DNA of 64,000 nucleotides, from assembly GCF_900090235.1 (NCBI RefSeq), contig NZ_LT607750.1, positions 1,066,501 to 1,130,500 of the forward strand. Reading direction: 5' to 3'. A model generated the notes under the pieces. The model did no database searches. It was not told the DNA's origin and saw nothing but the letters and a program-made list of their open reading frames with translations. The position numbers and the translations under genes are program-made. Shown one piece after another: positions 1 to 64,000 of the stretch (its first letter is position 1; each line of letters opens with the position of its first letter). The DNA is from Micromonospora echinaurantiaca. GTDB lineage: Bacteria; Actinomycetota; Actinomycetes; Mycobacteriales; Micromonosporaceae.

Positions 1-77
1 AGGCCGAGAAAATGATCATGGATACCGCGTTGAAGCAGCTGAAGCGCCGGGTAGAAGCACCCGGTGCGGCGCAGTGA
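1..77 (+). CDS. 3' end of an SRPBCC-like protein (partial)
   Basis: The window opens inside a reading frame that ends with TGA at 75-77. The readable tail is charged and probably helical (...EKMIMDTALKQLKRR...), which fits the closing helix of SRPBCC/START-type lipid-binding proteins. That family commonly sits just before a DUF5304 gene and a ROK glucokinase in actinomycetes, which is the main reason for the call. Only 24 codons are visible, so the assignment is inference from context, and the start lies outside the window. Confidence 0.45.
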   Translation, partial: AEKMIMDTALKQLKRRVEAPGAAQ

Positions 78-117
78 CGCGTGCGGCGAACCGGCCGCCC
101 CGGTAGAGGAGCCCAGC

Positions 118-795
118 GTGGGTGCAACGGATCCGGGCACGGCCCGGCAAGAGGCGGAGCGACTGGTCGCCACGCTGCTGGCCGCCGGGCGGCTGGCCGC
201 GTCGGGCTCGGCGGCCGGCGGCCTCGGTCCGCTCGGTGGGATCGTGTCGAGTGTCCTCGGTCACAGCGGCGGGTCGGGCGCGTCCGGCACCCGGAGCGGG
301 GGCGGTTTCGCCACCGGTACGGCCGAATGCTGCGTCTGCCCGATCTGTCGCGCGATGACCGCGCTGCGCGACCCGAGTCCGGAATTCGCCGAGCGGCTCG
401 CCACCGGCGCCGGTGACCTGGCCGCCGGGGTGGCCAGCCTGCTGCGTGCGTTCGCTCCGGCCGAGCCGCCACCGGCGACCGCGCCGCCGGCCGGGGCGAC
501 CGCCACCGGCGCCGACCAGCCCGCCGCGGCCGCCCGACCGGGCGCCGACGACGACCGTGTCTGGCGCGAGGCCACCCGGAGCGGGCATGATTCCGAACCG
601 GCGCCGGAGCCCGACGTCTGGTCCGCCGCGACCCGGGCGGAGGACGTGACCGCTCCGGCCGCCGCCGCGCCGCCCGTCGACGTCGCCGGGGCGGCCGCGC
701 CGGGCACCGCCCGGGCGGCGGCCGACCGTCGGGTGGTACCCGCCTCGCGGGTGCCCGACGACGCGGCCGCGGACGCTCCGGGCGACGGGGCCTGA
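118..795 (+). CDS. DUF5304-type hypothetical protein with Cys motif
   Basis: 225 residues, function unknown. The N-terminal part (about residues 1-110) is the conserved portion: an Ala/Gly-rich helical stretch, then the cysteine cluster ECCVCPICRAM near residue 70 and a helix FAERLATGAGDLAAGVASLL. The rest is an Ala/Pro/Thr-rich, probably disordered tail. The CxxC-type cluster suggests a small metal site or redox pair, which is inference. GTG at 118 was chosen over GTG at 64 because GAGGAG at 106-111 sits at the right distance and because 64 would overlap the previous gene. The order SRPBCC, DUF5304, glucokinase is common in actinomycetes. Confidence 0.7.
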   Translation: MGATDPGTARQEAERLVATLLAAGRLAASGSAAGGLGPLGGIVSSVLGHSGGSGASGTRSGGGFATGTAECCVCPICRAMTALRDPSPEFAERLATGAGDLAAGVASLLRAFAPAEPPPATAPPAGATATGADQPAAAARPGADDDRVWREATRSGHDSEPAPEPDVWSAATRAEDVTAPAAAAPPVDVAGAAAPGTARAAADRRVVPASRVPDDAAADAPGDGA

Positions 796-860
796 CCAGA
801 CATCTCGGCACCCACCGGCCGCGGCCGGTGCGGGCGGCACAGCAGAGGGGAGTGGCAGCG

Positions 861-1808
861 GTGACGCTGACCATCGGAGTCGACGTCGGCGGCACGAAGG
901 TGGCCGCCGGCGTCGTGGACGACACCGGCACGGTGCTCGTGCAGGCCCGACGGGACACTCCCGCCGACGACGTCGGCAAGACCCGGGACGTCATCATCGA
1001 GCTGGTCGCTGAGCTGTCCACCAGCCAGTCGATCACGGCGGTCGGCATCGGCGCGGCCGGCTGGATCGACGCCAGCCGCTCCACCGTGCTCTTCGCACCC
1101 AACCTGGCCTGGCGGGACGAGCCGCTGCGCGAGTACGTCAGCACCGCGACCGGCCTGCCGGTGATCGTGGAGAACGACGCCAACGTGGCCGCCTGGGCGG
1201 AGTTCCGGCACGGCGCGGCCCGCGACGCCGACGACTCGATGGTCATGTTCACCATCGGCACCGGGGTGGGCGGCGGCATCGTGCTCGGCGGGGAACTGCT
1301 GCGCGGCGCCAACGGCATCGCCGCCGAGTTGGGCCACATGCTCACCGTGCCGGACGGGCACCAGTGCGGCTGCGGCCGGCTCGGCTGCATCGAGCAGTAC
1401 GCCAGCGGCAGCGCCCTGGTGCGCTTCGCCCGCGCCGCGGCCCGCCAGGAGCCGCACCGCGCCACCGCGCTGCTGGAACTGGCCGGCGGCGAGTCCGAGG
1501 CGATCACCGGACCGATGGTCACCGCCGCCGCCCAGGGCGGCGACGCCGTCTCCATCGAGGCATTCGCCCAGGTCGGGCGGTGGCTGGGCACCAGCCTCGC
1601 GGACATGGCGCAGATCCTCGACCCGCAGGTGCTGGTGGTCGGCGGCGGCGTGGTCGAGGCCGGTGACCTGCTGCTCGGCCCGACCCGGCGGTCCTTCACC
1701 GAGGCGCTGGCCCAGCGCAGCCGGCTGCCGGTGGCCGACATCCGCCCCGCCGAGCTGGGCAACAGCGCCGGCGTGATCGGCGCGGCCGACCTGGCCCGCC
1801 GGCTCTGA
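861..1808 (+). CDS. glkA: ROK-family glucokinase
   Basis: Cytoplasmic kinase that phosphorylates glucose to glucose 6-phosphate and, in Streptomyces, also mediates glucose repression. The phosphate-binding motif DVGGTK lies near the N-terminus, a second loop GTGVGGG follows mid-protein, and the zinc-binding ROK signature CGCGRLGCIEQYASG is intact. The C-terminus has the adenosine-binding segment VLVVGGGVV. About 315 residues, the usual ROK length. GTG at 861 has AGGGGAG about 9 bases upstream; GTG at 852 is too close to that site and 828 has none. Donor use (ATP or polyphosphate) cannot be read from the sequence. Confidence 0.92.
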   Translation: MTLTIGVDVGGTKVAAGVVDDTGTVLVQARRDTPADDVGKTRDVIIELVAELSTSQSITAVGIGAAGWIDASRSTVLFAPNLAWRDEPLREYVSTATGLPVIVENDANVAAWAEFRHGAARDADDSMVMFTIGTGVGGGIVLGGELLRGANGIAAELGHMLTVPDGHQCGCGRLGCIEQYASGSALVRFARAAARQEPHRATALLELAGGESEAITGPMVTAAAQGGDAVSIEAFAQVGRWLGTSLADMAQILDPQVLVVGGGVVEAGDLLLGPTRRSFTEALAQRSRLPVADIRPAELGNSAGVIGAADLARRL

Positions 1809-1818
1809 GGCGGCGCCG

Positions 1819-2523
1819 GTGACGCAGACCCCGGGCGTGCCGCTGCGCGTCGTGTCGTACAACATCCACAGCCAGCGTGACGACACCGCCGCGCTGGCGG
1901 CGGTGGTCCGCGCCGCCGCCCCGGACGTGGTGGTAATGCAGGAGGGGCCGCGACGGTTCCGGTGGCGGCAGAAGTCCGCCGCGCTCGCCGAGTCGTTCGG
2001 CCTGGTGGTGGCGGCCGGCGGGCTGCCCGCCCTGGGCAACCTGCTGCTCACCAGCCTGCGGGTGCGGGTGACCGCCACCCGGTGCCAGCGCTTCCCGCTC
2101 ACCCCCGGGCGGCACCTGCGCGGCGCCGCGTACGCCGAGTGCGTGGTGGGCGCGAGCGCCCGGTTCACCCTGGCCGGCTCGCACCTGTCCACCGACCCGG
2201 CCGAGCGGCCGGGGCAGGCCGCGCTCTTCAAGCGCGAGCTGGACGCCGCCGGCCCGCCGGTGATCGCCGCGGCGGACCTGAACGAGGGGCCGGACGGCCC
2301 GGCCTGGGCCACCGTCGCCCGCGGGCTGACCGACGCCGCCGTGGCGATGGACCGCGCCGACCGGCTCACCTACTCCTGCGCGGACCCGCGCCGCCGGATC
2401 GACGCGCTCTTCGTCGACCCGCGGATCACCGTGGTCGACTACGACGTGGTGGACACCCCGCAGACCCGCCGGGCCAGCGACCACTTCCCGGTCCTGGTCG
2501 ACCTGCTGCTGCCCGCCGGCTGA
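1819..2523 (+). CDS. endonuclease/exonuclease/phosphatase family protein
   Basis: 234 residues with the EEP fold signatures in order: SYNIHS at the N-terminus, the metal-binding acid in VVMQEG, the AADLNEGPDGPAW Asp-Asn motif, and the closing SDHFPVLVDL with the catalytic His. Such proteins hydrolyse phosphodiester or phosphomonoester bonds; the substrate (lipid, nucleotide or nucleic acid) is not determined. No signal peptide. It starts 10 bases after glkA and probably shares its transcript. Confidence 0.85.
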   Translation: MTQTPGVPLRVVSYNIHSQRDDTAALAAVVRAAAPDVVVMQEGPRRFRWRQKSAALAESFGLVVAAGGLPALGNLLLTSLRVRVTATRCQRFPLTPGRHLRGAAYAECVVGASARFTLAGSHLSTDPAERPGQAALFKRELDAAGPPVIAAADLNEGPDGPAWATVARGLTDAAVAMDRADRLTYSCADPRRRIDALFVDPRITVVDYDVVDTPQTRRASDHFPVLVDLLLPAG

Positions 2524-2619
2524 CCGGCCGCGCCGCCACCGGGGCTGGACAACCGGCGCTGATGTGGAGAGGATTTCGCGCGACCCGGCACTCGTGCCGC
2601 ACAAAAGGAGATTCCCCCG

Positions 2620-4026
2620 GTGCCCACCTCCACCGACCCCGGCCGGCCCGACCCGGAGGCGACCACGGTCGCCCTGACCCGTGACGGCCGCCCGGTCTCC
2701 GACCGGGGCGACACGGTCTGCGTCATCGGCGCCGGGGCCAGCGGCCTCACCGCCATCAAGAACCTCAAGGAGCACGGCTTCGGCGTCGACTGCTACGAGC
2801 GGGAGACCGGCGTCGGCGGCGCGTGGAACTGGCGACACGACCGCAGCCCGGTGTACGCCAGCACGCACCTGATCTCGTCCCGGCCGTTCACCCAGTTCCC
2901 GGACTTCCCGATGCCGGACGACTGGCCGGACTACCCACACCACAGCCAGCTGCTGTCCTACTTCGAGCGGTACGCCGACCACTTCGACCTGCGCGCGCAC
3001 ATCTGGTTCGGCACCGAGGTGGTGCGGGTCGAGCCGGCCGAGGGGGACCGCTGGGACGTCACCACCCGCAGCACCGGCGGCTACGGCCCAGAGCGCACCG
3101 CCCGGTACGCGGCGGTGGTGGTGGCCAACGGGCACAACTGGTCGCCGAAGCTGCCCCGCTACGAGGGGCTGGAGCAGTTCCGCGGCGAGGTCATGCACGC
3201 CTCGTCGTACCAGGACCCGGCGCAGCTGCGCGGCAAGCGGGTGCTGGTGGTCGGCGCCGGCAACACCGGGTGCGACATCGCCGTGGAGGCCGCCCAGCAG
3301 GCCGCCCAATGCTGGCACTCCACCCGCCGGGGCTACTGGTACGCGCCGAAGTACGTGCTCGGCCGCCCGGCCGACCAGGTCAACGACTCGCTGCTCGCGC
3401 TGCGGGTGCCCCGCCGGGTACGCCAGTGGCTCTACCACTGGACGCTGCGGCTGACCGTCGGCGACCTGACCCGGTACGGCCTGCCCAAGCCCGACCACCG
3501 GGTCTACGAGACGCACCCGATCGCCAACAGCCAGCTCGTCTACTACGTCGGCCACGGCCGGATCAGCCCGGTGCCGGACGTCGCCCGCTTCGACGCGTAC
3601 GGGGTGGAGCTGACCGACGGCCGCCGGATCGACCCGGAGCTGGTCGTCTTCGCCACCGGCTACCTGCCGCGCTTCGAGTTCCTCGACCCGAAGGTGCTCG
3701 GCGACGACGGCGGGACCGGCCGGCCCACGCTCTGGCTGCACGCGTTCGCCCCCGGGCATCCCACCCTGGCGGTGGCCGGCCTGCTCCAGCCGGACTCCGG
3801 CCTCTTCCCGCTGTCGCACTGGCAGATGGTGCTCTTCGCCCGGCTGCTGCGGCTGCGGCAGACCCGCCCCGAGCGGGCCGCGGCGTTCGCCGCCAAGGTG
3901 CAGGCGCGGGCGGGGGAGCGGTACACCGGCCCGGTCAAGGACAGCACCCGGCACTGGTTCGAGGTCGGGCACGCCGACTACCTGCGCGCCGTCCAGCGCG
4001 CACTGCACGACCTGGAGGACAAGTGA
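2620..4026 (+). CDS. flavin-containing monooxygenase (FMO-like)
   Basis: 468-residue NADPH-dependent FAD monooxygenase. The first Rossmann motif VIGAGASGLTAIK (about residue 32) binds FAD, the second, VVGAGNTGCDIA, binds NADPH. Between them lies FRGEVMHASSY, which matches the FMO fingerprint FxGxxxHxxxY, and FATGYLP near the C-terminus is the late FAD-binding motif. Class B monooxygenases of this kind oxygenate soft nitrogen or sulfur atoms or perform Baeyer-Villiger reactions; the substrate is unknown. AAAAGGAG ends 9 bases before the GTG. The stop codon is overlapped by the first base triplet of a repeat cassette at 4023. Confidence 0.88.
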   Translation: MPTSTDPGRPDPEATTVALTRDGRPVSDRGDTVCVIGAGASGLTAIKNLKEHGFGVDCYERETGVGGAWNWRHDRSPVYASTHLISSRPFTQFPDFPMPDDWPDYPHHSQLLSYFERYADHFDLRAHIWFGTEVVRVEPAEGDRWDVTTRSTGGYGPERTARYAAVVVANGHNWSPKLPRYEGLEQFRGEVMHASSYQDPAQLRGKRVLVVGAGNTGCDIAVEAAQQAAQCWHSTRRGYWYAPKYVLGRPADQVNDSLLALRVPRRVRQWLYHWTLRLTVGDLTRYGLPKPDHRVYETHPIANSQLVYYVGHGRISPVPDVARFDAYGVELTDGRRIDPELVVFATGYLPRFEFLDPKVLGDDGGTGRPTLWLHAFAPGHPTLAVAGLLQPDSGLFPLSHWQMVLFARLLRLRQTRPERAAAFAAKVQARAGERYTGPVKDSTRHWFEVGHADYLRAVQRALHDLEDK

Positions 4027-4106
4027 GCGAGCGCAGTGAGCGAACCATCCGGCTCAGTGCGGCCGTGCCTCACGGCGCCGCGCGGCGCAGCGGAGCGGCG
4101 GCGTGA
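4023..4106 (+). repeat. MSER relay cassette, copy A (mini-ORF)
   Basis: GTG at 4023-4025 overlaps the TGA of the monooxygenase gene (4024-4026). The open frame runs 27 codons, MSERSERTIRLSAAV...RRSGAAA, and its TGA (4104-4106) overlaps the GTG start of the next gene at 4103. The same layout and a similar peptide occur at 40255-40329 (minus) and 53777-53860. GTGAGCGAGCG occurs at both ends, as a duplicated target would. Third positions are less G/C-biased than in neighbouring genes. Confidence 0.75.
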
Positions 4107-4927
4107 GCGAGCGGGTGCGGGTGATGCGGGGGCGGGAGTGGGCCCGCCCGGTCCGCCCGGTCCGGCGCGAGGTGCTCGCGGCCACGCCGGAGCTGGAGGA
4201 GGGCCGGCCGCCGCTGCTGTTCGTGCCGGGGTTCGGGCACGGCGCGTGGGCGTTCGCCGAGCACTGGCTGGGGCACGCCGCCGGTCGCGGTTTCCCGGCG
4301 TACGCGCTGAGCCTGCGCGGGCACGGCGGCAGCGGCCCGGCACCGGAGGCGACCCTGCGGGCGTACGCCCATGACGTGGTGCAGGTGGCGGCGGGCCTGC
4401 CGCGCCAGGCGGTGCTGGTCGGGCACGGCGCCGGGGCGCTGGTGGTGGCGCACGCCCTCGCCCGCTACCCGGCCCGGGCCGCGGTGCTGGTCGCGCCGGT
4501 GCTCGGCGGCTGGGCGACGTTCGGTGCCGCGCTGCGCCGCAACCCGGCCGGCACGTTGCCGGCGGTGTTCGGCGGGCGGTTGCGGCTGAACCGCCGGCAG
4601 CTGTTCAGCCGGGAACTGCCCGACGCGGACGCCCGGGGGTACGTGTCCCGGCTGGGCCGGGCCGGCCGGCGCGCCCAGTGGCAGCTGCTCACCCACGCCG
4701 ACCCGGAACCGGCGGTGGGTCGGCCGCCGGTGCTGGTGCTGGGCAGCCCGGACGACCGGATCGTCCCGCCGGCCGCGCTGACCCGGGCCGCCCGCCGGTA
4801 CGGCTCGGCGCCGCTGCTCTTCCCCGGCATGGGGCACGACCTGATGCTGGACGCCCGCTGGCGGGAGCCGATCGACGCGATCCTGGACTGGCTGGCGAAG
4901 GAGCCGGCGCCCGAGCGCCGACCCTGA
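4103..4927 (+). CDS. alpha/beta hydrolase
   Basis: 274 residues with an alpha/beta-hydrolase core. The oxyanion strand LLFVPGFGHGAWAF is present. The nucleophile elbow position reads VGHGAGA, that is GHGAG rather than the usual GxSxG, so the expected serine is replaced by alanine or lies elsewhere. The acid may be in VLGSPDDRIVPP and the histidine in PGMGHDLMLDA. It may therefore be a non-catalytic or unusual family member. It is preceded by repeat cassette A, which provides its GTG start through a GTGA overlap, so it is probably translated by coupling. Confidence 0.8.
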   Translation: MSERVRVMRGREWARPVRPVRREVLAATPELEEGRPPLLFVPGFGHGAWAFAEHWLGHAAGRGFPAYALSLRGHGGSGPAPEATLRAYAHDVVQVAAGLPRQAVLVGHGAGALVVAHALARYPARAAVLVAPVLGGWATFGAALRRNPAGTLPAVFGGRLRLNRRQLFSRELPDADARGYVSRLGRAGRRAQWQLLTHADPEPAVGRPPVLVLGSPDDRIVPPAALTRAARRYGSAPLLFPGMGHDLMLDARWREPIDAILDWLAKEPAPERRP

Positions 4928-4938
4928 CCCGGTCGCCG

Positions 4939-6375
4939 TCAGGCGGTGGCGCCCAGCCGGGTGAGCAGCGAGTCGCTCTCGTCGAGCGCGGAGAGGTAGG
5001 AGCGCGCCCAGGCGCGGATGTCGTGCCGCTGCAGGTGCGCCCGCATGGCCCGCATCCGCTCGCGGACGTCGGCCGGGTCCGCCCGCAGCGCGGTGAGCAG
5101 CCCCAGCTTGAGGCCCTCCAGGTCGTGCGGGTTGACCAGGTACGCCTGGGACAGTTCGGCGGCGGCGCCGGCGAACTCGCTGAGCAGCAGCGCCCCGGCG
5201 TCGTCCACCCGCGCCGCGACGTACTCCTTGGCGACCAGGTTCATGCCGTCCCGCAGCGGGGTCACCGCCATCACGTCGGCGACCCGGTAGAGGGCGGTCA
5301 GCTCGGCCCGGTCGAAGGGCTGGGTGAGGTAGTGGATGGCCGGCTCGCCGACCCGGCCGAACTCGCCGTTGATCCGCCCGACCTCGCGCTCCACCCGCTC
5401 GCGCAGGTCCTGGTACTGGCCGACCCGTTCCCGGCTGGGCACCGCGACCTGCACCAGCACCGTGTCGCGCACCTTGACGTGCCCGTCGGCGAGCAGCTCG
5501 CTGTAGGCCTTGAGCCGCTGCTCGATGCCCTTGGTGTAGTCCATCCGGTCGACGCTGAGGATCACCTGGCCGGGGTTGCCGAGGTCGTGGCGCAGCCGCT
5601 GGGCCCGGGCGGCCACGTCGGGGCGGTTGGCCAGGGCGGCCATCTCGGTGGTGTCGATGGAGACCGGGAACGCGCCGATCCGGACCACCCGGTCGTCCAC
5701 GGCGATCCGCCGGTCGGTGGCCGGTAGCTGGAGCACCTTCACCGCCAGCTGGGCGAAGTTGTGCGCGGCCTGCGCCCGCTGGAAGCCGACCAGGTCCGCG
5801 CCGAGCATGCCGCGCAGCAGTTCGGCCCGGCGGGGCAGCTGCATGAACAGCTCCGGCGGCGGGAACGGCACGTGCAGGAAGAAACCGATGCGCAGGTCCG
5901 GCCGGAGCGCGCGGAGCAGGCCCGGCACCAGTTGCAGGTGGTAGTCCTGCACCCAGACCAGCGCGCCCGGCTCGGCCACCTCGGCGGTGGCCTCGGCGAA
6001 CCGCTGGTTGACCCGCTGGTACGCCTCCCACCAGCGGCGGTGGTGCACCGGTTGCTCGACCGCGTCGTGGTAGAGGGGCCAGAGGGTGGAGTTGGCGAAG
6101 CCTTCGTAGTGGTCCCGCAGGTCGGCCTGGTTGAGCGGCACGGTGTGCATGCGCACGCCGTCCACGTCCGGCAGGACGGGCGCCGGCCCGGTGCCGCCGG
6201 CCCAGCCGACCCAGGTCGCCGGGGCCGCCCGCAGCAGCGGGTGCAGCGCGCTGACCAGGCCGCCGGGGCTGCGGCGCCATTCGCAGGCCCCGTCCGGGGC
6301 GACGCTGTCGTCGATGGGCAGACGGTTGGCCACCACTACGAGGGAACTCTGTCGCATCTCGGGCATTCCGATCAC
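4939..6375 (-). CDS. otsA: trehalose-6-phosphate synthase
   Basis: GT20 glycosyltransferase joining UDP- or GDP-glucose to glucose 6-phosphate in trehalose synthesis. Hallmarks: VVANRLP and the RRSPGGLVSAL loop near the N-terminus, VWVQDYHLQLVP (about residue 145), FFLHVPFPP, then SVDRMDYTKGI, and the donor-site stretch TPLRDGMNLVAKEY. About 475 residues, usual for bacterial OtsA. Possible starts are GTG 6375, ATG 6366 and ATG 6357; none has a convincing ribosome site, so the first is kept. No trehalose phosphatase gene is adjacent. The stop is 11 bases from the convergent hydrolase gene. Confidence 0.93.
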   Translation of the reverse strand: MIGMPEMRQSSLVVVANRLPIDDSVAPDGACEWRRSPGGLVSALHPLLRAAPATWVGWAGGTGPAPVLPDVDGVRMHTVPLNQADLRDHYEGFANSTLWPLYHDAVEQPVHHRRWWEAYQRVNQRFAEATAEVAEPGALVWVQDYHLQLVPGLLRALRPDLRIGFFLHVPFPPPELFMQLPRRAELLRGMLGADLVGFQRAQAAHNFAQLAVKVLQLPATDRRIAVDDRVVRIGAFPVSIDTTEMAALANRPDVAARAQRLRHDLGNPGQVILSVDRMDYTKGIEQRLKAYSELLADGHVKVRDTVLVQVAVPSRERVGQYQDLRERVEREVGRINGEFGRVGEPAIHYLTQPFDRAELTALYRVADVMAVTPLRDGMNLVAKEYVAARVDDAGALLLSEFAGAAAELSQAYLVNPHDLEGLKLGLLTALRADPADVRERMRAMRAHLQRHDIRAWARSYLSALDESDSLLTRLGATA

Positions 6376-7089
6376 CAGGGGTGTGACCGCCGCGAGCGAG
6401 GAACAACCGGGCAGTCAGCGGGGGAAGTGACGGACAGCGGTATTCCTACTGACAGTAAGTTACACCACTGTTACGCCTGAGGCGTGGGTCGACCCCCGTC
6501 CCGCCATCCGGGCGGAGACGTGGGGCTCAGCCGGGCCGGTGGGCGGCCTCCGCTTGATCGACTCCATGCCGCCGGAACGGGGTGTCGACGCGAGCGGGAC
6601 CCCGCGATATCGGCGGCACGGAGTCGATCACGGCGACCGGGCGAGCCGATGGATTGCCGGGCGGGCCATTCGAGAACGAGGGTGATACCTCAGAGTCATC
6701 AAAATGCCTGTGAGGTATCACCCTTGCGAAGCACCTTCTCGACCCAAGACGACAGGCCGGGGTGTTGGAGGGCGCGATTCGCGTCGCGCCGGCGGGGCTT
6801 CAAGGCTGCGGGGCGGGCTCAGAGCCCGCAGGTCGCGGTCGCCGTCAGGGGGCGTCGCCGGTCGGTCTTGCGGGCCAGCGCAGGGCGCGGATCGCGGTAG
6901 GGCGGGGCCGGTTCAGGCCGCGGGTTGGGGTGGGGGTGGCGTGGGGGCGGGGTCGGTTCAGGGAGCAGTTCGCGGTCGGGCGGCGTCCGGCAGTGGGTCG
7001 TGCGGGGCCGGATCAGAGCCGCGGGTCGCGCTGGGCCGGCTGAGGGTGTGAGTCGTCGCGCGGGGCGGCGTCGGGTGGCGGGCGGGAGG
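6376..7089. other. non-coding stretch with G-rich degenerate repeats
   Basis: No reading frame here has credible codon use or homology. 6430-6480 is AT-richer and probably holds the otsA promoter. 6679-6724 is a palindrome. From about 6810 to 7040 the + strand is strongly G-rich and carries four degenerate units resembling GGGGC-GG-TCAG followed by GCCGCGGGT, near 6812, 6900, 6945 and 6999. It has the look of decayed repeat DNA. Confidence 0.5.
6679..6724. repeat. palindrome with GTGATACCT ends, copy 1
   Basis: A perfect 14-bp inverted repeat, AGGGTGATACCTCA (6679-6692) and its complement (711-724 of the same kilobase), with an 18-base centre. The ends GTGATACCT and AGGTATCAC recur in the palindrome at 46901-46940, which has a different interior. 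Could be a mobile palindromic element or a protein-binding site. Confidence 0.7.
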
Positions 7090-7926
7090 TCAGACGACGG
7101 CGCCGTCGTCCGGGTCGTCGTCGTCGGAGTCGCCGGGGCGCAGCCGCCAGATCAACGTGACGAAGCCGGCGAGGATGCCGGTGAACCCGAACAGGGTGAC
7201 CACCGCCCGGTCCACCGGGAGCAGGTCGGGGAAGAGGAAGAGCAGGAAACCGACGACGATCGCCAGCACGCCGGCCGCCGCGTACTTGGAGATGCGCGGC
7301 AGCGGCGGGGGCGGCGGCGGGGTGTAGCGCTCGTCCTCGTCGTCGGGCAGGTCGGCGCCGAACGTGTCCAGCCCGTCCAGCAGCGACGGCTCGTCCTGCC
7401 GGTCGGGCCCCACCGAGATCCCGGAGATGTCCGCCGCGTACGGCAGCCGGCGCACGTCGGTGGCGGTCGGCCCGCCCGGCTCGTCGGCGCCGGTGCGGGT
7501 GACCGGGCCGCTCTTGGTCGGCTCGTCCGGGTCGACGTCCTCGGCGGCGGGCCACGGGTTGTCGCCGGCGGTCGGGGTGGCGTGGAAGCCGGCCACGATC
7601 CGGGCCCACTCGGCCTCGATGTCGGGCTCGTCGGGGCGGGGCCGGTCGGTGGGCGCCTCGTCGGTGAGCTGGGTGAGGTAGTCGCGGGCGGTGGTCAGGT
7701 GCGACCGGTCGACGTAGAGCCGGTCGACCGGGCGGGACGGGACCGTGGTGGTGCGGGTGACCGGGTTGAGGTCGGCCGACGGTTGCAGGTACGCGGCGAT
7801 CCCGCCGGCCGCGAGGACGTCGAGCAGGTGCTCGCCGATGCGCGGATCCACGTCGCCCGCGACCGCGTACTCGCTCGCGTCGAGCCCGTTGTCCCGCCGC
7901 CCCCGGCGGGCTCCACCCGCTGACAC
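7090..7926 (-). CDS. hypothetical membrane-anchored protein (DUF308-like tail)
   Basis: 278 residues. The N-terminal half has a small folded region (EYAVAGDVDPRIGEHLLDVLAAGGIAAY, then PVDRLYVDRSHLTTARDYL) that could bind or sense a ligand. A long acidic Pro-rich linker including PPPPPPLP leads to two C-terminal membrane segments, YAAAGVLAIVVGFLLFLFPD and VTLFGFTGILAGFVTLIW, and an acidic end. The soluble domain should face the cytoplasm. GTG at 7926 was chosen because AGGAGG lies about 10 bases upstream. Widespread in actinomycetes; function unknown. Confidence 0.75.
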   Translation of the reverse strand: MSAGGARRGRRDNGLDASEYAVAGDVDPRIGEHLLDVLAAGGIAAYLQPSADLNPVTRTTTVPSRPVDRLYVDRSHLTTARDYLTQLTDEAPTDRPRPDEPDIEAEWARIVAGFHATPTAGDNPWPAAEDVDPDEPTKSGPVTRTGADEPGGPTATDVRRLPYAADISGISVGPDRQDEPSLLDGLDTFGADLPDDEDERYTPPPPPPLPRISKYAAAGVLAIVVGFLLFLFPDLLPVDRAVVTLFGFTGILAGFVTLIWRLRPGDSDDDDPDDGAVV

Positions 7927-8180
7927 CGGACAATCCTCCTCATCGCGCCGAACGGCGCGGCCGCTCCCGCCCCCTGCGGCGCCACCCGTACGCCGTGCCT
8001 TGAATCGTGACACGTCGGCACCCGGTTCCGGGAGTGCGTTGTGTCGCGTCTTCCAAAGTCGGCGCCCCGGTCGCTGGTCGCGGCCGGGGCTGTATGTCTC
8101 TTTCTGCTAGGGGCGCGTCAGGTGATCGCCCGCTCAGCCGGCGAGCCGCCCGGGGCATCGCCGACGGCGTATTCGCTGCC

Positions 8181-8396
8181 TCACTCGGGCTCGTCGCCGT
8201 CGGTCACCCGCGGCGGCCGGTGCTCGGCGATCCACGCCTCCACGTCGGCCCGCAGCCAGACGGTCATCCCGTGCAGCCGTTGGAAGGGTGCGGGAAAGGT
8301 CGGATAGCGAACGAGTTGCCGCATCCGGGTGCGACTCACGCCGAGCATCTCCTGGAGCTCGTGCGGACCGACCAGGGGTCCCGGTACGTCACCCAC
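8181..8396 (-). CDS. small helix-turn-helix protein (AlpA/MerR-like)
   Basis: 71 residues. GPHELQEMLGVSRTRMRQLVRYPTFP is a winged-helix reader of the AlpA/excisionase type, followed by VWLRADVEAWIAEHR, the usual end of that domain. Likely a transcription regulator of neighbouring genes. The start is a GTG with a TACGGT box (8403-8408) 6 bases upstream and no ribosome site, so the transcript is probably leaderless. The palindrome at 8431-8442 is a candidate operator. No integrase is nearby, so it is not obviously a phage excisionase. Confidence 0.8.
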   Translation of the reverse strand: MGDVPGPLVGPHELQEMLGVSRTRMRQLVRYPTFPAPFQRLHGMTVWLRADVEAWIAEHRPPRVTDGDEPE

Positions 8397-8402
8397 CCGG
8401 CG

Positions 8403-8408
8403 ACCGTA
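8403..8408 (-). promoter_or_regulatory. leaderless -10 box (TACGGT)
   Basis: TACGGT on the minus strand ends 6 bases before the GTG of the small HTH gene at 8396, where no ribosome site exists. Confidence 0.55.
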
Positions 8409-8430
8409 GGACGATTCGGTAGTGCCGTTT

Positions 8431-8442
8431 TAGGTATACCTA
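8431..8442. promoter_or_regulatory. perfect palindrome TAGGTATACCTA
   Basis: A 12-bp perfect palindrome, AT-rich for this genome, in the divergent gap between the HTH gene (8396, minus) and the coiled-coil gene (8551, plus). Its place just upstream of the inferred -35 region suggests an operator, perhaps for the HTH protein itself. Confidence 0.5.
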
Positions 8443-8550
8443 GTTGCGCAGACTCCTCGAGTGTCGCAGAGTGTCCTGGTGGCGTCCGTCCGGCGGAGAC
8501 CCGAACCCACCGGACGGACGCCGCGGCGATCGAGCGGAGGGAGCGGCAGG

Positions 8551-8820
8551 GTGGACGAGGCGGTCGAGTTGGCGTGGCTGCGGGAGCGGGTGAGAGGGCT
8601 GGAGAGCGCGCTGCTCGGCTCGCGGCGGGAACTGTTCGACCTGCGCTGCCGGCTGGCCGTCATCGCCCGGGTGGCCGGCGACCTGGATCGCGCGCAGCGG
8701 GCGCCCGGGGTGGCCTTCGGCGCGATCAACGCGGCGCTGCACGGGCAGCCGGCGACCCTGCGGCACGTCGCCCGGCAGGTGGCCCGGCGCCGCCCGGGCC
8801 CACCCGACCGGCCGGCATGA
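8551..8820 (+). CDS. small coiled-coil hypothetical protein
   Basis: 89 residues. The first half (VELAWLRERVRGLESALLGSRRELFDLRCRLAVIARVAGDL) has heptad-like Leu spacing and should form a coiled coil; the tail is basic. No recognised domain. GTG at 8551 has AGGGAG 8 bases upstream; the longer reading at 8461 lacks a site. It is followed by another small gene on the same strand. Confidence 0.6.
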   Translation: MDEAVELAWLRERVRGLESALLGSRRELFDLRCRLAVIARVAGDLDRAQRAPGVAFGAINAALHGQPATLRHVARQVARRRPGPPDRPA

Positions 8821-8942
8821 GCCAGCTATCCCATGTGGACCGACCGTTGACCGGAGGGTCGCCCGGACCGTCGACCTCGCTACCCTGCTCACGACGGTCG
8901 CCGTAGGTGTGGCGGGGCGACCTGCGGCGGGAGGACGTGGCG

Positions 8943-9152
8943 ATGGCAGCTCGGCATACGACCCGGCTGCCCGTGCTGGTCGTCGCGCTGGTCTGCACCG
9001 GCGTCCGCGGCCCGGAGCTGGTGCGGGAAGGCGGGTGGCGGGCCTGGGTGGTGGTTCCGGCCACGATCGTGCTGCTCGGGCTGATCGGGGTGGAACTGCG
9101 GGCGTTGTGGCGACGCCGGCGCGACGGCAGGTGGCGGGCGCCGGTCGGGTGA
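8943..9152 (+). CDS. small single-span membrane protein
   Basis: 69 residues. A hydrophobic N-terminal segment LPVLVVALVCTGV and a clear membrane helix WVVVPATIVLLGLIGVEL are followed by a very basic cytoplasmic tail (LWRRRRDGRWR). ATG at 8943 has GGGAGG about 8 bases upstream. Function unknown; no family recognised. Confidence 0.6.
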   Translation: MAARHTTRLPVLVVALVCTGVRGPELVREGGWRAWVVVPATIVLLGLIGVELRALWRRRRDGRWRAPVG

Positions 9153-9264
9153 CGACGCTGATCGGTCGTCCGTTGTGGCGGGTGCCCCGCGCTCCGTAGG
9201 CTCGTCGGCGACGGCAGCACCCCGCACGGGTGCTGTCCCGGGCACACCATGGGAAAGGACGCCG

Positions 9265-9981
9265 GTGCTGTACTGGCTGTTGAAGTACGTCCTCCTCGGG
9301 CCGCTGCTGAGGCTGATCTTCCGCCCGCAGGTGGAGGGCCTGCACCACGTACCGGACACCGGCCCGGTCATCCTGGCCAGCAACCACCTCTCGTTCTCCG
9401 ACTCGATCTTCACTCCGCTGATCACCCCGCGGAAGGTCACCTTCGTCGCGAAGGCCGAGTACTTCACCGGCAAGGGGATCAAGGGCTGGCTGACCCGGAT
9501 GTTCTTCGTCGGCACCGGCACCATCCCGGTGGACCGGTCCGGCGGACGGGCCGCCCGCGCCGCGCTGGACACCCAGCTGAAGGTGCTGCGGGCCGGCGGC
9601 ATCGCCGGCATCTACCCGGAGGGCACCCGCTCGCCGGACGGTCGGCTCTACCGGGGCAAGACCGGGGTGGCCCGGCTCGCCCTGGAGAGCGGCGCGCCGG
9701 TGGTCCCGGTGGTGATGCTCAACCTCGACGAGATCCAGCCGCCGGGCCAGCTCATCCCGAAGCTCAAGCGGGTGCGGATCCGGTTCGGCGCGCCGCTGGA
9801 CTTCAGCCGCTACCGGGGGCTGGCCGGTGACCGGTTCGTCGAGCGCGCGGTCACCGACGAGATCATGTACGAGCTGATGGAGCTCTCCGGCCGCGAGTAC
9901 GTCGACATCTACGCCCAGAAGCTCAAGAACCAGCCCACCCCACCCACCCCACCCACCCCCCGCGAACCCGTCCCCGTCTGA
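9265..9981 (+). CDS. plsC: 1-acyl-sn-glycerol-3-phosphate acyltransferase
   Basis: 238-residue membrane-associated acyltransferase of the PlsC family, which moves an acyl chain to the sn-2 position of lysophosphatidate. The catalytic block NHLSFSDS (NHxxxxD), the acceptor-binding FFVGTGTIPVDR, and the EGTRSPDGRLYRGKTG block are all present. An N-terminal hydrophobic stretch (LLKYVLLGPLLRLIF) anchors it. GTG at 9265 follows GGAAAGGAC; the reading from 9175 has no support. The C-terminus is a run of Pro-Thr-Pro that extends into the C-rich terminator flank. Confidence 0.88.
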   Translation: MLYWLLKYVLLGPLLRLIFRPQVEGLHHVPDTGPVILASNHLSFSDSIFTPLITPRKVTFVAKAEYFTGKGIKGWLTRMFFVGTGTIPVDRSGGRAARAALDTQLKVLRAGGIAGIYPEGTRSPDGRLYRGKTGVARLALESGAPVVPVVMLNLDEIQPPGQLIPKLKRVRIRFGAPLDFSRYRGLAGDRFVERAVTDEIMYELMELSGREYVDIYAQKLKNQPTPPTPPTPREPVPV

Positions 9982-10018
9982 CCCACCCCCTCCCGCCCCT
10001 CCAACGCCCGCATCCCAG

Positions 10019-10084
10019 CGCGCACGTTCACTGAATGAGTGGCTATCCGCGGCGTCTTGGCCACTCGTTCTCTGAACGTGCGCG
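10019..10084. terminator. bidirectional palindrome between convergent genes (copy 1)
   Basis: Outer arms CGCGCACGTTCA (10019-10030) and its complement (10073-10084) are a perfect 12-bp pair. Inside lie GAGTGG (10037-10042) and CCACTC (10061-10066), extended by wobble pairs. It lies between convergent plsC and the cyclase gene, and shares CGTTCAC and GAGTGGCT with the palindrome at 29556. A C-rich flank precedes it and a G-rich flank follows. Confidence 0.7.
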
Positions 10085-10126
10085 GCCCGGACGGGAGGCG
10101 CGGCGGGCGGGCGGCGGGGAGAGGGG

Positions 10127-13100
10127 TCAGCGGGGGGTGGGAAGGTGGAGGAGGCCGGGGGCGGCGTTGCGGTCGGCGAACTCGCGTACCCGGGTCAGCG
10201 CGGCGGCCGCGGCGGCCGGGTCCACCTCGGACAGCGGACCGACCGAGAGCGCGGTGGCGAGGATGTGGTCGGTCCGGTCGGTCATCCGCGCGTAGCCCTG
10301 CGCCGCCGCGGCGAGCAGGTCGGCGGCGGTGCGCGGGTCGCCGTCCCGCCAGGCCAGCGTGGCGTCGGCGGACTGCCCGGCGGCCCGCGCCCACGGGGTC
10401 GTCCGGGGTGAGCGGCGCAGCAGATCCCGGACGAGTCGCGCCGCGTCCGCGCCGAGCAGCGCGGCGAGGTGGCCGACCGCCGGCACCCACTCGGCGAACG
10501 GGATCATGCGGGTCTGCCGCCAGTCCTCGTCCAACTCGGTGAGCAGCGCCATCGCCTCGTCCCGGCGGCCCTGCACCGCCCGGCAGAGCGCGGCGTGCGC
10601 CAGGGTGACCCGCAGCACCCGGTGGAAGCCGCTGCGCCGGGCCGCCGCGAGGGCCTTCTCCAGCAGGTCGGGGCCGGTCGGGTCCGGCTCGGCGCCGAGC
10701 GTCCGGATCCAGCCGGACACCGCCACGATGTGGGTGTCCCACTCGGCGGTCGGGCCCTGGGTCGCCCCGTCCGCCATCTCCAGCGCCGCCACCCACTCGC
10801 CGGCGTAGTACGACCGGGCCCACTGGTCGGCGAACCCGATGGTCAGGCCGTGTTCGCCGCCCAGGTCGAGGGAGCGCTGCTCGTCGATCAGCCGGACCGA
10901 GCCGGCCAGGTCGCCCTCCTCCTGCAGGACCCAGGACAGGTTGTGCACCGCCCGGCGGCGGCTGGTCAGCCGCTCCACCCGGCACTGCTCGGTGACCTCG
11001 GCCAGCTCCGCGTACGCCTCCTCGAAGCCGGCCAGGTAGCGGGCCACCGCGAGGGTGATCCGGGCGTTCGCCAGCGCCTCGTGCAGGCTCAGCCGCTCGG
11101 CCAGCTCGGCCGCCGCCTGGGCGGCCGCGCAGGCCGGCTCGGTCTCCGCGTTGAGCATGTGCACCCGGGCCAGTTCGAGCAGCGCGCCGGCCTTCTCCTG
11201 GCTGTCCGGCAGGCCGTCGTGCAGGCTGATCGCACGGTCCAGGCAGCGCAGCGTCTCCGACCGGTCGGCCCGGCTCCACGCGGCGGTGGCCAGCAGCGTC
11301 CACGCCTTCGCGGCGGCCGGCCGGTCGCCCGCCGCGATCAGCCGGTCGGCCAGCCGGACCAGGGTGTCCGTGCCGCCGTCGACCAGGAACGCGTCGCTGT
11401 CGCGGTAGAAGGCCAGCTCGGCGTGGAACAGTTCGAGCGCCGGATCCGGCCCGCAGTCGACGGCGAGCGCCCGGTCGACCAGGGTGGCTGCGGTGTCCAG
11501 CGCGTGCAGCTCGTACGCCCGGCGGGCCGCGCGGTGCAGCGCGGTCCGGGTGGCCACGGCGTACGGGGCCGGGTCGAGGCCGATCGTGCGGGCGATCTCG
11601 TGCGCGGTCCACCGGTGGTTGGCCAGCACCTCGGCCAGGTCGTACTGCCGGCCGTCGGTGAGCTGCTCCAGCCAGTCGGCGGTGTGCTGGTGGCGCAGCA
11701 CCCGCTCGGCTCGGGGCAGCCGCTGGTAGCAGACGTCCCGCACCAGGATGTGCCGGAACCGGTACTCCGGCTGGCCGGGCATCGTCGAGCTGGGCAGCTC
11801 GTAGACCAGGTCCCGGCGCTGCAACCGGTGCAGCGCCCGTTCCACCCACTCCGCCGGGCGGCCCAGCGCCACCGCCACCGGCCCGGGCCAGAACTGCACG
11901 CCGACCACCGAGGCGGCCTGCAACACCGCCCGGTCGGCCGGGTCGAGCAGGTCCAGCCGGTTGGCGATGACCGCCTGCACCGTGCGGGGCATCCCGGGCC
12001 CGCCGGCCGGGTCGAGTCGGACGGCGTTCGCCGCCGGGTCGACCAGGCCGCCGTCGAGCAGCATCCGGGCGTACTCCTGGGCGTAGAGCGGGTTGCCGTC
12101 GGCGAACTCGATCAGCGGTTCGCGGGCCGTCACCGGCAGGGTGGCCTGCCCGAGCAGTAGCGAGTAGAGGGTGTCGATGTCGCCGTCGTGCATCGGCGGC
12201 ACCGAGATCGACATCGCGCCGCTGATCGTGCCGGTCCAGGCCGGGTGCCGCTCGCGCAGCTCGGGCCGGGCGGTCGCGACGATCAGCAGCGGCACCCCCC
12301 GGGCCGCCGCGCCGAGCTGCTCCACGAAGGACAGCATCGCCGCGTCCGCCCAGTGCATGTCCTCGAAGACCAGCACCGTCGGCTCGGTCGCGGCCAGGGT
12401 GAGCAGGAAGCGCCGCCAGGCGGTCTCGGTCTCGACCGGGGTCAGCCGCTCCCCGGGCAGGCCCAGCAGCGGGCCGAGCGCCTCGGCGAGCCGGACCGCG
12501 TGCGGGTCGGCCAGCCGGCCCAACCGCTGGCGCAGCCGCTCGCGCAGCGCCGAGGCGTCGTCGCTGTCCGGCAGCCCCACCCAGTTCTTCACGATGTCGG
12601 CCAGCGCGGCGTAGGTGACGTTCTCGCCGAACGGCGGGCACTGACCGACCAGCCAGGTGACCCGGGCGCCGGGCAGGTTGGCGGCGTGTCGGGCCAGCTC
12701 GCGCAGCAGCCGGCTCTTGCCCACCCCGGCCGGGCCGAACACCGTCACCAGCTGCGAGGTGCGCTCGGTGACGATGCGGTGCAGGGCGTTGACCAGCAGG
12801 CCGCGTTCGTGGTCCCGGTTGACCATCGGGGTCAGCTCGGCGGTGTGCGGGTCGCGCCGGGGCCGGGCCCGTTCCGCCAGCCAGATCCGGCTGACCGTGG
12901 ACCGCCCGCGCAGCGTCACCGGCGGCTGGTCGGTGTACTCCATCTCGTGCCGGGTGGCCGCCCAGGTGCTCTCGTCGACCACGACCCCGCCGGGCGGGGC
13001 CAACCCCTGCAACCGGGAGGCGGTGTTGACCACGTCGCCGGTGACGAACGCCTGACCGCCGTCCCGGGTCGCGGAGAGGTCGACCAGCGCCTCGCCGGTG

Positions 13101-13591
13101 GCGATGCCGACCCGGAACTGCAACGGGTGCGGCCCGGTGGCCTGCCGGGCCAGGTTGCGCTGGAGCTCCAGCCCGGCGCGGACGCAGCGCAGCGCGTCGT
13201 TGTCGGTCGCCACGGGGGCGCCGAACAGCGCCATCACCGCGTCGCCGATGTACTTCTCGACCACCCCGCCGTACTGGTGCACCAGCCGCCGCACGGTGGC
13301 GAAGTACGCCTGTTGCAGGCCGCGGGCCTGCTCCGGGTCGGCCTGCTCGGCGTACGTGGTGAAGTCGACGATGTCGATGAAGAGCACGCTGACCTGGCGG
13401 CGGTCCTCCTGCACCGTCACGGCGTGGTCGCGCAGCGGATTGCCGCAGTTGGTGCAGAAGTTCGCCTCGGTGCTGTTGGCGTGGCCGCAGCCAGCACAGG
13501 TCCTGGACAGCGGCCGTCCGCACCCACCGCAGAAGCGGTCGTCCGGCCCGGCTGCCCGGGAGCAGTGTCCACAGGTGAGGTCGATGTCCAG
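10127..13591 (-). CDS. zinc-ribbon / class III cyclase / AAA-ATPase regulator
   Basis: Multidomain signalling protein of about 1150 residues. Order: two CxxC...CxxC zinc ribbons (about residues 7-49, ending FCTNCGNPL), a class III nucleotide cyclase domain (VSVLFIDIVDFTTY, VEKYIGDAVMALFG, FRVGIATGEALVDL, GDVVNTASRLQ), then a STAND-like ATPase with Walker A FGPAGVGKSRLL and VLVFEDMHWADA, and a long TPR-like helical C-terminus. Both metal-binding Asp residues of the cyclase look present, so it may make cAMP. No ATG, GTG or TTG occurs upstream of the ribbons in frame; the first GTG (13420) comes after them. CTG at 13591 is given as a provisional start because the ribbons are plainly coding. Confidence 0.82.
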   Translation of the reverse strand: MDIDLTCGHCSRAAGPDDRFCGGCGRPLSRTCAGCGHANSTEANFCTNCGNPLRDHAVTVQEDRRQVSVLFIDIVDFTTYAEQADPEQARGLQQAYFATVRRLVHQYGGVVEKYIGDAVMALFGAPVATDNDALRCVRAGLELQRNLARQATGPHPLQFRVGIATGEALVDLSATRDGGQAFVTGDVVNTASRLQGLAPPGGVVVDESTWAATRHEMEYTDQPPVTLRGRSTVSRIWLAERARPRRDPHTAELTPMVNRDHERGLLVNALHRIVTERTSQLVTVFGPAGVGKSRLLRELARHAANLPGARVTWLVGQCPPFGENVTYAALADIVKNWVGLPDSDDASALRERLRQRLGRLADPHAVRLAEALGPLLGLPGERLTPVETETAWRRFLLTLAATEPTVLVFEDMHWADAAMLSFVEQLGAAARGVPLLIVATARPELRERHPAWTGTISGAMSISVPPMHDGDIDTLYSLLLGQATLPVTAREPLIEFADGNPLYAQEYARMLLDGGLVDPAANAVRLDPAGGPGMPRTVQAVIANRLDLLDPADRAVLQAASVVGVQFWPGPVAVALGRPAEWVERALHRLQRRDLVYELPSSTMPGQPEYRFRHILVRDVCYQRLPRAERVLRHQHTADWLEQLTDGRQYDLAEVLANHRWTAHEIARTIGLDPAPYAVATRTALHRAARRAYELHALDTAATLVDRALAVDCGPDPALELFHAELAFYRDSDAFLVDGGTDTLVRLADRLIAAGDRPAAAKAWTLLATAAWSRADRSETLRCLDRAISLHDGLPDSQEKAGALLELARVHMLNAETEPACAAAQAAAELAERLSLHEALANARITLAVARYLAGFEEAYAELAEVTEQCRVERLTSRRRAVHNLSWVLQEEGDLAGSVRLIDEQRSLDLGGEHGLTIGFADQWARSYYAGEWVAALEMADGATQGPTAEWDTHIVAVSGWIRTLGAEPDPTGPDLLEKALAAARRSGFHRVLRVTLAHAALCRAVQGRRDEAMALLTELDEDWRQTRMIPFAEWVPAVGHLAALLGADAARLVRDLLRRSPRTTPWARAAGQSADATLAWRDGDPRTAADLLAAAAQGYARMTDRTDHILATALSVGPLSEVDPAAAAAALTRVREFADRNAAPGLLHLPTPR

Positions 13592-13723
13592 CTCCGTACG
13601 CGAGAGAGCCCAGTATCCCGCCGGGACCGATCAGTCGGGTACCCGACGTGCGGGCGGCCCTTACCGCTGTTCGGTCGGGGCTAGTCTCTCGTACCAGAAA
13701 AGAATGACCACAGGGAGAGTGCC

Positions 13724-13969
13724 GTGCAGGTGCGACTGTCCGCCCTCTGGACCGATCCGGGTGGAACGGTGTGGGGTCCGGGCGACACGGTCGAGGTCGA
13801 CGCGGTCACTCTCGCCGAACTGGAGGAGCAGGGCATGGTAGAGCAGCCCGCGGGCCAGAGCGCTGGCTCGACCGAGACCACGACCACGACCACCAAGCCC
13901 AAGGACACCGATCCCAGCAAGATCGGCCCGGGTCCGAGTTCGCCCCCGGCGGACGACACCGACAAGTGA
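13724..13969 (+). CDS. small hypothetical protein with Thr/Lys-rich tail
   Basis: 81 residues. A short folded start (MQVRLSALWTDPGGTVWGPG, then a helix VTLAELEEQGMVE) is followed by a low-complexity TETTTTTTKPKDTDPSK tail. The first part resembles phage or secretion-related small domains that handle a C-terminal helix, but no family can be named. GTG follows AGGGAG. It is divergent from the cyclase gene, with which it may share a control region; TAGTCT at 13682 could be its -10 box. Confidence 0.6.
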   Translation: MQVRLSALWTDPGGTVWGPGDTVEVDAVTLAELEEQGMVEQPAGQSAGSTETTTTTTKPKDTDPSKIGPGPSSPPADDTDK

Positions 13970-14041
13970 CCCACCGGCGCGGGCGGCGGGCCGCCGCCGC
14001 CCGCCCGTGCGGGCGTACCCGAAACGGCGTGGCGGCCGGGG

Positions 14042-14734
14042 TCAGCGCTCGCTCATGCCGGCGCGACGCCGCAGTGCCGCCACGTCCGTGACCACGATCC
14101 GCCGGCCCTCGGTACGCAGCCAGCCGCGGCTGGCGAACGAGCCGATCGCCTGGTTGACGCTCTGCCGGGAGCCGCCGGCCATCTCGGCGAGCTGGCTCTG
14201 GTTGAGCTCGATGGTGATCATCGGGGCCTGGCTCTCGCCGGCCAGCCGGACCAGCGTCTTGGCCACCCGGCCGGGCAGGTCCAGAAAGACGTGGTCGGCG
14301 TTCTGCTCGGTGAGCCGGCGGATCAGCCCGCCGAGCGAGCGCATCACCGCGTCCAGGATGCGCGGGTTCGAGTGCACCAGTTCCATGAACGCGCCGCGGG
14401 AGAGCGCGAGCGCCGCGCAGTCCTCGATCGCCTCGGCGGAGGCCGAGCGGGTGGAGGCGTCCAGCAGCGACACCTCGCCGAGCACGTCCGGCGGCCGGAT
14501 CACCGACAGCACCGCGCGTTCGCCGGTCGGCGCGGTGCGGAACACCGCGACCGCGCCGCGGCGCAGCACGATCAGGGACTCGCCGGGGTCGTTCTCCACG
14601 AAGAGCAACTGACCCTTGCGGTACGTCCGCGGCACCGCCGCGGCGATCACCCGCTGGCGCACCTCGGGCTCCAGCCCGGCGAACATCTCCACACCCGTGA
14701 GCGCGTCACCCGGCTCCGGCAGGCGCATCTCCAC
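14042..14734 (-). CDS. crp: Crp/Fnr-family transcription regulator
   Basis: About 230 residues. The cyclic-nucleotide-binding fold spans residues 15-130 (VEMFAGLEPEVRQ, RKGQLLFVENDPGESLIVLRRG, GEVSLLD followed by STRSASAEA). The C-terminal winged helix contains ELNQSQLAEMAGGSRQSVNQAI. The ligand pocket has GEVSLLDAS-TRSA in place of the E. coli GELGLFEEGQERSA, as in mycobacterial and streptomycete Crp. GTG at 14734 has GGGGAGGGG upstream; ATG 14755 and 14767 are alternatives. The closeness of a likely cAMP-producing cyclase gene is suggestive, not proof of a link. Confidence 0.87.
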   Translation of the reverse strand: MEMRLPEPGDALTGVEMFAGLEPEVRQRVIAAAVPRTYRKGQLLFVENDPGESLIVLRRGAVAVFRTAPTGERAVLSVIRPPDVLGEVSLLDASTRSASAEAIEDCAALALSRGAFMELVHSNPRILDAVMRSLGGLIRRLTEQNADHVFLDLPGRVAKTLVRLAGESQAPMITIELNQSQLAEMAGGSRQSVNQAIGSFASRGWLRTEGRRIVVTDVAALRRRAGMSER

Positions 14735-14997
14735 GGCCGACCCCTCCCCGGTCATGGACCACAACATCGCTCACCGGGTGAACCTGACGGGCCCCTGACA
14801 AGGTGAACTGACACCGGGTTCGGCGTCCGGTAGCGGTACACATCAGATCATGACGGCCATGTCGCTTGCTGTACACCCCTGGATGCGGTTCCGTGACAGT
14901 CCCGAGCTGCGCCGGTTCCGCCGATGAGGTGCGGATCCGCTTCCGGATGGGCGACCCGCCGGTCCGGCGGCGGCGGGGGTGGGCGAGGATGACCGGG

Positions 14998-15492
14998 ATG
15001 GTTCACCGCTATTTCTACGACTGCGAGTTCATCGAGGACGGCCGGCTCGTCGACCTGGTGTCGATCGGCGTCGTCGACGAGTACGGCCGCGAGTTCTACG
15101 CGGTCTCCACCGAGTTCGACGACTCCCGTGCCGTGCCCTGGGTGCGCCGCAACGTGCTGGACAAGCTCCCCTCACCGGCCGACCGGGCCTGGCGGTCCCG
15201 CGAGCGCATCCGCGACGACCTGTACGACTTCCTGGTCGAGCCGATCCGGGACCGCCCGGGCGAGCAGCTGGAGCTGTGGGCCTGGTACGCCGCGTACGAC
15301 CACGTGGCGCTCGCGCAGCTGTGGGGGGCGATGCCGGCGCTGCCCCGGGAGATCCCCCGGTTCACCAAGGAGCTGCGCCAGCTCTGGGACGACCGGGGCC
15401 GCCCGCCGCTGCCGGATGCCGCGGCGGCCCGGCACGACGCGCTGGTGGACGCCCGGCACAACCTGGCCCGGTGGCGGGCGATGACCGGTTAG
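14998..15492 (+). CDS. 3'-5' exoribonuclease, RNase AS family
   Basis: 164-residue DEDDh exonuclease resembling M. tuberculosis Rv2179c, which trims adenylate-containing RNA 3' ends. Catalytic acids are visible in YDCEFIEDG (first Asp and Glu), AAYDHVALAQ (second Asp) and HDALVDARHN (His and last Asp). Length equals the family norm. ATG at 14998 has GAGGA about 9 bases upstream, with ATG 14989 as an alternative. In M. tuberculosis the gene neighbours aroG; here it lies 12 kb away. Confidence 0.87.
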   Translation: MVHRYFYDCEFIEDGRLVDLVSIGVVDEYGREFYAVSTEFDDSRAVPWVRRNVLDKLPSPADRAWRSRERIRDDLYDFLVEPIRDRPGEQLELWAWYAAYDHVALAQLWGAMPALPREIPRFTKELRQLWDDRGRPPLPDAAAARHDALVDARHNLARWRAMTG

Positions 15493-15555
15493 GAAGTTTG
15501 GTCGGTTCTGTCCCGGGCACCGGATTCGCGTCGGATCGATGCGAGGAGGTACGCC

Positions 15556-16057
15556 GTGAGTGAACCGAGCACCACCGCCGAGGCCCGGCGCCGGGTCACC
15601 GAGCTGGTCCGGCGGGCCCGGATCTGCATGCTGACCACGACCGGCCTGGACGGCCGGATGGTGAGCCGGCCGATGGGGCTGCAGGAGGCCGAGTTCGACG
15701 GCGACCTGTGGTTCTTCGCGTACGCGGACTCGGCCAAGGTGCGCCAGCTCCGGGTCAACCCGGAGGTCAACGTCGCCTTTTCCGACCCGAGACACCAGTC
15801 GTGGGTCTCGGTGTCCGGCACCGCGCAGGAGGGCTACGACCGGGCGACGGCGCAGCGGTTGTGGCACCCGATGGTCGACGGCGTGGTTTCCGGACGGGCT
15901 AGACACCCCGGGGATCACCCTGATCAAGGTGCACGCCGGTTCCGCCGAGTACTGGGACTCGCCGGGCGGCGCGGTGGTCAACCTGCTCGGCTACGCCAAG
16001 GCCGCGGTGACCGGCACGCCGCCGGGGCCAGGGGAGAACCGCGAGGTCAGCTACTGA
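15556..16057 (+). pseudogene. pyridoxamine 5'-phosphate oxidase-like protein, frameshifted
   Basis: The frame from GTG 15556 (ribosome site GAGGAGGT) reads a general-stress FMN-binding split-barrel protein: ARICMLTTTGLDGRMVSRPM, DLWFFAYADSAKVRQL, NPEVNVAFSD, SWVSVSGTA. At about 15884-15890 it leaves the family frame; one base less there would continue as WFPDGLDTPGITLIKV, then AEYWDSPGG, to a TGA at 16055-16057. The unshifted frame instead runs on as Arg/Gly-rich nonsense to 16200. The gene is broken, or the assembly has one extra G in GACGGCGTGG. Confidence 0.82.
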
Positions 16058-16224
16058 CCGGTAGCCGGTCCGGCCCCGGGGTGCGGTGTCGACGCCCTGC
16101 CGCGCCGACTACAGTGCCCACTGACGGCCCGCCCCGGGCCGGCAACGGCGCCGATGGTCTGATCCGACACATATCCTGGGGCATATCGGGCTTCATCTGA
16201 TGCTCCCAGGAGGATGAGCAGATC

Positions 16225-17253
16225 ATGCGTATCGGCGTGCTCACCGGCGGCGGCGACTGCCCGGGTCTGAACGCGGTCATCCGGGCGGTGGTCCGCAAGG
16301 GCGTCGCCAGCTACGGCCACGAGTTCGTGGGTTTCCGGGACGGCTGGAAGGGTCCGCTGGAGGGCCTGTCCCGCCCCCTGGGCATCGCGGAGGTCCGCGG
16401 CATCCTGCCGCGCGGCGGCACCATCCTCGGTTCCTCGCGGACCAACCCCTTCAAGATCGAAAACGGCGTCGAGCGGATCAAGGACAACCTCGCCGCCCAG
16501 GGCGTGGACGCGCTGATCGCCATCGGCGGTGAGGACACCCTCGGCGTCGCCACCAAGCTGCACGAGCTCGGCGTCCACGTGATCGGCGTGCCGAAGACGA
16601 TCGACAACGACCTCGGCGCCACCGACTACACCTTCGGCTTCGACACCGCCGTCAACATCGCCATGGAGGCGATCGACCGGCTGCACACCACCGCCGAGAG
16701 CCACCACCGCACCCTGGTGGTCGAGGTGATGGGCCGGCACGCCGGCTGGATCGCCCTGCACGCCGGCCTGGCCGGTGGCGCCAACGTGATCCTGCTGCCC
16801 GAGCGGCAGTTCGACGTCGACCAGGTCGCCGGCTACGTCGAGAAGCGCTTCCAGCACCAGTACGCCCCGATCGTGGTGGTCGCCGAGGGCGCGCAGCCGC
16901 TGGCGGGCCAGATGGTCCTGCAGAACCAGGAGCTGGACGCGTTCGGTCACGTCCGCCTCGGCGGCATCGGCCAGTGGCTGGCCGAGCAGTTGGAGGCGAA
17001 GACCGGCAAGGAGGCGCGTACCGTCGTGCTGGGCCACATCCAGCGCGGTGGCACTCCCACCGCCTTCGACCGGGTGCTGGCCACCCGGCTCGGCCTGCAC
17101 GCGATCGACGCGGCGCACGAGGGCGACTGGGGCAAGATGGTCGCCATGCAGAGCACGGACATCGTCCGGGTGCCGCTGGCCGAGGCCACCCGCGAGCTGA
17201 AGACCGTGCCGCTGGAGCGGTACGCCGAGGCCGAGGTCTTCTTCGGCAGCTGA
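16225..17253 (+). CDS. pfkA: 6-phosphofructokinase, predicted pyrophosphate type
   Basis: 342 residues, glycolytic fructose 6-phosphate phosphorylation. Motifs: GGGDCPGLN, GGEDT at 101-105, PKTIDND at 123-129 with the catalytic Asp, MGRHAGW and RGGTPTAFDR. ATP enzymes have Gly at positions 104 and 124; this one has Asp104 and Lys124, the pair known for pyrophosphate-dependent enzymes such as that of Amycolatopsis methanolica. The call of donor is therefore inference from two residues. AGGAGG lies 11 bases before the ATG. A PPi enzyme would work reversibly. Confidence 0.9.
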   Translation: MRIGVLTGGGDCPGLNAVIRAVVRKGVASYGHEFVGFRDGWKGPLEGLSRPLGIAEVRGILPRGGTILGSSRTNPFKIENGVERIKDNLAAQGVDALIAIGGEDTLGVATKLHELGVHVIGVPKTIDNDLGATDYTFGFDTAVNIAMEAIDRLHTTAESHHRTLVVEVMGRHAGWIALHAGLAGGANVILLPERQFDVDQVAGYVEKRFQHQYAPIVVVAEGAQPLAGQMVLQNQELDAFGHVRLGGIGQWLAEQLEAKTGKEARTVVLGHIQRGGTPTAFDRVLATRLGLHAIDAAHEGDWGKMVAMQSTDIVRVPLAEATRELKTVPLERYAEAEVFFGS

Positions 17254-17323
17254 GTCGACCGGCGGCGGCGCGGCGGGCCACCCGGCCCACCGCGCCGCCG
17301 GCCACGGCAGGAGGGGGTACGCG

Positions 17324-18130
17324 GTGCACACGGTCGCCGTGATCGGCGCCGGCAAGATCGGTGAGCTGATGCTCTCCGGGCTGCTGCGCTCGGGTTGGCC
17401 GGTCGACCGGCTGCTGGCCACCGCCCGGCGCCCGGCCCGCGCCGAGGAGCTGACCGCCCGCTACGGGGTACGCGTGGTCGACAACCTCACCGCTGTCGAC
17501 GAGGCGGAGGTGCTCGCCGTCTCGGTCAAGCCGCAGGACGCGGCGGCGCTGCTCGACGAGATCGGGCCCAAGGTGCCCGCCGACAAGCTGGTCATCTCGC
17601 TCTGCGCCGGCCTGCCGACCAGCTTCTTCAACCGGCGGCTGCCCGAGGGCACCCCGGTGGTGCGGGTGATGACCAACACCCCCGCCCTGGTCGACGAGGC
17701 GATGACCGCCATCTCCGCCGGCGCCCACGCCACCGGGACGCACCTGGCCCTGGCCGAGGAGATGTTCAAGCCGCTGGGCGCCACCATCCGGGTGCCCGAG
17801 TCGCAGCAGGACGCGGTCACCGCGCTCTCCGGCTCCGGCCCGGCCTACTTCTACCTGCTGGTCGAGGCGATGATCGACGCCGGCATCCTGCTCGGCCTGC
17901 CCCGACAGGTGGCGCACGAGCTGATCGTGCAGACCGCCATCGGCTCCGCGGTGATGCTGCGCGACTCCGGCGAACACCCGGTGAAGCTGCGCGAGGCGGT
18001 CACCTCGCCGGCCGGCACCACCATCTCCGCCGTGCGAGAGCTGGAGAAGCACGGCGTACGCGCGGCGCTGCTCGCCGCGCTGGAGGCGGCCCGGGACCGG
18101 GCCCGCGAGCTGGCCGACCAGGCCGACTGA
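17324..18130 (+). CDS. proC: pyrroline-5-carboxylate reductase
   Basis: 268 residues, last step of proline synthesis (P5C to proline with NADPH). The N-terminal Rossmann motif VAVIGAGKIGELML, the VSVKPQD strand end, MTNTPALVDEAMTA and the C-terminal signature ALSGSGPAYFYLLVEAM with VTSPAGTTISAVRELE are all present. GTG start with AGGAGGGGG just before it. Lies 70 bases after pfkA and is convergent with the flavoprotein gene. Confidence 0.93.
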   Translation: MHTVAVIGAGKIGELMLSGLLRSGWPVDRLLATARRPARAEELTARYGVRVVDNLTAVDEAEVLAVSVKPQDAAALLDEIGPKVPADKLVISLCAGLPTSFFNRRLPEGTPVVRVMTNTPALVDEAMTAISAGAHATGTHLALAEEMFKPLGATIRVPESQQDAVTALSGSGPAYFYLLVEAMIDAGILLGLPRQVAHELIVQTAIGSAVMLRDSGEHPVKLREAVTSPAGTTISAVRELEKHGVRAALLAALEAARDRARELADQAD

Positions 18131-18131
18131 G

Positions 18132-18719
18132 TCAACCGGACTGCAGGGCCAGCTCCTCGACGCCGCGCACCGGCTCAGCCGGCTGCTGGGCGGGGACCCG
18201 GGCGAACCGCGTCCACCCGGCGATCACCCGCACGGCGACGTGCCACGGCTCCGGGTCGTCGACGTCGCCCGGCTCGGCGGGCGAGGGGACCGCCACGCCC
18301 CAGTGCCGCAGCCGGTCCAGGCTCTCCAGGAAGGCGGGGTGCCGGGCGAACGCCGGATCCGGCGCCGGCACGGCGACGACCGGCAGGCCGATCGAGGTCG
18401 CCTCGTTGAGCAGCCGCAGGGCCAGGTTGTCGTTGAACCCGTACGCCCACTTGTTGACCAGGTCGAAGCTGGCCGGCGCGACCGCGTAGGCGTCGGCCGG
18501 CGGCAGCGGGTGCAGCGTCTCGGCCTGCTCGTCCGTCCAAATCGGATGGTCGGTGAGGTCGGTGAGGGCGGCGAGGTCGACCGACTCGGCGGGGGCGGCG
18601 ACCGCGTGCACCTGCCAGCCCAGTTCCTGGCAGGCGGCGATGAACTCGGCGAGCTCGGCGGCGGGTTCGGTGTGGCAGACGATGAGGTGCAGGGCGGGGG
18701 ATCGGGTCTTCCCGGGCAT
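18132..18719 (-). CDS. flavoprotein (HFCD/PPC decarboxylase-like)
   Basis: 195 residues of the flavin-containing Cys-decarboxylase fold: LHLIVCHTEPAAEL, then the flavin/substrate region DAYAVAPASFDLVNKWAYGFNDNLALRLLNEA and the LPVVAVPAPDPAFARHPAF segment. Related proteins bind FMN and act on thiol-containing peptides or in cofactor synthesis; the substrate here is unknown. ATG at 18719 has GGAG 5 bases upstream. Its stop is 1 base from that of convergent proC. Confidence 0.8.
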   Translation of the reverse strand: MPGKTRSPALHLIVCHTEPAAELAEFIAACQELGWQVHAVAAPAESVDLAALTDLTDHPIWTDEQAETLHPLPPADAYAVAPASFDLVNKWAYGFNDNLALRLLNEATSIGLPVVAVPAPDPAFARHPAFLESLDRLRHWGVAVPSPAEPGDVDDPEPWHVAVRVIAGWTRFARVPAQQPAEPVRGVEELALQSG

Positions 18720-18924
18720 GGCGCTCCTATCGGCATGGGTGTCCCGCGCGCCAGTCGTACGGCCTGCCGCCGGTGTGTTCCGGCGGGACGTCGATCGCCT
18801 GGTCAGCGGCGATCGCGCCGATCGAGTGGCGGCCGGATGTCCGTGTGGGTCCCGAGGCCGAGGGTAGCGAGCCGCCCGCCGACGTGAGTCGGTTTCCGGT
18901 GAACTGGCCGGCTGATGAAAAGGC

Positions 18925-18958
18925 GGCGCCGGGCTGACCAACTGATCAGCCCGGCGCC
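18925..18958 (-). terminator. intrinsic terminator of the NamZ-like gene
   Basis: 13-bp perfect stem, GGCGCCGGGCTGA (18925-18937) with its complement at 18946-18958, loop of 8. On the minus strand the stem is followed within a few bases by TTTT, a true intrinsic terminator for the gene ending at 18975. Confidence 0.85.
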
Positions 18959-18974
18959 CGCGTCGGATGCGTCC

Positions 18975-20267
18975 TCAGTAGAGCAGGTACGGGGCCCGTC
19001 GCCGGTTGAAGTCGGCCAGCTCGTCGGCCCAGGCGCCGACCACGTCGTCCACGTCGGCGCCCGCGTCGATCATCGTGCGCAGCCGGGGCGAGCCGGTCAG
19101 CTTGTCCACCCAGTACGGCCGGGCGGCGTCCCAGGAGTCCTGCCGCCAGGCGAACGCCGGGTACTTGTGCGCCTCGACCAGCATGGCCACCGCGGTGCGG
19201 ATCGGGTCGTACGTCGCCCGGTCGACGACCTTCACCTCGACGCCGGCGCAGAGCTTGTTCAGCAGCGCCGGCTTCTGCCCGGCCGAGGTCGGCGTGAAGT
19301 ACGCCTCGCGGAACTCGACGCCCGGCAGTTCGCGGGCGTTGAGCCGGTCGGACCAGTGGTAGTCGAAGTCGGCGGCCAGGCCGCCGATCAACTCGAACGG
19401 CCGGCAGGTGCCCCGCCCCTCGGTGATCGAGGCGACGCCCTCGAACAGCCCGGTGCCGGGGTAGACCAGCGCGGTGTCCGGAGTGGGCATGTTCGGGCTG
19501 GGCATCACCCAGGGCAGGTCGGTGTCGGCGGCCAGCTTGTCGCGCTTCCAGTGTCGACACCGGACGACGTGCAGGTCCACCTGGCCGCCGGCCTCGGCCG
19601 GCAGGAACTCGGCGTTGAAGAACCGGGCCAGCTCGCCCACGGTCATGCCGTGCTGCTGGACGATCTCCTTGAGCCCCACGCCGGAGGTGTAGGCGCTGGC
19701 CATCATCGGCCCGTACGCCCGGCCGCCGATCGGGTTGGGCCGGTCCAGCACGACGTACCGCTTGCCGGTCCGGGCGGCGGCCATCATCGAGGTGTACATC
19801 GTCCAGATGTAGGTGTAGAAGCGGGCGCCCACGTCCTGGATGTCGAAGACGACGGTGTCGACGCCGGCCTGGCCGAACATCGTCTCCCACTTGGCCAGCG
19901 ACGCCCCGTACGCGTCGTAGACGGTGATCCCGGTGCGCGCGTCGATGCCGGTGCCCTCGCTGCCGCCGGCCTGCGCCGAGCCGCGGAACCCGTGCTCGGG
20001 GCCGAACGCGGCGGCCAACTGGACCGCGTCGGAGGCGTGCATCAGGTCAACCAGGTGCCGGTAGGACCCGTCGACACCGGTCGGATTCGAGATCACACCG
20101 ACCCGCTGGCCGGCGAGTTCGGCGAAGCCGGACCGGACGAGCACGTCCAGGCCGGTCTCCACGCGGCGGATGCCGGGCGCTGCGGCGCCCGGTGAGCCGG
20201 GGGCCGCCGCCGCGACCGCTCCCGCGGTCACCGCACCCGCACCGGCCAGGAATTTCCTACGCTCCAC
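18975..20267 (-). CDS. namZ: DUF1343 / NamZ-like exo-beta-N-acetylmuramidase, secreted
   Basis: 430 residues. A Tat-type signal (MERRKFLAGAGAVTAGAVAA) precedes the GH171 domain. Conserved pieces: RVGVISNPTGVDGSYRHLVDLM, FGPEHGFRG, YDAYG, VVFDIQDVGARFYTYIWTM, LDRPNPIGG, and TEGRGTCRPFELIG. NamZ of B. subtilis removes terminal MurNAc from muropeptides, so this protein probably serves cell-wall recycling outside the membrane. The upstream gap holds a GTTTC-GAAAC palindrome at 20286 that could be an operator. Confidence 0.87.
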   Translation of the reverse strand: MERRKFLAGAGAVTAGAVAAAAPGSPGAAAPGIRRVETGLDVLVRSGFAELAGQRVGVISNPTGVDGSYRHLVDLMHASDAVQLAAAFGPEHGFRGSAQAGGSEGTGIDARTGITVYDAYGASLAKWETMFGQAGVDTVVFDIQDVGARFYTYIWTMYTSMMAAARTGKRYVVLDRPNPIGGRAYGPMMASAYTSGVGLKEIVQQHGMTVGELARFFNAEFLPAEAGGQVDLHVVRCRHWKRDKLAADTDLPWVMPSPNMPTPDTALVYPGTGLFEGVASITEGRGTCRPFELIGGLAADFDYHWSDRLNARELPGVEFREAYFTPTSAGQKPALLNKLCAGVEVKVVDRATYDPIRTAVAMLVEAHKYPAFAWRQDSWDAARPYWVDKLTGSPRLRTMIDAGADVDDVVGAWADELADFNRRRAPYLLY

Positions 20268-20285
20268 GGTCGACCTCCCGTTCTG

Positions 20286-20298
20286 GTTTCGTTGAAAC
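20286..20298. promoter_or_regulatory. candidate operator of the NamZ-like gene
   Basis: GTTTC-GTT-GAAAC, a 5-bp inverted repeat with a 3-base centre, 19 bases upstream of the NamZ-like start in an AT-rich patch. Regulator unknown. Confidence 0.4.
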
Positions 20299-20388
20299 TT
20301 AACTACACGTCAATGGCCCGTCAAGGAAGGTTAGCTACAGAATCGGCGGGTGAACTGCGGGTGCTCCGGCGTCCGGCGCGAAGTGCCC

Positions 20389-20394
20389 CATACT
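20389..20394 (+). promoter_or_regulatory. leaderless -10 box (CATACT)
   Basis: Six bases separate CATACT from the GTG at 20401, and no ribosome site is present. Confidence 0.5.
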
Positions 20395-20400
20395 GGCCGG

Positions 20401-20751
20401 GTGTTCACACTCGCCCAGGCCCGGCACCTGGTGGCCACGCTGCGCCCACGCGTCGACGAGCTGATCCGGCTCCGCGCCGACCTGGCCGAACTCCGCGCCG
20501 ACCTGGCCCAGGACGGTGCCAGCCCGCTCGGCGGGCGGGCCGAGGTCAAGGGGCTGGAGGCGCGGCTGCACGCGGTGCTGGACGACCTGCACCAGCACGA
20601 CATCCAGGTGAAGGGGATCGCCCCGGTGCTGCTCGACTTCCCCGGCGAGCGGGACGGCCGGCCGGTGCTCTGGTGCTGGCTGGAGGGGGACCCGGAGCTG
20701 AACTGGTACCACCGGGTGGAGTGCGGCTTCGCCGGCCGCCGCCCGGTCTGA
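20401..20751 (+). CDS. DUF2203 family protein
   Basis: 116 residues. N-terminal FTLAQARHLVATLRPRVDELI, a charged helical hairpin, and the conserved end VKGIAPVLLDFPGERDGRPVLWCWLEGDPELNWYH define DUF2203. Function unknown, cytoplasmic. GTG at 20401 was chosen over the longer reading at 20350 because the family begins with this FTLAQA block and a -10-like box lies 6 bases upstream. Confidence 0.85.
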   Translation: MFTLAQARHLVATLRPRVDELIRLRADLAELRADLAQDGASPLGGRAEVKGLEARLHAVLDDLHQHDIQVKGIAPVLLDFPGERDGRPVLWCWLEGDPELNWYHRVECGFAGRRPV

Positions 20752-20978
20752 CCCGCTCCGCCGGCCGCCCACCGGCGTGGATCCGCTGCGGCCTGACCGA
20801 CTCCGTACTCGCCGGCGGCCGGCATTGACGGGCTCTGTCCTGGTGGGGCATCGTCCCGGTCCGGCTACTCGGGGAGCGCCACTGTGGCCGGTTGGGTGCG
20901 CTCGGTAACCGGTGCCGGAGGTGTGGCCTGCGCGGCACCGCGTTGGACGCCACGCACGAGCACTTCTGGCCGCGCGGG

Positions 20979-21839
20979 TCAGCCGGCGGCCGACCGGGGC
21001 AGCGCGTCGCCGGTCGGCTCGGCGACGGCGAAGACCACCAGGTTGTCCCGGTAGTGGCCGCGGCGGCGGTCGAAGTCGCCACCGCAGGTGACCAGGCGCA
21101 GCTCCGGGCCCGGCGTCGGGCCGTACACGGCGGTGGTCGGGAAGCGGTCCTTGCCGGCGCGCAGCGTGCCGGTGACCCGGAACGACACCATCCGGTCGCC
21201 GCGCCACACCTGCACCCGGTCGCCCGGGCGCAGCTCGCCGAGCCGGGCGAAGACGGCCGGCCCGTCCCGCGAGTCCAGGTGGCCGGCGAGCACCGCCGGG
21301 CCCGGGTCGCCGGGGGCCGGGCCGCCGCCGTACCAGCCGGCGGTGTCGAAGTCGGACGGTGCGGCCAGGGCGCCGCTCGCGTCCAGTCCGAGCACGGTGA
21401 GCGGGGCGTCGACGCCGATCCGCGGCACCCGCACCCGGTTCGGCGGGCCGGCGGGTGCTGCGTCGGCCGATGCGCAGTCCGTCGCGCAGCCCGGCCCCGC
21501 CGCCGCCGCGGGCCAGGTGGCCCCTGGGGCCGGCGCGGGCGGGGCGGAGCCGCCCGCCGCCGGTAGGTCGGACCCGCCCAGGCCTGCCGGTAGGTCGGAC
21601 CCGCCCAGGCCTGCCGGTAGGTCGGACCAGGCCAGGGCTGCCGGTAGACCGGACCGGCCCACGGCCGGACCGGGCGGGGCGGAGCCGCCGGGGGCACGTG
21701 GGGCGGAGTCGCCGGGGGCGGGCGGGGCGGAGCTGCCGGGGGCGGGCCCGACGCCGGCCGCCAGGCAGAGGGCCGTGCCGGCCGCGACCAGCGCCGCCGG
21801 GCGCCGCCGCCGCGGCCGGAGCGGCTGACCGCCGGTCAT
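20979..21839 (-). CDS. class F sortase
   Basis: 286-residue transpeptidase-type enzyme of the actinomycete class F group. An N-terminal membrane segment (ALVAAGTALCLAAGVG) is followed by a long Gly/Pro/Ser-rich spacer with tandem SDLPAG repeats, and then the catalytic domain: RVRVPRIGVDAPLTVLGLD, the His in VLAGHLDSRDGPAVFARL, Cys in LRLVTCGGDFDRR and Arg in HYRDNLVVFAV. Class F enzymes attach or process surface proteins. The ATG overlaps the stop of the DUF4397 gene by one base (TGATG), so the two are coupled and may act together. Confidence 0.88.
   Translation of the reverse strand: MTGGQPLRPRRRRPAALVAAGTALCLAAGVGPAPGSSAPPAPGDSAPRAPGGSAPPGPAVGRSGLPAALAWSDLPAGLGGSDLPAGLGGSDLPAAGGSAPPAPAPGATWPAAAAGPGCATDCASADAAPAGPPNRVRVPRIGVDAPLTVLGLDASGALAAPSDFDTAGWYGGGPAPGDPGPAVLAGHLDSRDGPAVFARLGELRPGDRVQVWRGDRMVSFRVTGTLRAGKDRFPTTAVYGPTPGPELRLVTCGGDFDRRRGHYRDNLVVFAVAEPTGDALPRSAAG
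21559..21666. repeat. 27-bp tandem repeats inside the sortase gene
   Basis: Four head-to-tail units of 27 bases start at 21559, 21586, 21613 and 21640; the first two are identical and the last is diverged. They encode nine-residue units around GGSDLPAGL in the spacer between the membrane anchor and the catalytic domain, so copy number alters spacer length without shifting the frame. Confidence 0.85.
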
Positions 21840-22831
21840 CAGGTGGTACGCCGCCGGCGCAGCAGCACCAGTCCCGCGCCGGCGATCATGGCTCCGGCCA
21901 TACCGAGCAGCGGATAGGCCGACCGCTCCGGCCGCTGCGGCCGCGCGGTGCTACCCGCGCCGGTGTCCACGCCGCCGGCCGGCACGACGGAACCGCCGCG
22001 GGCGTCCTGGCGTAGTTCGGCGGTGAGCCCGCCCCGCTTCGCGTCGAGCACCAGCAGCGAGTAGACCCCGCCGCCGGCCAGGTCGACCTCGGTCTCGGTG
22101 GTCGGGCCAGCGGCGCCGCCGCCGAGGCGCAGCCGCCACCGGCCCGGCTTCAACTCCTGGTAGTCCGTGGTGGTGGCGAACGGCACGCCCTCGGCGATCC
22201 GTGGCCCGTCGGCGGCCGCCACGTCGAGCACCGGGGCGCGTACCGACGCCTGCACGACGCGGAGCTTGGCCCGACCGGGTGGTGGCGCGCTGAGGTCGTC
22301 GTGCAGCACCCGCAGCCCCAGGTCGGCGTGCCGCCCCACCCCAGCCACCGTGTACGCCGCGCCGCTGCTCACCGCCACCTCGGTGGTGAGCACCGGCGGT
22401 TCGTCGGCGGGTGCGCCCGCCTCCCGCATGGCCACCGCGTACCGCCCGGCCGGCAGCGGGAGGTACTGGGAGACGACTCCGTAGCCGACGGCCGGAAAGA
22501 CCTGCGGCTTCGGCCGGTCGGGAGCGGCCAGGTAGACGTCCACGGCCGGGGTGTCGGGGGAGAGGTGCGCCAGCCGGACGTACCCGACGGTCGCCACGCC
22601 GACCTTGCTGGTGACGGCGTTGGCGGTGGTGGCGGTGGCCGTGGTCGTGGCGCTGGCGGCGGTGGCCGTGGTCGCGGCGCCGGCCGTGGTCGCGCCGGCG
22701 GCCGTGGTCGCGGCGGCGGCGGTGGTCGCGGCGCCGGCCGGCGCGGCGGTGGTGGTCGTCAATCCGGCGCCGAGCAGGAGCGTTCCGACGCCGGCGAGCA
22801 GGCGGCGCGGCGCGGTGCGGGGCAGATGCAT
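21839..22831 (-). CDS. DUF4397 cell-surface protein
   Basis: 330 residues. A signal peptide (RRLLAGVGTLLLGAGLTTTTAAPAGA) is followed by an Ala/Thr low-complexity stretch (about residues 33-70), two DUF4397 beta-domains (VGYVRLAHLSPDTPAVDVYL, ...AKLRVVQASVRAPVLDVAAADG), and a C-terminal membrane helix with a basic end (LLGMAGAMIAGAGLVLLRRRR). That is the layout of a sortase substrate, but no LPxTG is seen; only PERSAYPLLG precedes the helix. It is translationally coupled to the class F sortase gene. Confidence 0.85.
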   Translation of the reverse strand: MHLPRTAPRRLLAGVGTLLLGAGLTTTTAAPAGAATTAAAATTAAGATTAGAATTATAASATTTATATTANAVTSKVGVATVGYVRLAHLSPDTPAVDVYLAAPDRPKPQVFPAVGYGVVSQYLPLPAGRYAVAMREAGAPADEPPVLTTEVAVSSGAAYTVAGVGRHADLGLRVLHDDLSAPPPGRAKLRVVQASVRAPVLDVAAADGPRIAEGVPFATTTDYQELKPGRWRLRLGGGAAGPTTETEVDLAGGGVYSLLVLDAKRGGLTAELRQDARGGSVVPAGGVDTGAGSTARPQRPERSAYPLLGMAGAMIAGAGLVLLRRRRTT

Positions 22832-23074
22832 GTCTCCTCCGGAGTGGACGGTGCGGACGCGTCCGGACGAGAGTCCCGTGAACGGGACTGCGGCGCAATT
22901 CTCGCGCCTTCGACACGCCGGGATTCCGTCCGATCACCCGGCGTCCGCAAGCCTCGGGCGGCCGGGGGTCGGCGGAAATCGCCAGAGATAAGCGGCGCGC
23001 CGCAGGATCTTTCCATCATCGATATTTAGTGATATCTATCTCGCACCGATCCTCCTAAGCCCCTGGAGCGCGAC

Positions 23075-23881
23075 GTGCGGAGATCCCGTCTGGCGACCCT
23101 CGCCATCAGCCTGGTCACCACCGTGGCCGCCACCCTCACCATCGCGGCCGGCCCGGCGCAGGCCGCCCCCGCCGACCACTACGTCGCTCTCGGCGACTCG
23201 TACTCCTCCGGCGTGGGCGCCGGAAGCTACACCGCCGAGAGTGGCTCCTGCCAGCGCAGCACCAACGCCTATCCGGCGCTCTACGCCGCAGCCGTGCGGC
23301 CGGCGTCGTATCGCTCGGTCGCCTGCTCGGGGGCCACCACCAGCAGCGTCGTCAACACCCAGCTCGCCGCGTTGAGCGGCACCACCACGCTGGTCAGCGT
23401 CACGGTCGGCGGCAACGACGTGGGCTTCGCCAACATCATGACCACCTGCGTGCTCTACGGCACGACCGAATGCGTGGCGGCCGTGCAGGCGGCCGAGGAC
23501 AAGGCCCGCGCCGAACTGCCCGCCCTGCTGCGTACCGTCTACACGGGAATCCGCAACCGGGCGCCCTCGGCCCGGGTGGTGGTCGTCGGCTATCCGGTCT
23601 TCTACCAGCTCGGCACGGTCTGTGTCGGACTCAGCGCCACCTCGCGGGCGAAGATCAACGAGGGCATCAACCTGGTCGACGACATCACCCGCAGCGCCGC
23701 CCAGGCGGCCGGGTTCACCTTCGCCGACGTCCGGTCCCAGTTCGTCGGCCACCAACTGTGCAGCTACGGGGAGAAGTGGCTGCACGCCCTCAACTTCGCC
23801 AACCTCGGCATCTCCTACCACCCGACGGCGGCCGGGCAGTCCGGCGGCTACTACCCGGTTTTCCGCTCCGTCGCCGGCTGA
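23075..23881 (+). CDS. secreted SGNH/GDSL esterase
   Basis: 268 residues with a Sec signal ending AQA at about residue 30. The catalytic Ser sits in VALGDSYSSGVG, the oxyanion Asn in VTVGGNDVGF, and His in ISYHPTAAGQ. Six cysteines are spaced as in Streptomyces secreted lipases and esterases, for three disulfides. Likely hydrolyses acyl esters outside the cell. Start GTG at 23075 follows CTGGAG. The promoter region is unusually AT-rich and holds GATAT-ATATC inverted arms near 23020-23035. Confidence 0.88.
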   Translation: MRRSRLATLAISLVTTVAATLTIAAGPAQAAPADHYVALGDSYSSGVGAGSYTAESGSCQRSTNAYPALYAAAVRPASYRSVACSGATTSSVVNTQLAALSGTTTLVSVTVGGNDVGFANIMTTCVLYGTTECVAAVQAAEDKARAELPALLRTVYTGIRNRAPSARVVVVGYPVFYQLGTVCVGLSATSRAKINEGINLVDDITRSAAQAAGFTFADVRSQFVGHQLCSYGEKWLHALNFANLGISYHPTAAGQSGGYYPVFRSVAG

Positions 23882-23892
23882 CGCCGGTGGCT

Positions 23893-23926
23893 CGCGGGGC
23901 GTGACCGAAAGCGGTCACGCCCCGCG
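23893..23926 (+). terminator. terminator hairpin after the SGNH esterase
   Basis: A 15-bp perfect stem (arms 23893-23907 and 23912-23926) with loop AAAG, 12 bases after the stop. No T-run follows, as is common in actinomycetes. Confidence 0.85.
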
Positions 23927-24071
23927 CGCCGTTCCGCCTCCACCACCGGCGCTGGCTGTGATCCCACACCGTGCCGGGGATATGGGGCTGTCCTCAGGCT
24001 CGGGACGCCGCCACATCGCCGACATGGGGTGGATCACGACGGGCCGCTGGGTTGACGCGGGACAGCGGCGG

Positions 24072-24566
24072 TCAGACCGCGTCCGGCAGCACCTTCTCGA
24101 TCGCGGCGCGCAGCTCGGCGGAATCCGGGGTCACCGTCGGGGCGAATCGGGCGGCGACCGTGCCGTCCGGCGCGACGAGGAACTTCTCGAAGTTCCACCG
24201 CACGTCGCCGGTGTGCCCGTCGGCGTCCGAAGTGGACACCAGCGCCGCGTAGAGCGGGTGCCGGTCCGGGCCGTTGACGTCGACCTTTTCGGTCAGCGGG
24301 AAGGTCACCCCGTAGTTGACCTGGCAGAAGTCGCTGATCTCGGCGGCGGTGCCCGGCTCCTGTCCGGCGAACTGGTTGCACGGGACGCCGAGCACCACCA
24401 GGCCGCGCTCGGCGTACTCCTCGTGCAGCGCCTGGAGGCCGGCGTACTGCGGGGTGAGGCCGCAGCGGGAGGCGACGTTGACTACCAGCAGGGCCCGGCC
24501 GCGGTAGCGGGCGAGGTCGGCCGGGCCGCCGCCGAGGGCGTCGATCGGGGTGTCGAAGACGGTCAT
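24072..24566 (-). CDS. glutathione peroxidase family protein (Cys type)
   Basis: 164 residues. LLVVNVASRCGLTPQYAGLQAL holds the peroxidatic Cys in place of selenocysteine, LVVLGVPCNQFAGQEPGT holds the second conserved loop with Gln, and VRWNFEKFLVAPDG supplies the Trp-Asn of the active site. Such enzymes reduce peroxides, in actinomycetes probably with thioredoxin. ATG at 24566 has TAGCCT 6 bases upstream and no ribosome site: a leaderless start is likely. Confidence 0.9.
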   Translation of the reverse strand: MTVFDTPIDALGGGPADLARYRGRALLVVNVASRCGLTPQYAGLQALHEEYAERGLVVLGVPCNQFAGQEPGTAAEISDFCQVNYGVTFPLTEKVDVNGPDRHPLYAALVSTSDADGHTGDVRWNFEKFLVAPDGTVAARFAPTVTPDSAELRAAIEKVLPDAV

Positions 24567-24572
24567 GCGCCG

Positions 24573-24578
24573 AGGCTA
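24573..24578 (-). promoter_or_regulatory. leaderless -10 box (TAGCCT) of the GPx gene
   Basis: TAGCCT on the minus strand ends 6 bases before the ATG at 24566. Confidence 0.55.
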
Positions 24579-24642
24579 CGCGCTCAGATCACCCGCCGGT
24601 CAGCCTCCCCGGCGGCGCGCCGGAAATCGAAACATGCGCATC

Positions 24643-24672
24643 TTGACGAAGTGATGACGTCGTGAGTAGCGT
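24643..24672 (+). promoter_or_regulatory. chitinase promoter
   Basis: TTGACG (24643-24648) and TAGCGT (24667-24672) are separated by 18 bases and lie about 50 bases before the chitinase start, a good match to a housekeeping promoter. Confidence 0.6.
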
Positions 24673-24687
24673 CTCAGCAATCATTTT

Positions 24688-24698
24688 GGAAAGTTTCC
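24688..24698. promoter_or_regulatory. candidate chitinase operator GGAAAGTTTCC
   Basis: Perfect 11-base palindrome GGAAA-G-TTTCC just after the inferred transcription start and 23 bases before the start codon. A repressor bound here would block elongation; the regulator is not identifiable. Confidence 0.55.
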
Positions 24699-24720
24699 TA
24701 ACTGTTTGGGGAGACGCCAC

Positions 24721-26346
<1,626 letters not shown>

Positions 26347-26372
26347 GCCGCAGGCCGACGCACCACCCACAC

Positions 26373-26407
26373 GGCGGGGAGGGACCACGCACCGGTCCCT
26401 CCCCGCC
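26373..26407 (+). terminator. terminator hairpin after the chitinase
   Basis: 14-bp perfect stem (arms 26373-26386 and 26394-26407) with a 7-base loop, starting 27 bases after the stop. Confidence 0.85.
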
Positions 26408-26493
26408 CGGCGCGCTCCGGGCGCGCCTGGCGGCCGGCCCGGCGGGTCCGTGTGACAGACTCGCGGCTCGATGGCCCGTCGACGGAGGTGGCG

Positions 26494-26976
26494 ATGCGCG
26501 TGACGCACCGGAGGCTGGCGGCGACCGCCGCCCTGCTCGCGACCCTGCCGTTTGCCCTGCTCGGCTGCGGTCTGATCAAAAAAGACGACCCGGCGGCCAA
26601 GCCCGGCCGGGCGCCCGCCGAGGAGGCGAGCGCGCGGGCCCGGGAGCGGGTGCAGGCGTACCTCGACGCGATGACCGCCAAGGACGTGGCCGCCGGCCGC
26701 AGCCAGTTCTGCGCGACCGCGCACGAGAGCTTCGACGCCGCCGCGACCGGCCCGAACGGTGACTTCGCCGACCACTTCCAGGTGCCGCAGGCGGAGATCA
26801 CCGACGTCCGGCCCGGCCCCCGGGGGCAGGAGGTCAGCACCTCCGTCTCGATCACCGCCGGTTCCCGCAAGGCCACCCGGCCGCTGCTGTTCACGGTCAC
26901 CCGGGACGGCGCCGACTGGTGCATCGCCGCCGAGGAGCCGGGCGGGCACCCTCCGGCCCCCGCCGTCACGCCCTGA
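26494..26976 (+). CDS. hypothetical lipoprotein
   Basis: 160 residues. Signal with lipobox LLGC (Cys at about 25) followed by a Lys/Asp tether. The rest (ARERVQAYLDAMTAKDVAAGRSQFCATAHESF ... GADWCIAAEEPG) has the size and pattern of NTF2-like or DUF4878 domains: a helix pair then beta strands with two Cys. Anchored outside the membrane; ligand unknown. GGAGG lies 6 bases before the ATG. Confidence 0.75.
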   Translation: MRVTHRRLAATAALLATLPFALLGCGLIKKDDPAAKPGRAPAEEASARARERVQAYLDAMTAKDVAAGRSQFCATAHESFDAAATGPNGDFADHFQVPQAEITDVRPGPRGQEVSTSVSITAGSRKATRPLLFTVTRDGADWCIAAEEPGGHPPAPAVTP

Positions 26977-26991
26977 CCTGCGGGTGGGTGA

Positions 26992-29536
<2,545 letters not shown>

Positions 29537-29555
29537 CCACCCGCCCTCGTTCACG

Positions 29556-29593
29556 GAAAGAGTGGCTGTTCCGCGCGGAACAGCCACTCTTTC
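29556..29593. terminator. bidirectional palindrome between convergent genes (copy 2)
   Basis: 38-bp perfect palindrome with no loop (arms 29556-29574 and 29575-29593) between convergent aldolase and AP-endonuclease genes. The left arm and its outer flank share CGTTCAC, GAGTGGCT and TCCGCG with the element at 10019. Confidence 0.85.
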
Positions 29594-29611
29594 GCCGAAA
29601 GCGCCCGGTGC

Positions 29612-30487
29612 TCAGGGGTGGAGGCGGGTGAGGGTGGCGATGTCGGCGGCGTGGCCGACGTGCTTCTCCGTCGGGGTCTCCACCACGATCGGCAGGCCGG
29701 CGGTGGCGGGGTGCCGCATGAGCTCCGCGAACGCCGGCTCGCCGATGGTGCCCTTGCCGATGTTCTCGTGCCGGTCCCGGGTCGAGCCGCACAGATCCTT
29801 CGAGTCGTTGGCATGCACCAGCTTCAGCCGGTCGGCCCCGACCGTCGCCACCAGGGTGTCCAGCGTCGCGGTCATGCCGCCCTCGGCGGCCAGGTCGTGC
29901 CCGGCGGCCCAGGCGTGGCAGGTGTCGAAGCAGACCCCGAGCCAGGGGTGCCCGTCCACGGCGTCGAGGTAGGGCCCGAGGTGCTCCACCCGGGAGGCGA
30001 GCGACCGGCCGCCGCCCGCGCTCGGCTCCACCAGCAGCATCGGCCCACCCTCGGCGGCGGCACCGTCCAGCAGCGGCAGCAGCGTCTCGCGGACCTGCCG
30101 CATCGCCGCCTCGGCGTGCCCGGCGTCCACCGCGCTGCCGGCGTGGAACACCACCCCGCGGGCGCCGATCGCGGTGCCCCGGCGCAACGCGTGGGCCAGC
30201 GTCAACGCCGACCGCTCGACCGTCGCGGCGGTCGGCGAGCCGAGGTTGACCAGCAGCGAGGCGTGGATGAAGACCGGTACGTCCCGTTCGGCGCAGCCGT
30301 CGCGGAACAGCCCGTCCTGCACCGGGTCGCCCGGCGGCAGCGCCCAGCCGCGGGAGTTCGAGACGTAGACCTGCACGACCTCGGAGCCGGCCGCGTCCAG
30401 GTACGGCAGGGCCGCCTTCGCCAGGCCGCCGGAGGTGGGCGTGTGCGAGCCCACCCGCCGGCGCCCGCCGGGTCGCGCCCCGGTCAT
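29612..30487 (-). CDS. nfo: endonuclease IV-like AP endonuclease
   Basis: 291-residue TIM barrel of the AP endonuclease 2 family, which cuts at abasic sites in DNA repair. Zn ligands appear in VFIHASLLVNLG, GVVFHAGSAVDAG, LLVEPSAGGG, GVCFDTCHAWAAGHDL, LKLVHANDSKD, RHENIGKGTIG and IVVETPTE, in the order of Nfo. The N-terminus has RVGSHTPTSGGLAKA. The ATG shares a base with the upstream kinase stop (TGATG), so the two are translated in coupling. Confidence 0.88.
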   Translation of the reverse strand: MTGARPGGRRRVGSHTPTSGGLAKAALPYLDAAGSEVVQVYVSNSRGWALPPGDPVQDGLFRDGCAERDVPVFIHASLLVNLGSPTAATVERSALTLAHALRRGTAIGARGVVFHAGSAVDAGHAEAAMRQVRETLLPLLDGAAAEGGPMLLVEPSAGGGRSLASRVEHLGPYLDAVDGHPWLGVCFDTCHAWAAGHDLAAEGGMTATLDTLVATVGADRLKLVHANDSKDLCGSTRDRHENIGKGTIGEPAFAELMRHPATAGLPIVVETPTEKHVGHAADIATLTRLHP

Positions 30488-32472
30488 CACAGGCACCCGA
30501 GGGTGACCTGGGTGCCCGGCGGCACCTGGCTGTTCTCGTTCGGGTTCTGGAAGCGCACGATGCCGTTCGGGTTGAACTGCACAGCGACCGGGAAGCCCTG
30601 GCTCTCCAGCAACTGCTTGGCCTGCGGGCAGGGCAGGTCGATCACCCGGGGCACCACCGTCAACGGCGGGCCCTTGCTGACCTCCAGCTTGACCTGGGCG
30701 CCCTTCTCGACACCGGTGCCGTCGGACGGGCTCTGCCCGAGGACCTCGTCCCGGGGCTTGTCGGAGTCCTTGTAGTTCTCCACCGGCACCAGGCCCAGCT
30801 TGGTCAGGGCCTCCCGGGCCTCGGTGAGGCTCTTGCCGACGAGGTTGGGCACCGAGACCGGGGCCCGGCCCTTGCTCAGGATGAGGGTGACCTTGGCGCC
30901 CGGTTTGACCTCCGTGCCCACCTTCGGGTTGGTGTCGATGACCACTCCGGCCGGCAGGTTGTCGTCGTAGCGCGCCGCGCCCTTGACCGCCACCAGCTTG
31001 AGGTTGGCCAGATCCGCCTCGGCCAGTTCGAAGTCCTTGCCCACCACGTCCGGCACCGGGAACCGCTCCGGACCCAGGGAGAGGGTGAGGGTGATCGTCC
31101 CACCCTTGACGATCCGGGTCGCCGAGGCCGGATCCTGCACCAGCACGGCGTCCTTCGGGACCTGCTCGTCGTAGCGCGGCTCGGCGTACACCAGGGTGAA
31201 GCCGGCGCGCTCGGCCTGCGCCGCCGCCTCGGCCTTGGTCAGGCTCACCAGCTGCGGGGCGACCGTGTAGCGACCCACCCCGAACCACCATCCGGTCAGG
31301 GCGGCCACCAGGCCGAGCACCACCACGGCCGCGGCGACGGCCTGCCGGCCGCGCCGGTCGGCCATCACCCGGGTGCGCAGCGCCACCAGCCGGGACCACA
31401 GGTCCTGCCCGTCCTCCGGGACGGCCCGCCGCCGGCCGGTACGGGGTCCGCCGTCGGAGGGCAGCCGGGCCCAGGACGGCCGTTCGGCCGGCTTGACCGC
31501 CGCGACCACCATGGTCGGCTGGGCCACCGGCGGCTCGTCGGTCACCCGGCGCAGCACGGCGGTACGGGTGTTCGGGTTGCCCAGGTCGTCCCGGGCCACC
31601 TGCACCTCGGCCAGCAGGGCACCGGCGTCGGTGGGCCGGGCGCCCGGATCACGTCGGGTGGCCCGGCCGACCAGGTCGTCGAGGACCTTCGGCAGGACGG
31701 GCACCAGCGTCGACGGCGCCGGTACGTCCTGGTCGACGTGCTGCCAGGCGACCTCCACCGGGCGGTCCCCGTCGTACGGGACCCGGCCGGTGAGCATCTC
31801 GAACAGCACGATGCCGGCCGAGTAGACGTCGGTGCGCGGGTCGGCGTGCCCGTCGGTGACCAGCTCCGGCGCGACGTACGCCACGGTGGCCATCAGCTGG
31901 TTGCCCTGCGTCTCGTCGGCGCTCGCCTCGACCGCCCGGGCCAGCCCGAAGTCGGCCACCTTGACCACGCTGTCGACCAGGTTCGCCACGCCGCCGGTCG
32001 GCGCCTCGGCGACCAGCACGTTCTCCGGTTTGACGTCCCGGTGCACCAGCCCGGCCCGGTGCGCGGCGGCGATCGCGGCGAGCATCTGCTCGAAGATGGC
32101 CAGCGCCTCGTCCGGGTTGAGCCGGCGCCGCTCGGCGAGCACCTCGCGCAGGGTGCGGCCGCGCACGTACTCCATGACCAGGTAGGGCAGCCCGTTGTGG
32201 GTGCCCTGGTCGTAGACCGCCACCACGTTGGGGTGGGTGAGCCGGGCGATGGTCTTCGCCTCGTCGGTGAACCGCTCGAGGAACCCGGCCAGGCGGGCCC
32301 GCGCCTCCGGGGCCTGGGTCGGATGAATGATCTTGACCGCCACGGTGCGCTCGAGGCGCTCGTCGGTGGCGGTGTACACGGTCGCCATGCCGCCACGGGC
32401 CACGCGACCGCGAATGCGGTAGCGCCCGTCGATCAGCGAGCCCAGCAACGTGTCGGCGACCTGTGTGTCCAT
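30487..32472 (-). CDS. pknL: Ser/Thr protein kinase with four PASTA domains
   Basis: 661 residues. Kinase domain 1-280: GRVARGGMATVYTA (P-loop), VAVKIIH (Lys), VHRDVKPENVLV (catalytic loop), VADFGLARA (DFG), TVAYVAPELV. A Pro/Arg linker, one membrane helix (VAAAVVVLGLVAALTGWWFG, about residue 375), then four extracellular PASTA repeats ending in Cys. PASTA domains bind muropeptides, linking cell-wall state to phosphorylation. Its divergent neighbour at 32626 matches Rv2175c, the known PknL substrate, so the gene occupies the pknL locus. TAGACT lies 8 bases upstream. Confidence 0.92.
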   Translation of the reverse strand: MDTQVADTLLGSLIDGRYRIRGRVARGGMATVYTATDERLERTVAVKIIHPTQAPEARARLAGFLERFTDEAKTIARLTHPNVVAVYDQGTHNGLPYLVMEYVRGRTLREVLAERRRLNPDEALAIFEQMLAAIAAAHRAGLVHRDVKPENVLVAEAPTGGVANLVDSVVKVADFGLARAVEASADETQGNQLMATVAYVAPELVTDGHADPRTDVYSAGIVLFEMLTGRVPYDGDRPVEVAWQHVDQDVPAPSTLVPVLPKVLDDLVGRATRRDPGARPTDAGALLAEVQVARDDLGNPNTRTAVLRRVTDEPPVAQPTMVVAAVKPAERPSWARLPSDGGPRTGRRRAVPEDGQDLWSRLVALRTRVMADRRGRQAVAAAVVVLGLVAALTGWWFGVGRYTVAPQLVSLTKAEAAAQAERAGFTLVYAEPRYDEQVPKDAVLVQDPASATRIVKGGTITLTLSLGPERFPVPDVVGKDFELAEADLANLKLVAVKGAARYDDNLPAGVVIDTNPKVGTEVKPGAKVTLILSKGRAPVSVPNLVGKSLTEAREALTKLGLVPVENYKDSDKPRDEVLGQSPSDGTGVEKGAQVKLEVSKGPPLTVVPRVIDLPCPQAKQLLESQGFPVAVQFNPNGIVRFQNPNENSQVPPGTQVTLGCL

Positions 32473-32625
32473 CGGCAGGGAGTCTATGTGTCCGGAGGGT
32501 GAAGGTTGAACAGGATGCTACAGCCGGGGGGCGAACACACCGCTGCCCGCCGCGCGCCACCTGCGGACATGGCCCGCCCGGGGTGCCGTTGACGCAGGCC
32601 GGGCAGGGCATGGCAGGGTGGTCGG

Positions 32626-33018
32626 GTGACCGACTCCGTACCCGCCGACCGGGCCGTGCCCGGCCCCGATCTCGCCGGCCCGGCCGACCCGGCCGACTGG
32701 CTGACCCTGCCGGACGTCGCCGAGCGCCTCGACGTGTCGATCAGCAAGGTGCACCAGATGGTCCGGGACCGGGAGCTGATCGCGGTCCGCCGCGACGGCG
32801 TCCGCCGGATCCCCGCGGACCTGGTGGCCAACCGTACGGTGCTCAAGCACCTGCCCGGCGTGCTCACCCTGCTGGCCGACGCCGGTTACGACGACGAAGC
32901 CGCGCTGCGCTGGCTCTACGAGCCCGACGACTCCCTCCCCGGCGCCACCCCCGCCGCCGCCCTCGCCAGCGACCAGGCCCGCGAGATCAAACGCCGCGCC
33001 CAAGCCCTCGGCTTCTAA
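32626..33018 (+). CDS. Rv2175c-like DNA-binding protein
   Basis: 130 residues. A winged-helix region WLTLPDVAERLDVSISKVHQMVRDRELIAVRRDG is followed by VRRIPADLV and the C-terminal Rv2175c domain (VLTLLADAGYDDEAALRWLYEPDDSLPG ... ALASDQAREIKRRAQALGF). In M. tuberculosis this protein is phosphorylated by PknL, encoded next door as here, and phosphorylation releases it from DNA. The start is GTG with CAGGGT 6 bases upstream. Confidence 0.88.
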   Translation: MTDSVPADRAVPGPDLAGPADPADWLTLPDVAERLDVSISKVHQMVRDRELIAVRRDGVRRIPADLVANRTVLKHLPGVLTLLADAGYDDEAALRWLYEPDDSLPGATPAAALASDQAREIKRRAQALGF

Positions 33019-33064
33019 CCCACCCCACCCCACCCGCCCTCCTGCCCCCCGCCCCTCCCCGCCT

Positions 33065-33129
33065 CCGTTGATCATGAGGTTAGCGGGGGGAAATGTCCGT
33101 TACCGGACCGCTAACCTCATGATCAACGG
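33065..33129. terminator. long palindrome between convergent genes (copy 3), GC-tract flanks
   Basis: 22-bp perfect stem (arms 33065-33086 and 33108-33129) with a 21-base loop, between convergent Rv2175c-like and prenyltransferase genes. A C-rich run precedes it from 33018 and a G-rich run follows to 33168; these can also pair, extending the stem. Serves as a terminator for both directions. Confidence 0.85.
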
Positions 33130-33167
33130 CGCGGGGGGCGGGGGTGGGGTGGGGACGGGGGCGGGGG

Positions 33168-34250
33168 TTAGTCGGCGCGGCGGGTGGCGGCGATGGCCAG
33201 GTCGACCAGGGCCTGGCGGGCCTCGGTGTCCAGGTCGACGGTGGTCAGGGCGGCCAGCGCGGCGTCGGTGAGGGTGACGATCCGCTGCTCGGTACGGGCC
33301 AGCGCGCCGCACCCGGTGATCAGCTCGCGGAGCCGGGCCACGCCCTTCTCGTCCAGTTCCGGGTCGCCCAGCCGGCCGAGCAGCAGCTCCCGGCCCGCCT
33401 CGTCGGTCGCCTCCAGGGCGGCCGCCACCAGGTAGGTGCGCTTGCCCTCGCGCAGGTCGTCGCCGGCCGGCTTGCCGGTCTGGGCCGGGTCGCCGAAGAC
33501 CCCGAGCACGTCGTCGCGGAGCTGGAACGCCTCGCCCAGCGGCAGCCCGTACGCCGAGTACGCCGTCCGCACGTCCGCCGACGCGCCGGCCAGCGCGGCG
33601 CCGAGCAGCAGCGGCCGCTCGACCGTGTACTTCGCCGACTTGTAGCGGGCGACCTTGCCGGCCCGCTCCACCGAGGTGTCCCCGGTGGCCTGGGTCAGCA
33701 CGTCGAGGTACTGCCCGACGGTCACCTCGGTGCGCATCTCGTCGAAGACCGGCCGGGCCCGGGCCACCGTGTCCGGCTCCAGTCCGGCCGAGTGCAGCAG
33801 CTCGTCGGACCAGACCAGGCACAGGTCGCCGAGCAGGATCGCCGCCGCGTCGCCGAAGCCGTTCGGGTCTCCGCGCCAGCCGGCCGACCGGTGCTGGCCG
33901 GCGAACCGGCGGTGCACCGCCGGCTCGCCCCGCCGGGTGTCGGAGCGGTCCATCAGGTCGTCGTGGATCAGGGCGCTGGCCTGGACGAACTCCAGCGCGG
34001 CCAGGGCGCTCACCACCTGGTCGGAGTCCACCCCGCCGGCGCCCCGGTAGCCCCAGTAGGCGAACGCCGGCCGGAGCCGCTTGCCGCCGCCGAGGACGAA
34101 CGCCTCGATCGCCTCGGCGACCGGTGCCAGGGCGTCGTCGACCCCGGCCATCCAGGTGCGTTGGGTGGCCAGGAACTCGGCCAGGGCCTTGTCGACCCGT
34201 TGGCGCAGCCCGGCGCGGTCGACGGGGGAAACAGGAGCAGCGTCGGTCAC
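33168..34250 (-). CDS. idsA: polyprenyl diphosphate synthase (GGPP-type)
   Basis: 360 residues; builds C15-C20 prenyl diphosphates from DMAPP/IPP. First Asp-rich motif ALIHDDLMDRSDTRRG, KSAKYT region, second Asp motif FQLRDDVLGVFGD, and GKPAGDDLREGKRTYLV. Related to M. tuberculosis IdsA2, next to pknL/Rv2175c in both. It may supply geranylgeranyl diphosphate for the carotenoid genes 4-9 kb downstream, which is inference. GTG start at 34250. Confidence 0.9.
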   Translation of the reverse strand: MTDAAPVSPVDRAGLRQRVDKALAEFLATQRTWMAGVDDALAPVAEAIEAFVLGGGKRLRPAFAYWGYRGAGGVDSDQVVSALAALEFVQASALIHDDLMDRSDTRRGEPAVHRRFAGQHRSAGWRGDPNGFGDAAAILLGDLCLVWSDELLHSAGLEPDTVARARPVFDEMRTEVTVGQYLDVLTQATGDTSVERAGKVARYKSAKYTVERPLLLGAALAGASADVRTAYSAYGLPLGEAFQLRDDVLGVFGDPAQTGKPAGDDLREGKRTYLVAAALEATDEAGRELLLGRLGDPELDEKGVARLRELITGCGALARTEQRIVTLTDAALAALTTVDLDTEARQALVDLAIAATRRAD

Positions 34251-34259
34251 GCCCCGACG

Positions 34260-35669
34260 CTAGCCGGTCCGCCCCCGCGCCGCCGTACCCGTGGGTATCC
34301 GACTCGCCGTGACGACCCTGCCGCGACCCGGTGGCGCGCCCGAGCGGGCCCGGCCCGGCGGTGCCGCCGGCGCGCGGGGCAGGTACGGCCCGGCCGCCGC
34401 GACGAGCGCCGTGTACCGCCGTGCGGCCGGCTCGTGCGGGTGCCCGGCGAGCCGGCGGCGCAGCTCGGACAGCGGGCCGAGCGCCCGCGGCGAGCCGGCG
34501 CGGACCGCGTCGAGCAGCGCCTCGCCGGCCACCGCGCCGGCCCGCTCGACCTCGCCGAGTTGCAGGTAGCCCCGGGCCAGCCAGCCGCCGTAGATCGCCG
34601 CGCCGCGCGGGTGCCCGCGCCGCCGAGCGGCGACCAGCGGCGCCTCGGCCGGGCCGGGGTGGCCCAACGCGACCAGCGTGCGCCCGGTCATCGCCGCCAG
34701 TTCGACGCCGTCGAGCCAGTAGAGCCAGGACGGCTCCCGGCCCGGTTCCGGCGGGTCGCCGCCCGCGCGCCGCGCCCCGTCGAGCGCCTGCCGGGCCGCG
34801 GTGGCCCGCCCGTCGAGCGCAGCCGCCAGCGCCACCCGGTGCAGCAGCAGCGCCCGCAGGCCCGGCGTGGCGTGCCGGCGCACCCCGGCGTACCCGGTGT
34901 GGGCCAGCACCAGCGCGCCGGCCGGGTCGCCGAGGCCGGCCAGCAGGTGGCTGGCGGAGCCGAGCACGTGCCCGGCGAGCGCCACGTCCCCGGCCGCCGT
35001 GGCGGCCCGCAGCGCCAGGCGGTAGGCGTCCAGCCCGCCCACCGGGTCCCCGGCGTCGGCGGCGAGCCAACCGGCCAGCTGGGCGGACTCGGCCAACACC
35101 GGCAGCAGCCGGCGGCGGGCCACCGGGGCCGCACCGGACAGCGCCCGGACCGCCCGCCGCATCCGGCCGGCCGCCAACCCGGCCAGGTCGGCCCCGCCGC
35201 ACAGGTCGTCGAGCCGGCGCAGTTCGTCGGGCGGCCGCCGGTCCCGGTCCGGCGGGTCGGATTCGGCGGGCCCGGGTGGCGCGCCGACCGCCAGCCCGGC
35301 CGGCGCGCCGACCAGGAGCGGGGCCTGCGGGTCGGCCAGCCACCGCTGGGCCAGCGCGAGCAGCGCGGCCCGGGACCGGGCGCCGGCACCGGGCACGGCC
35401 GGCGGGGCGCCCAGCGCCCGGGACCGGGTCGCGGCGGAGCGCAGCAGCTCGACCGGCGCGCCCAGCACGACGGCGAGCCAGCCGAGCCAGAAGTCGCCGG
35501 GCACCCGCAGCTGGCGTTCCCACCGGGAGACCTCGTGCCGGCTCAGCGTCGGCACGCCGGCGGCCGCGCAGAGCTCGGCGGCCAGCCGTGGCTGGCTCCA
35601 GCCCCGGGCCAGCCGGAGCTGGGCGAGCAGCGGCCCGAGCAGCCGCGGGCCGGGCGGGAACGGGGTCAT
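34260..35669 (-). CDS. XRE-family regulator with TPR-like domain
   Basis: 469 residues. The N-terminal helix-turn-helix is LGPLLAQLRLARGWSQPRLAAELCAAAGVPTLSRHEVSRWERQLRVPG, then an Ala-rich helical region with repeated TPR-like pairs (about residues 150-430). This is the common actinomycete layout of an HTH sensor regulator. ATG at 35669 has GGAGGA 6 bases upstream. It ends 10 bases from the prenyltransferase gene and could be co-transcribed with it. Effector unknown. Confidence 0.8.
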   Translation of the reverse strand: MTPFPPGPRLLGPLLAQLRLARGWSQPRLAAELCAAAGVPTLSRHEVSRWERQLRVPGDFWLGWLAVVLGAPVELLRSAATRSRALGAPPAVPGAGARSRAALLALAQRWLADPQAPLLVGAPAGLAVGAPPGPAESDPPDRDRRPPDELRRLDDLCGGADLAGLAAGRMRRAVRALSGAAPVARRRLLPVLAESAQLAGWLAADAGDPVGGLDAYRLALRAATAAGDVALAGHVLGSASHLLAGLGDPAGALVLAHTGYAGVRRHATPGLRALLLHRVALAAALDGRATAARQALDGARRAGGDPPEPGREPSWLYWLDGVELAAMTGRTLVALGHPGPAEAPLVAARRRGHPRGAAIYGGWLARGYLQLGEVERAGAVAGEALLDAVRAGSPRALGPLSELRRRLAGHPHEPAARRYTALVAAAGPYLPRAPAAPPGRARSGAPPGRGRVVTASRIPTGTAARGRTG

Positions 35670-35919
35670 GGGTCCTCCGGACGGGCGTCGGCACGGCGGC
35701 GGCGCGCCCCGCCGGGCGGGACCGTGCGCCACCGATCGGATCTCGACCCCCGCGCGCCCCCCGGTGCGGCCGGCCCCGGCCGGCCCACCCGCGCTGACCC
35801 CGTTCCTACCCCGCGGGTACGACGCTCTCCGGCGCCCGCCGGCCCGATCACGGTGTCATCGGGGGTGGCCCGGTGTCCGACGGGGTGGGAAGGGCGTGGG
35901 TGCGACCGGCGCCGCCCGC

Positions 35920-35925
35920 TAGAGT
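35920..35925 (+). promoter_or_regulatory. leaderless -10 box (TAGAGT) of metF
   Basis: TAGAGT ends 6 bases before the GTG at 35932; no ribosome site. Confidence 0.6.
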
Positions 35926-35931
35926 CGGGGC

Positions 35932-36849
35932 GTGGCGCTCGGTCTTCCCTCCGTCCTTCCCCAGTCGCAGCCGGCGATCGGGGAGCTGATCCGTGACCGC
36001 CAGCCGACCTTCTCCTTCGAGTTCTTCCCACCGAAGACCGAGCAGGGCGAGCGGCTGCTCTGGCAGGCGATCCGCGAGCTGGAGCCGTTGCGGCCCTCGT
36101 TCGTCTCGATCACCTACGGCGCGGGCGGGTCGACCCGGGACACCACGGTCGCGGTCACCGAGCGGATCGCCACCGAGACCACCCTGCTGCCGATGGCCCA
36201 CCTCACCGCGGTCAACCACTCCGTCGCCGAGCTGCGGCACGTGATCGGCCGGCTCGCCGGGGTCGGCGTGCGCAACGTGCTGGCGGTGCGGGGCGACCCG
36301 CCGGGCAACCCCGGCGGCGAGTGGGTCCGCCACCCCGAGGGCGTGCTCTACGCCGAGGAGCTGGTCCGCCTGGTCCGCGAGTCCGGTGACTTCAGCGTCG
36401 GGGTGGCCGCCTTCCCGTACAAGCACCCCCGGTCGCCCGACGTGGCCAGCGACACCGAGCACTTCGTCCGCAAATGTCGGGCCGGTGCCGAGTTCGCGAT
36501 CACCCAGATGTTCTTCGACGCCGACGACTACCTGCGGCTGCGTGACCGGGTGGCGGCCGCCGGCTGCGACACCCCGATCCTGGCCGGCGTGATGCCGGTG
36601 ACCCAGATGAGCACCATCGAGCGGTCGGTGCAGCTGTCCGGGGCGCCGTTCCCGCCGGCCCTGGCCGAACGGTTCGAGCGGGTCGCCGACGATCCGGAGG
36701 CGGTGCGCCGGCTCGGCATCGAGCAGGCCAGCGAGATGTGCCGGCGGCTGCTCGACGAGGGCGTGCCGGGGATCCACTTCATCACCCTCAACCGCTCCAC
36801 GGCCACCCGCGAGGTCTGGCAGAACCTCCAGGTGGGCGCGCGGGTGTGA
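35932..36849 (+). CDS. metF: methylenetetrahydrofolate reductase
   Basis: 305 residues; reduces 5,10-methylene-THF to 5-methyl-THF for methionine synthesis, with FAD. Conserved: TFSFEFFPPKTEQGE, SITYGAGGSTRD, AHLTAVNHS, NVLAVRGDPPG, VAAFPYKHP, FAITQMFFDADDY and PVTQMSTIERS. The same gene type (Rv2172c) lies beside idsA2 in M. tuberculosis. GTG start, leaderless promoter. Confidence 0.94.
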   Translation: MALGLPSVLPQSQPAIGELIRDRQPTFSFEFFPPKTEQGERLLWQAIRELEPLRPSFVSITYGAGGSTRDTTVAVTERIATETTLLPMAHLTAVNHSVAELRHVIGRLAGVGVRNVLAVRGDPPGNPGGEWVRHPEGVLYAEELVRLVRESGDFSVGVAAFPYKHPRSPDVASDTEHFVRKCRAGAEFAITQMFFDADDYLRLRDRVAAAGCDTPILAGVMPVTQMSTIERSVQLSGAPFPPALAERFERVADDPEAVRRLGIEQASEMCRRLLDEGVPGIHFITLNRSTATREVWQNLQVGARV

Positions 36850-36893
36850 GCGTACGGGCCGCGACACCTCGGCCGCGGTGCGACGGTTGATCT

Positions 36894-37616
36894 GTGGTGG
36901 GCACACAGCTGCTGAAGTGGGACGACTACGCGACCGCCTGGGCCCGGCTGCACGGCGGGTTCGATCCCCGGGTGGCGGCTCCGGTGGTGCGCGCCTGGCT
37001 GCGGTTCGCCTACCACGTCGGGTACGTGCTCGGCCGGCTCCGGATCGGCCCGACCCCGGTGACGGCGGCCGGCGTGCTGCTCTGCGTCCTCGTGCCGGTG
37101 TTCGCGGTACGCCCGGGGGACGGGCCGTTCCTCGGGGCGTTGTTCGTGCTGCTCGCCGCGGTGGCGGACAGCGTCGACGGCGCGGTGGCGGTGGCCACCG
37201 GCCGGACCACCCGGCTCGGCTACGTCTACGACTCGCTCGCCGACCGGCTCGGTGAGGTCGCCTGGCTGGTCGCGTTCTGGCTGGTCGGCGCGCCGGGCGC
37301 GTTGGTGGCCACGGCCGGCGCGCTGTCCTGGCTGCACGAGTACGTCCGGGCCCGGGCGGTCGCCGCGGGCATGCGGGAGATCGGCGCGGTGACCGTGGGG
37401 GAGCGCCCCACCCGGGTCTCGGTGGCCCTGGCCGGGCTGCTGCTGGCCGGGCTGACCGGGCTGATCGAGCCGGACCTCGCCGCCGGCACCATCACCATGG
37501 CCACCGCCGTCTGGGTGCTGCTGGCCGCCTTCGGCCTGGGTCAGCTCCTCTCCGCCGTCCGCCGCGCCCTGCTCGACGCGGAGCGGCCGCCGGACCGGGC
37601 CGCGGCCCCGCGATGA
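36894..37616 (+). CDS. CDP-alcohol phosphatidyltransferase family protein
   Basis: 240-residue multi-span membrane enzyme. The CDP-alcohol motif reads ADSVDGAVAVATGRTTRLGY followed by VYDSLADR, keeping all four Asp of D(x)2-3DG...G...D...D with Ser in place of the first Gly. Six or so membrane helices. Such enzymes exchange CMP for an alcohol when forming phospholipid heads; substrate unknown. GTG at 36894 or 36897. It follows metF by 44 bases and is convergent with the carotenoid operon. Confidence 0.85.
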   Translation: MVGTQLLKWDDYATAWARLHGGFDPRVAAPVVRAWLRFAYHVGYVLGRLRIGPTPVTAAGVLLCVLVPVFAVRPGDGPFLGALFVLLAAVADSVDGAVAVATGRTTRLGYVYDSLADRLGEVAWLVAFWLVGAPGALVATAGALSWLHEYVRARAVAAGMREIGAVTVGERPTRVSVALAGLLLAGLTGLIEPDLAAGTITMATAVWVLLAAFGLGQLLSAVRRALLDAERPPDRAAAPR

Positions 37617-37637
37617 CCGGCAGCGGGTGCGGCCCGG

Positions 37638-39122
37638 TCACCAGGCGGGGCCGATCTCGTCGGCGACGATCTGCGCGGAGAGGGTGACCATCGGCAGGCC
37701 GCCGCCGGGGTGGCTGGAACCGCCGACCAGCCACAGCCCGCGTACCGGGCCGCGGTTGGCCGGGCGGAGCAGCCCGCCGGCCGTACCGTAGATCGACCCG
37801 CCGGGCGCGCCGGTCGCGGTGTCCAGGTCGGCCGGGGTACGGATCTGGCGGAACAGCAGCCGGTCGCGCACGTCAACGCCGCGCTCGGCCAGCACGTCCA
37901 GGATCCGGTCGGCGTACGCCTCGGCCAGCCCGGGCCGCCGCCAGTCCACGGCGCCGGCGGCGGTGCCCTGCCGGGGCGCGTTGACCAGCACGAACCAGGC
38001 CTCGTGCCCGGCCGGCCGGACCAGTGGGTCGTCGGCGACGGTGACGAACACCGTCGGGTCGGGTGCCGGGCGGGCGCGCACCCCGCGCCCCGGGTCACCG
38101 AAGACCGCGTCGAACTCGGCGTCGTAGTCGCGCGGGAAGAACACGGTGTGGTGGGCCAGGCCGGACTCGCCGGTGACCCCGAGCAGCAGCACGAAGCCGG
38201 CCAGGCTGCGGTCGGCGAGCCCGGCCAGCCGGCGCGGGCTGGGCAGCAGGTCCCGGTAGACGGTGAGCGCGTCGGCGTTGGCCACCACCACGTCGGCCGG
38301 GACCGGCGTGGCGACGCCGGCGAGGCGTACCCCGGTCACCCGGCCTCCGGCGGCGTCGATCCGGGTGACCTCGGCGCCGGTCTGCACCACCACGCCGAGG
38401 TCCAGGCAGCGGGTCAGCAGCGCGTCGGCGAGGGTGCCCAGCCCGCCGCGCAGGTACCAGCCGCCGAAGGCCAGCTCGGCGTAGGGTACGGCGACCAGCG
38501 CGGCCGGGGCCCGGCGCGGGTCGGCGCCGGTGTACGTGGCGTACCGGTCCAGCAGCATCCGCAGCCGAGGGTCGGACAGGTGGCGACGGCCCAGCCCGCG
38601 CAGGCTCCGGCCGGGGGCGATCGCGGTCAGGTCGCCGAGCCGCCAGGCCAGCGCGGCCAGGTCCCGCGGGGAGCCGACCGGGCGGCGCAGGATGTCCTGG
38701 TGGGAGGCCTGCCAGACCCGGCCGGCCCGGCGCCACAGCCGCTGCCAGTCGGCCGCGGCCCGGTCGCCGAGCGCGGCGCCGATCCGGGCGGCGAACTCGG
38801 CCGGGTCGGCGCACGAGTCCAGCGCCGGGCCGCCGGGGAAGACGTGCCGGACGATCGGGTCCAGCGGCGTGAGGTCGAGGTACTCGTCGAGCTTCGCCCC
38901 GGTCGCCTCGAACAGGTCGTGGAAGACCTCGGGCAGGGTGAGCAGGCTGGGTCCGGTGTCGAAGTGGAACGGGCCGGCCGGCGTGTCGTGCAGGTACCGG
39001 CCGAGCTTGCCGCCCACCGTGTCGGCCCGTTCGAAGACGGTGACCTGGTGCCCGGTGACGGCCAGCCGCGCGGCGGTGGCCAGCCCGCCGACTCCGGCGC
39101 CGACGACCACGATCCGCGCCAT
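37638..39122 (-). CDS. carotenoid desaturase, CrtI/CrtD-like
   Basis: 494 residues. FAD motif VVVGAGVGGLATAARLAVTG with downstream VFERADTVGGKLG, the amine-oxidase-like core (FHFDTGPSLLTLPEVF, GGLGTLADALL), and the C-terminal signature LWLVGGSSHPGGGLPMVTLSAQIV. These fit phytoene desaturase relatives. Because the operon also has CruF and a CruG-like transferase, it is more likely the 3',4'-desaturase (CrtD role) on the acyclic end than the main phytoene desaturase. AGGAGG precedes the ATG. Confidence 0.85.
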   Translation of the reverse strand: MARIVVVGAGVGGLATAARLAVTGHQVTVFERADTVGGKLGRYLHDTPAGPFHFDTGPSLLTLPEVFHDLFEATGAKLDEYLDLTPLDPIVRHVFPGGPALDSCADPAEFAARIGAALGDRAAADWQRLWRRAGRVWQASHQDILRRPVGSPRDLAALAWRLGDLTAIAPGRSLRGLGRRHLSDPRLRMLLDRYATYTGADPRRAPAALVAVPYAELAFGGWYLRGGLGTLADALLTRCLDLGVVVQTGAEVTRIDAAGGRVTGVRLAGVATPVPADVVVANADALTVYRDLLPSPRRLAGLADRSLAGFVLLLGVTGESGLAHHTVFFPRDYDAEFDAVFGDPGRGVRARPAPDPTVFVTVADDPLVRPAGHEAWFVLVNAPRQGTAAGAVDWRRPGLAEAYADRILDVLAERGVDVRDRLLFRQIRTPADLDTATGAPGGSIYGTAGGLLRPANRGPVRGLWLVGGSSHPGGGLPMVTLSAQIVADEIGPAW

Positions 39123-39130
39123 GCCGCCTC

Positions 39131-40258
39131 CTAGGTGACCGGGCGGCCCCGCCAGGTCAGCCGGCGCCGCTTCCGCAGATGGTACGACCGCAGGGTCAGC
39201 CAACCGAGGACCACGACCGACACGGGGTGTGCCAGCGAGTCGGGCCACCACCGGCCGCCGGTCGCCCGGGCGCTGATCGCCCGTCCGGCCACCCCGAGCA
39301 GGTACGCCGCCGCGGCGGCGGCCGCCACCGGCGCCGCCCCGGCGGCGAGCGCGCCCACCGCCAGCAGCGGCGGCGCGGTGTAGAGCAGGAGCAGCAGCGC
39401 CACCACCACGGCCGCCGCCACCGGGTGGCCGAACGAGGCCCAGAGCGACTTGGTGTAGCCGTCGCGCAGCTGCGGCCAGTTGTCGTACATCCGGCAGGTG
39501 GCCAGCCGCGAGCCGTCGGCCAGGGCGATCCGGCCGCCGGCCCGCTTGACCGCCCGGGCCAGCTCGACGTCCTCCAGGACCTTGTCGGCCACCGCGACGT
39601 GCCCGCCGGCCCGTTCGTAGCCGGCCCGGTCCAGCACCAGGAACTGCCCGCCGGCCGCGGCAAGCGACGGCCGCGGTGAGCGCTCCATCGCGCGCAGCGG
39701 CAGGAAGGTCAGCCACAGCCACTGCAGCAGCGGCTGGACCAGCCGGTCCGCCGCCGTGACCACCAGGATCCTCGGGTACGGCGACAGCAGCGCCAGCCGG
39801 GCGGCGCGCAGTTCGGTGACCGCCGCCGCCACCGCGTCCGGGGCGAGCACCACGTCGGCGTCGACGAAGACCAGCGCGGTGGCCGCCGGGTCGGCCCGGC
39901 TGGCCAACTGCCAGCAGGCATACGGCTTGCCCAGCCAGCCCGGCGGCGGGGCGGCTCCGCGCAGCAGGGTGACCCGCGGGTCGTCGCCGGCCACCGCCCG
40001 GACCACCTCGGCGGTGCCGTCGGTGGACCCGTCGTCGAGCACCACGACGCGCAGCCCCGGCACGCCGCGCTGGGCGAGCAGCGCGCGCAGGCACGGGGTG
40101 ACCCGGGCGGCCTCGTCGCGCAGCGGCAGCAGCACCGCGACCGGCTCGTCCACCGGGGCCGGCGGTACGGCCGGGCGGCGCAGCCAGCGGCCGGCGTTGA
40201 CCAGCGTGTGCGCGGTCAGCACGGCGACGCCGAGCAGCAGGACGAGCACGCCGCTCAT
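39131..40258 (-). CDS. membrane glycosyltransferase family 2, CruG-like
   Basis: 375 residues. An N-terminal helix, a GT-A domain (VAVLLPLRDEAARVTPCLRAL, VVVLDDGSTDGTAE, ALVFVDADVVLAPDA with the DxD, LEDVELARAVKRAG) and three C-terminal helices. In carotenoid clusters this type follows CruF and adds a sugar to the 1'- or 2'-hydroxyl; that role is inferred from position. Its ATG is supplied by the end of repeat cassette C. The TAG stop lies 8 bases before the desaturase ATG. Confidence 0.82.
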   Translation of the reverse strand: MSGVLVLLLGVAVLTAHTLVNAGRWLRRPAVPPAPVDEPVAVLLPLRDEAARVTPCLRALLAQRGVPGLRVVVLDDGSTDGTAEVVRAVAGDDPRVTLLRGAAPPPGWLGKPYACWQLASRADPAATALVFVDADVVLAPDAVAAAVTELRAARLALLSPYPRILVVTAADRLVQPLLQWLWLTFLPLRAMERSPRPSLAAAGGQFLVLDRAGYERAGGHVAVADKVLEDVELARAVKRAGGRIALADGSRLATCRMYDNWPQLRDGYTKSLWASFGHPVAAAVVVALLLLLYTAPPLLAVGALAAGAAPVAAAAAAAYLLGVAGRAISARATGGRWWPDSLAHPVSVVVLGWLTLRSYHLRKRRRLTWRGRPVT

Positions 40259-40329
40259 GCCGGCACTCCGCTGCGCTGCGTGCCGGCCTGAGGCATGGCG
40301 GCGCTGAGTTCGCTGATGCGCTCGCTCAT
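40255..40329 (-). repeat. MSER relay cassette, copy C (mini-ORF)
   Basis: Minus strand: ATG at 40329-40327 overlaps the CruF stop (40328-40326); 24 codons read MSERISELSAAMPQ...QRSGVPA; TGA at 40257-40255 overlaps the ATG of the glycosyltransferase gene (40258). It is 9 bases shorter than copies A and B, an in-frame difference. ATGAGCG at both ends. Confidence 0.8.
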
Positions 40330-41192
40330 GCCGGTGCGTCGGCGTCGGCGCGCCGGGGCGGGTGGGACGCCGGCCGGTCGGCGCGGCGGGTCCGCAGCAG
40401 CGTCAGCGCGAGCGGCACCGCGGTCACCGACATGCCGGCCGCGCCCCACAGCGCGGAGGCGGGCAGGTCGAGGAAGATCGCGTGGGCCAGCATGCTGGAG
40501 CCGTACGTCCACAGGTAGAGCGCGAACATCGGGTGGTCCCGCCGGTCGGTGCCGGCCACCGCCGACCCGGCCAGCGGGCGCAGCGCGGTCATCAGCAGCA
40601 CCGCGAAGAGCAGCCAGCCGAGGTAGTTGCTGACCGGGACGCCGGGCAGGCCGGGCAGCGCCGGGGTGGCGTCGCGCCAGACCCAGTGGCCCTCGGCCAC
40701 CATCTGCGGGTCGAGGAAGAGGTCCCAGGTGGCCAGCCCGAGCGCGGCCAGCGCGATCCGCCGGACGGCGAGCGCGACCGGTGACCCGGGGTGGTGGTCG
40801 CCGGCCGGGCCCACGGGGTCGGGCGGCGTGGTGAGCCGGACCGCGGTCAGCCAGGCCGGCCAGGCCATCCAGGTCCACGCCAGCGGAATGACCAGCGGCA
40901 CTCCGGCCAGCTTCGGGCCCAACTGGCCGGAGTAGTCGTAGCTGCCGAACGGGAAGCCGGTGGCCACCCCGAGCGCCTCGATGGCGAACCCGCCGCCGGT
41001 GGCCACCGCCACCAGCGCCACGGCGGTACGCGCACCCCGGTTGAGCAGCGCGTGGCCGACCGAGAGCAGCCAGCCGAGGCCGACGGTGGCCACGGTCAGC
41101 CGGGCCCGGGTCGTGCCGGTGGTCAGCGGGTAGCAGATCTGCGCGAGCACCAGCACGGCCAGCAGCGCCCAGCAGGCCCGCTGCCGGTTCAC
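40326..41192 (-). CDS. cruF: carotenoid 1',2'-hydratase, CruF-like
   Basis: 288-residue membrane protein of the DUF422/CruF family, which adds water across the 1',2' double bond at the acyclic end of gamma-carotene-like pigments. Seven or so membrane helices; conserved acidic and aromatic motifs in FAIEALGVATGFPFGSYDYS, LAWTWMAWPAWLTA, ATWDLFLDPQMVAEGHWVWR and VPVSNYLGWLL. The GTG start overlaps the GNAT stop (GTGA). Co-transcribed with CrtA-like, glycosyltransferase and desaturase genes. Confidence 0.88.
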   Translation of the reverse strand: MNRQRACWALLAVLVLAQICYPLTTGTTRARLTVATVGLGWLLSVGHALLNRGARTAVALVAVATGGGFAIEALGVATGFPFGSYDYSGQLGPKLAGVPLVIPLAWTWMAWPAWLTAVRLTTPPDPVGPAGDHHPGSPVALAVRRIALAALGLATWDLFLDPQMVAEGHWVWRDATPALPGLPGVPVSNYLGWLLFAVLLMTALRPLAGSAVAGTDRRDHPMFALYLWTYGSSMLAHAIFLDLPASALWGAAGMSVTAVPLALTLLRTRRADRPASHPPRRADADAPA

Positions 41193-41794
41193 GACGCGGC
41201 CGGGCCGGGCGGGGCCTGCGCGGAGGAGCGCGGCGGGGCCGGCGCCGGGCCGGGAGGCGGGAGGGGGAGGTCCCGGCCGAGCACGCCGAACGGGCGCTCG
41301 TCGCCGGGGAAGTGGAAGTCGCGCAGGATGTCGACGAACCCGAACCGGCGGTACAGCCGCCAGGCCCGCGACCGCTGCTCGTCGGCCTCCGGGGTGGACA
41401 GCAGGGTGGTGGCCCCCTCGGCCATGGTGAGCAGGGCGCGCAGTTGCCCCGCGCCCAGGCCGTGCCCCTGCGCGGGCGGCCGGACGTGCAGCTCGACCAC
41501 CTCGAAGCAGTCGGCCAGCCAGCGCTGCCGGGTGGCCGGGTCCAGCGCCCGCCAGACCTGGTCGTGCCACCACTGCCCGGGGGCGCCGAGGTAGCCGTAG
41601 CCGAAGCCGGCCAGGTGCCCCTCGGTGGTCAGGCTGGCCACGGCCCGGAAGCCGGGGCGGCGGACGTGGGTGGCGATGTAGCCGCGGCGGGCCTCCAGCA
41701 GGTCGGTGCGGTAGCCCATCGCCTCGCCGTAGACGGCCACCACGTCGTCCAGCCGCCGGACGAGATCGTCCGGTGTCCACCGCACCAACCTCAT
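41189..41794 (-). CDS. GNAT N-acetyltransferase
   Basis: 201 residues. The acetyl-CoA loop is seen in VELHVRPPAQGHGLGAGQLRALL (the QxxGxG/A element), followed by TTLLSTPEADEQRSRAWRLYRRFGFV, the usual beta-alpha-beta end. Substrate unknown. It sits in the middle of the carotenoid operon with ATGA and GTGA overlaps on both sides. The C-terminal 30 residues are Pro/Ala-rich. Confidence 0.85.
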   Translation of the reverse strand: MRLVRWTPDDLVRRLDDVVAVYGEAMGYRTDLLEARRGYIATHVRRPGFRAVASLTTEGHLAGFGYGYLGAPGQWWHDQVWRALDPATRQRWLADCFEVVELHVRPPAQGHGLGAGQLRALLTMAEGATTLLSTPEADEQRSRAWRLYRRFGFVDILRDFHFPGDERPFGVLGRDLPLPPPGPAPAPPRSSAQAPPGPAAS

Positions 41795-42540
41795 GCCCGC
41801 GCGCCCTTCGCCGTCTCCGCGTCGCCGTCCGCGACCCATCCCAGCACCGTCCGGTCACCGACCACGTCGCACACCGCGAACCGCGCGAAGAGCTCCTCCG
41901 CGTACCACCCCTCGGTGGGGGTCCGCATGATCGCGGCGCGGTGCTCCGGGTGACGGTACGCGAACGCCACCAGGTCCGCCGGGTCACGCCACACGCTCAC
42001 CGTGCCCTGCCAGCCCACCGGGGCCTCGCCGACGCCGAACCGGGCGAGCAGGCCGGGCGCGGCGTGCAGGGCGGCGGCCACCGGCGGGACCGCCCGCCAG
42101 AAGGTGACCGCCCGGCGGGGCCGCAGCCGGGCCCGGGTCAGCGCCAGCACCGGGCCGTCGGCGCGGCCGCCGGGCGGCTCGCCGAACGGCCGGCGGCCGG
42201 ACCACTCGCCCCGGCTGGTCAGCGGGCGCAGGTCGAGCCGGACGGCGGAGCGGGCGATCCGGGACCAGGCCCGGCCCACCGGCGAGGCGTCGAAGCCGGC
42301 CGCCGCGGCGGGGGAGTCCCACACCGCCAGCGCCGCCCACCGGGTCAGGTCGGCGTCACCCGGGCCGAAGCCGGTGCCGGTCCCGGTGCCGAGGAGCTTG
42401 CCGAACCGTACGCCCGGCACGACGCGCAGCCGGCGCGGGTCGAGCGCCATCCGGGCCAGCGCCCGGGGCAGCGCGGGCCGGGAGGTCCGCCACACGTGCA
42501 GGGTGACCAGGCCCGGTACGGCGTGCGCGGGGTCGCTCAC
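41791..42540 (-). CDS. crtA: spheroidene monooxygenase-like protein (CrtA family)
   Basis: 249 residues resembling CrtA, which adds keto groups to acyclic carotenoids. Visible blocks: LVTLHVWRTSRPALPRALARMA, GVRFGKLLGTGTG, DADLTRWAALAVWDS, RLDLRPLTSRGEWSGRRPF, VTFWRAVPPVAAAL and GWYAEELFARFAV. Haem-binding residues cannot be confirmed. The GTG overlaps the YbaK stop. Its place beside CruF and a desaturase supports a carotenoid role. Confidence 0.78.
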   Translation of the reverse strand: MSDPAHAVPGLVTLHVWRTSRPALPRALARMALDPRRLRVVPGVRFGKLLGTGTGTGFGPGDADLTRWAALAVWDSPAAAAGFDASPVGRAWSRIARSAVRLDLRPLTSRGEWSGRRPFGEPPGGRADGPVLALTRARLRPRRAVTFWRAVPPVAAALHAAPGLLARFGVGEAPVGWQGTVSVWRDPADLVAFAYRHPEHRAAIMRTPTEGWYAEELFARFAVCDVVGDRTVLGWVADGDAETAKGARA

Positions 42541-43025
42541 GCCACCTCGGCCGGGGCGCCGGCGGTGATCCGGAGCAGTTCCCGGTACGTGGTGGGGAAG
42601 ACCGCCTGCGGCACCCCGCCGGCGGCCCAGATCTCGTCGTACCCCGCCAGGGCGGTGTCCACCAGGGTGCGCAGCGGCTTCGGGTGGCCCAGCGGGGCCA
42701 CTCCGCCGATCACCTGCCCGGTGTGCGTGCGGACGAAGTCGGGGGTGGCCCGGCGCAGCCGGGTGACCCCGATGCCGGCGGCCAGCCCGGCGGTGTCCAC
42801 CCGGTGCGCGCCGGAGGTGAGCACCAGCAGCGGCTCGCCGTCCGCCTCGAAGATCAGCGAGTTGGCGATCTGGCCGACGCCGACGCCGAGCGCCTCGGCG
42901 GCGGCCGCGGCGGTGTGCACCGCCTCGGGCAGCAGGCGGACCACGCTGGGCGCGCCGGAGCCGTTCCGCGCGTCGGCGGCGTCGAGCGCGTCCTGCACCG
43001 CCCGTACGTTCGGGTGTGACTGCAT
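42537..43025 (-). CDS. YbaK/EbsC-type aminoacyl-tRNA deacylase
   Basis: 162 residues. VVRLLPEAVHTAAAAAEALGVGVGQIANSLIFE, LVLTSGAHRVDTAGLA and VIGGVAPLGHPKPLRTLVD are the family's conserved blocks; the Lys of the deacylase site aligns with Asn in IANSLIF, as in many actinomycete forms. Hydrolyses mischarged tRNA such as Cys-tRNA(Pro). ATG 43025 was preferred because GGGAAG is better spaced than for ATG 43034. First gene of the carotenoid-side operon. Confidence 0.85.
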   Translation of the reverse strand: MQSHPNVRAVQDALDAADARNGSGAPSVVRLLPEAVHTAAAAAEALGVGVGQIANSLIFEADGEPLLVLTSGAHRVDTAGLAAGIGVTRLRRATPDFVRTHTGQVIGGVAPLGHPKPLRTLVDTALAGYDEIWAAGGVPQAVFPTTYRELLRITAGAPAEVA

Positions 43026-43122
43026 GCCCGCCATTCTTCCCGGTACGCCGGGCCGGTCCGCGACCGGCCGCGCGTCACACGTTGCATTTTCGTCGGAGGG
43101 AGGGTGTACTGTCAGCAGTAGT

Positions 43123-43138
43123 TAGAACGAGTGTTCGA
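43123..43138. promoter_or_regulatory. SOS box (LexA site)
   Basis: TAGAAC-GAGT-GTTCGA, a near-perfect match to the actinobacterial LexA site TCGAAC-N4-GTTCGA, placed upstream of the HEPN-imuA'-imuB-dnaE2 operon. LexA control of these genes is established in mycobacteria. Confidence 0.85.
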
Positions 43139-43198
43139 TTGCCTCGTACGCTCGTTCCAACCAGCCCGGGGCGGTGTTTCGCGGCGCCGGCTCCGGGC

Positions 43199-43358
43199 GG
43201 TGCGGCTCCGCGGGCCGCACCTGGGTTCCGGGCAGTCGCGAGCCCGGTCCCGTCAGGCAGGAGCGTCGCCCGCCGCCCACGACCCCCGGGCGGCGGGCGA
43301 CGAACCCGCCGGTACGCCGGCCGGGTGTGGTGTGGGGAAGCGTCCACACCCGGCCGGC
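43199..43358 (+). promoter_or_regulatory. SOS-operon leader with three stacked hairpins
   Basis: The gap from 43139 to 43462 has no gene on the + strand. It contains an 8-bp stem (43199-43206 with 43214-43221), then two 15-bp perfect stems: 43264-43278 with 43288-43302, and 43316-43330 with 43344-43358. They lie in the untranslated leader of the mutasome operon, so they may act as attenuators, terminators or RNA stabilisers. Confidence 0.65.
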
Positions 43359-43462
43359 CCCCATCCGGTGCGTCTTCCTCCGCACCACTCGATCCGGCGC
43401 CCCGCCGGCGGTCCGTCCGTCGCGGTGGGGTGGCGACCCGGCCACGTGGAGGAGACAGTCCC

Positions 43463-43912
43463 ATGCCGACCAACCCGGCTCAGGCACCGACGGTGCCGGC
43501 GCACGTGCTGCCGCACCGCACTCCCGCCCAGCTTCTCGCGGTGGCCCGCCAGGGGCTCGCCGAGGCCGCCCGGACCCGTCCCGACGGCCTCCGTTACGCG
43601 GCCGCCCACCTGGCCGCCCTGCGTGCCGCCGCCGCCCTGCTCGGCGCCCGGGCCCGCCCGGCACCGGCCCGGCGCAACCGGATCACCAGCGTCTGGGTCC
43701 TGCTCTCCGGGGTCGCCCCCGAGCTCGACGAGTGGGCCCGGTTCTTCGCCGCCGGCGCCGGCAAGCGGGCCGCCGCCGAGGCCGGCATCCCCCGGGTGGT
43801 GACCGCCCGGGAGGCCGACGACCTGCTGCGCGCCGCCGAGCAGTTCGTCACGGTGGTGGAGACCGCGCTCGGCGTGGCCCACCAGCCGGCGCTCGACGGT
43901 CTGGCCGCCTGA
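43463..43912 (+). CDS. SAV_6107-type HEPN domain protein
   Basis: 149 residues, all helical. HRTPAQLLAVARQGLAEAARTRPDGLRYAAAHLAALRAAAALL and ITSVWVLLSGVAPELDEWARFFAAGAGKRAAAEAG match the actinomycete SAV_6107 family, classed with HEPN domains. It lacks an obvious RxxxxH catalytic motif. It is commonly linked to the mutasome genes, so a role in the DNA-damage response is likely, mechanism unknown. ATG after GGAGGAGAC. Confidence 0.82.
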   Translation: MPTNPAQAPTVPAHVLPHRTPAQLLAVARQGLAEAARTRPDGLRYAAAHLAALRAAAALLGARARPAPARRNRITSVWVLLSGVAPELDEWARFFAAGAGKRAAAEAGIPRVVTAREADDLLRAAEQFVTVVETALGVAHQPALDGLAA

Positions 43913-44008
43913 CACCTGTGACACCCCGACCGCCCGGCGGGGGGAGCCGGGCGGCCGGGGCGCCCACGCGCACATCTGATCCGAACAGCACGACGGGGGG
44001 TAGGTCCG

Positions 44009-44800
44009 ATGGCGGGCCGCATGGTGGTCGGTTCCGCCGCACTGGCCGGCCTGGTCCGTCCGGCGAGCGCGCCGGACCCGGCGGGCGGCCACCGGGTGCT
44101 GCCGGTGGCCCCGGAACTGACCGGCCTGCTGCCCAACCGGGGGTTGCGCCGCGGCAGCACCGTCGCGGTCGCCACCGGCCAGCCCCGACGCAGTGGCGGC
44201 ACCTCCCTGGTCCTGGCGCTGCTCGCCGAGGCGTCCCGGGCCGGCTCGTGGTGTGCCGTGGTCGGGGTGCCGACGTTCGGTGCGGGGGCGGCCGCCGAGT
44301 ACGGCATCGCCCTGGACCGGCTCGCTCTGGTGCCCAACCCGGGTCCGGAGTGGGCCACCGTCGTCGCCGCGCTGATCGACGGGGTGGACGTCGTGGTCAC
44401 CGCCGTGCCGGCCGCGGTCTCCGCCTCGGTCGCCAACCGGCTGGCCGCCCGGGCCCGCCAGCGGGGCAGCGTGCTCGTCCCGTACGGCCGGTGGGACGGC
44501 GCGGACGTGACGTTGCAGGTGGTCCGGGGGGTGTGGGAAGGGCTCGGGCCGGGCCGCGGGCGGCTGCGCCGCCGGGAGGTCACCGTCTCGGCGCGCGGGC
44601 GCGGGGCGGCCGCCCGCCCCAAGGAGGTCAAGGTCTGGCTGCCCGGTGACGGGCTCACCCGGGTCATCCCGCGACCGGTGGCCACCTCCGTCGCCTCCGT
44701 CACCGGCCGGTCGGCCGCCGGCCGGCTCCGCCCGGTGCCGTCGGGCCCGTCCGACCCCGTCGGGCGGTGCGGCACGCTCACCCTGGTCGGTCCGGCATGA
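44009..44800 (+). CDS. imuA': ImuA' RecA-like mutasome protein
   Basis: 263 residues. A degenerate RecA fold: VLPVAPELTGLLPNRGLRRGSTVAVATG, SLVLALLAEASRAGSWCAVVGVPTFGAGAAAEYGIAL, VVVTAVPAAVSASVANRLAARARQRGSVLVPYG. The Walker A Lys is missing. With ImuB and DnaE2 it forms the damage-induced mutagenic replication complex of actinobacteria. Ends with a 4-base ATGA overlap with imuB. Confidence 0.87.
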   Translation: MAGRMVVGSAALAGLVRPASAPDPAGGHRVLPVAPELTGLLPNRGLRRGSTVAVATGQPRRSGGTSLVLALLAEASRAGSWCAVVGVPTFGAGAAAEYGIALDRLALVPNPGPEWATVVAALIDGVDVVVTAVPAAVSASVANRLAARARQRGSVLVPYGRWDGADVTLQVVRGVWEGLGPGRGRLRRREVTVSARGRGAAARPKEVKVWLPGDGLTRVIPRPVATSVASVTGRSAAGRLRPVPSGPSDPVGRCGTLTLVGPA

Positions 44801-46740
44801 GCGACGCCGCTCCGGCGCATCCCGACCAGCCCGGTGGGCCGTCGGCCCGCGCTGACCGGTCCGGTGGGTTGCCGGCCCGCATCGACCGGTCCGGTGGGTT
44901 GCCGGCTCGCGCTGACCAGCCCGGTGCGTCGCCGTCGCGCACCGACCGGTCCGGTGCGTCGTCGGCTCGGCCTGGGGGTGCCGGGCCGGTGCGGACCCTG
45001 CTGCTCTGGTGCCCGGACTGGCCGGTGCTCGCCGCCGAGATCGTCGAGGGGGTGCCGGCCACCGATCCGGTGGCGGTGCTGCACGCCAACCGGGTGGTCG
45101 CCTGCTCCGAGCGGGCCCGCGCCGAGGGGGTGCGCCGCGGGCTGCGCCGGCGGGAGGCGCAGGGACGGTGCCCGCAGCTCACCGTCGTCGACCACGACCC
45201 GGGGCGGGACGCCCGGGCGTTCGAGCCGGTGGTCGCCGCGGTCGAGGAACTGGTCGCCGGGGTGGAGGTGGTCCGCCCCGGCTCCTGCGCGGTGGCGGCC
45301 CGCGGCCCGGCCCGCTACCTCGGTGGGGAGGAGGTGGCGGCCGAGCGGATCGTCGAGCACGTCGCGCAGACCTGCGCGGTGGAGAGCCAGGTCGGCATCG
45401 CCGACGGGGTGTTCGCCGCCGGGCTGGCCGCGCGCAGCGGTCGGGTGGTCCCGCCCGGTGGCACGCCGGAGTTCCTCGCCGCGTTGCCGGTCGAGGCACT
45501 CGGCCGCCCGGCGCTGGCCGACCTGCTGCGCCGGCTCGGCGTACGCACCCTGGCCGACTTCGCCGCGCTGCCGGCCGGGGACGTGCTGGCCCGGTTCGGC
45601 TTCGACGGCGCGCTGGCCCACCGGCTCGCCGCGGGGCGGGACCACCGCCCGCTCGCCGTCCGCCAGCCCCCGGTCGACCTGGCGGTCACCGCCGGGTACG
45701 ACGAGCCGCTCGACCGGGTCGACGCCGCGGCCTTCGCCGCCCGCGCGCTGGCCGAACAGCTGCACGACCGGCTCGCCGGGCACGGGTTGGCCTGCACCCG
45801 GCTCGGCATCGAGGCGGTCACCGCGCACGGGCAGGAGCTGCACCGGGTCTGGCGGCACGACGGCCTGCTCACCGCCGCGGCCATCGCCGACCGGGTGCGC
45901 TGGCAGCTCGACGGGTGGCTCTCCGGCAGCAACGGCCGGGCCGGCGGCCGAGCGGCCCGGCCAACGGCCGGCATCATCCGGCTGCGGCTGGTCCCAGACG
46001 GGGTGATCGCCCAGGCCGGCCTGCAACCCGGCCTCTGGGGGGAGGCCGGCGAGGAGCGCGAGCGGGCACACCGGGCGTTGAGCCGGGTGCAGGGCATCCT
46101 CGGCCCCGAGGCGGTGGTCACCGCGGTGCTCGGCGGTGGACGATCCCCGGCCGACCAGGTGCGCCTGGTGCCCTGGGGGGACGAGCGACTCCCCGCCCGG
46201 CCCGGGCAGCCGATGTCGCTGGCCGGCCCGGTGCCGCCGGGTGGGCCGGTGTCGTCGGGCGTGCCCGACCAGTCGGCGTCGTCGGGCCGGCCGGCATTGC
46301 CCGGTCAGTCGGGATCGTTGGCTCAGTCGGGGGCGTCGGGTCAGGGGGCGCAAGCGGGCCGAGGGGGGTCGGGCCGGGCGGCGCGGTCGCCCCGGTCGGC
46401 GGGGCGGGTTGAACCGCCGTGGCCGGGCCAGCTTCCGCCGCCCGCACCGGCCGTGGTGCTGCCCCAACCACTCGCCGCCACCGTGCACGACGACGCCGGC
46501 GAGCCGGTCGTGGTCAGCGCGCGGCTCCAGCTGAACGCCGCCCCGGCCCGGCTGACCGTCGGCACGGGCCAGCCGGCCGAGATCGTCGGCTGGGCCGGCC
46601 CATGGCCCGTCGACGAGCGCTGGTGGGCGCCGGCCGAGGCCCGGCGCCGGGCCCGATTCCAGGTCTGCCTCGCCGACGGCGCCGCCCTGCTGCTGGCCGT
46701 CGAGGCGGGGCAGTGGCTGGTGGAGGCGATCTATGACTGA
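44797..46740 (+). CDS. imuB: ImuB, inactive Y-family polymerase of the mutasome
   Basis: 647 residues. The Y-family core begins at about residue 65 (VRTLLLWCPDWPVLAAEI): the catalytic DMDxFFASVE is replaced, as expected for ImuB, a hub that binds the clamp, ImuA' and DnaE2. Residues 10-59 are five 10-residue repeats around DRSGGLPARA, and residues 470-545 are a Gly/Ser/Pro-rich linker; both are unusual. A GTG at 44989 could be the ancestral start. ATG at 44797 is kept for its ATGA coupling to imuA'. Confidence 0.9.
   Translation: MSDAAPAHPDQPGGPSARADRSGGLPARIDRSGGLPARADQPGASPSRTDRSGASSARPGGAGPVRTLLLWCPDWPVLAAEIVEGVPATDPVAVLHANRVVACSERARAEGVRRGLRRREAQGRCPQLTVVDHDPGRDARAFEPVVAAVEELVAGVEVVRPGSCAVAARGPARYLGGEEVAAERIVEHVAQTCAVESQVGIADGVFAAGLAARSGRVVPPGGTPEFLAALPVEALGRPALADLLRRLGVRTLADFAALPAGDVLARFGFDGALAHRLAAGRDHRPLAVRQPPVDLAVTAGYDEPLDRVDAAAFAARALAEQLHDRLAGHGLACTRLGIEAVTAHGQELHRVWRHDGLLTAAAIADRVRWQLDGWLSGSNGRAGGRAARPTAGIIRLRLVPDGVIAQAGLQPGLWGEAGEERERAHRALSRVQGILGPEAVVTAVLGGGRSPADQVRLVPWGDERLPARPGQPMSLAGPVPPGGPVSSGVPDQSASSGRPALPGQSGSLAQSGASGQGAQAGRGGSGRAARSPRSAGRVEPPWPGQLPPPAPAVVLPQPLAATVHDDAGEPVVVSARLQLNAAPARLTVGTGQPAEIVGWAGPWPVDERWWAPAEARRRARFQVCLADGAALLLAVEAGQWLVEAIYD
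44824..44973. repeat. five 30-bp tandem repeats in imuB
   Basis: Units begin at 44824, 44854, 44884, 44914 and 44944, each exactly 30 bases and beginning GACC-G or GACCAG. They encode ten-residue units such as DQPGGPSARA, DRSGGLPARI and DRSGASSARP. The spacing keeps the imuB frame. Confidence 0.9.
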
Positions 46741-47215
46741 GCGTTCCGGCACGCCGGCCCGGCCCGGCAGGGTTGGTCAGGTTGGTCCGGGCGGTCTTCG
46801 TCATGCCGGCGTGGTCCGGTGCGGCCGGGTCGGCCAGGCGGATCGGCGGCCCCTCCGTCGCTGCGGTGGCCAGCTCGCCCGGCCACACCTACCTCGCACG
46901 GTGATACCTGTGCGTCATATTGATGACGCACAGGTATCACGCTCGTCGGCGAAGGGCCGCCGGCCGGCCCGCTGCATGGGGCGGCGCCGGGCGGCGGTGC
47001 CGTCGGGTGGCGGTGGTCGGCCGGCCGATTCGCGGACGGAGCGCCCGGTGGCAAGCGGCCGGGCCGGTGGGAGCGGCCCACCGGTCCGCCCCGGTGGTGA
47101 CCGGCGGGCCGGACCGAACTCGCCGATCGGGAGCTCGCCCCGGCGGAGCCGCCCGGCCGGCAGTGGCTGGGCCGGGAGCGGCTGGGCCGGGAACAGCCGG
47201 AGGGGGGCCGGGTGA
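46733..47215 (+). CDS. unassigned ORF bridging imuB and dnaE2
   Basis: 160 codons. Its ATG lies inside the last codons of imuB and its TGA (47213-47215) overlaps the dnaE2 GTG in a GTGA arrangement, so it links both genes. The product is Arg/Gly/Pro-rich with no recognisable domain, its codon bias is weaker than in neighbours, and the palindrome at 46901 lies in frame within it. It may be a real small gene, or only a translated spacer that keeps ribosomes moving to dnaE2. Confidence 0.35.
   Translation: MTERSGTPARPGRVGQVGPGGLRHAGVVRCGRVGQADRRPLRRCGGQLARPHLPRTVIPVRHIDDAQVSRSSAKGRRPARCMGRRRAAVPSGGGGRPADSRTERPVASGRAGGSGPPVRPGGDRRAGPNSPIGSSPRRSRPAGSGWAGSGWAGNSRRGAG
46901..46940. repeat. palindrome with GTGATACCT ends, copy 2
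   Basis: 18-bp perfect arms GTGATACCTGTGCGTCAT (46901-46918) and complement (46923-46940) with loop ATTG, inside the mutasome operon between imuB and dnaE2. Shares both ends with the palindrome at 6679. Confidence 0.8.
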
Positions 47216-50200
47216 GCTTCCACAACCCCAAGCTGCCCTGGTCCGAGCTGGAACGGGTGCTCTCCGGCCGGTCCGGCGGAGACCGGCCGGAGCGGCACCT
47301 GCACGTGGTGGACCCGCTGGCCGTCGACGCCGACGGCGGGGACTCGCCGGCCTGGACCCGCAAGCGGCAGCAGTACCAGCCACCCAAGCTGGCCCGCCCG
47401 GACGCCGCGGTGCCGTACGCCGAACTGCACGCGCACACCAACTTCAGCTTCCTCGACGGCGCCAGCCACCCCGAGGAGCTGGCCGAGGAGGCGACCCGGC
47501 TGGGGCTCACCGCGCTCGCCGTCACCGACCACGACGGCTTCTACGGCGTGGTGCGCTTCGCCGAGGCGGCCCGCGCGCTGCACCTGCCGACGATCTTCGG
47601 TGCCGAGTTGTCGCTCGGCCTGCCCGGTCCGCAGAACGGCGAGCCCGACCCGCTCGGCCGGCACCTGCTGGTGCTCGCCCACGGCCACGAGGGGTACGCC
47701 CGGCTGGCCGCCACCATCGCCCGGGCCCAGCTGCGCGGCGGGGAGAAGGGCCGCCCGGTCTACGGCGAGCTGGAGGAGGTGGCCGCCGAGCTGCGCGACC
47801 ACGTGCTGGTGCTCACCGGCTGCCGCAAGGGCCACGTGCCGGCGGCGCTGCTCACCGAGGGGGTCGAGGCGGCCGCCCGCGAGCTGGACCGGCTGACCGC
47901 CCTGTTCGGCGCGGAGACGGTCGCGGTGGAACTCACCGACCACGGGCACCCGGTCGACGCCGACCGTAACGACGCGCTCGCCGACCTGGCCGCGGCGGCC
48001 GGCCTGCCCACCGTGGCCACCAACAACGTGCACTACGCCACCCCCGCCCGGCGCCGGCTGGCCACCACCGTCGCCGCCGTCCGGGCCCGGCGCAGCCTGG
48101 ACGAGATCGACGGTTGGCTGCCCGCCGCCGCCACCGCCCACCTGCGCAGCGGCGCCGAGATGGCGGCCCGGTTCGCCGCGTACCCGGGTGCGGTGGCCCG
48201 GGCCGCCGAGTTCGGCGCCGAACTCGCCTTCGACCTCCAACTGGTCGCGCCGAAGCTGCCCGCGTACCCGGTGCCGCCGGGGCACACCGAGATGAGCTGG
48301 CTGCGCCACCTCACCTACGCCGGCGCCCAGGAGCGTTACGGCCCGCGCGCGGCGCACCCGAGGGCGTACGAGCAGCTCGAACACGAGCTGAACATGATCG
48401 AGGAGCTGGGCTTCCCCGGCTACTTCCTGGTGGTCTACGACATCGTCGCGTTCTGCCGGGAGCAGGACATCTACTGCCAGGGCCGGGGCTCGGCGGCGAA
48501 CTCGGCGGTCTGCTACGCGCTGCGGATCACCAACGTCGACGCGGTCCGGCACCGGCTGCTCTTCGAGCGCTTCCTCGCCCCGGAGCGGGACGGCCCGCCG
48601 GACATCGACGTGGACATCGAGTCCGACCGGCGGGAGGAGGTCATCCAGCACGTGTACGCCCGCTACGGCCGGGAGCACACCGCCCAGGTCGCCAACGTCA
48701 TCTCCTACCGGCCCCGCTCGGCGGTGCGGGACGTGGCCAAGGCGTTCGGCTTCTCGCCCGGGCAGCAGGACGCCTGGAGCAAGCAGATCGACCGCTGGGG
48801 CAGCGTCGCCGCGGTCGACGTGGAGGACATCCCCGAGCAGGTCGTCGCGTACGCGAACGAGCTGCAGACCTTTCCCCGGCACCTGGGCATCCACTCCGGC
48901 GGCATGGTGATCTGCGACCGGCCGGTGATCGAGGTCTGCCCGGTGGAGTGGGGCCGGATGCCCGGGCGCAGCGTGCTCCAGTGGGACAAGGACGACTGCG
49001 CCGCGGTCGGCCTGGTCAAGTTCGACCTGCTCGGGCTCGGCATGCTCTCCGCGCTGCACTACGGCTACGACATGATCGGCATGAGCCTGGACCTCGGCGA
49101 CATGACGCTGGACGACCCGGAGGTCTACGACATGCTCTGCCGGGCCGACTCGGTCGGGGTGTTCCAGGTGGAGAGCCGGGCCCAGATGGCCACCCTGCCC
49201 CGGCTCAAGCCGCGGGTCTTCTACGACCTGGTGGTCGAGGTGGCGCTGATCCGCCCGGGCCCGATTCAGGGCGGTTCGGTGCACCCGTTCATCCGGCGCA
49301 AGAACGGCCAGGAGCCGGTGGAGTACGCCCACCCGCTGATGCGTAACGCGCTGGAGAAGACCCTCGGCGTGCCGCTGTTCCAGGAGCAGCTGATGCAGCT
49401 CGCCATCGACCTGGCCGGCTTCGACGCCGCCGAGGCCGACCAGTTGCGCCGGGCGATGGGGGCCAAGCGCTCGGCCGAGCGGATGGCCCGGATCGCCGAC
49501 CGGCTCTACGCCGGGATGGCCGAGCGGGGCATCACCGGCGACCTCGCCGACGACGTCTACCGCAAGCTCTCCGCGTTCGCCAGCTACGGCTTCCCGGAGA
49601 GCCACGCGATGAGCTTCGCCTACCTGGTCTACGCCAGCTCCTGGCTCAAGCGCTACCACCCGGCCCCGTTCCTGGCCGCGCTGCTCAACGCCCAGCCGAT
49701 GGGCTTCTACTCGCCGCAGACCCTGGTCGACGACGCCCGCCGGCACGGGGTGGAGGTACGCCGGCCGGACATCAACGCCAGCGGCGCCAAGGCGGTGCTG
49801 GAATCCACCCCGCAGACCCGGTGGGGCAGTGAGCCGGGGGAGCCGCCGCACGCCTGGGGGCTGGGCGGGCCGGCCGTCCGGCTGGGGCTGTCCAGCGTGC
49901 GTACCCTCGGCGACGAGGTGGCTGAGCGGATCGAGGCCGAGCGGACGGCGCACGGGCCGTACCGCGACATGCCGGACCTGGCCCGGCGCGTGGGTCTCAC
50001 CGCCGCGCAGCTGGAGGCGCTGGCCACCGCGGACGCCTTCGCCTGCTTCGGGCTCACCCGGCGCCAGGCGCTCTGGGCCGCCGGGGCGGCGGCCCAGGAC
50101 CGGCCCGGCCGGCTGCCCGGCACGGTCACCGGCGCCGCCGCGCCGACGCTGCCCGGCATGGAGGCGGTGGACCGGCTGGTCGCCGACGTCTGGGCCACCG

Positions 50201-50571
50201 GGCTGTCCCCGGAGACCCACCCGGCCAGCTTCATCCGCCCCCAGCTCGACGCCCTGGGCGCGGTGCCGATCGCCCGGCTCGGCCGGGTGGAGCCGGGCCA
50301 GCGGATCCGGGTCGGCGGGATCGTCACCCACCGGCAGCGCCCGGCGACGGCCGGCGGGGTCACCTTCCTCAACCTGGAGGACGAGACCGGCATGCTCAAC
50401 GTCACCTGCTCGCCGGGGCTGTGGCAGCGCTACCGGCGGGTGGCCCGGACCAGCACCGGGCTGGTGGTGCGGGGCCGGTTGCAGCGGCACGAGGGCGTGC
50501 TCAACCTGGACGCCGACCGGCTGGACGCGATCGAGCCGCCGGTCAGCCCGGCCTCCCGCGACTTCCGCTGA
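47212..50571 (+). CDS. dnaE2: error-prone DNA polymerase III alpha, DnaE2
   Basis: 1119 residues; the polymerase of the SOS mutasome. PHP domain first (YAELHAHTNFSFLDGASHPEELAEEA, VTDHDGFYGVV), then the C-family polymerase core with PPDIDVDIESDRREEVIQHVYARYG (catalytic Asp pair), GRGSAANSAVCYAL, GGMVICDRP, FQEQLMQLAIDLAGF and ESHAMSFAYLVYASSWLK, then an OB-like C-terminus (IRVGGIVTHRQRPATAGGVTFLNLEDETG). Length and order match DnaE2 rather than DnaE1. GTG start overlaps the previous ORF. Confidence 0.95.
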   Translation: MSFHNPKLPWSELERVLSGRSGGDRPERHLHVVDPLAVDADGGDSPAWTRKRQQYQPPKLARPDAAVPYAELHAHTNFSFLDGASHPEELAEEATRLGLTALAVTDHDGFYGVVRFAEAARALHLPTIFGAELSLGLPGPQNGEPDPLGRHLLVLAHGHEGYARLAATIARAQLRGGEKGRPVYGELEEVAAELRDHVLVLTGCRKGHVPAALLTEGVEAAARELDRLTALFGAETVAVELTDHGHPVDADRNDALADLAAAAGLPTVATNNVHYATPARRRLATTVAAVRARRSLDEIDGWLPAAATAHLRSGAEMAARFAAYPGAVARAAEFGAELAFDLQLVAPKLPAYPVPPGHTEMSWLRHLTYAGAQERYGPRAAHPRAYEQLEHELNMIEELGFPGYFLVVYDIVAFCREQDIYCQGRGSAANSAVCYALRITNVDAVRHRLLFERFLAPERDGPPDIDVDIESDRREEVIQHVYARYGREHTAQVANVISYRPRSAVRDVAKAFGFSPGQQDAWSKQIDRWGSVAAVDVEDIPEQVVAYANELQTFPRHLGIHSGGMVICDRPVIEVCPVEWGRMPGRSVLQWDKDDCAAVGLVKFDLLGLGMLSALHYGYDMIGMSLDLGDMTLDDPEVYDMLCRADSVGVFQVESRAQMATLPRLKPRVFYDLVVEVALIRPGPIQGGSVHPFIRRKNGQEPVEYAHPLMRNALEKTLGVPLFQEQLMQLAIDLAGFDAAEADQLRRAMGAKRSAERMARIADRLYAGMAERGITGDLADDVYRKLSAFASYGFPESHAMSFAYLVYASSWLKRYHPAPFLAALLNAQPMGFYSPQTLVDDARRHGVEVRRPDINASGAKAVLESTPQTRWGSEPGEPPHAWGLGGPAVRLGLSSVRTLGDEVAERIEAERTAHGPYRDMPDLARRVGLTAAQLEALATADAFACFGLTRRQALWAAGAAAQDRPGRLPGTVTGAAAPTLPGMEAVDRLVADVWATGLSPETHPASFIRPQLDALGAVPIARLGRVEPGQRIRVGGIVTHRQRPATAGGVTFLNLEDETGMLNVTCSPGLWQRYRRVARTSTGLVVRGRLQRHEGVLNLDADRLDAIEPPVSPASRDFR

Positions 50572-50581
50572 CCGGCCCGGC

Positions 50582-51301
50582 TCAGCCGGCCAGGCCGGCG
50601 AGCGCCGTGCCGGCGCTGCCGAGCAGCCCGATCAGCACGATCCGCCGGAACAGCAGCGGATCGATCCGGCGGAACAGCCGGTTCCCCAACCACCAGCCCA
50701 GCGGTACGGCGGGCAGCGCGATCAGGGCGGTCCGCGCCACGTCGAGGTGCAGCTGACCGGTCGCCGCGAACCCGGCCAGCCCCATCAGGCCGGTGCCGGA
50801 GAACGTGGCGGCCAGGGTGGCCCGGAAGGTGCGCGGATCGTAGCCGAGGGAGTGGAACGCGGCGACCAGCGGCGGCCCGTTGGTGCCGGTGGCGGCGGTG
50901 AGCACCCCGACGAGCACCCCGACGGCGCCGAGTCCGGCCCGGCCGGTGCGGAGCCGGACGCCGGACCAGACCAGGACGACGCAACCGAGCACCACCACCG
51001 CGATCAGCGCGCTGAGCGCGCGTTCCGGTGCCCGGGCGAGCACCAGCAGACCGAGCGGCAGGCCGAGCAGCGCGGCCCCGGTCAGCGTCGCGGCCACCCG
51101 CCACCGGGCGTACCCGCGTTCCCGGACGGCGGCCACCAGGGTCAGCCCGATGCCGGTGAGCGCCGAGAGCACCACCGCGGCGCGCGGATCGACCACGACG
51201 GTCAGCAGCGGCACGGTCACCAGCGCGTAGCCGAAACCGCTGACCGCCTGCGCGAAGGCACCGAGCAGCACGACGCCGAAGACGGTGAGCAGCAGGAGCA
51301 C
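50582..51301 (-). CDS. TauE/SafE (TSUP) family permease
   Basis: 239 residues, about eight membrane helices: LLLLTVFGVVLLGAFAQAVSGFGYALV and the second repeat LGAVGVLVGVLTAATGTNGPPLVA carry the family's paired signatures. Members export sulfite or organosulfonates; substrate unknown. The longer reading to 51478 would add a soluble, Arg-rich prefix unlike the family; GTG 51301 begins at the first helix but has no clear ribosome site, so the start is uncertain. Confidence 0.82.
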   Translation of the reverse strand: MLLLLTVFGVVLLGAFAQAVSGFGYALVTVPLLTVVVDPRAAVVLSALTGIGLTLVAAVRERGYARWRVAATLTGAALLGLPLGLLVLARAPERALSALIAVVVLGCVVLVWSGVRLRTGRAGLGAVGVLVGVLTAATGTNGPPLVAAFHSLGYDPRTFRATLAATFSGTGLMGLAGFAATGQLHLDVARTALIALPAVPLGWWLGNRLFRRIDPLLFRRIVLIGLLGSAGTALAGLAG

Positions 51302-51465
51302 GGGACCAGCCTGACCAGCCCCTCGGCCGGGCCGGGCACCGACCGCTCCGGCGGAGATCCGCGCCACACGCCGATCCCGACGCCGCCGGGTTTGAAACGT
51401 CGGCGAACCGGAGAACTGCTGCTCCGCGCGGGCAGGGTGGCCCGTGCGGTCCCGGGGAGGAAACC

Positions 51466-52818
51466 ATGTCACGGACACTGCGGGCGACCGCGCTCGCCGG
51501 AGTGCTCGCCCTGGCCGTCACCGGTTGCGGGGGAGTCGGCGGCGGCGATGACGACGGCGGGGGCGGCACCGCGACCAGCGGCACGCTGACCACCATGGGC
51601 TTCGGCCTCTCCGACGAGATCGCCACCACCCGGGTGGACGCCTTCAAGCGGGACCACCCCGGCGTCGACCTGAAGATCACCGAGGGTGCCTTCGACGAGC
51701 AGCAGTTCCTCTCCGCGGTCGCCTCGGGCAACCCGCCGGACCTGGTGTACATGGACCGCAAGCTGATCGGCACGTACGCCAAGCGCGGCTCCATCCAGCC
51801 GCTCACCGACTGCGTCGAGAAGCAGGGCATCGACCTGGCGCAGTACCGGCCGGCCGCGAAGGACCAGGTCACCCTCGACGGCACCGTGTACGGCATCCCG
51901 GAGTTCTCCAGCGTTCGGGTGGTCTACCTCAACGAGGCGCTGCTCCGGCAGGCCGGCCTGACCGTCGACGACGTCGACCTGGCCGACTGGGCGGCGCTGC
52001 CGGCGCTCAACGCGAAGCTCGCCAAGGTCTCCGGCAACCGGCTCTCCCGGATCGGCATCGACCCGAAGATCCCGGAGTTCCTGCCGATGTGGGCCAAGGC
52101 CAACGGCGCCGACATGATCTCGGCGGACGGGACGAAGGCGAACCTCACCGACCCGAAGGTGGTCGAGGCGCTCACCACCGGCCTACAGCTGATCCAGGAC
52201 CAGGGCGGGTTCGGCAGGTTCAAGTCGTTCCGGGACACCTTCGACTTCTTCGGGGCGGAGAACCCGCTGACCAAGAGCCAGATCGTCGCCTGGCCGATGG
52301 AGGAGTGGTTCCTCAACCAGGCCGCCAAGAACAGCCCGAAGGCGGAACTGGTGGTCAAGCCGTTCGTCGACCGGCAGGGCAAGCCGCTGACCATGTCCTC
52401 CGGGCAGGCCTGGGTGATCACCAAGGGGGCGAAGAACCCGGACGCCGCGTGCGCGTTCGCCAAGCAGATGACCGCCACCGACACCTGGCTCGCCGCGGCG
52501 AAGGCCCGGGCCGACGCCCGCAAGGCCGCCGGCCAGCCGTTCACCGGCGTCTGGACCGGCAACCTCAACGCCGACAACAAGATCTTCGACGAGCTGTACC
52601 AGCCGACCGGCAACAAGCGGTTCGACGACGCGGTGGCCACCATCCGCTCGGTGCAGGACGCCGCCTTCGCCATGCCCGCCTCGCCGGCCGGGGCCGAGTT
52701 CGACAAGGCCTGGTACGACGCGGTGAACCGGGTGCTCGCCGGGCAGGCCCAGCCGGCCGAGGCGCTGGCCCGGGCCCAGCAGGAGGCCACCGCCGCGCTG
52801 GACGAGGCGTCGAAGTAG
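51466..52818 (+). CDS. sugar ABC transporter substrate-binding lipoprotein
   Basis: 450 residues. Lipobox LAVTGC at residue 21, then an Asp/Gly tether and an extracellular solute-binding domain: TLTTMGFGLSDEIATTRVDAFKRDHPGVDLKI, NPPDLVYMDRKLIGTYAKRG, YGIPEFSSVRVVYLNEALLRQAG, MSSGQAWVITKGAKNPDAACAFAKQ. Family 1 proteins bind oligosaccharides. GGGGAGG precedes the ATG. First gene of an importer operon with two permeases; ligand unknown. Confidence 0.9.
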   Translation: MSRTLRATALAGVLALAVTGCGGVGGGDDDGGGGTATSGTLTTMGFGLSDEIATTRVDAFKRDHPGVDLKITEGAFDEQQFLSAVASGNPPDLVYMDRKLIGTYAKRGSIQPLTDCVEKQGIDLAQYRPAAKDQVTLDGTVYGIPEFSSVRVVYLNEALLRQAGLTVDDVDLADWAALPALNAKLAKVSGNRLSRIGIDPKIPEFLPMWAKANGADMISADGTKANLTDPKVVEALTTGLQLIQDQGGFGRFKSFRDTFDFFGAENPLTKSQIVAWPMEEWFLNQAAKNSPKAELVVKPFVDRQGKPLTMSSGQAWVITKGAKNPDAACAFAKQMTATDTWLAAAKARADARKAAGQPFTGVWTGNLNADNKIFDELYQPTGNKRFDDAVATIRSVQDAAFAMPASPAGAEFDKAWYDAVNRVLAGQAQPAEALARAQQEATAALDEASK

Positions 52819-52826
52819 GCGCCGGG

Positions 52827-53780
52827 ATGGCCAGCACCGCCACCGCTCCTCCCGTACCGGGCCGGCGCCGCCGTACGCCGCTGGCCCGGCGGGAGGCGCG
52901 CTGGGCGTACCTGTTCCTGGCGCCGTGGATCATCGGGTTCCTGGCGTTCACCGCCGGCCCGATGATCGCCAGCGCCTGGCTCAGCTTCACCGAGTACGAC
53001 GTGATCAACCCGCCGGAGTACACCGGGCTGGACAACTACCGGGAGCTGATGGCCGACCAGCAGGTGGCCCGCAGTCTCGGCAACACCGTCTACTACACGG
53101 CGCTGCACGTGCCGCTGGTGATGGCCGTCTCGCTCGGGCTGGCGCTGCTGCTCAAGCGGGTGGGGCGGTGGCAGGGCTTCTTCCGTACCGTCTTCTACCT
53201 GCCGGTGATGACCCCGGCGGTGGCGGTCGGCATCCTGTTCCTGCTCCTGCTCAACACCCAGGACGGCCTGATCAACCGCGGGTTGGCGCTGGTCGGGATC
53301 GCGGGGCCGAGCTGGACCACCGACCCGGACTGGGTGATGCCCGGCATCGTGCTGATGAGCCTCTGGAGCCTCGGCTCCACCGTGATCATCTACCTCGCCG
53401 CGTTGCAGAACGTGCCGCGCGACCTGTACGAGGCGGCCAGCATCGACGGGGCCGGCGGCTGGGCCCGGTTCCGCCACGTCACGCTGCCGATGATCTCCGG
53501 TGCGCTGTTCTTCACGCTGATCGTCAACACGATCGCGTCGCTGCAGATGTTCACCGAGGTCTACACCATGTACTTCGGCAACCGGGAGACGCAGAACCGG
53601 TTCAACAGCGACGCGGCATCGTTCTACGTGATCCATTTGTTCCAGGAAGCGTTCCAGTTCCTGCACATGGGCTACGCCTCGGCCATGGCCTGGCTGCTCT
53701 TCGTGATCATCCTGGTGGTCACGTTGGTGCAGGTGAAGCTCAGCAACCGGTTCGTGTTCTACGAGGGGGAGGACCGATGA
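52827..53780 (+). CDS. sugar ABC transporter permease 1 (MalF-like)
   Basis: 317 residues with six membrane helices from LFLAPWIIGFLAFTAGPMIASAW onwards and the ATPase-contact EAA loop YEAASIDGAGGWARFRHVTLP. No ATPase gene is in the operon, so a shared ATPase such as MsiK probably serves it. Starts 8 bases after the binding-protein gene. The stop overlaps cassette B at 53777. Confidence 0.92.
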   Translation: MASTATAPPVPGRRRRTPLARREARWAYLFLAPWIIGFLAFTAGPMIASAWLSFTEYDVINPPEYTGLDNYRELMADQQVARSLGNTVYYTALHVPLVMAVSLGLALLLKRVGRWQGFFRTVFYLPVMTPAVAVGILFLLLLNTQDGLINRGLALVGIAGPSWTTDPDWVMPGIVLMSLWSLGSTVIIYLAALQNVPRDLYEAASIDGAGGWARFRHVTLPMISGALFFTLIVNTIASLQMFTEVYTMYFGNRETQNRFNSDAASFYVIHLFQEAFQFLHMGYASAMAWLLFVIILVVTLVQVKLSNRFVFYEGEDR

Positions 53781-53860
53781 GCGAGCGAAGCGAGCGAATC
53801 ATCAGGTTCAGGGCGATGGTGCCTCATGACGGCACGCAGCGGAGCGGAGTGCCGGCATGA
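53777..53860 (+). repeat. MSER relay cassette, copy B (mini-ORF)
   Basis: ATG at 53777 overlaps the permease stop (53778-53780); the 27-codon frame MSERSERIIRFRAMV...QRSGVPA ends in TGA (53858-53860) that overlaps the next ATG at 53857. ATGAGCGAG stands at both ends. GGCAC and GTGCC near the 3' end can pair into a hairpin. Same layout as copies A and C. Confidence 0.8.
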
Positions 53861-54024
53861 GCGAGACGTACCACGAGGTGGCCAACAGCCGGCGGACCCG
53901 GCTGGCGGCCGACTGGCGCCCGCACCAGTGCGAGGCCCGGGAGTACCCGGTCACCGGCGGACCGGTGGCCAACGCCCGGCGCTCGCGGGTCGAGAAGGAC
54001 CCCGAGGGCGGGGCGGAGTCGTGA
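53857..54024 (+). CDS. 55-residue protein within the ABC operon
   Basis: A small soluble protein beginning MSETYHEVANSRRTRLAAD, containing one Cys in PHQCEAREYPVTGG, and ending in a charged tail KDPEGGAES. Almost every codon ends in G or C, as in real genes nearby. It has ATGA overlap upstream and GTGA overlap with permease 2 downstream. No family recognised and no membrane helix. It may be a small partner of the transporter. Confidence 0.65.
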   Translation: MSETYHEVANSRRTRLAADWRPHQCEAREYPVTGGPVANARRSRVEKDPEGGAES

Positions 54025-54944
54025 CCACCGCGGTCGAGCGGACCGCCGCCGCGCCGGTGCCCGCGGGCGGGCCGGCGCCGGCGGCGGCCCGCCGGCCGCC
54101 CGCCGAGGACGCCCGGCGGCCGCTCTGGCAGCGGGTGGCGTTCGTGGCGGCGCTCACCGGCGCGTCCGTGATCTTCATGCTGCCGTTCGTCTGGCTGGTC
54201 AGCGCCTCGCTGCGCCCCCGCGAGTACGTCTTCGCCCCCGGCTTCCTGCCGGTGCCCTTCGCCCCCGACAACTACGCCGAGGCATGGTCGGCGGCGCCGC
54301 TGCTGACCTGGCTGGTCAACAGCGTGGTGGTCGGCGTGGCCGCCGCCGCGGCGGTCACCATCTCCAGCGCCTGGGTGGCGTTCGGCTTCGCCTACTTCCG
54401 CTTCCCCGGCCGGGACCTGCTCTTCGGGCTGGTGCTGGCGACCATGATGCTGCCGTTCGCGGTGACCATGATCCCCACCTACCTGATCTGGTCCGAGCTG
54501 CGGCTGACCGACACCCAGGTGCCGCTCTGGGCCGGCAACCTGTTCGGCTCGGCGTTCTACATCTTCCTGCTGCGGCAGTTCCTGCTCTCGCTGCCCCGGG
54601 AGTACTTCGAGGCGGCCCGGGTGGACGGGGCGAGCTACCCGCAGCTGTTCTGGAAACTGGCGTTCCCGCTGATCCGCCCCGCGCTGCTGGTCGCCTTCGT
54701 CTTCGAGTTCAAGGCCAGCTGGACGGACCTGATGAAGCCGCTGATCTACCTGCGCAACGAGGAGCTGTTCACCCTGCCGCGCGGGCTGAAGGTGGTGCTG
54801 GACCGGTTCGGCTACGGCGGCGAGCAGCAGTGGGAGGTGGTGCTCGCCGGCAGCGTGCTCGCCACCGTCCCGATGATCATCCTGTTCTTCCTCGCCCAGC
54901 GGCACTTCGTCGAGGGGATCGCCACCACCGGCCGCAAGGGGTGA
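54021..54944 (+). CDS. sugar ABC transporter permease 2 (MalG-like)
   Basis: 307 residues. After a 35-residue Ala/Pro-rich cytoplasmic tail come six helices, from VAFVAALTGASVIFMLPFVWLVSAS to VVLAGSVLATVPMIILFFLAQRHFVEG, and the EAA loop YFEAARVDGASYPQLFWKLAFP. Pairs with the permease at 52827. The GTG overlaps the small ORF stop (GTGA). Confidence 0.92.
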   Translation: MTTAVERTAAAPVPAGGPAPAAARRPPAEDARRPLWQRVAFVAALTGASVIFMLPFVWLVSASLRPREYVFAPGFLPVPFAPDNYAEAWSAAPLLTWLVNSVVVGVAAAAAVTISSAWVAFGFAYFRFPGRDLLFGLVLATMMLPFAVTMIPTYLIWSELRLTDTQVPLWAGNLFGSAFYIFLLRQFLLSLPREYFEAARVDGASYPQLFWKLAFPLIRPALLVAFVFEFKASWTDLMKPLIYLRNEELFTLPRGLKVVLDRFGYGGEQQWEVVLAGSVLATVPMIILFFLAQRHFVEGIATTGRKG

Positions 54945-54958
54945 CTGGCGCGGGTGAC

Positions 54959-54964
54959 TAGGCT
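54959..54964 (+). promoter_or_regulatory. leaderless -10 box (TAGGCT)
   Basis: TAGGCT ends 7 bases before GTG 54972. Confidence 0.55.
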
Positions 54965-54971
54965 CGACCGG

Positions 54972-55721
54972 GTGGAGCAGACCCCAGGCCGGATCGCCGG
55001 GCCGCCGCTGACCCCCCGTACCGCCGTGATCTGGTCGGTGCTGCGCGCCGAGCTGGACCGTCGTGGCGACGCCGAACTGACCGTGCTCGACGTGGGCGGC
55101 GGCACCGGCGGGTTCGCCGTTCCGCTGGCCCAGGCCGGGCACCGGGTCACCGTGGTCGACGCCAGCCCGGACGCGCTCGCCGCGCTGACCCGCCGGGCCG
55201 CCGAGGCCGGGGTCGCCGGGCGGGTGCACGCCGTGCAGGGCGACGGGGACGCGCTCGCCGGGCTGGTCGAGCCGGCCGGGGCCGACCTGGTGCTCTGCCA
55301 CGCCGTGCTGGAGGTGGTCGACGACCCCGCACCGGTGGTGGCCGCGCTGGCCACCGCGCTGCGCCCCGGCGGCGCCGCGAGCGTGCTGGTCGCCGGCCGG
55401 GCCGCCGCCGTGCTCGGCCGGGCGATGAACGGGCACCTGGACACCGCCGCCACGCTGGCCGCCGACCCGGCCGGCACCGCCGGGCCCCGGGACACCCTGC
55501 GCCGGCGCTACGACGCCGACGGCGCCGCCGCGCTGCTCGGCGCCGCCGGGCTGGTGGTCGAGGAGATCCACGGGGTACGCGTGCTCGCCGACCTGCTCCC
55601 CGCCGCCGTCGCCGACGGCCAGCCGGGCGCCCTGGTCGAGTTGGAGCGGACGCTCGCCGGGCGGTCGCCCTGGCGTGACCTGGCCGCCCAGCTGCATTTG
55701 TTCGCCCGCCGGCCGGCATGA
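54972..55721 (+). CDS. class I SAM-dependent methyltransferase
   Basis: 249 residues. SAM-binding motif I VLDVGGGTGGFAVPLAQAG, the acidic end of strand 2 VTVVDASPDAL, LVLCHAVLEVVDDPAPVV, and LRPGGAASVLVAGR. Substrate unknown. GTG 54972 with a TAGGCT box 7 bases upstream is favoured over GTG 54954, which would include the promoter. Ends with an ATGA overlap with the phosphodiesterase gene. Confidence 0.85.
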   Translation: MEQTPGRIAGPPLTPRTAVIWSVLRAELDRRGDAELTVLDVGGGTGGFAVPLAQAGHRVTVVDASPDALAALTRRAAEAGVAGRVHAVQGDGDALAGLVEPAGADLVLCHAVLEVVDDPAPVVAALATALRPGGAASVLVAGRAAAVLGRAMNGHLDTAATLAADPAGTAGPRDTLRRRYDADGAAALLGAAGLVVEEIHGVRVLADLLPAAVADGQPGALVELERTLAGRSPWRDLAAQLHLFARRPA

Positions 55722-56896
55722 CCCGACCCGCCGCACCGGCCGGCGCGCCCGACCCGCTGGCGGTGGTCGCCCCGCGCTATGGCACCGGCAGCCTGGCCGA
55801 CGTGCTGCCCAGCGCGCTGGCCGTGCTCGGCGTGCCCGGCGCCACCGACCCCCTCGGGCTCGCCGAGGCGCTGGCCGGGGTACGCCGGATCGCGGTGCTG
55901 CTGGTCGACGGGCTCGGCTGGTACCAGATCCCCACCGCCGCCCCGTACGCGCCGACGCTGGCCGGGCTGGCCGCGACCGCCGGTCGGCCGCTCACCTCGG
56001 GCTTCCCGTCCACCACGCCGACCAGCCTGGTGACCCTCGGCACCGGCGCCGCCCCCGGCGCGCACGGCGTGCTCGGCTTCACCGTCCGGGTGCCGGGCAG
56101 CGACCGGGTGCTCAACCACATCGAGTGGGCCGCCGACCCGGCTCCGCTGCGCTGGCAGCCGGTCCGTACCCAGTTGGAGCGGGCCCGGGCCGCCGGGGTC
56201 GCGGTGACCGTGGTGAGCCGGCCGGAGTTCGGCGGCAGCGGGCTCACCGTGGCCGCCAACCGCGGCGGCGACTACCGCGGCGCCGCCGGCGTCGACGCGC
56301 TCGCCGAGGAGATGCTGGCCGCGCTCGCCGCCGGCGCCGGGCCGACCCTGGTCTCCGGCTACCACCCCGACCTGGACCGGCACGGCCACCTCACCGGCGT
56401 CGACTCGATGCCCTGGCGGCACGCCGCCGCCGAGGTGGACGGGCTGCTCGCCCGGCTGGTGGACGGCCTGCCGGCGGACGCCGCGCTGCTGGTCACCGCC
56501 GATCACGGGCAGCTCGACGTGCCGGCCGGGCACCGCTTCGACCTGGACACCGACCCGCGGCTGCGGGCCGGGGTGCGGGTGGTCTCCGGCGAACCCCGGG
56601 TCCGCTACCTGCACGTCGCCCCCGGCGCCACCGACGACGTGGTGGGCGCCTGGTCGACGGTGCTCGGTGCCGCGGCCCGGGTACGGACCCGGGACGAGGT
56701 GGTGGCCGACGGCTGGTTCGGACCGGTGCCCGAGGAGCACCTGAGCCGGATCGGCGACGTGGTGGTGATCTGCAACGACACGTACGCGGTGATGGCCACC
56801 CGGTCGGAGAAGCCGCTGGCCTCCCGGCTGGTGGCCTACCACGGGGCGGACACCGCGGCGGAGATGACCATCCCGCTGCTGGTGGTCCGCGGCTGA
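55718..56896 (+). CDS. alkaline-phosphatase-superfamily phosphodiesterase
   Basis: 392 residues of the type I phosphodiesterase/nucleotide pyrophosphatase fold. First metal Asp in VLLVDGLGWYQ, nucleophile Thr in GFPSTTPTSLVTLGTG, further ligands in SGYHPDLDRHGHLTG, LLVTADHGQLDVP, and the last His in RLVAYHGADTAAEMTIPL. Hydrolyses a phosphodiester or pyrophosphate, substrate unknown. No signal peptide. Coupled to the methyltransferase. Confidence 0.87.
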   Translation: MTRPAAPAGAPDPLAVVAPRYGTGSLADVLPSALAVLGVPGATDPLGLAEALAGVRRIAVLLVDGLGWYQIPTAAPYAPTLAGLAATAGRPLTSGFPSTTPTSLVTLGTGAAPGAHGVLGFTVRVPGSDRVLNHIEWAADPAPLRWQPVRTQLERARAAGVAVTVVSRPEFGGSGLTVAANRGGDYRGAAGVDALAEEMLAALAAGAGPTLVSGYHPDLDRHGHLTGVDSMPWRHAAAEVDGLLARLVDGLPADAALLVTADHGQLDVPAGHRFDLDTDPRLRAGVRVVSGEPRVRYLHVAPGATDDVVGAWSTVLGAAARVRTRDEVVADGWFGPVPEEHLSRIGDVVVICNDTYAVMATRSEKPLASRLVAYHGADTAAEMTIPLLVVRG

Positions 56897-57000
56897 GCGG
56901 GTCGGCGGCCGCCCGTCCCGCTCGGTGACGCGGTCACCGGCTGACCGAGCCCGGTCCCGCCGGCGACGCTGGTCGACGGCGGGCGGCCGGTGCGGTCCGG

Positions 57001-57567
57001 TCAGCGCCCGCTGAGCCCGCCGAGCGCCCGCGCGAGGTCGTCGGCGGTGGGTGCGGACGCGGGGTCGATCAGCCACTGGATCATGGCGCCGTTGACCATC
57101 GCCATGGCGAGTCCGCCGTAGGCGCGGGCCTGCTCCTCCGAGACCTCCGCCGGTGGGATGCCGAGCACCAGCGCGGCCAGGTCCCGCCGGCCGGCGGCGT
57201 AGCCGGCCACCAGCTGCGCCCGGACCTCGGGCGCGAACTCCGCCTGGGCGTACGCCTGCACGCTGGCCACCAGGATGGCCCGCTGCTCGGGGGCGGCCGC
57301 CAGCAGGCCGTCGACGAACCCACGCAGCCGGTCCAGCGGGGTGCCGCCGGCGTCCGGTACGACAGCCGCCGCGATGGCGTCGCCCCAGGCGTCGAAGGTC
57401 TCCATGACGGCGGCGTTCAGCAGGGCGTCCTTGCTGCCGAAGTGGTAACCGATGGAGCCGAGATGAGCACCCGCCGCCGCCACGATGTCGCGGGCCGTGG
57501 TGTGCGCGTAGCCCTTCTCCACCAGGCACTTCTTCGCCCCCGCCAGCAGGTCCTCGCGCTGTCCCAT
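57001..57567 (-). CDS. TetR-family repressor
   Basis: 188 residues. HTH: DLLAGAKKCLVEKGYAHTTARDIVAAAGAHLGSIGYHFGSKDALLNAAV, with a C-terminal ligand-binding helical domain. It is divergent from a drug-efflux-type MFS gene and probably controls both through the repeats at 57586-57637. ATG 57567 has TACACT 6 bases upstream and no ribosome site: leaderless. Confidence 0.9.
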   Translation of the reverse strand: MGQREDLLAGAKKCLVEKGYAHTTARDIVAAAGAHLGSIGYHFGSKDALLNAAVMETFDAWGDAIAAAVVPDAGGTPLDRLRGFVDGLLAAAPEQRAILVASVQAYAQAEFAPEVRAQLVAGYAAGRRDLAALVLGIPPAEVSEEQARAYGGLAMAMVNGAMIQWLIDPASAPTADDLARALGGLSGR

Positions 57568-57573
57568 GCCGGC

Positions 57574-57579
57574 AGTGTA
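57574..57579 (-). promoter_or_regulatory. leaderless -10 box (TACACT) of the TetR gene
   Basis: Minus-strand TACACT ends 6 bases before ATG 57567. Confidence 0.6.
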
Positions 57580-57585
57580 GTCCAC

Positions 57586-57637
57586 CTCTTGAACATCCGT
57601 CTTGTACAGGTGTCTTGTACAAGCGTCTTGTACGAAT
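57586..57637. promoter_or_regulatory. four 13-bp tandem repeats, TetR operator
   Basis: Units start at 57586 (CTCTTGAAC), 57599, 57612 and 57625 (each GTCTTGTAC), exactly 13 bases apart. TTGTAC in the third unit lies 18 bases before the MFS -10 box, so it serves as -35. The repeats fill the gap between the TetR and MFS starts; the TetR product is the obvious ligand. Confidence 0.75.
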
Positions 57638-57638
57638 G

Positions 57639-57644
57639 TACATT
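57639..57644 (+). promoter_or_regulatory. leaderless -10 box (TACATT) of the MFS gene
   Basis: TACATT, inside the 14-bp palindrome CGAATGTACATTCG, ends 6 bases before GTG 57651; -35 TTGTAC at 57615. Confidence 0.65.
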
Positions 57645-57650
57645 CGCCGC

Positions 57651-59183
57651 GTGACGACCACCATTCCCTCCCGTGCCCGGGGCCGCGACTGGGTCGGCCT
57701 CGCCGCCCTCGTCATTCCCGCCCTCCTCGCCTCCATGGACCTGTCCATCCTGTTCATGGCCGCGCCCCTGATCAGCGCCGAACTCGGCCCCACCGCCGGC
57801 CAACACCTGTGGATCGTGGACATCTACGGGTTCGTGATGGCCGGCCTGCTGGTGACCATGGGCAGCCTCGGCGACCGCATCGGGCGCCGCCGGCTGCTGC
57901 TCCTCGGCGCCGCCGCGTTCGGGGCGGCGTCGCTGCTGGCCGCCTTCGCCACCAGCGCGGAGCTGCTCATCGCCGCCCGCGCCCTGCTCGGTCTGGGCGG
58001 CGCCACCCTCGCCCCGTCGACCCTCGCCCTGATCCGCGGGATGTTCACCGACGAGAACCAACGCCGGACCGCGATCGGGATCTGGACGGCCGGCTTCACC
58101 GGCGGCATCGCGATCGGGCCGATCATCGGCGGCTTCCTGCTGGAGCGGTTCTGGTGGGGCTCGGTGTTCGTCGTCAACGTCCCGGTCATGCTGCTGCTGC
58201 TCGTCGTCGGGCCGCTGCTGCTGCCCGAGTCGAAGGATCCGAACCCGGGGCGGTTCGACCCGCTCAGCTCGCTGCTCAGCCTAGGCGCGGTCCTGCCGGT
58301 CATCTACGCGGTCAAGCACTTTGCCGAGGTGGGGGCGAACCCGTCCTCGCTGGTCGCCCTCCTCGCCGGGCTGGCGGTCGGCGCCCTCTTCGTACGCCGG
58401 CAGCGCCGCAGCGAGCGGCCCATGATCGACGTCCGGCTCTTCTCGACGGGCTCCTTCTCGGCGGCCATCGGTGCGAACACGGCGATCACCTTCGCCAGCG
58501 CGGGCATGGGCCTGCTCGCCGTCACGTTCATGCAGACGGTGCTCGGCCTCAGCCCGTTCGACGCCGCGCTCTGGACCCTGCCCACCATCCTGGGCAGCGT
58601 GGTCGGCGTCGCCCTCGCCTCCGCCCTCGCGCCGAGCATCCGGCCCGCGGTCCTCGTCAGCACCGGGCTCGTCCTCGCCGCCGCCGGCTTCCTGCTGGTC
58701 AGCACGATGCGGGTCGACTCGCCGGTCTGGTGGCTGGTCACCAGCTACGGACTGCTCACGCTCGGCGTCGGGATGACCAGCACGTTGGCGACCTCGCTCG
58801 TGCTCACCACGGCGCCGCCCGAGCGGGCGGGAGCCGCGTCGGCGCTCTCCGAGACGAGCACCGAGTTCGGTGGCGCGCTCGGCATCGCCGTGCTGGGCAG
58901 CATCGCCGCCGGCATCTACCGGGCCGAGATGGACGCCCAGACGCCGGCCGGCCTCGACGACGGGCTCGCCGGCGCGGCCGTCGACACCGTCGGCGGTGCC
59001 CTCGCCGCGGCCGGCGAGCTGCCGGCCGAGGTGGCCGGCGCGCTGCTCGACCGCGCCTTCGCCGCCTTCACCGACGGCTTCACGGTCACCGCCGTGGTCG
59101 GCGCGGCGATCCTCCTCGTCGGAGCGCTCGCCAGTGGCGTCGCCCTGCGTCGCGTACCCGCGGGAACGGCGTCGGCCGACTGA
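57651..59183 (+). CDS. MFS efflux pump, DHA2 (14-helix) family
   Basis: 510 residues, 14 predicted helices. Motif A region LVTMGSLGDRIGRRRLLLLGAAAFG, the SMDLSILFMAAPLI first helix with the acidic residue typical of drug pumps, and LWIVDIYGFVMAGLL. Resembles QacA/SmvA-type exporters of cationic compounds. Controlled by the divergent TetR gene. GTG 57651 was chosen because the leader is absent; the reading from 57615 would include the operator. Confidence 0.9.
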   Translation: MTTTIPSRARGRDWVGLAALVIPALLASMDLSILFMAAPLISAELGPTAGQHLWIVDIYGFVMAGLLVTMGSLGDRIGRRRLLLLGAAAFGAASLLAAFATSAELLIAARALLGLGGATLAPSTLALIRGMFTDENQRRTAIGIWTAGFTGGIAIGPIIGGFLLERFWWGSVFVVNVPVMLLLLVVGPLLLPESKDPNPGRFDPLSSLLSLGAVLPVIYAVKHFAEVGANPSSLVALLAGLAVGALFVRRQRRSERPMIDVRLFSTGSFSAAIGANTAITFASAGMGLLAVTFMQTVLGLSPFDAALWTLPTILGSVVGVALASALAPSIRPAVLVSTGLVLAAAGFLLVSTMRVDSPVWWLVTSYGLLTLGVGMTSTLATSLVLTTAPPERAGAASALSETSTEFGGALGIAVLGSIAAGIYRAEMDAQTPAGLDDGLAGAAVDTVGGALAAAGELPAEVAGALLDRAFAAFTDGFTVTAVVGAAILLVGALASGVALRRVPAGTASAD

Positions 59184-59194
59184 GGCCAACGGGA

Positions 59195-59241
59195 CCGCCC
59201 GGACGGACCGGTGTCGCGTTGGCGCCGGACCGTCCGGGCGG
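59195..59241 (+). terminator. terminator hairpin after the MFS gene
   Basis: 12-bp perfect stem CCGCCCGGACGG (59195-59206) with complement at 59230-59241; the 23-base loop can pair further (CCGG-CCGG). Begins 12 bases after the stop. Confidence 0.8.
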
Positions 59242-59259
59242 AGTGTCGCAGGTGCCGGT

Positions 59260-59265
59260 TAGCCT
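59260..59265 (+). promoter_or_regulatory. leaderless -10 box (TAGCCT) of dinB
   Basis: TAGCCT ends 6 bases before ATG 59272, no ribosome site. Confidence 0.6.
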
Positions 59266-59271
59266 GCGGCA

Positions 59272-60531
59272 ATGGGTCGGAGTCAGTCGTTGCCGCGGGG
59301 CGGTGATCCCCGCTTCGGGCCGGACGCCGACGACTCCGGCTGCCCGATCCTGCACGTCGACATGGACGCCTTCTTCGCCTCGGTGGAGGTGCGCCGCCGG
59401 CCCGAGCTGCGTGGCCGGCCGGTGGTGGTCGGCGGGCTCGGCCCGCGCGGGGTGGTCAGCTCGGCCAGCTACGAGGCCCGGCGCTACGGCGTACGCAGCG
59501 CCATGCCCATCATGCGGGCCCGGGCGCTCTGCCCGGACGCGGTCTACCTCCCGCCCGACTTCACCCAGTACACGGCGGCCTCCCGGGCGGTCATGCAGAT
59601 CTTCCGGGATTTCACCCCGCTGGTCGAGCCGCTCTCCCTGGACGAGGCGTTCCTCGACGTGGCCGGCGCCCGGCGGCTGTTCGGCCCCCCGGCCGCCATC
59701 GCCCGGCTGATCCGCGAGCGGGTCGCCGCCGAACAGGGGCTGACCTGCTCGGTCGGGGTGGCGCCGAGCAAGTTCGTGGCCAAGCTCGGCTCGACCCGGG
59801 CCAAGCCGGACGGCCTGCTCGTCGTACCGGCCGGGCGGGTGCTCGAATTCCTCCACCCGTTGCCGGTGGCGGCGCTGTGGGGCGTGGGGGAGCGGGCCGC
59901 CGAGGCGCTGCGCCGGCTCGGCCTGAACACCATCGGCGATCTCGCCGAGGCGCCGCTCGGCATGCTGCGCCGCGCGGTCGGTGAGGCCTCCGCCACGCAC
60001 CTGCACGAGCTGGCCTGGGGCCGTGACCCGCGCCGGGTCAGCCCGGAGCACGTGGAGAAGTCGATCGGCGCGGAGGTGACCTTCGACGCCGACGTGGCCG
60101 ATTCGCTGGAGATCCGGCGAGCCCTGCTCGCCCTGGCCGAGAAGGTGGGCGCCCGGCTGCGCCGGGCCGGTCAGGTGGGGCGGACGGTGTCGCTGAAGGT
60201 GCGGCTGACCGACTTCCGCACCGTCAACCGCTCCCGCACCCTCGCCGTGCCCACCGACACCGCCCGCGAGGTGTTCGACACAGTCTGGGCGCTCTACACC
60301 GCGCTCGATCCGGGCGACCGGATCCGCCTGGTCGGCGTCCGGGTCGAAGGGCTCGCCGGGGCGGCGGGCGCCCCGCGCCAGCTCACCCTCGGCGCGCCCG
60401 AGCGCGGCTGGCGGGAGGCGGAAGCTGCCGCCGACGCCGCGGCTGCCCGTTTCGGGCGGTCCGTCATAGGTCCGGCCAGTCTGCTCGGTGGCCGCGACGT
60501 GCGTCGAAATGAAAATCCCCGCCGGCCATAG
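59272..60531 (+). CDS. dinB: DNA polymerase IV (Y family)
   Basis: 419 residues; translesion polymerase. Catalytic ILHVDMDAFFASVE and PLSLDEAFLDVAG, SSASYEARRYGVRSAMPI, the HhH-like WGVGERAAEALRRLGLNTIGDLA, and a C-terminal QLTLG that may bind the sliding clamp. All three catalytic acids are present, unlike ImuB. No SOS box is seen at this promoter, so it may not be damage-inducible. Confidence 0.94.
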   Translation: MGRSQSLPRGGDPRFGPDADDSGCPILHVDMDAFFASVEVRRRPELRGRPVVVGGLGPRGVVSSASYEARRYGVRSAMPIMRARALCPDAVYLPPDFTQYTAASRAVMQIFRDFTPLVEPLSLDEAFLDVAGARRLFGPPAAIARLIRERVAAEQGLTCSVGVAPSKFVAKLGSTRAKPDGLLVVPAGRVLEFLHPLPVAALWGVGERAAEALRRLGLNTIGDLAEAPLGMLRRAVGEASATHLHELAWGRDPRRVSPEHVEKSIGAEVTFDADVADSLEIRRALLALAEKVGARLRRAGQVGRTVSLKVRLTDFRTVNRSRTLAVPTDTAREVFDTVWALYTALDPGDRIRLVGVRVEGLAGAAGAPRQLTLGAPERGWREAEAAADAAAARFGRSVIGPASLLGGRDVRRNENPRRP

Positions 60532-60646
60532 GTCGTCCCGCTTTCCGACGCGCGACCCCCCTCGTAGACTTGCGGGTAAGCAGCCGGTTGGCTGCCACGG
60601 TCTGTCGGTCCGACCGGGCCGACCAACGTGACCGGGGAGGAGTGCC

Positions 60647-61042
60647 GTGCCGCTCTCGGAGCACGAGCAGCGGCTGTTCGAGCAGATCGAGCGGTCGCTT
60701 GCCGAGGACCCCAAATTCGCCTCGGCCGTGCGCGCCAGCGACCCGCGTTTCCACGCGCGGCGTCGCCTGCTCGTCGCTGCCGGCGTGATCATCGCTGGCC
60801 TGGCCCTGTTGGTCTACGGCGCGGTGATCAAGACTCCGCCGCTGGCGGTGGCGGGTTTCGTCGTCATGCTGGCCTCGGCCGCGTTCGCGGTGCAGTCGCA
60901 CCGCCGAGCGCAGTCACCCGACCTGCACGTCGTGGGCGGTACGACGAGTCGTCGCCGTCCCCGCGGCCGTGCCGGTCGACGGCCGTCGATCCTGGATCGG
61001 CTGGAGGATCGGTGGCGGCAGCGCCCGGAGGGGCACCGCTGA
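60647..61042 (+). CDS. DUF3040 membrane protein
   Basis: 131 residues. PLSEHEQRLFEQIERSLAEDPKFASAVR is the DUF3040 signature; two membrane helices follow (LLVAAGVIIAGLALLVYGAVI and LAVAGFVVMLASAAFAVQ), then a basic tail with ILDRLEDRWRQR. In actinomycetes this gene usually stands near dinB and upstream of mraZ-ftsL. Function unknown. GTG start after GGGGAGG. Confidence 0.9.
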   Translation: MPLSEHEQRLFEQIERSLAEDPKFASAVRASDPRFHARRRLLVAAGVIIAGLALLVYGAVIKTPPLAVAGFVVMLASAAFAVQSHRRAQSPDLHVVGGTTSRRRPRGRAGRRPSILDRLEDRWRQRPEGHR

Positions 61043-61087
61043 CGCCGACCCGCCGCTGAGGCGGGCACCCCCACCGCTCCAGGCGGA

Positions 61088-61107
61088 TCGCCGGGACGTC
61101 CCGGCGA
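61088..61107 (+). terminator. 20-bp palindrome after the DUF3040 gene
   Basis: TCGCCGGGAC-GTCCCGGCGA, perfect with no loop, 45 bases after the stop. Probable terminator. Confidence 0.65.
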
Positions 61108-61454
61108 CCTTTGACGTTCCTCCGCGCCCCGACCCGTCGACAGTCGGCACGCCGGCCGCCTCAGCAGGACCGCGAGGTCCAGCCAAGGGGCCGCCCCGCG
61201 CAACCCGCCCGCCGTCGCTCGGCCGACTGGCAGTCCCGTCGCGGCCCGTCCCGCCGGGCTCATTCCACCGGCGATGCGCGACGCGGCCCGCCGTCGCAGC
61301 GCAAGGTCGTGCTACTTCACGGATGTAGGGGTATCCCGCCGCGGGGAGACCACTACATCCAGGAAAGGGCGCGATCTTCGCGGTGGGCCAGCGGGCCTCG
61401 CGTTGGGCGTGGTCCGGATGGGCGGCGGGGCGACCGCCGCCCACCCGGCGTGGA
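61108..61454. other. non-coding gap between convergent genes
   Basis: About 350 bases with no credible gene. Contains an imperfect 40-bp palindrome at 61321-61360 (arms GGATGTAG and CTACATCC, inner partial pairing), flanked by ACTTCAC and AGGAAAG. Otherwise nothing recognisable. Confidence 0.55.
61321..61360. repeat. imperfect 40-bp palindrome with GGATGTAG ends
   Basis: Outer 8-bp arms are perfect; inside, GGT-A/T-CCC pairs with GGG-A-ACC across a GC centre. Size and layout resemble the palindromes at 6679 and 46901, but the sequence differs. Confidence 0.6.
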
Positions 61455-63932
61455 TCAGCGGGCCATCCGGCTGGCGAGCAGGCGGCGCGGGCTCCAGCGC
61501 AGCAGCCGGTAGCGGACCCGTCCCGTCGCCGTCACCAGGCGGGACGAGGTGTCCGCCGTGGCGAGCCGCCAGCGCAGCAGCACCGACGGCGGGAGCACCG
61601 CCGCCAGCAGCCGGGTACGCCGGTCGGCCTGCGCGGCGAGCGCGCCGCGTACCGACCGCAGGGCCGGGAGCAGCCGCTCGCCGGTGAGCGGGTCCCGCGC
61701 GTAGCGGGCACGTTCCTCCGCCCGCCCGAGCAGACGTACCGCCGTGACGGCCCCCGCGTCGGCGCTCAACGCCTCCCGGACCAGCCGGTCGGCGGTGGCC
61801 CGGGGGGTTTCGGTGCGGTCCACCCGGACCCGGTAGTCGACCAGCGTGTCGAGCAGTTCGTCCCAGGCCGCGTGGGCGTCCGCCCGGGCCCGGGCGGCGT
61901 CCACGCCGAGCACGACCATCCGCGGCCCGTCGGCGGGCGCGTCGCCGCCCGCCGACCGCACCGTCGCCGGGGCGGCAGCCGTCGCGACGCTGCGCCGCCG
62001 GCGTAGCGCCAGCCGGCGCAGCGCCGGCAGGGCGAGCAGGGCGAGCAGGGCCAGCGCGCCGCCCGCCCACCAGGGCCAGACCGGGGCCTGCTCGGCCGGG
62101 GCGGTGCCGCCCAGCGCCAGGCCGGAGTCCGGGTCCTCCTCCGGGGAGTCCGGGCCCTGCGGGCCGGCCGATGCCTCCGTGTCGCCCGGCGCGCTGGTGC
62201 TGCCCGGCGCGGGGTTCGACTCCTCGGGAGCGTCGATGTCCGGCGCCCAGGCCGAGCGGGTCGACCCCGCCACGCCGTACGCCGGGGTGGCGTCGAACGG
62301 CACCCACCCCATCTGGTCGAAGTAGACCTCGGTCCAGGCGTGCAGGTTCCGGTTGGTCAGCGTGTACGTGTCGCCGGACCGGTTGCTGCCGTTGGTGAAG
62401 CCGAACGCCACCCGGGCCGGGATGCCGGCGGCCCGGACCAGCCAGGCCATCGCGGCGGCGTACTGCTGGCAGTAGCCGGCCTTGTTGGTGAGGAAGTCGA
62501 GGATGTCCTGGCCACTGGTGCCGGTCTCGGTGCTCAGCCGGTAGACGAAGCCGTTGTCCGCCGAGAAGTAGTCGTAGATCGCCCGGACCTTGTCGTACTC
62601 GGTGTTCGCGCCGCGGATCAGCCGCTCGACCAGCGCGTCGACCTCGGGCACGTCCGGCTTGATCGTGTAGTGGACCCGCGCCGGGTGGGAGGACCCCAGC
62701 TCTCGCGCCTGCCGCAGCACGCTCGGTGTGTAGGTCAGCCGGACGTACTCGAACGAGTACTTCTTGCCGCGCGCGGACTCCCGGCCGGAGAAGACGATCT
62801 GGCGATCGGCGTCGTAGAGCCACCGGTCGTTCAGGTCCTCCGTGCGGACCGGCTGGGCGTAGACCGGCAGCAGCGGCATGTCGAGGTTGTCGGTCACCTC
62901 GACGGTGGCCCGGTAGCGGTTCTGCCCGACACCCGACCGGAGGTCCCGCGTCGGGTCCGGCAGGTCCCGGTTGGCCGCCCGGCCGCTGGGATCGTTGACC
63001 CGGAAGCCGTCGTTGCTCAGCCGGTCGGCCACCCCGAAGCGCAGGTAGAACGGCTGCTGCTCGTTGGTGGTGACCTTCACCAGGTCGGCGACCTCGGACT
63101 GGTTCAGCTGCCCGCTCAGCGCCGCGAACAGGTTGATCCGGCCGGGATTGGTGCCGACCCCCGGCCGGCCGGTGCCGGTGCCGTTGCCGGCGCCGGTGCC
63201 GAGGGTGTCCAGCAGCCCGCCGGTCATCCCCGGCACGGCCAACGGCAGCACCACCGCCAGCGCCACGCCGAGCACCGCGAGCCGCCGGCCGGCGGCGGCC
63301 AGCGGGCTGGACTCCCAGACGTCCACGTCCCGGCCGTCGCCGGTGAACCGGCGGCCGAACCGGCGTACCCGGTCCACGTTGTCGGTGACCAGCAGCCAGA
63401 GGTAGCCGGCGGCGCCGACGACGAACGGCACCGGCGGGACACTGTCCACGTAGACCGCCACCGGCACCGAGTAGATGGCGAGCATCGGCAGCCCGGCCAG
63501 CGCCGGACGGCGCAGCCCGACGGCGAGCACGTCGACCACCACGGCCACCCCGCCGATGCCGAGCACGGTGAGGAAGAGCAGCGGGTCGGTGTCCGGGACC
63601 TTCACGCCGTACGAGCGCATGTCCTGCATCGAGGCGGACAGCAGGTCGGCGAAGTGCCCGAAGGTGGCCGGGGTCGGGATGAAGGCGACCAGTTCGGTGC
63701 CGCCCGGGAAGAGCCAGGTCAGGGCCAGCGTCAGGCCGGCCACCATGGCCACCACCTGGGCCCAGAGCGGGAACCGGGCCAACCGGGCCAGCGCGGCCAC
63801 GGCGGCCACCACCGCCACCGCGATGGTGGCCTGGATCAGCCACGTCCAGCGTTCGAAGATGGCCGACAGCGGCGCGGCGGCGAGCAGCGTCGCCGCCGCG
63901 GCGACGAAGCCCAGGTTCCGGTGGGCGATCAT
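61455..63932 (-). CDS. TgpA-type membrane transglutaminase-like protein
   Basis: 825 residues. N-terminal bundle of about six membrane helices (DUF3488), an extracellular transglutaminase-like domain with Cys in NKAGYCQQYAAAMAWLVRAAGIPARVAFGF, His in NLHAWTEVYFDQMGWVPFDATPAYG and Asp after it, a Pro/Ser/Glu-rich stretch, one more helix (WWAGGALALLALLALPALRRL) and a cytoplasmic DUF4129-like tail. The activity may be protease or amidase. GGAAGG 8 bases before the ATG. It sits after a gene ending at 63949, probably DUF58, and typically a MoxR ATPase. Confidence 0.9.
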   Translation of the reverse strand: MIAHRNLGFVAAAATLLAAAPLSAIFERWTWLIQATIAVAVVAAVAALARLARFPLWAQVVAMVAGLTLALTWLFPGGTELVAFIPTPATFGHFADLLSASMQDMRSYGVKVPDTDPLLFLTVLGIGGVAVVVDVLAVGLRRPALAGLPMLAIYSVPVAVYVDSVPPVPFVVGAAGYLWLLVTDNVDRVRRFGRRFTGDGRDVDVWESSPLAAAGRRLAVLGVALAVVLPLAVPGMTGGLLDTLGTGAGNGTGTGRPGVGTNPGRINLFAALSGQLNQSEVADLVKVTTNEQQPFYLRFGVADRLSNDGFRVNDPSGRAANRDLPDPTRDLRSGVGQNRYRATVEVTDNLDMPLLPVYAQPVRTEDLNDRWLYDADRQIVFSGRESARGKKYSFEYVRLTYTPSVLRQARELGSSHPARVHYTIKPDVPEVDALVERLIRGANTEYDKVRAIYDYFSADNGFVYRLSTETGTSGQDILDFLTNKAGYCQQYAAAMAWLVRAAGIPARVAFGFTNGSNRSGDTYTLTNRNLHAWTEVYFDQMGWVPFDATPAYGVAGSTRSAWAPDIDAPEESNPAPGSTSAPGDTEASAGPQGPDSPEEDPDSGLALGGTAPAEQAPVWPWWAGGALALLALLALPALRRLALRRRRSVATAAAPATVRSAGGDAPADGPRMVVLGVDAARARADAHAAWDELLDTLVDYRVRVDRTETPRATADRLVREALSADAGAVTAVRLLGRAEERARYARDPLTGERLLPALRSVRGALAAQADRRTRLLAAVLPPSVLLRWRLATADTSSRLVTATGRVRYRLLRWSPRRLLASRMAR

Positions 63933-63948
63933 GAGGGGAGCCTTCCGT

Positions 63949-64000
63949 TCATCGCATGCCGCCGGCCACCGTCTCGGCCAGCGCCGCCCGCAACGCGAAA
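63949..64000 (-). CDS. 3' end of next gene, likely DUF58 protein (partial)
   Basis: The last 17 codons (FALRAALAETVAGGMR then stop at 63949-63951) of a gene whose start lies beyond the window. TgpA genes normally follow a DUF58 gene and a MoxR ATPase gene, so DUF58 is a contextual guess; the 16 visible residues do not prove it. Confidence 0.45.
   Translation of the reverse strand, partial: FALRAALAETVAGGMR

Follow-up and report, generated by a model that had tools for sequence, protein, structure and literature searches.

An approximately 80-bp frame-preserving interspersed repeat, probably of the MIRU kind, at gene start and stop/start overlaps in Micromonospora and other actinobacteria

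The sequence at positions 53777 to 53860 of the 64,000-nucleotide stretch of the Micromonospora echinaurantiaca genome analysed here (the window, own-genome positions 1066501-1130500) is one copy of a repeat that we read as a non-autonomous interspersed element of the same kind as the mycobacterial interspersed repetitive units (MIRUs; Supply 1997 and 2000, as cited by others). According to this reading, to which we give a probability of about 0.78, the repeat is about 80 bp long, preserves reading frame, and occupies an NTGA that is the start of one gene and usually also the stop of the gene before it. The window holds three copies, and these and their surroundings are as follows.

4023..4106, + strand: unit copy 1, GTGA...GTGA, 80 bp + 4
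2620..4026, + strand: gene upstream of copy 1, flavin monooxygenase-like (PF00743); its stop overlaps the left GTGA
4103..4927, + strand: gene downstream of copy 1, alpha/beta hydrolase (PF12697); its start is in the right GTGA
40255..40329, - strand: unit copy 2, ATGA...ATGA, 71 bp + 4 (the 9-bp shorter form)
40326..41987, - strand: gene upstream of copy 2, carotenoid biosynthesis protein (PF04240); the open reading frame exceeds the length of the domain and the true start is probably further in
39131..40258, - strand: gene downstream of copy 2, family 2 glycosyltransferase (PF00535)
53777..53860, + strand: unit copy 3, the main finding, ATGA...ATGA, 80 bp + 4
52089..53780, + strand: gene upstream of copy 3, ABC transporter permease (PF00528); the true start is probably later than listed
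53857..54024, + strand: gene downstream of copy 3, conserved 55-aa small protein
53825..53859, + strand: 3' hairpin of copy 3 (alignment columns 50-84), with the start codon of the next gene in its 3' arm
53846..53849, + strand: GGAG of copy 3, Shine-Dalgarno-like, 7 nt ahead of the right ATG

In all three copies the left TGA closes an upstream open frame and the right NTGA opens a downstream one, so that the coordinates and the NTGA-unit-NTGA anatomy of the original prediction are correct throughout, with a linking open frame of 24 or 27 codons. The 55-codon frame that begins in the right ATGA of copy 3 is kept in two relatives (G004 and G016) and is followed, via a GTGA overlap, by a second permease; this conserved protein between two ABC permeases falls below the 100-aa limit of the list of open reading frames.

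A BLAST search of the 7.2-Mb genome (one contig) with copy 3 returned 62 matches including copy 3 itself, with E values down to 1e-37, and these comprise 59 full-length units at 39 loci and three partial ones, which bears out the expectation of a dispersed element with many genomic copies. Each locus holds from one to nine copies, in arrays with an 80-bp period in which neighbours share an NTGA, and all 59 full-length units are in sense orientation, as had been proposed from the three window copies. When the unit ends are set on the aligned NTGA, independent of reading frame, 58 of the 59 have a length of 2 mod 3 (80, 71 or 74 bp) and are open from the left NTG to the right TGA, as expected of a frame-preserving element, and we note that because the units are copies of one another such frame counts overstate the number of independent events. 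The 58 include unit 4936103, which has AGGA in place of the left NTGA, and the sole full-length frame-breaker is an 81-bp unit at 7142077. Among 48 distinct units, all 48 are free of stops in frame 0, as compared with one in frame +1 and 33 in frame +2; four partial or swollen copies beyond the 59, of 23, 59, 53 and 155 bp, also keep the linking frame. Nine near-identical tandem units lie ahead of a single gene at G000:C1:5651780-5652538, preceded by a partial unit, and inspection by eye suggests that a leaderless GTG start is possible there.

Flanking genes were called with a codon model that takes the best of six frames and requires at least 40 codons. The right NTGA is a gene start at 37 of the 39 loci, and at the other two the gene is reached via one more mini-ORF (of 18 or 9 codons); the left NTGA is the stop of the upstream gene at 29 loci, while at the other ten the test gives no coding frame ending in it, three of these having a degenerate unit ahead as judged by eye. 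An earlier count, made in fixed windows with a minimum of 60 codons, put a gene on the right at 35, on the left at 29 and on both sides at 26 of the 39 loci. The placement at translationally coupled junctions thus extends well beyond the window, and the whole-genome count does not give the pattern that the original prediction had named as fatal to it, namely that most copies lie outside stop/start overlaps or are random in frame and strand. A covariance model finds 95 matches in the same genome at E <= 1, some of which are the hairpin on the opposite strand. Eighteen further stretches were fetched, one of them inside an array already counted, and the 17 more diverged matches examined all lay outside model building; nine have an NTGA at both modelled ends, and of these seven are in frame, all nine have a downstream gene and six an upstream gene, the other eight matches being truncated, fused to a neighbour or mis-bounded by the model.

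Comparison with orthologous junctions shows how the sites look without a unit. Four junctions (those of copies 1 to 3 and of unit 4045327) were examined by following the chain from the upstream stop in the best-matching genomes of 37 searched (copies 2 and 3) or 41 searched (copy 1 and unit 4045327). Among the resulting 87 loci, in which the own genome is counted four times, there are 55 direct -4 overlaps, 24 relays, three other arrangements and five loci lacking a flanking-gene match; with the own genome excluded the 78 scorable loci divide into 55, 20 and 3. The copy 1 site (30 loci including own) has 12 direct overlaps, 16 relays and two others; the copy 2 site (23 including own) has 16 direct, six relays and one without an upstream match, and in many other Micromonospora its two genes have one ATGA in common with nothing between them; the copy 3 site (seven including own) has two direct, one relay and four without a downstream match; and the unit 4045327 site (27 loci) has 25 direct, one relay, which is that of the own genome, and one other. 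Since relays are defined so that their length is always 2 mod 3, the informative figure is the 24 relays as against three other outcomes. The 55 bare overlaps among 78 loci indicate that the units are clean insertions, and the -4 overlap looks ancestral, with the inserts mostly preserving it. The 24 relays include the four of the own genome and two clear deletion derivatives, one of 32 bp at the copy 2 site of G017 and one of 26 bp at the copy 1 site of G007, and the remainder are units of a second family (56-63 bp) or inserts that have no family assignment. Identity of the left and right N, as a sign of target duplication, was not significant (p 0.063). At one orthologous junction that carries a unit in the own genome, locus L332 of G001 has local tandem copies of the gene's own start region, possibly the de novo birth of a relay unit.

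The family is widespread. With copy 3 as BLAST query, 34 of 61 genomes match, these being the own genome, 32 of 36 from the same genus, and one other. The exact left-end string was found in the own genome only among 396 genomes drawn evenly from the phylum, and is thus too strict a probe; a multi-genus covariance model (R3) finds more. At E <= 1e-4 it matches 86 genomes out of 248 in the order, among them 42 of the 43 from the own genus, and the matches cover 22 of 57 genera; many genera have one weak, unexamined match, and the counts per genome are lower bounds. In a named genome collection the exact left end occurs in at least 120 stretches; the 80 examined are from Micromonospora, Verrucosispora, Plantactinospora, Phytohabitans, Virgisporangium, Nocardia, Nocardioides, Kribbella, Actinopolymorpha, Nonomuraea, Pseudonocardia, Kitasatospora, Streptomyces and some MAGs. 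They contain 94 matches, two of which run off the locus, and in 83 of the 92 complete ones the mini-ORF stops within 130 nt, in every case inside an NTGA, the other nine being long or fused in frame to a protein; the common unit lengths by genus are 80, 77, 74 and 71. Ten more genomes, from seven genera, gave 41 readings, of which 37 end in an NTGA overlap; some units are counted twice among them because loci overlap. A distant blastn search of phage and plasmid collections gave no match.

What is kept among these units is a nucleotide string and an overall frame. The unit consists of a left part, ATGAGCGAGCGNAGCGAGCGAATCATC, a middle that varies and, on the right, the hairpin, and within a phase test set of 94 sequences (seven of them common to both alignments and six hand-picked) GCGAGCGAA[TC]CA is present in 77, read in phase 1 in 52, in phase 2 in 21 and in phase 0 in four, with a total length that is a multiple of three in 76 of the 77. 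Two interior frame classes in the own genome, SERSERII and SERQRANH, result from compensating single-base indels. Divergence at codon positions 1, 2 and 3 is 0.156, 0.146 and 0.141 in the larger class (23 units), and 0.143, 0.192 and 0.205 in the smaller one (13 units). Reading of one string in three phases, together with near-equal divergence at the codon positions in the larger class, argues that the DNA or RNA sequence and the overall frame are kept, and the peptide not or hardly. The MSER start and RSGxPA-like end described at the outset do fit the three window copies, although the peptide is not what is conserved; likewise, where a peptide frame had been expected to be kept in relatives, most units examined retain an open linking frame but not the peptide itself.

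The right end folds into a hairpin in which columns 50-60 pair with 74-84, the start codon included. Paired cells amount to 96.3%, compared with 92.8% in shuffles, and two-sided changes occur in 11 cells compared with 1.8 +/- 1.2 in shuffles, none of 500 reaching as high, although related copies inflate such counts; by a weaker measure, three pairs are changed on both sides, a value reached by 28 of the 500 shuffles. Sliding the partner by 1 to 3 columns leaves 15 to 47% of cells paired, the +3 slide still having nine two-sided cells. We regard the evidence that the covariation is real as good, if not final. In other genera the stem sequence differs and the loop GAGCGNAGCGA is mostly kept. When the last 44 nt are folded and compared with shuffles, the 48 own units have a mean z of -1.25 and 26 units of other genera one of -1.52, compared with -0.35 at 60 random RTGA sites, and the right start codon is paired with a probability above 0.5 in 43 of the 48, 19 of the 26 and 30 of the 60, respectively. 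Pairing of the Shine-Dalgarno stretch (-14 to -6) is not above background, being 0.58 in own units and 0.60 in other genera as compared with 0.62 at the random sites, and thus gives no sign that the hairpin locks the Shine-Dalgarno region; any locking would concern at most the start codon, and the main reading is graded slightly lower on this account. Of the 48 own units, 45 have a Shine-Dalgarno tetramer between -15 and -5 relative to the right NTG, as do 36 of the 40 in a mixed alignment; by comparison, one is present in 25 of the 39 left flanks and at 67 of the window's 581 RTGA sites. Six units folded as a whole did no better than shuffles (z -1.5 to +0.1), the automatically derived structure of the R3 model pairs the left end only, and an Rfam search of the window at the gathering score gave no matches.

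Several variants extend the picture. Several genomes have, at the copy 1 junction, another NTGA-bounded unit (GTGAGCGCGAGGAGTGCAGCGAAGCGGAGCCCCGCAGTCGCGAACGAAAGG...GTGA), 56-59 bp long and in tandem arrays of up to six. It belongs to a second family, of 56-63 bp overall, which differs in sequence and occupies the same kind of junction.

Second-family loci: L363-L366, L368, L370-L372, L374, L388 and L389; in the own genome, L033:2410-2596 and L052:6784-6832

Outside the window, the own-genome occurrences come from two of 34 stretches scanned (348 kb); L052 has one copy, and L033 has three copies with a 63-bp period that form no relay. Within the main family, a 155-bp subtype at own-genome positions 2450777-2450935 has about 75 extra bases at the hairpin and is still in frame; it is also present at a different locus in Micromonospora sp. 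C28SCA-DRY-2 (L124), and in the own genome the corresponding site (L061), with 95-97% identity on either side, is occupied by an 80-bp unit instead. Occurrence of this subtype at different loci of two genomes points to copying of whole units between sites. In L077, L108, L131, L132 and L400 the left part or a shortened unit is fused in frame as an N-terminal extension of the downstream protein, which in L077 resembles porphobilinogen deaminase by eye. The own unit at G000:C1:3250767-3250850 (L045) has the 3' hairpin type of Phytohabitans units L084 and L100, and this may reflect transfer between genera.

These observations are consistent with the following model. A unit would insert exactly at the NTGA that is the start of a gene B and usually also the stop of a gene A; the left NTGA would then serve both as the stop of gene A and as the start of a mini-ORF of 24-27 codons, and the right NTGA both as the stop of the mini-ORF and as the start of gene B, for which the unit supplies its own Shine-Dalgarno motif. 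A ribosome ending gene A, or one loaded at the old Shine-Dalgarno sequence of the target, would most likely translate the mini-ORF and in doing so open the 3' hairpin that holds the start of gene B, and would then most likely stop in the right NTGA and re-initiate on gene B. Selection would keep the length at 2 mod 3 and the frame open, and it is through this that insertion would be tolerated. Of all this, the data show directly the anatomy, the bias in frame and strand, the empty sites, the covariation of the hairpin and the enrichment of the Shine-Dalgarno motif; translation of the mini-ORF, a dependence of gene B upon it and spread of the units by some form of transposition are inferred. 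The out-of-frame 81-bp unit, two out-of-frame units among the nine diverged NTGA-bounded ones, and the L033 repeats count against a relay.

Other explanations can be weighed against these data. That the mini-ORF encodes a conserved micropeptide (MSER...RSGxPA) that is itself the functional product has some appeal, since most own-genome units have similar peptide ends and the smaller class shows a slight third-position excess, but reading of one string in three phases and the near-equal variation of the codon positions in the larger class make it very improbable. It is scarcely credible that the units reflect chance or local tandem duplication of start regions and form no dispersed family at all; duplication of this type does occur at L332, but it does not account for 62 matches spread over 7.2 Mb at E values down to 1e-37, nor for the same family in many species and genera.

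Two further proposals concern how the units move and what they do. Spread could be due to a Y1 HUH transposase of the IS200/IS605 or REP/RAYT-like type, which acts on single strands and recognises hairpins. Transposases of the IS200/IS605 type use guide sequences, and here NTGA would be the cleavage site with internal TCAT as guides (ATGA...TCAT at the left, TCAT...ATGA at the right). The covarying right-end hairpin that takes in the NTGA, the precise NTGA junctions at empty sites and the one PF01797 gene in the own genome fit this proposal, but PF01797 is found in six of 22 Micromonospora genomes and is absent from several unit-rich ones such as G003, G005, G007, G017 and G027, so that Y1 genes do not follow unit number, and an unsystematic look through the loci examined revealed no transposase gene flanked by units; we consider it improbable. 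Alternatively the unit may be a regulatory device and not a tolerated selfish repeat, with the hairpin setting the expression ratio of an operon and tandem copies acting as a rheostat. The hairpin with its start codon and compensatory changes, the unit's own Shine-Dalgarno motif and the arrays of one to nine copies would suit such a role, as would the M. tuberculosis MIRU-VNTR upstream of fpg1, for which longer repeats go with a higher mRNA level according to excerpts of PMC2734929. Set against this, most other genomes tested have no unit of the family at the same junction, and the three gene pairs in the window, few as they are, share no function; a regulatory role therefore seems to us unlikely, if worth keeping in view. 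We prefer the reading as a frame-preserving interspersed repeat of the MIRU kind.

MIRU-VNTRs serve to type tuberculosis strains. A genus from soil whose genomes carry dozens of units, with insertions that vary from species to species and clean empty sites, would allow questions of MIRU origin, mobility and ORF function to be tested in a non-pathogen. A further suggestion from the family is that conservation of the four-base stop/start coupling is tight enough to select among insertions by reading frame. It also suggests that mobile repeats in GC-rich actinobacteria can contain the start of a gene, which bears on the annotation of start codons and of N-terminal extensions.

Among known repeats the closest likeness is to MIRUs. 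Excerpts of the relevant papers describe these as 40-100 bp long at 41 locations (PMC2734929), as apparently mobile and inserted at start codons with an internal ORF that becomes coupled with a -4 spacing (PMC12548453, a 2025 review), and, between senX3 and regX3, as units of 77 and 53 bp, both of which are 2 mod 3, limited to M. leprae and the M. tuberculosis complex (PMC4213456). The present family is similarly a short repeat at many loci with tandem arrays (59 units, 39 loci, up to nine copies), has an internal sense ORF that overlaps the flanking genes by four bases (58 of 59 units; right end 37 and left end 29 of 39 loci), and inserts at an NTGA coupling site (55 direct overlaps as compared with 24 relays among 87 loci), and both have an 11-base core, GAGCGNAGCGA. 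It differs in its left end, ATGAGCGAGCGNAGCGAGCGAATCATC, in its lengths of 80, 77, 74, 71 and 65, and in reaching genera far outside the mycobacteria with a covarying 3' hairpin. To our knowledge, MIRUs lack dyad symmetry.

We also looked for MIRUs with a 20-base pattern that we take to be a MIRU core. It is present in 129 of 296 genomes of one genus (f8 g8), often with 53-bp spacing, with none for a reversed-pattern control among the matches listed, and at one locus a carA-like start is preceded by three units of 76 bp and three of 52 bp; judging by these 53-bp and 52/76-bp periods the genus is presumably Mycobacterium and the arrays MIRUs. These MIRU-type units keep frame less strictly, with forms of 52, 54 and 57 bp besides 50 and 53 bp, and two genomes of the genus (G623 and G584) have 65-bp units of the present family. 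A profile of the right half of our unit gave 12 matches in 20 MIRU-type loci, with a best E of 0.98, four being inside one array (L324) and three matches at E 0.98 falling inside the 76/52-bp array; a MIRU profile run against 543 kb holding our units gave 12 matches, one of them on a unit (E 9.2). Neither profile thus finds the other family significantly, and sequence homology between the two is shown no further than the GAGCGNAGCGA core, the one stretch that they share.

REP/BIME, ERIC and BOX palindromic repeats are likewise short, dispersed, hairpin-forming and non-autonomous, and we know of no conserved linking frame at stop/start overlaps among them. Myt-11 of M. tuberculosis is a 65-bp stem-loop family containing MIRU repeats (PMC2267715), and excerpts of that paper report it from mycobacteria and nowhere else. 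Full-text literature searches gave no match to the unit sequence strings, an unrelated cyanobacterial use of 'MIRU-like', and among the matches listed, with most subscription journals outside the scope, no description of such repeats outside mycobacteria. More tentatively, MIRUs, this approximately 80-bp family and the 59-bp Micromonospora family might be branches, sharing the GAGCGNAGCGA core, of a superfamily of mobile translation relays over the actinobacteria. Its members would be short hairpin-ended units inserting at NTGA start/stop junctions, each bringing a ribosome-binding motif and a start codon held in the hairpin, with selection maintaining a length of 2 mod 3; we rate this combination as less likely than not. 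The suggestion of an undescribed kind of element does not stand, since MIRUs are already described, in the excerpts of PMC12548453, as start-codon inserts with a coupled ORF. As far as we have searched, then, the repeat is known in kind, being MIRU-like, and is new as a family and in extent, the apparently new features being model matches in 22 of 57 sampled genera of the order, together with named genera such as Nocardioides, Kribbella and Streptomyces, a covarying 3' hairpin that includes the start codon, and a nucleotide string read in three phases.
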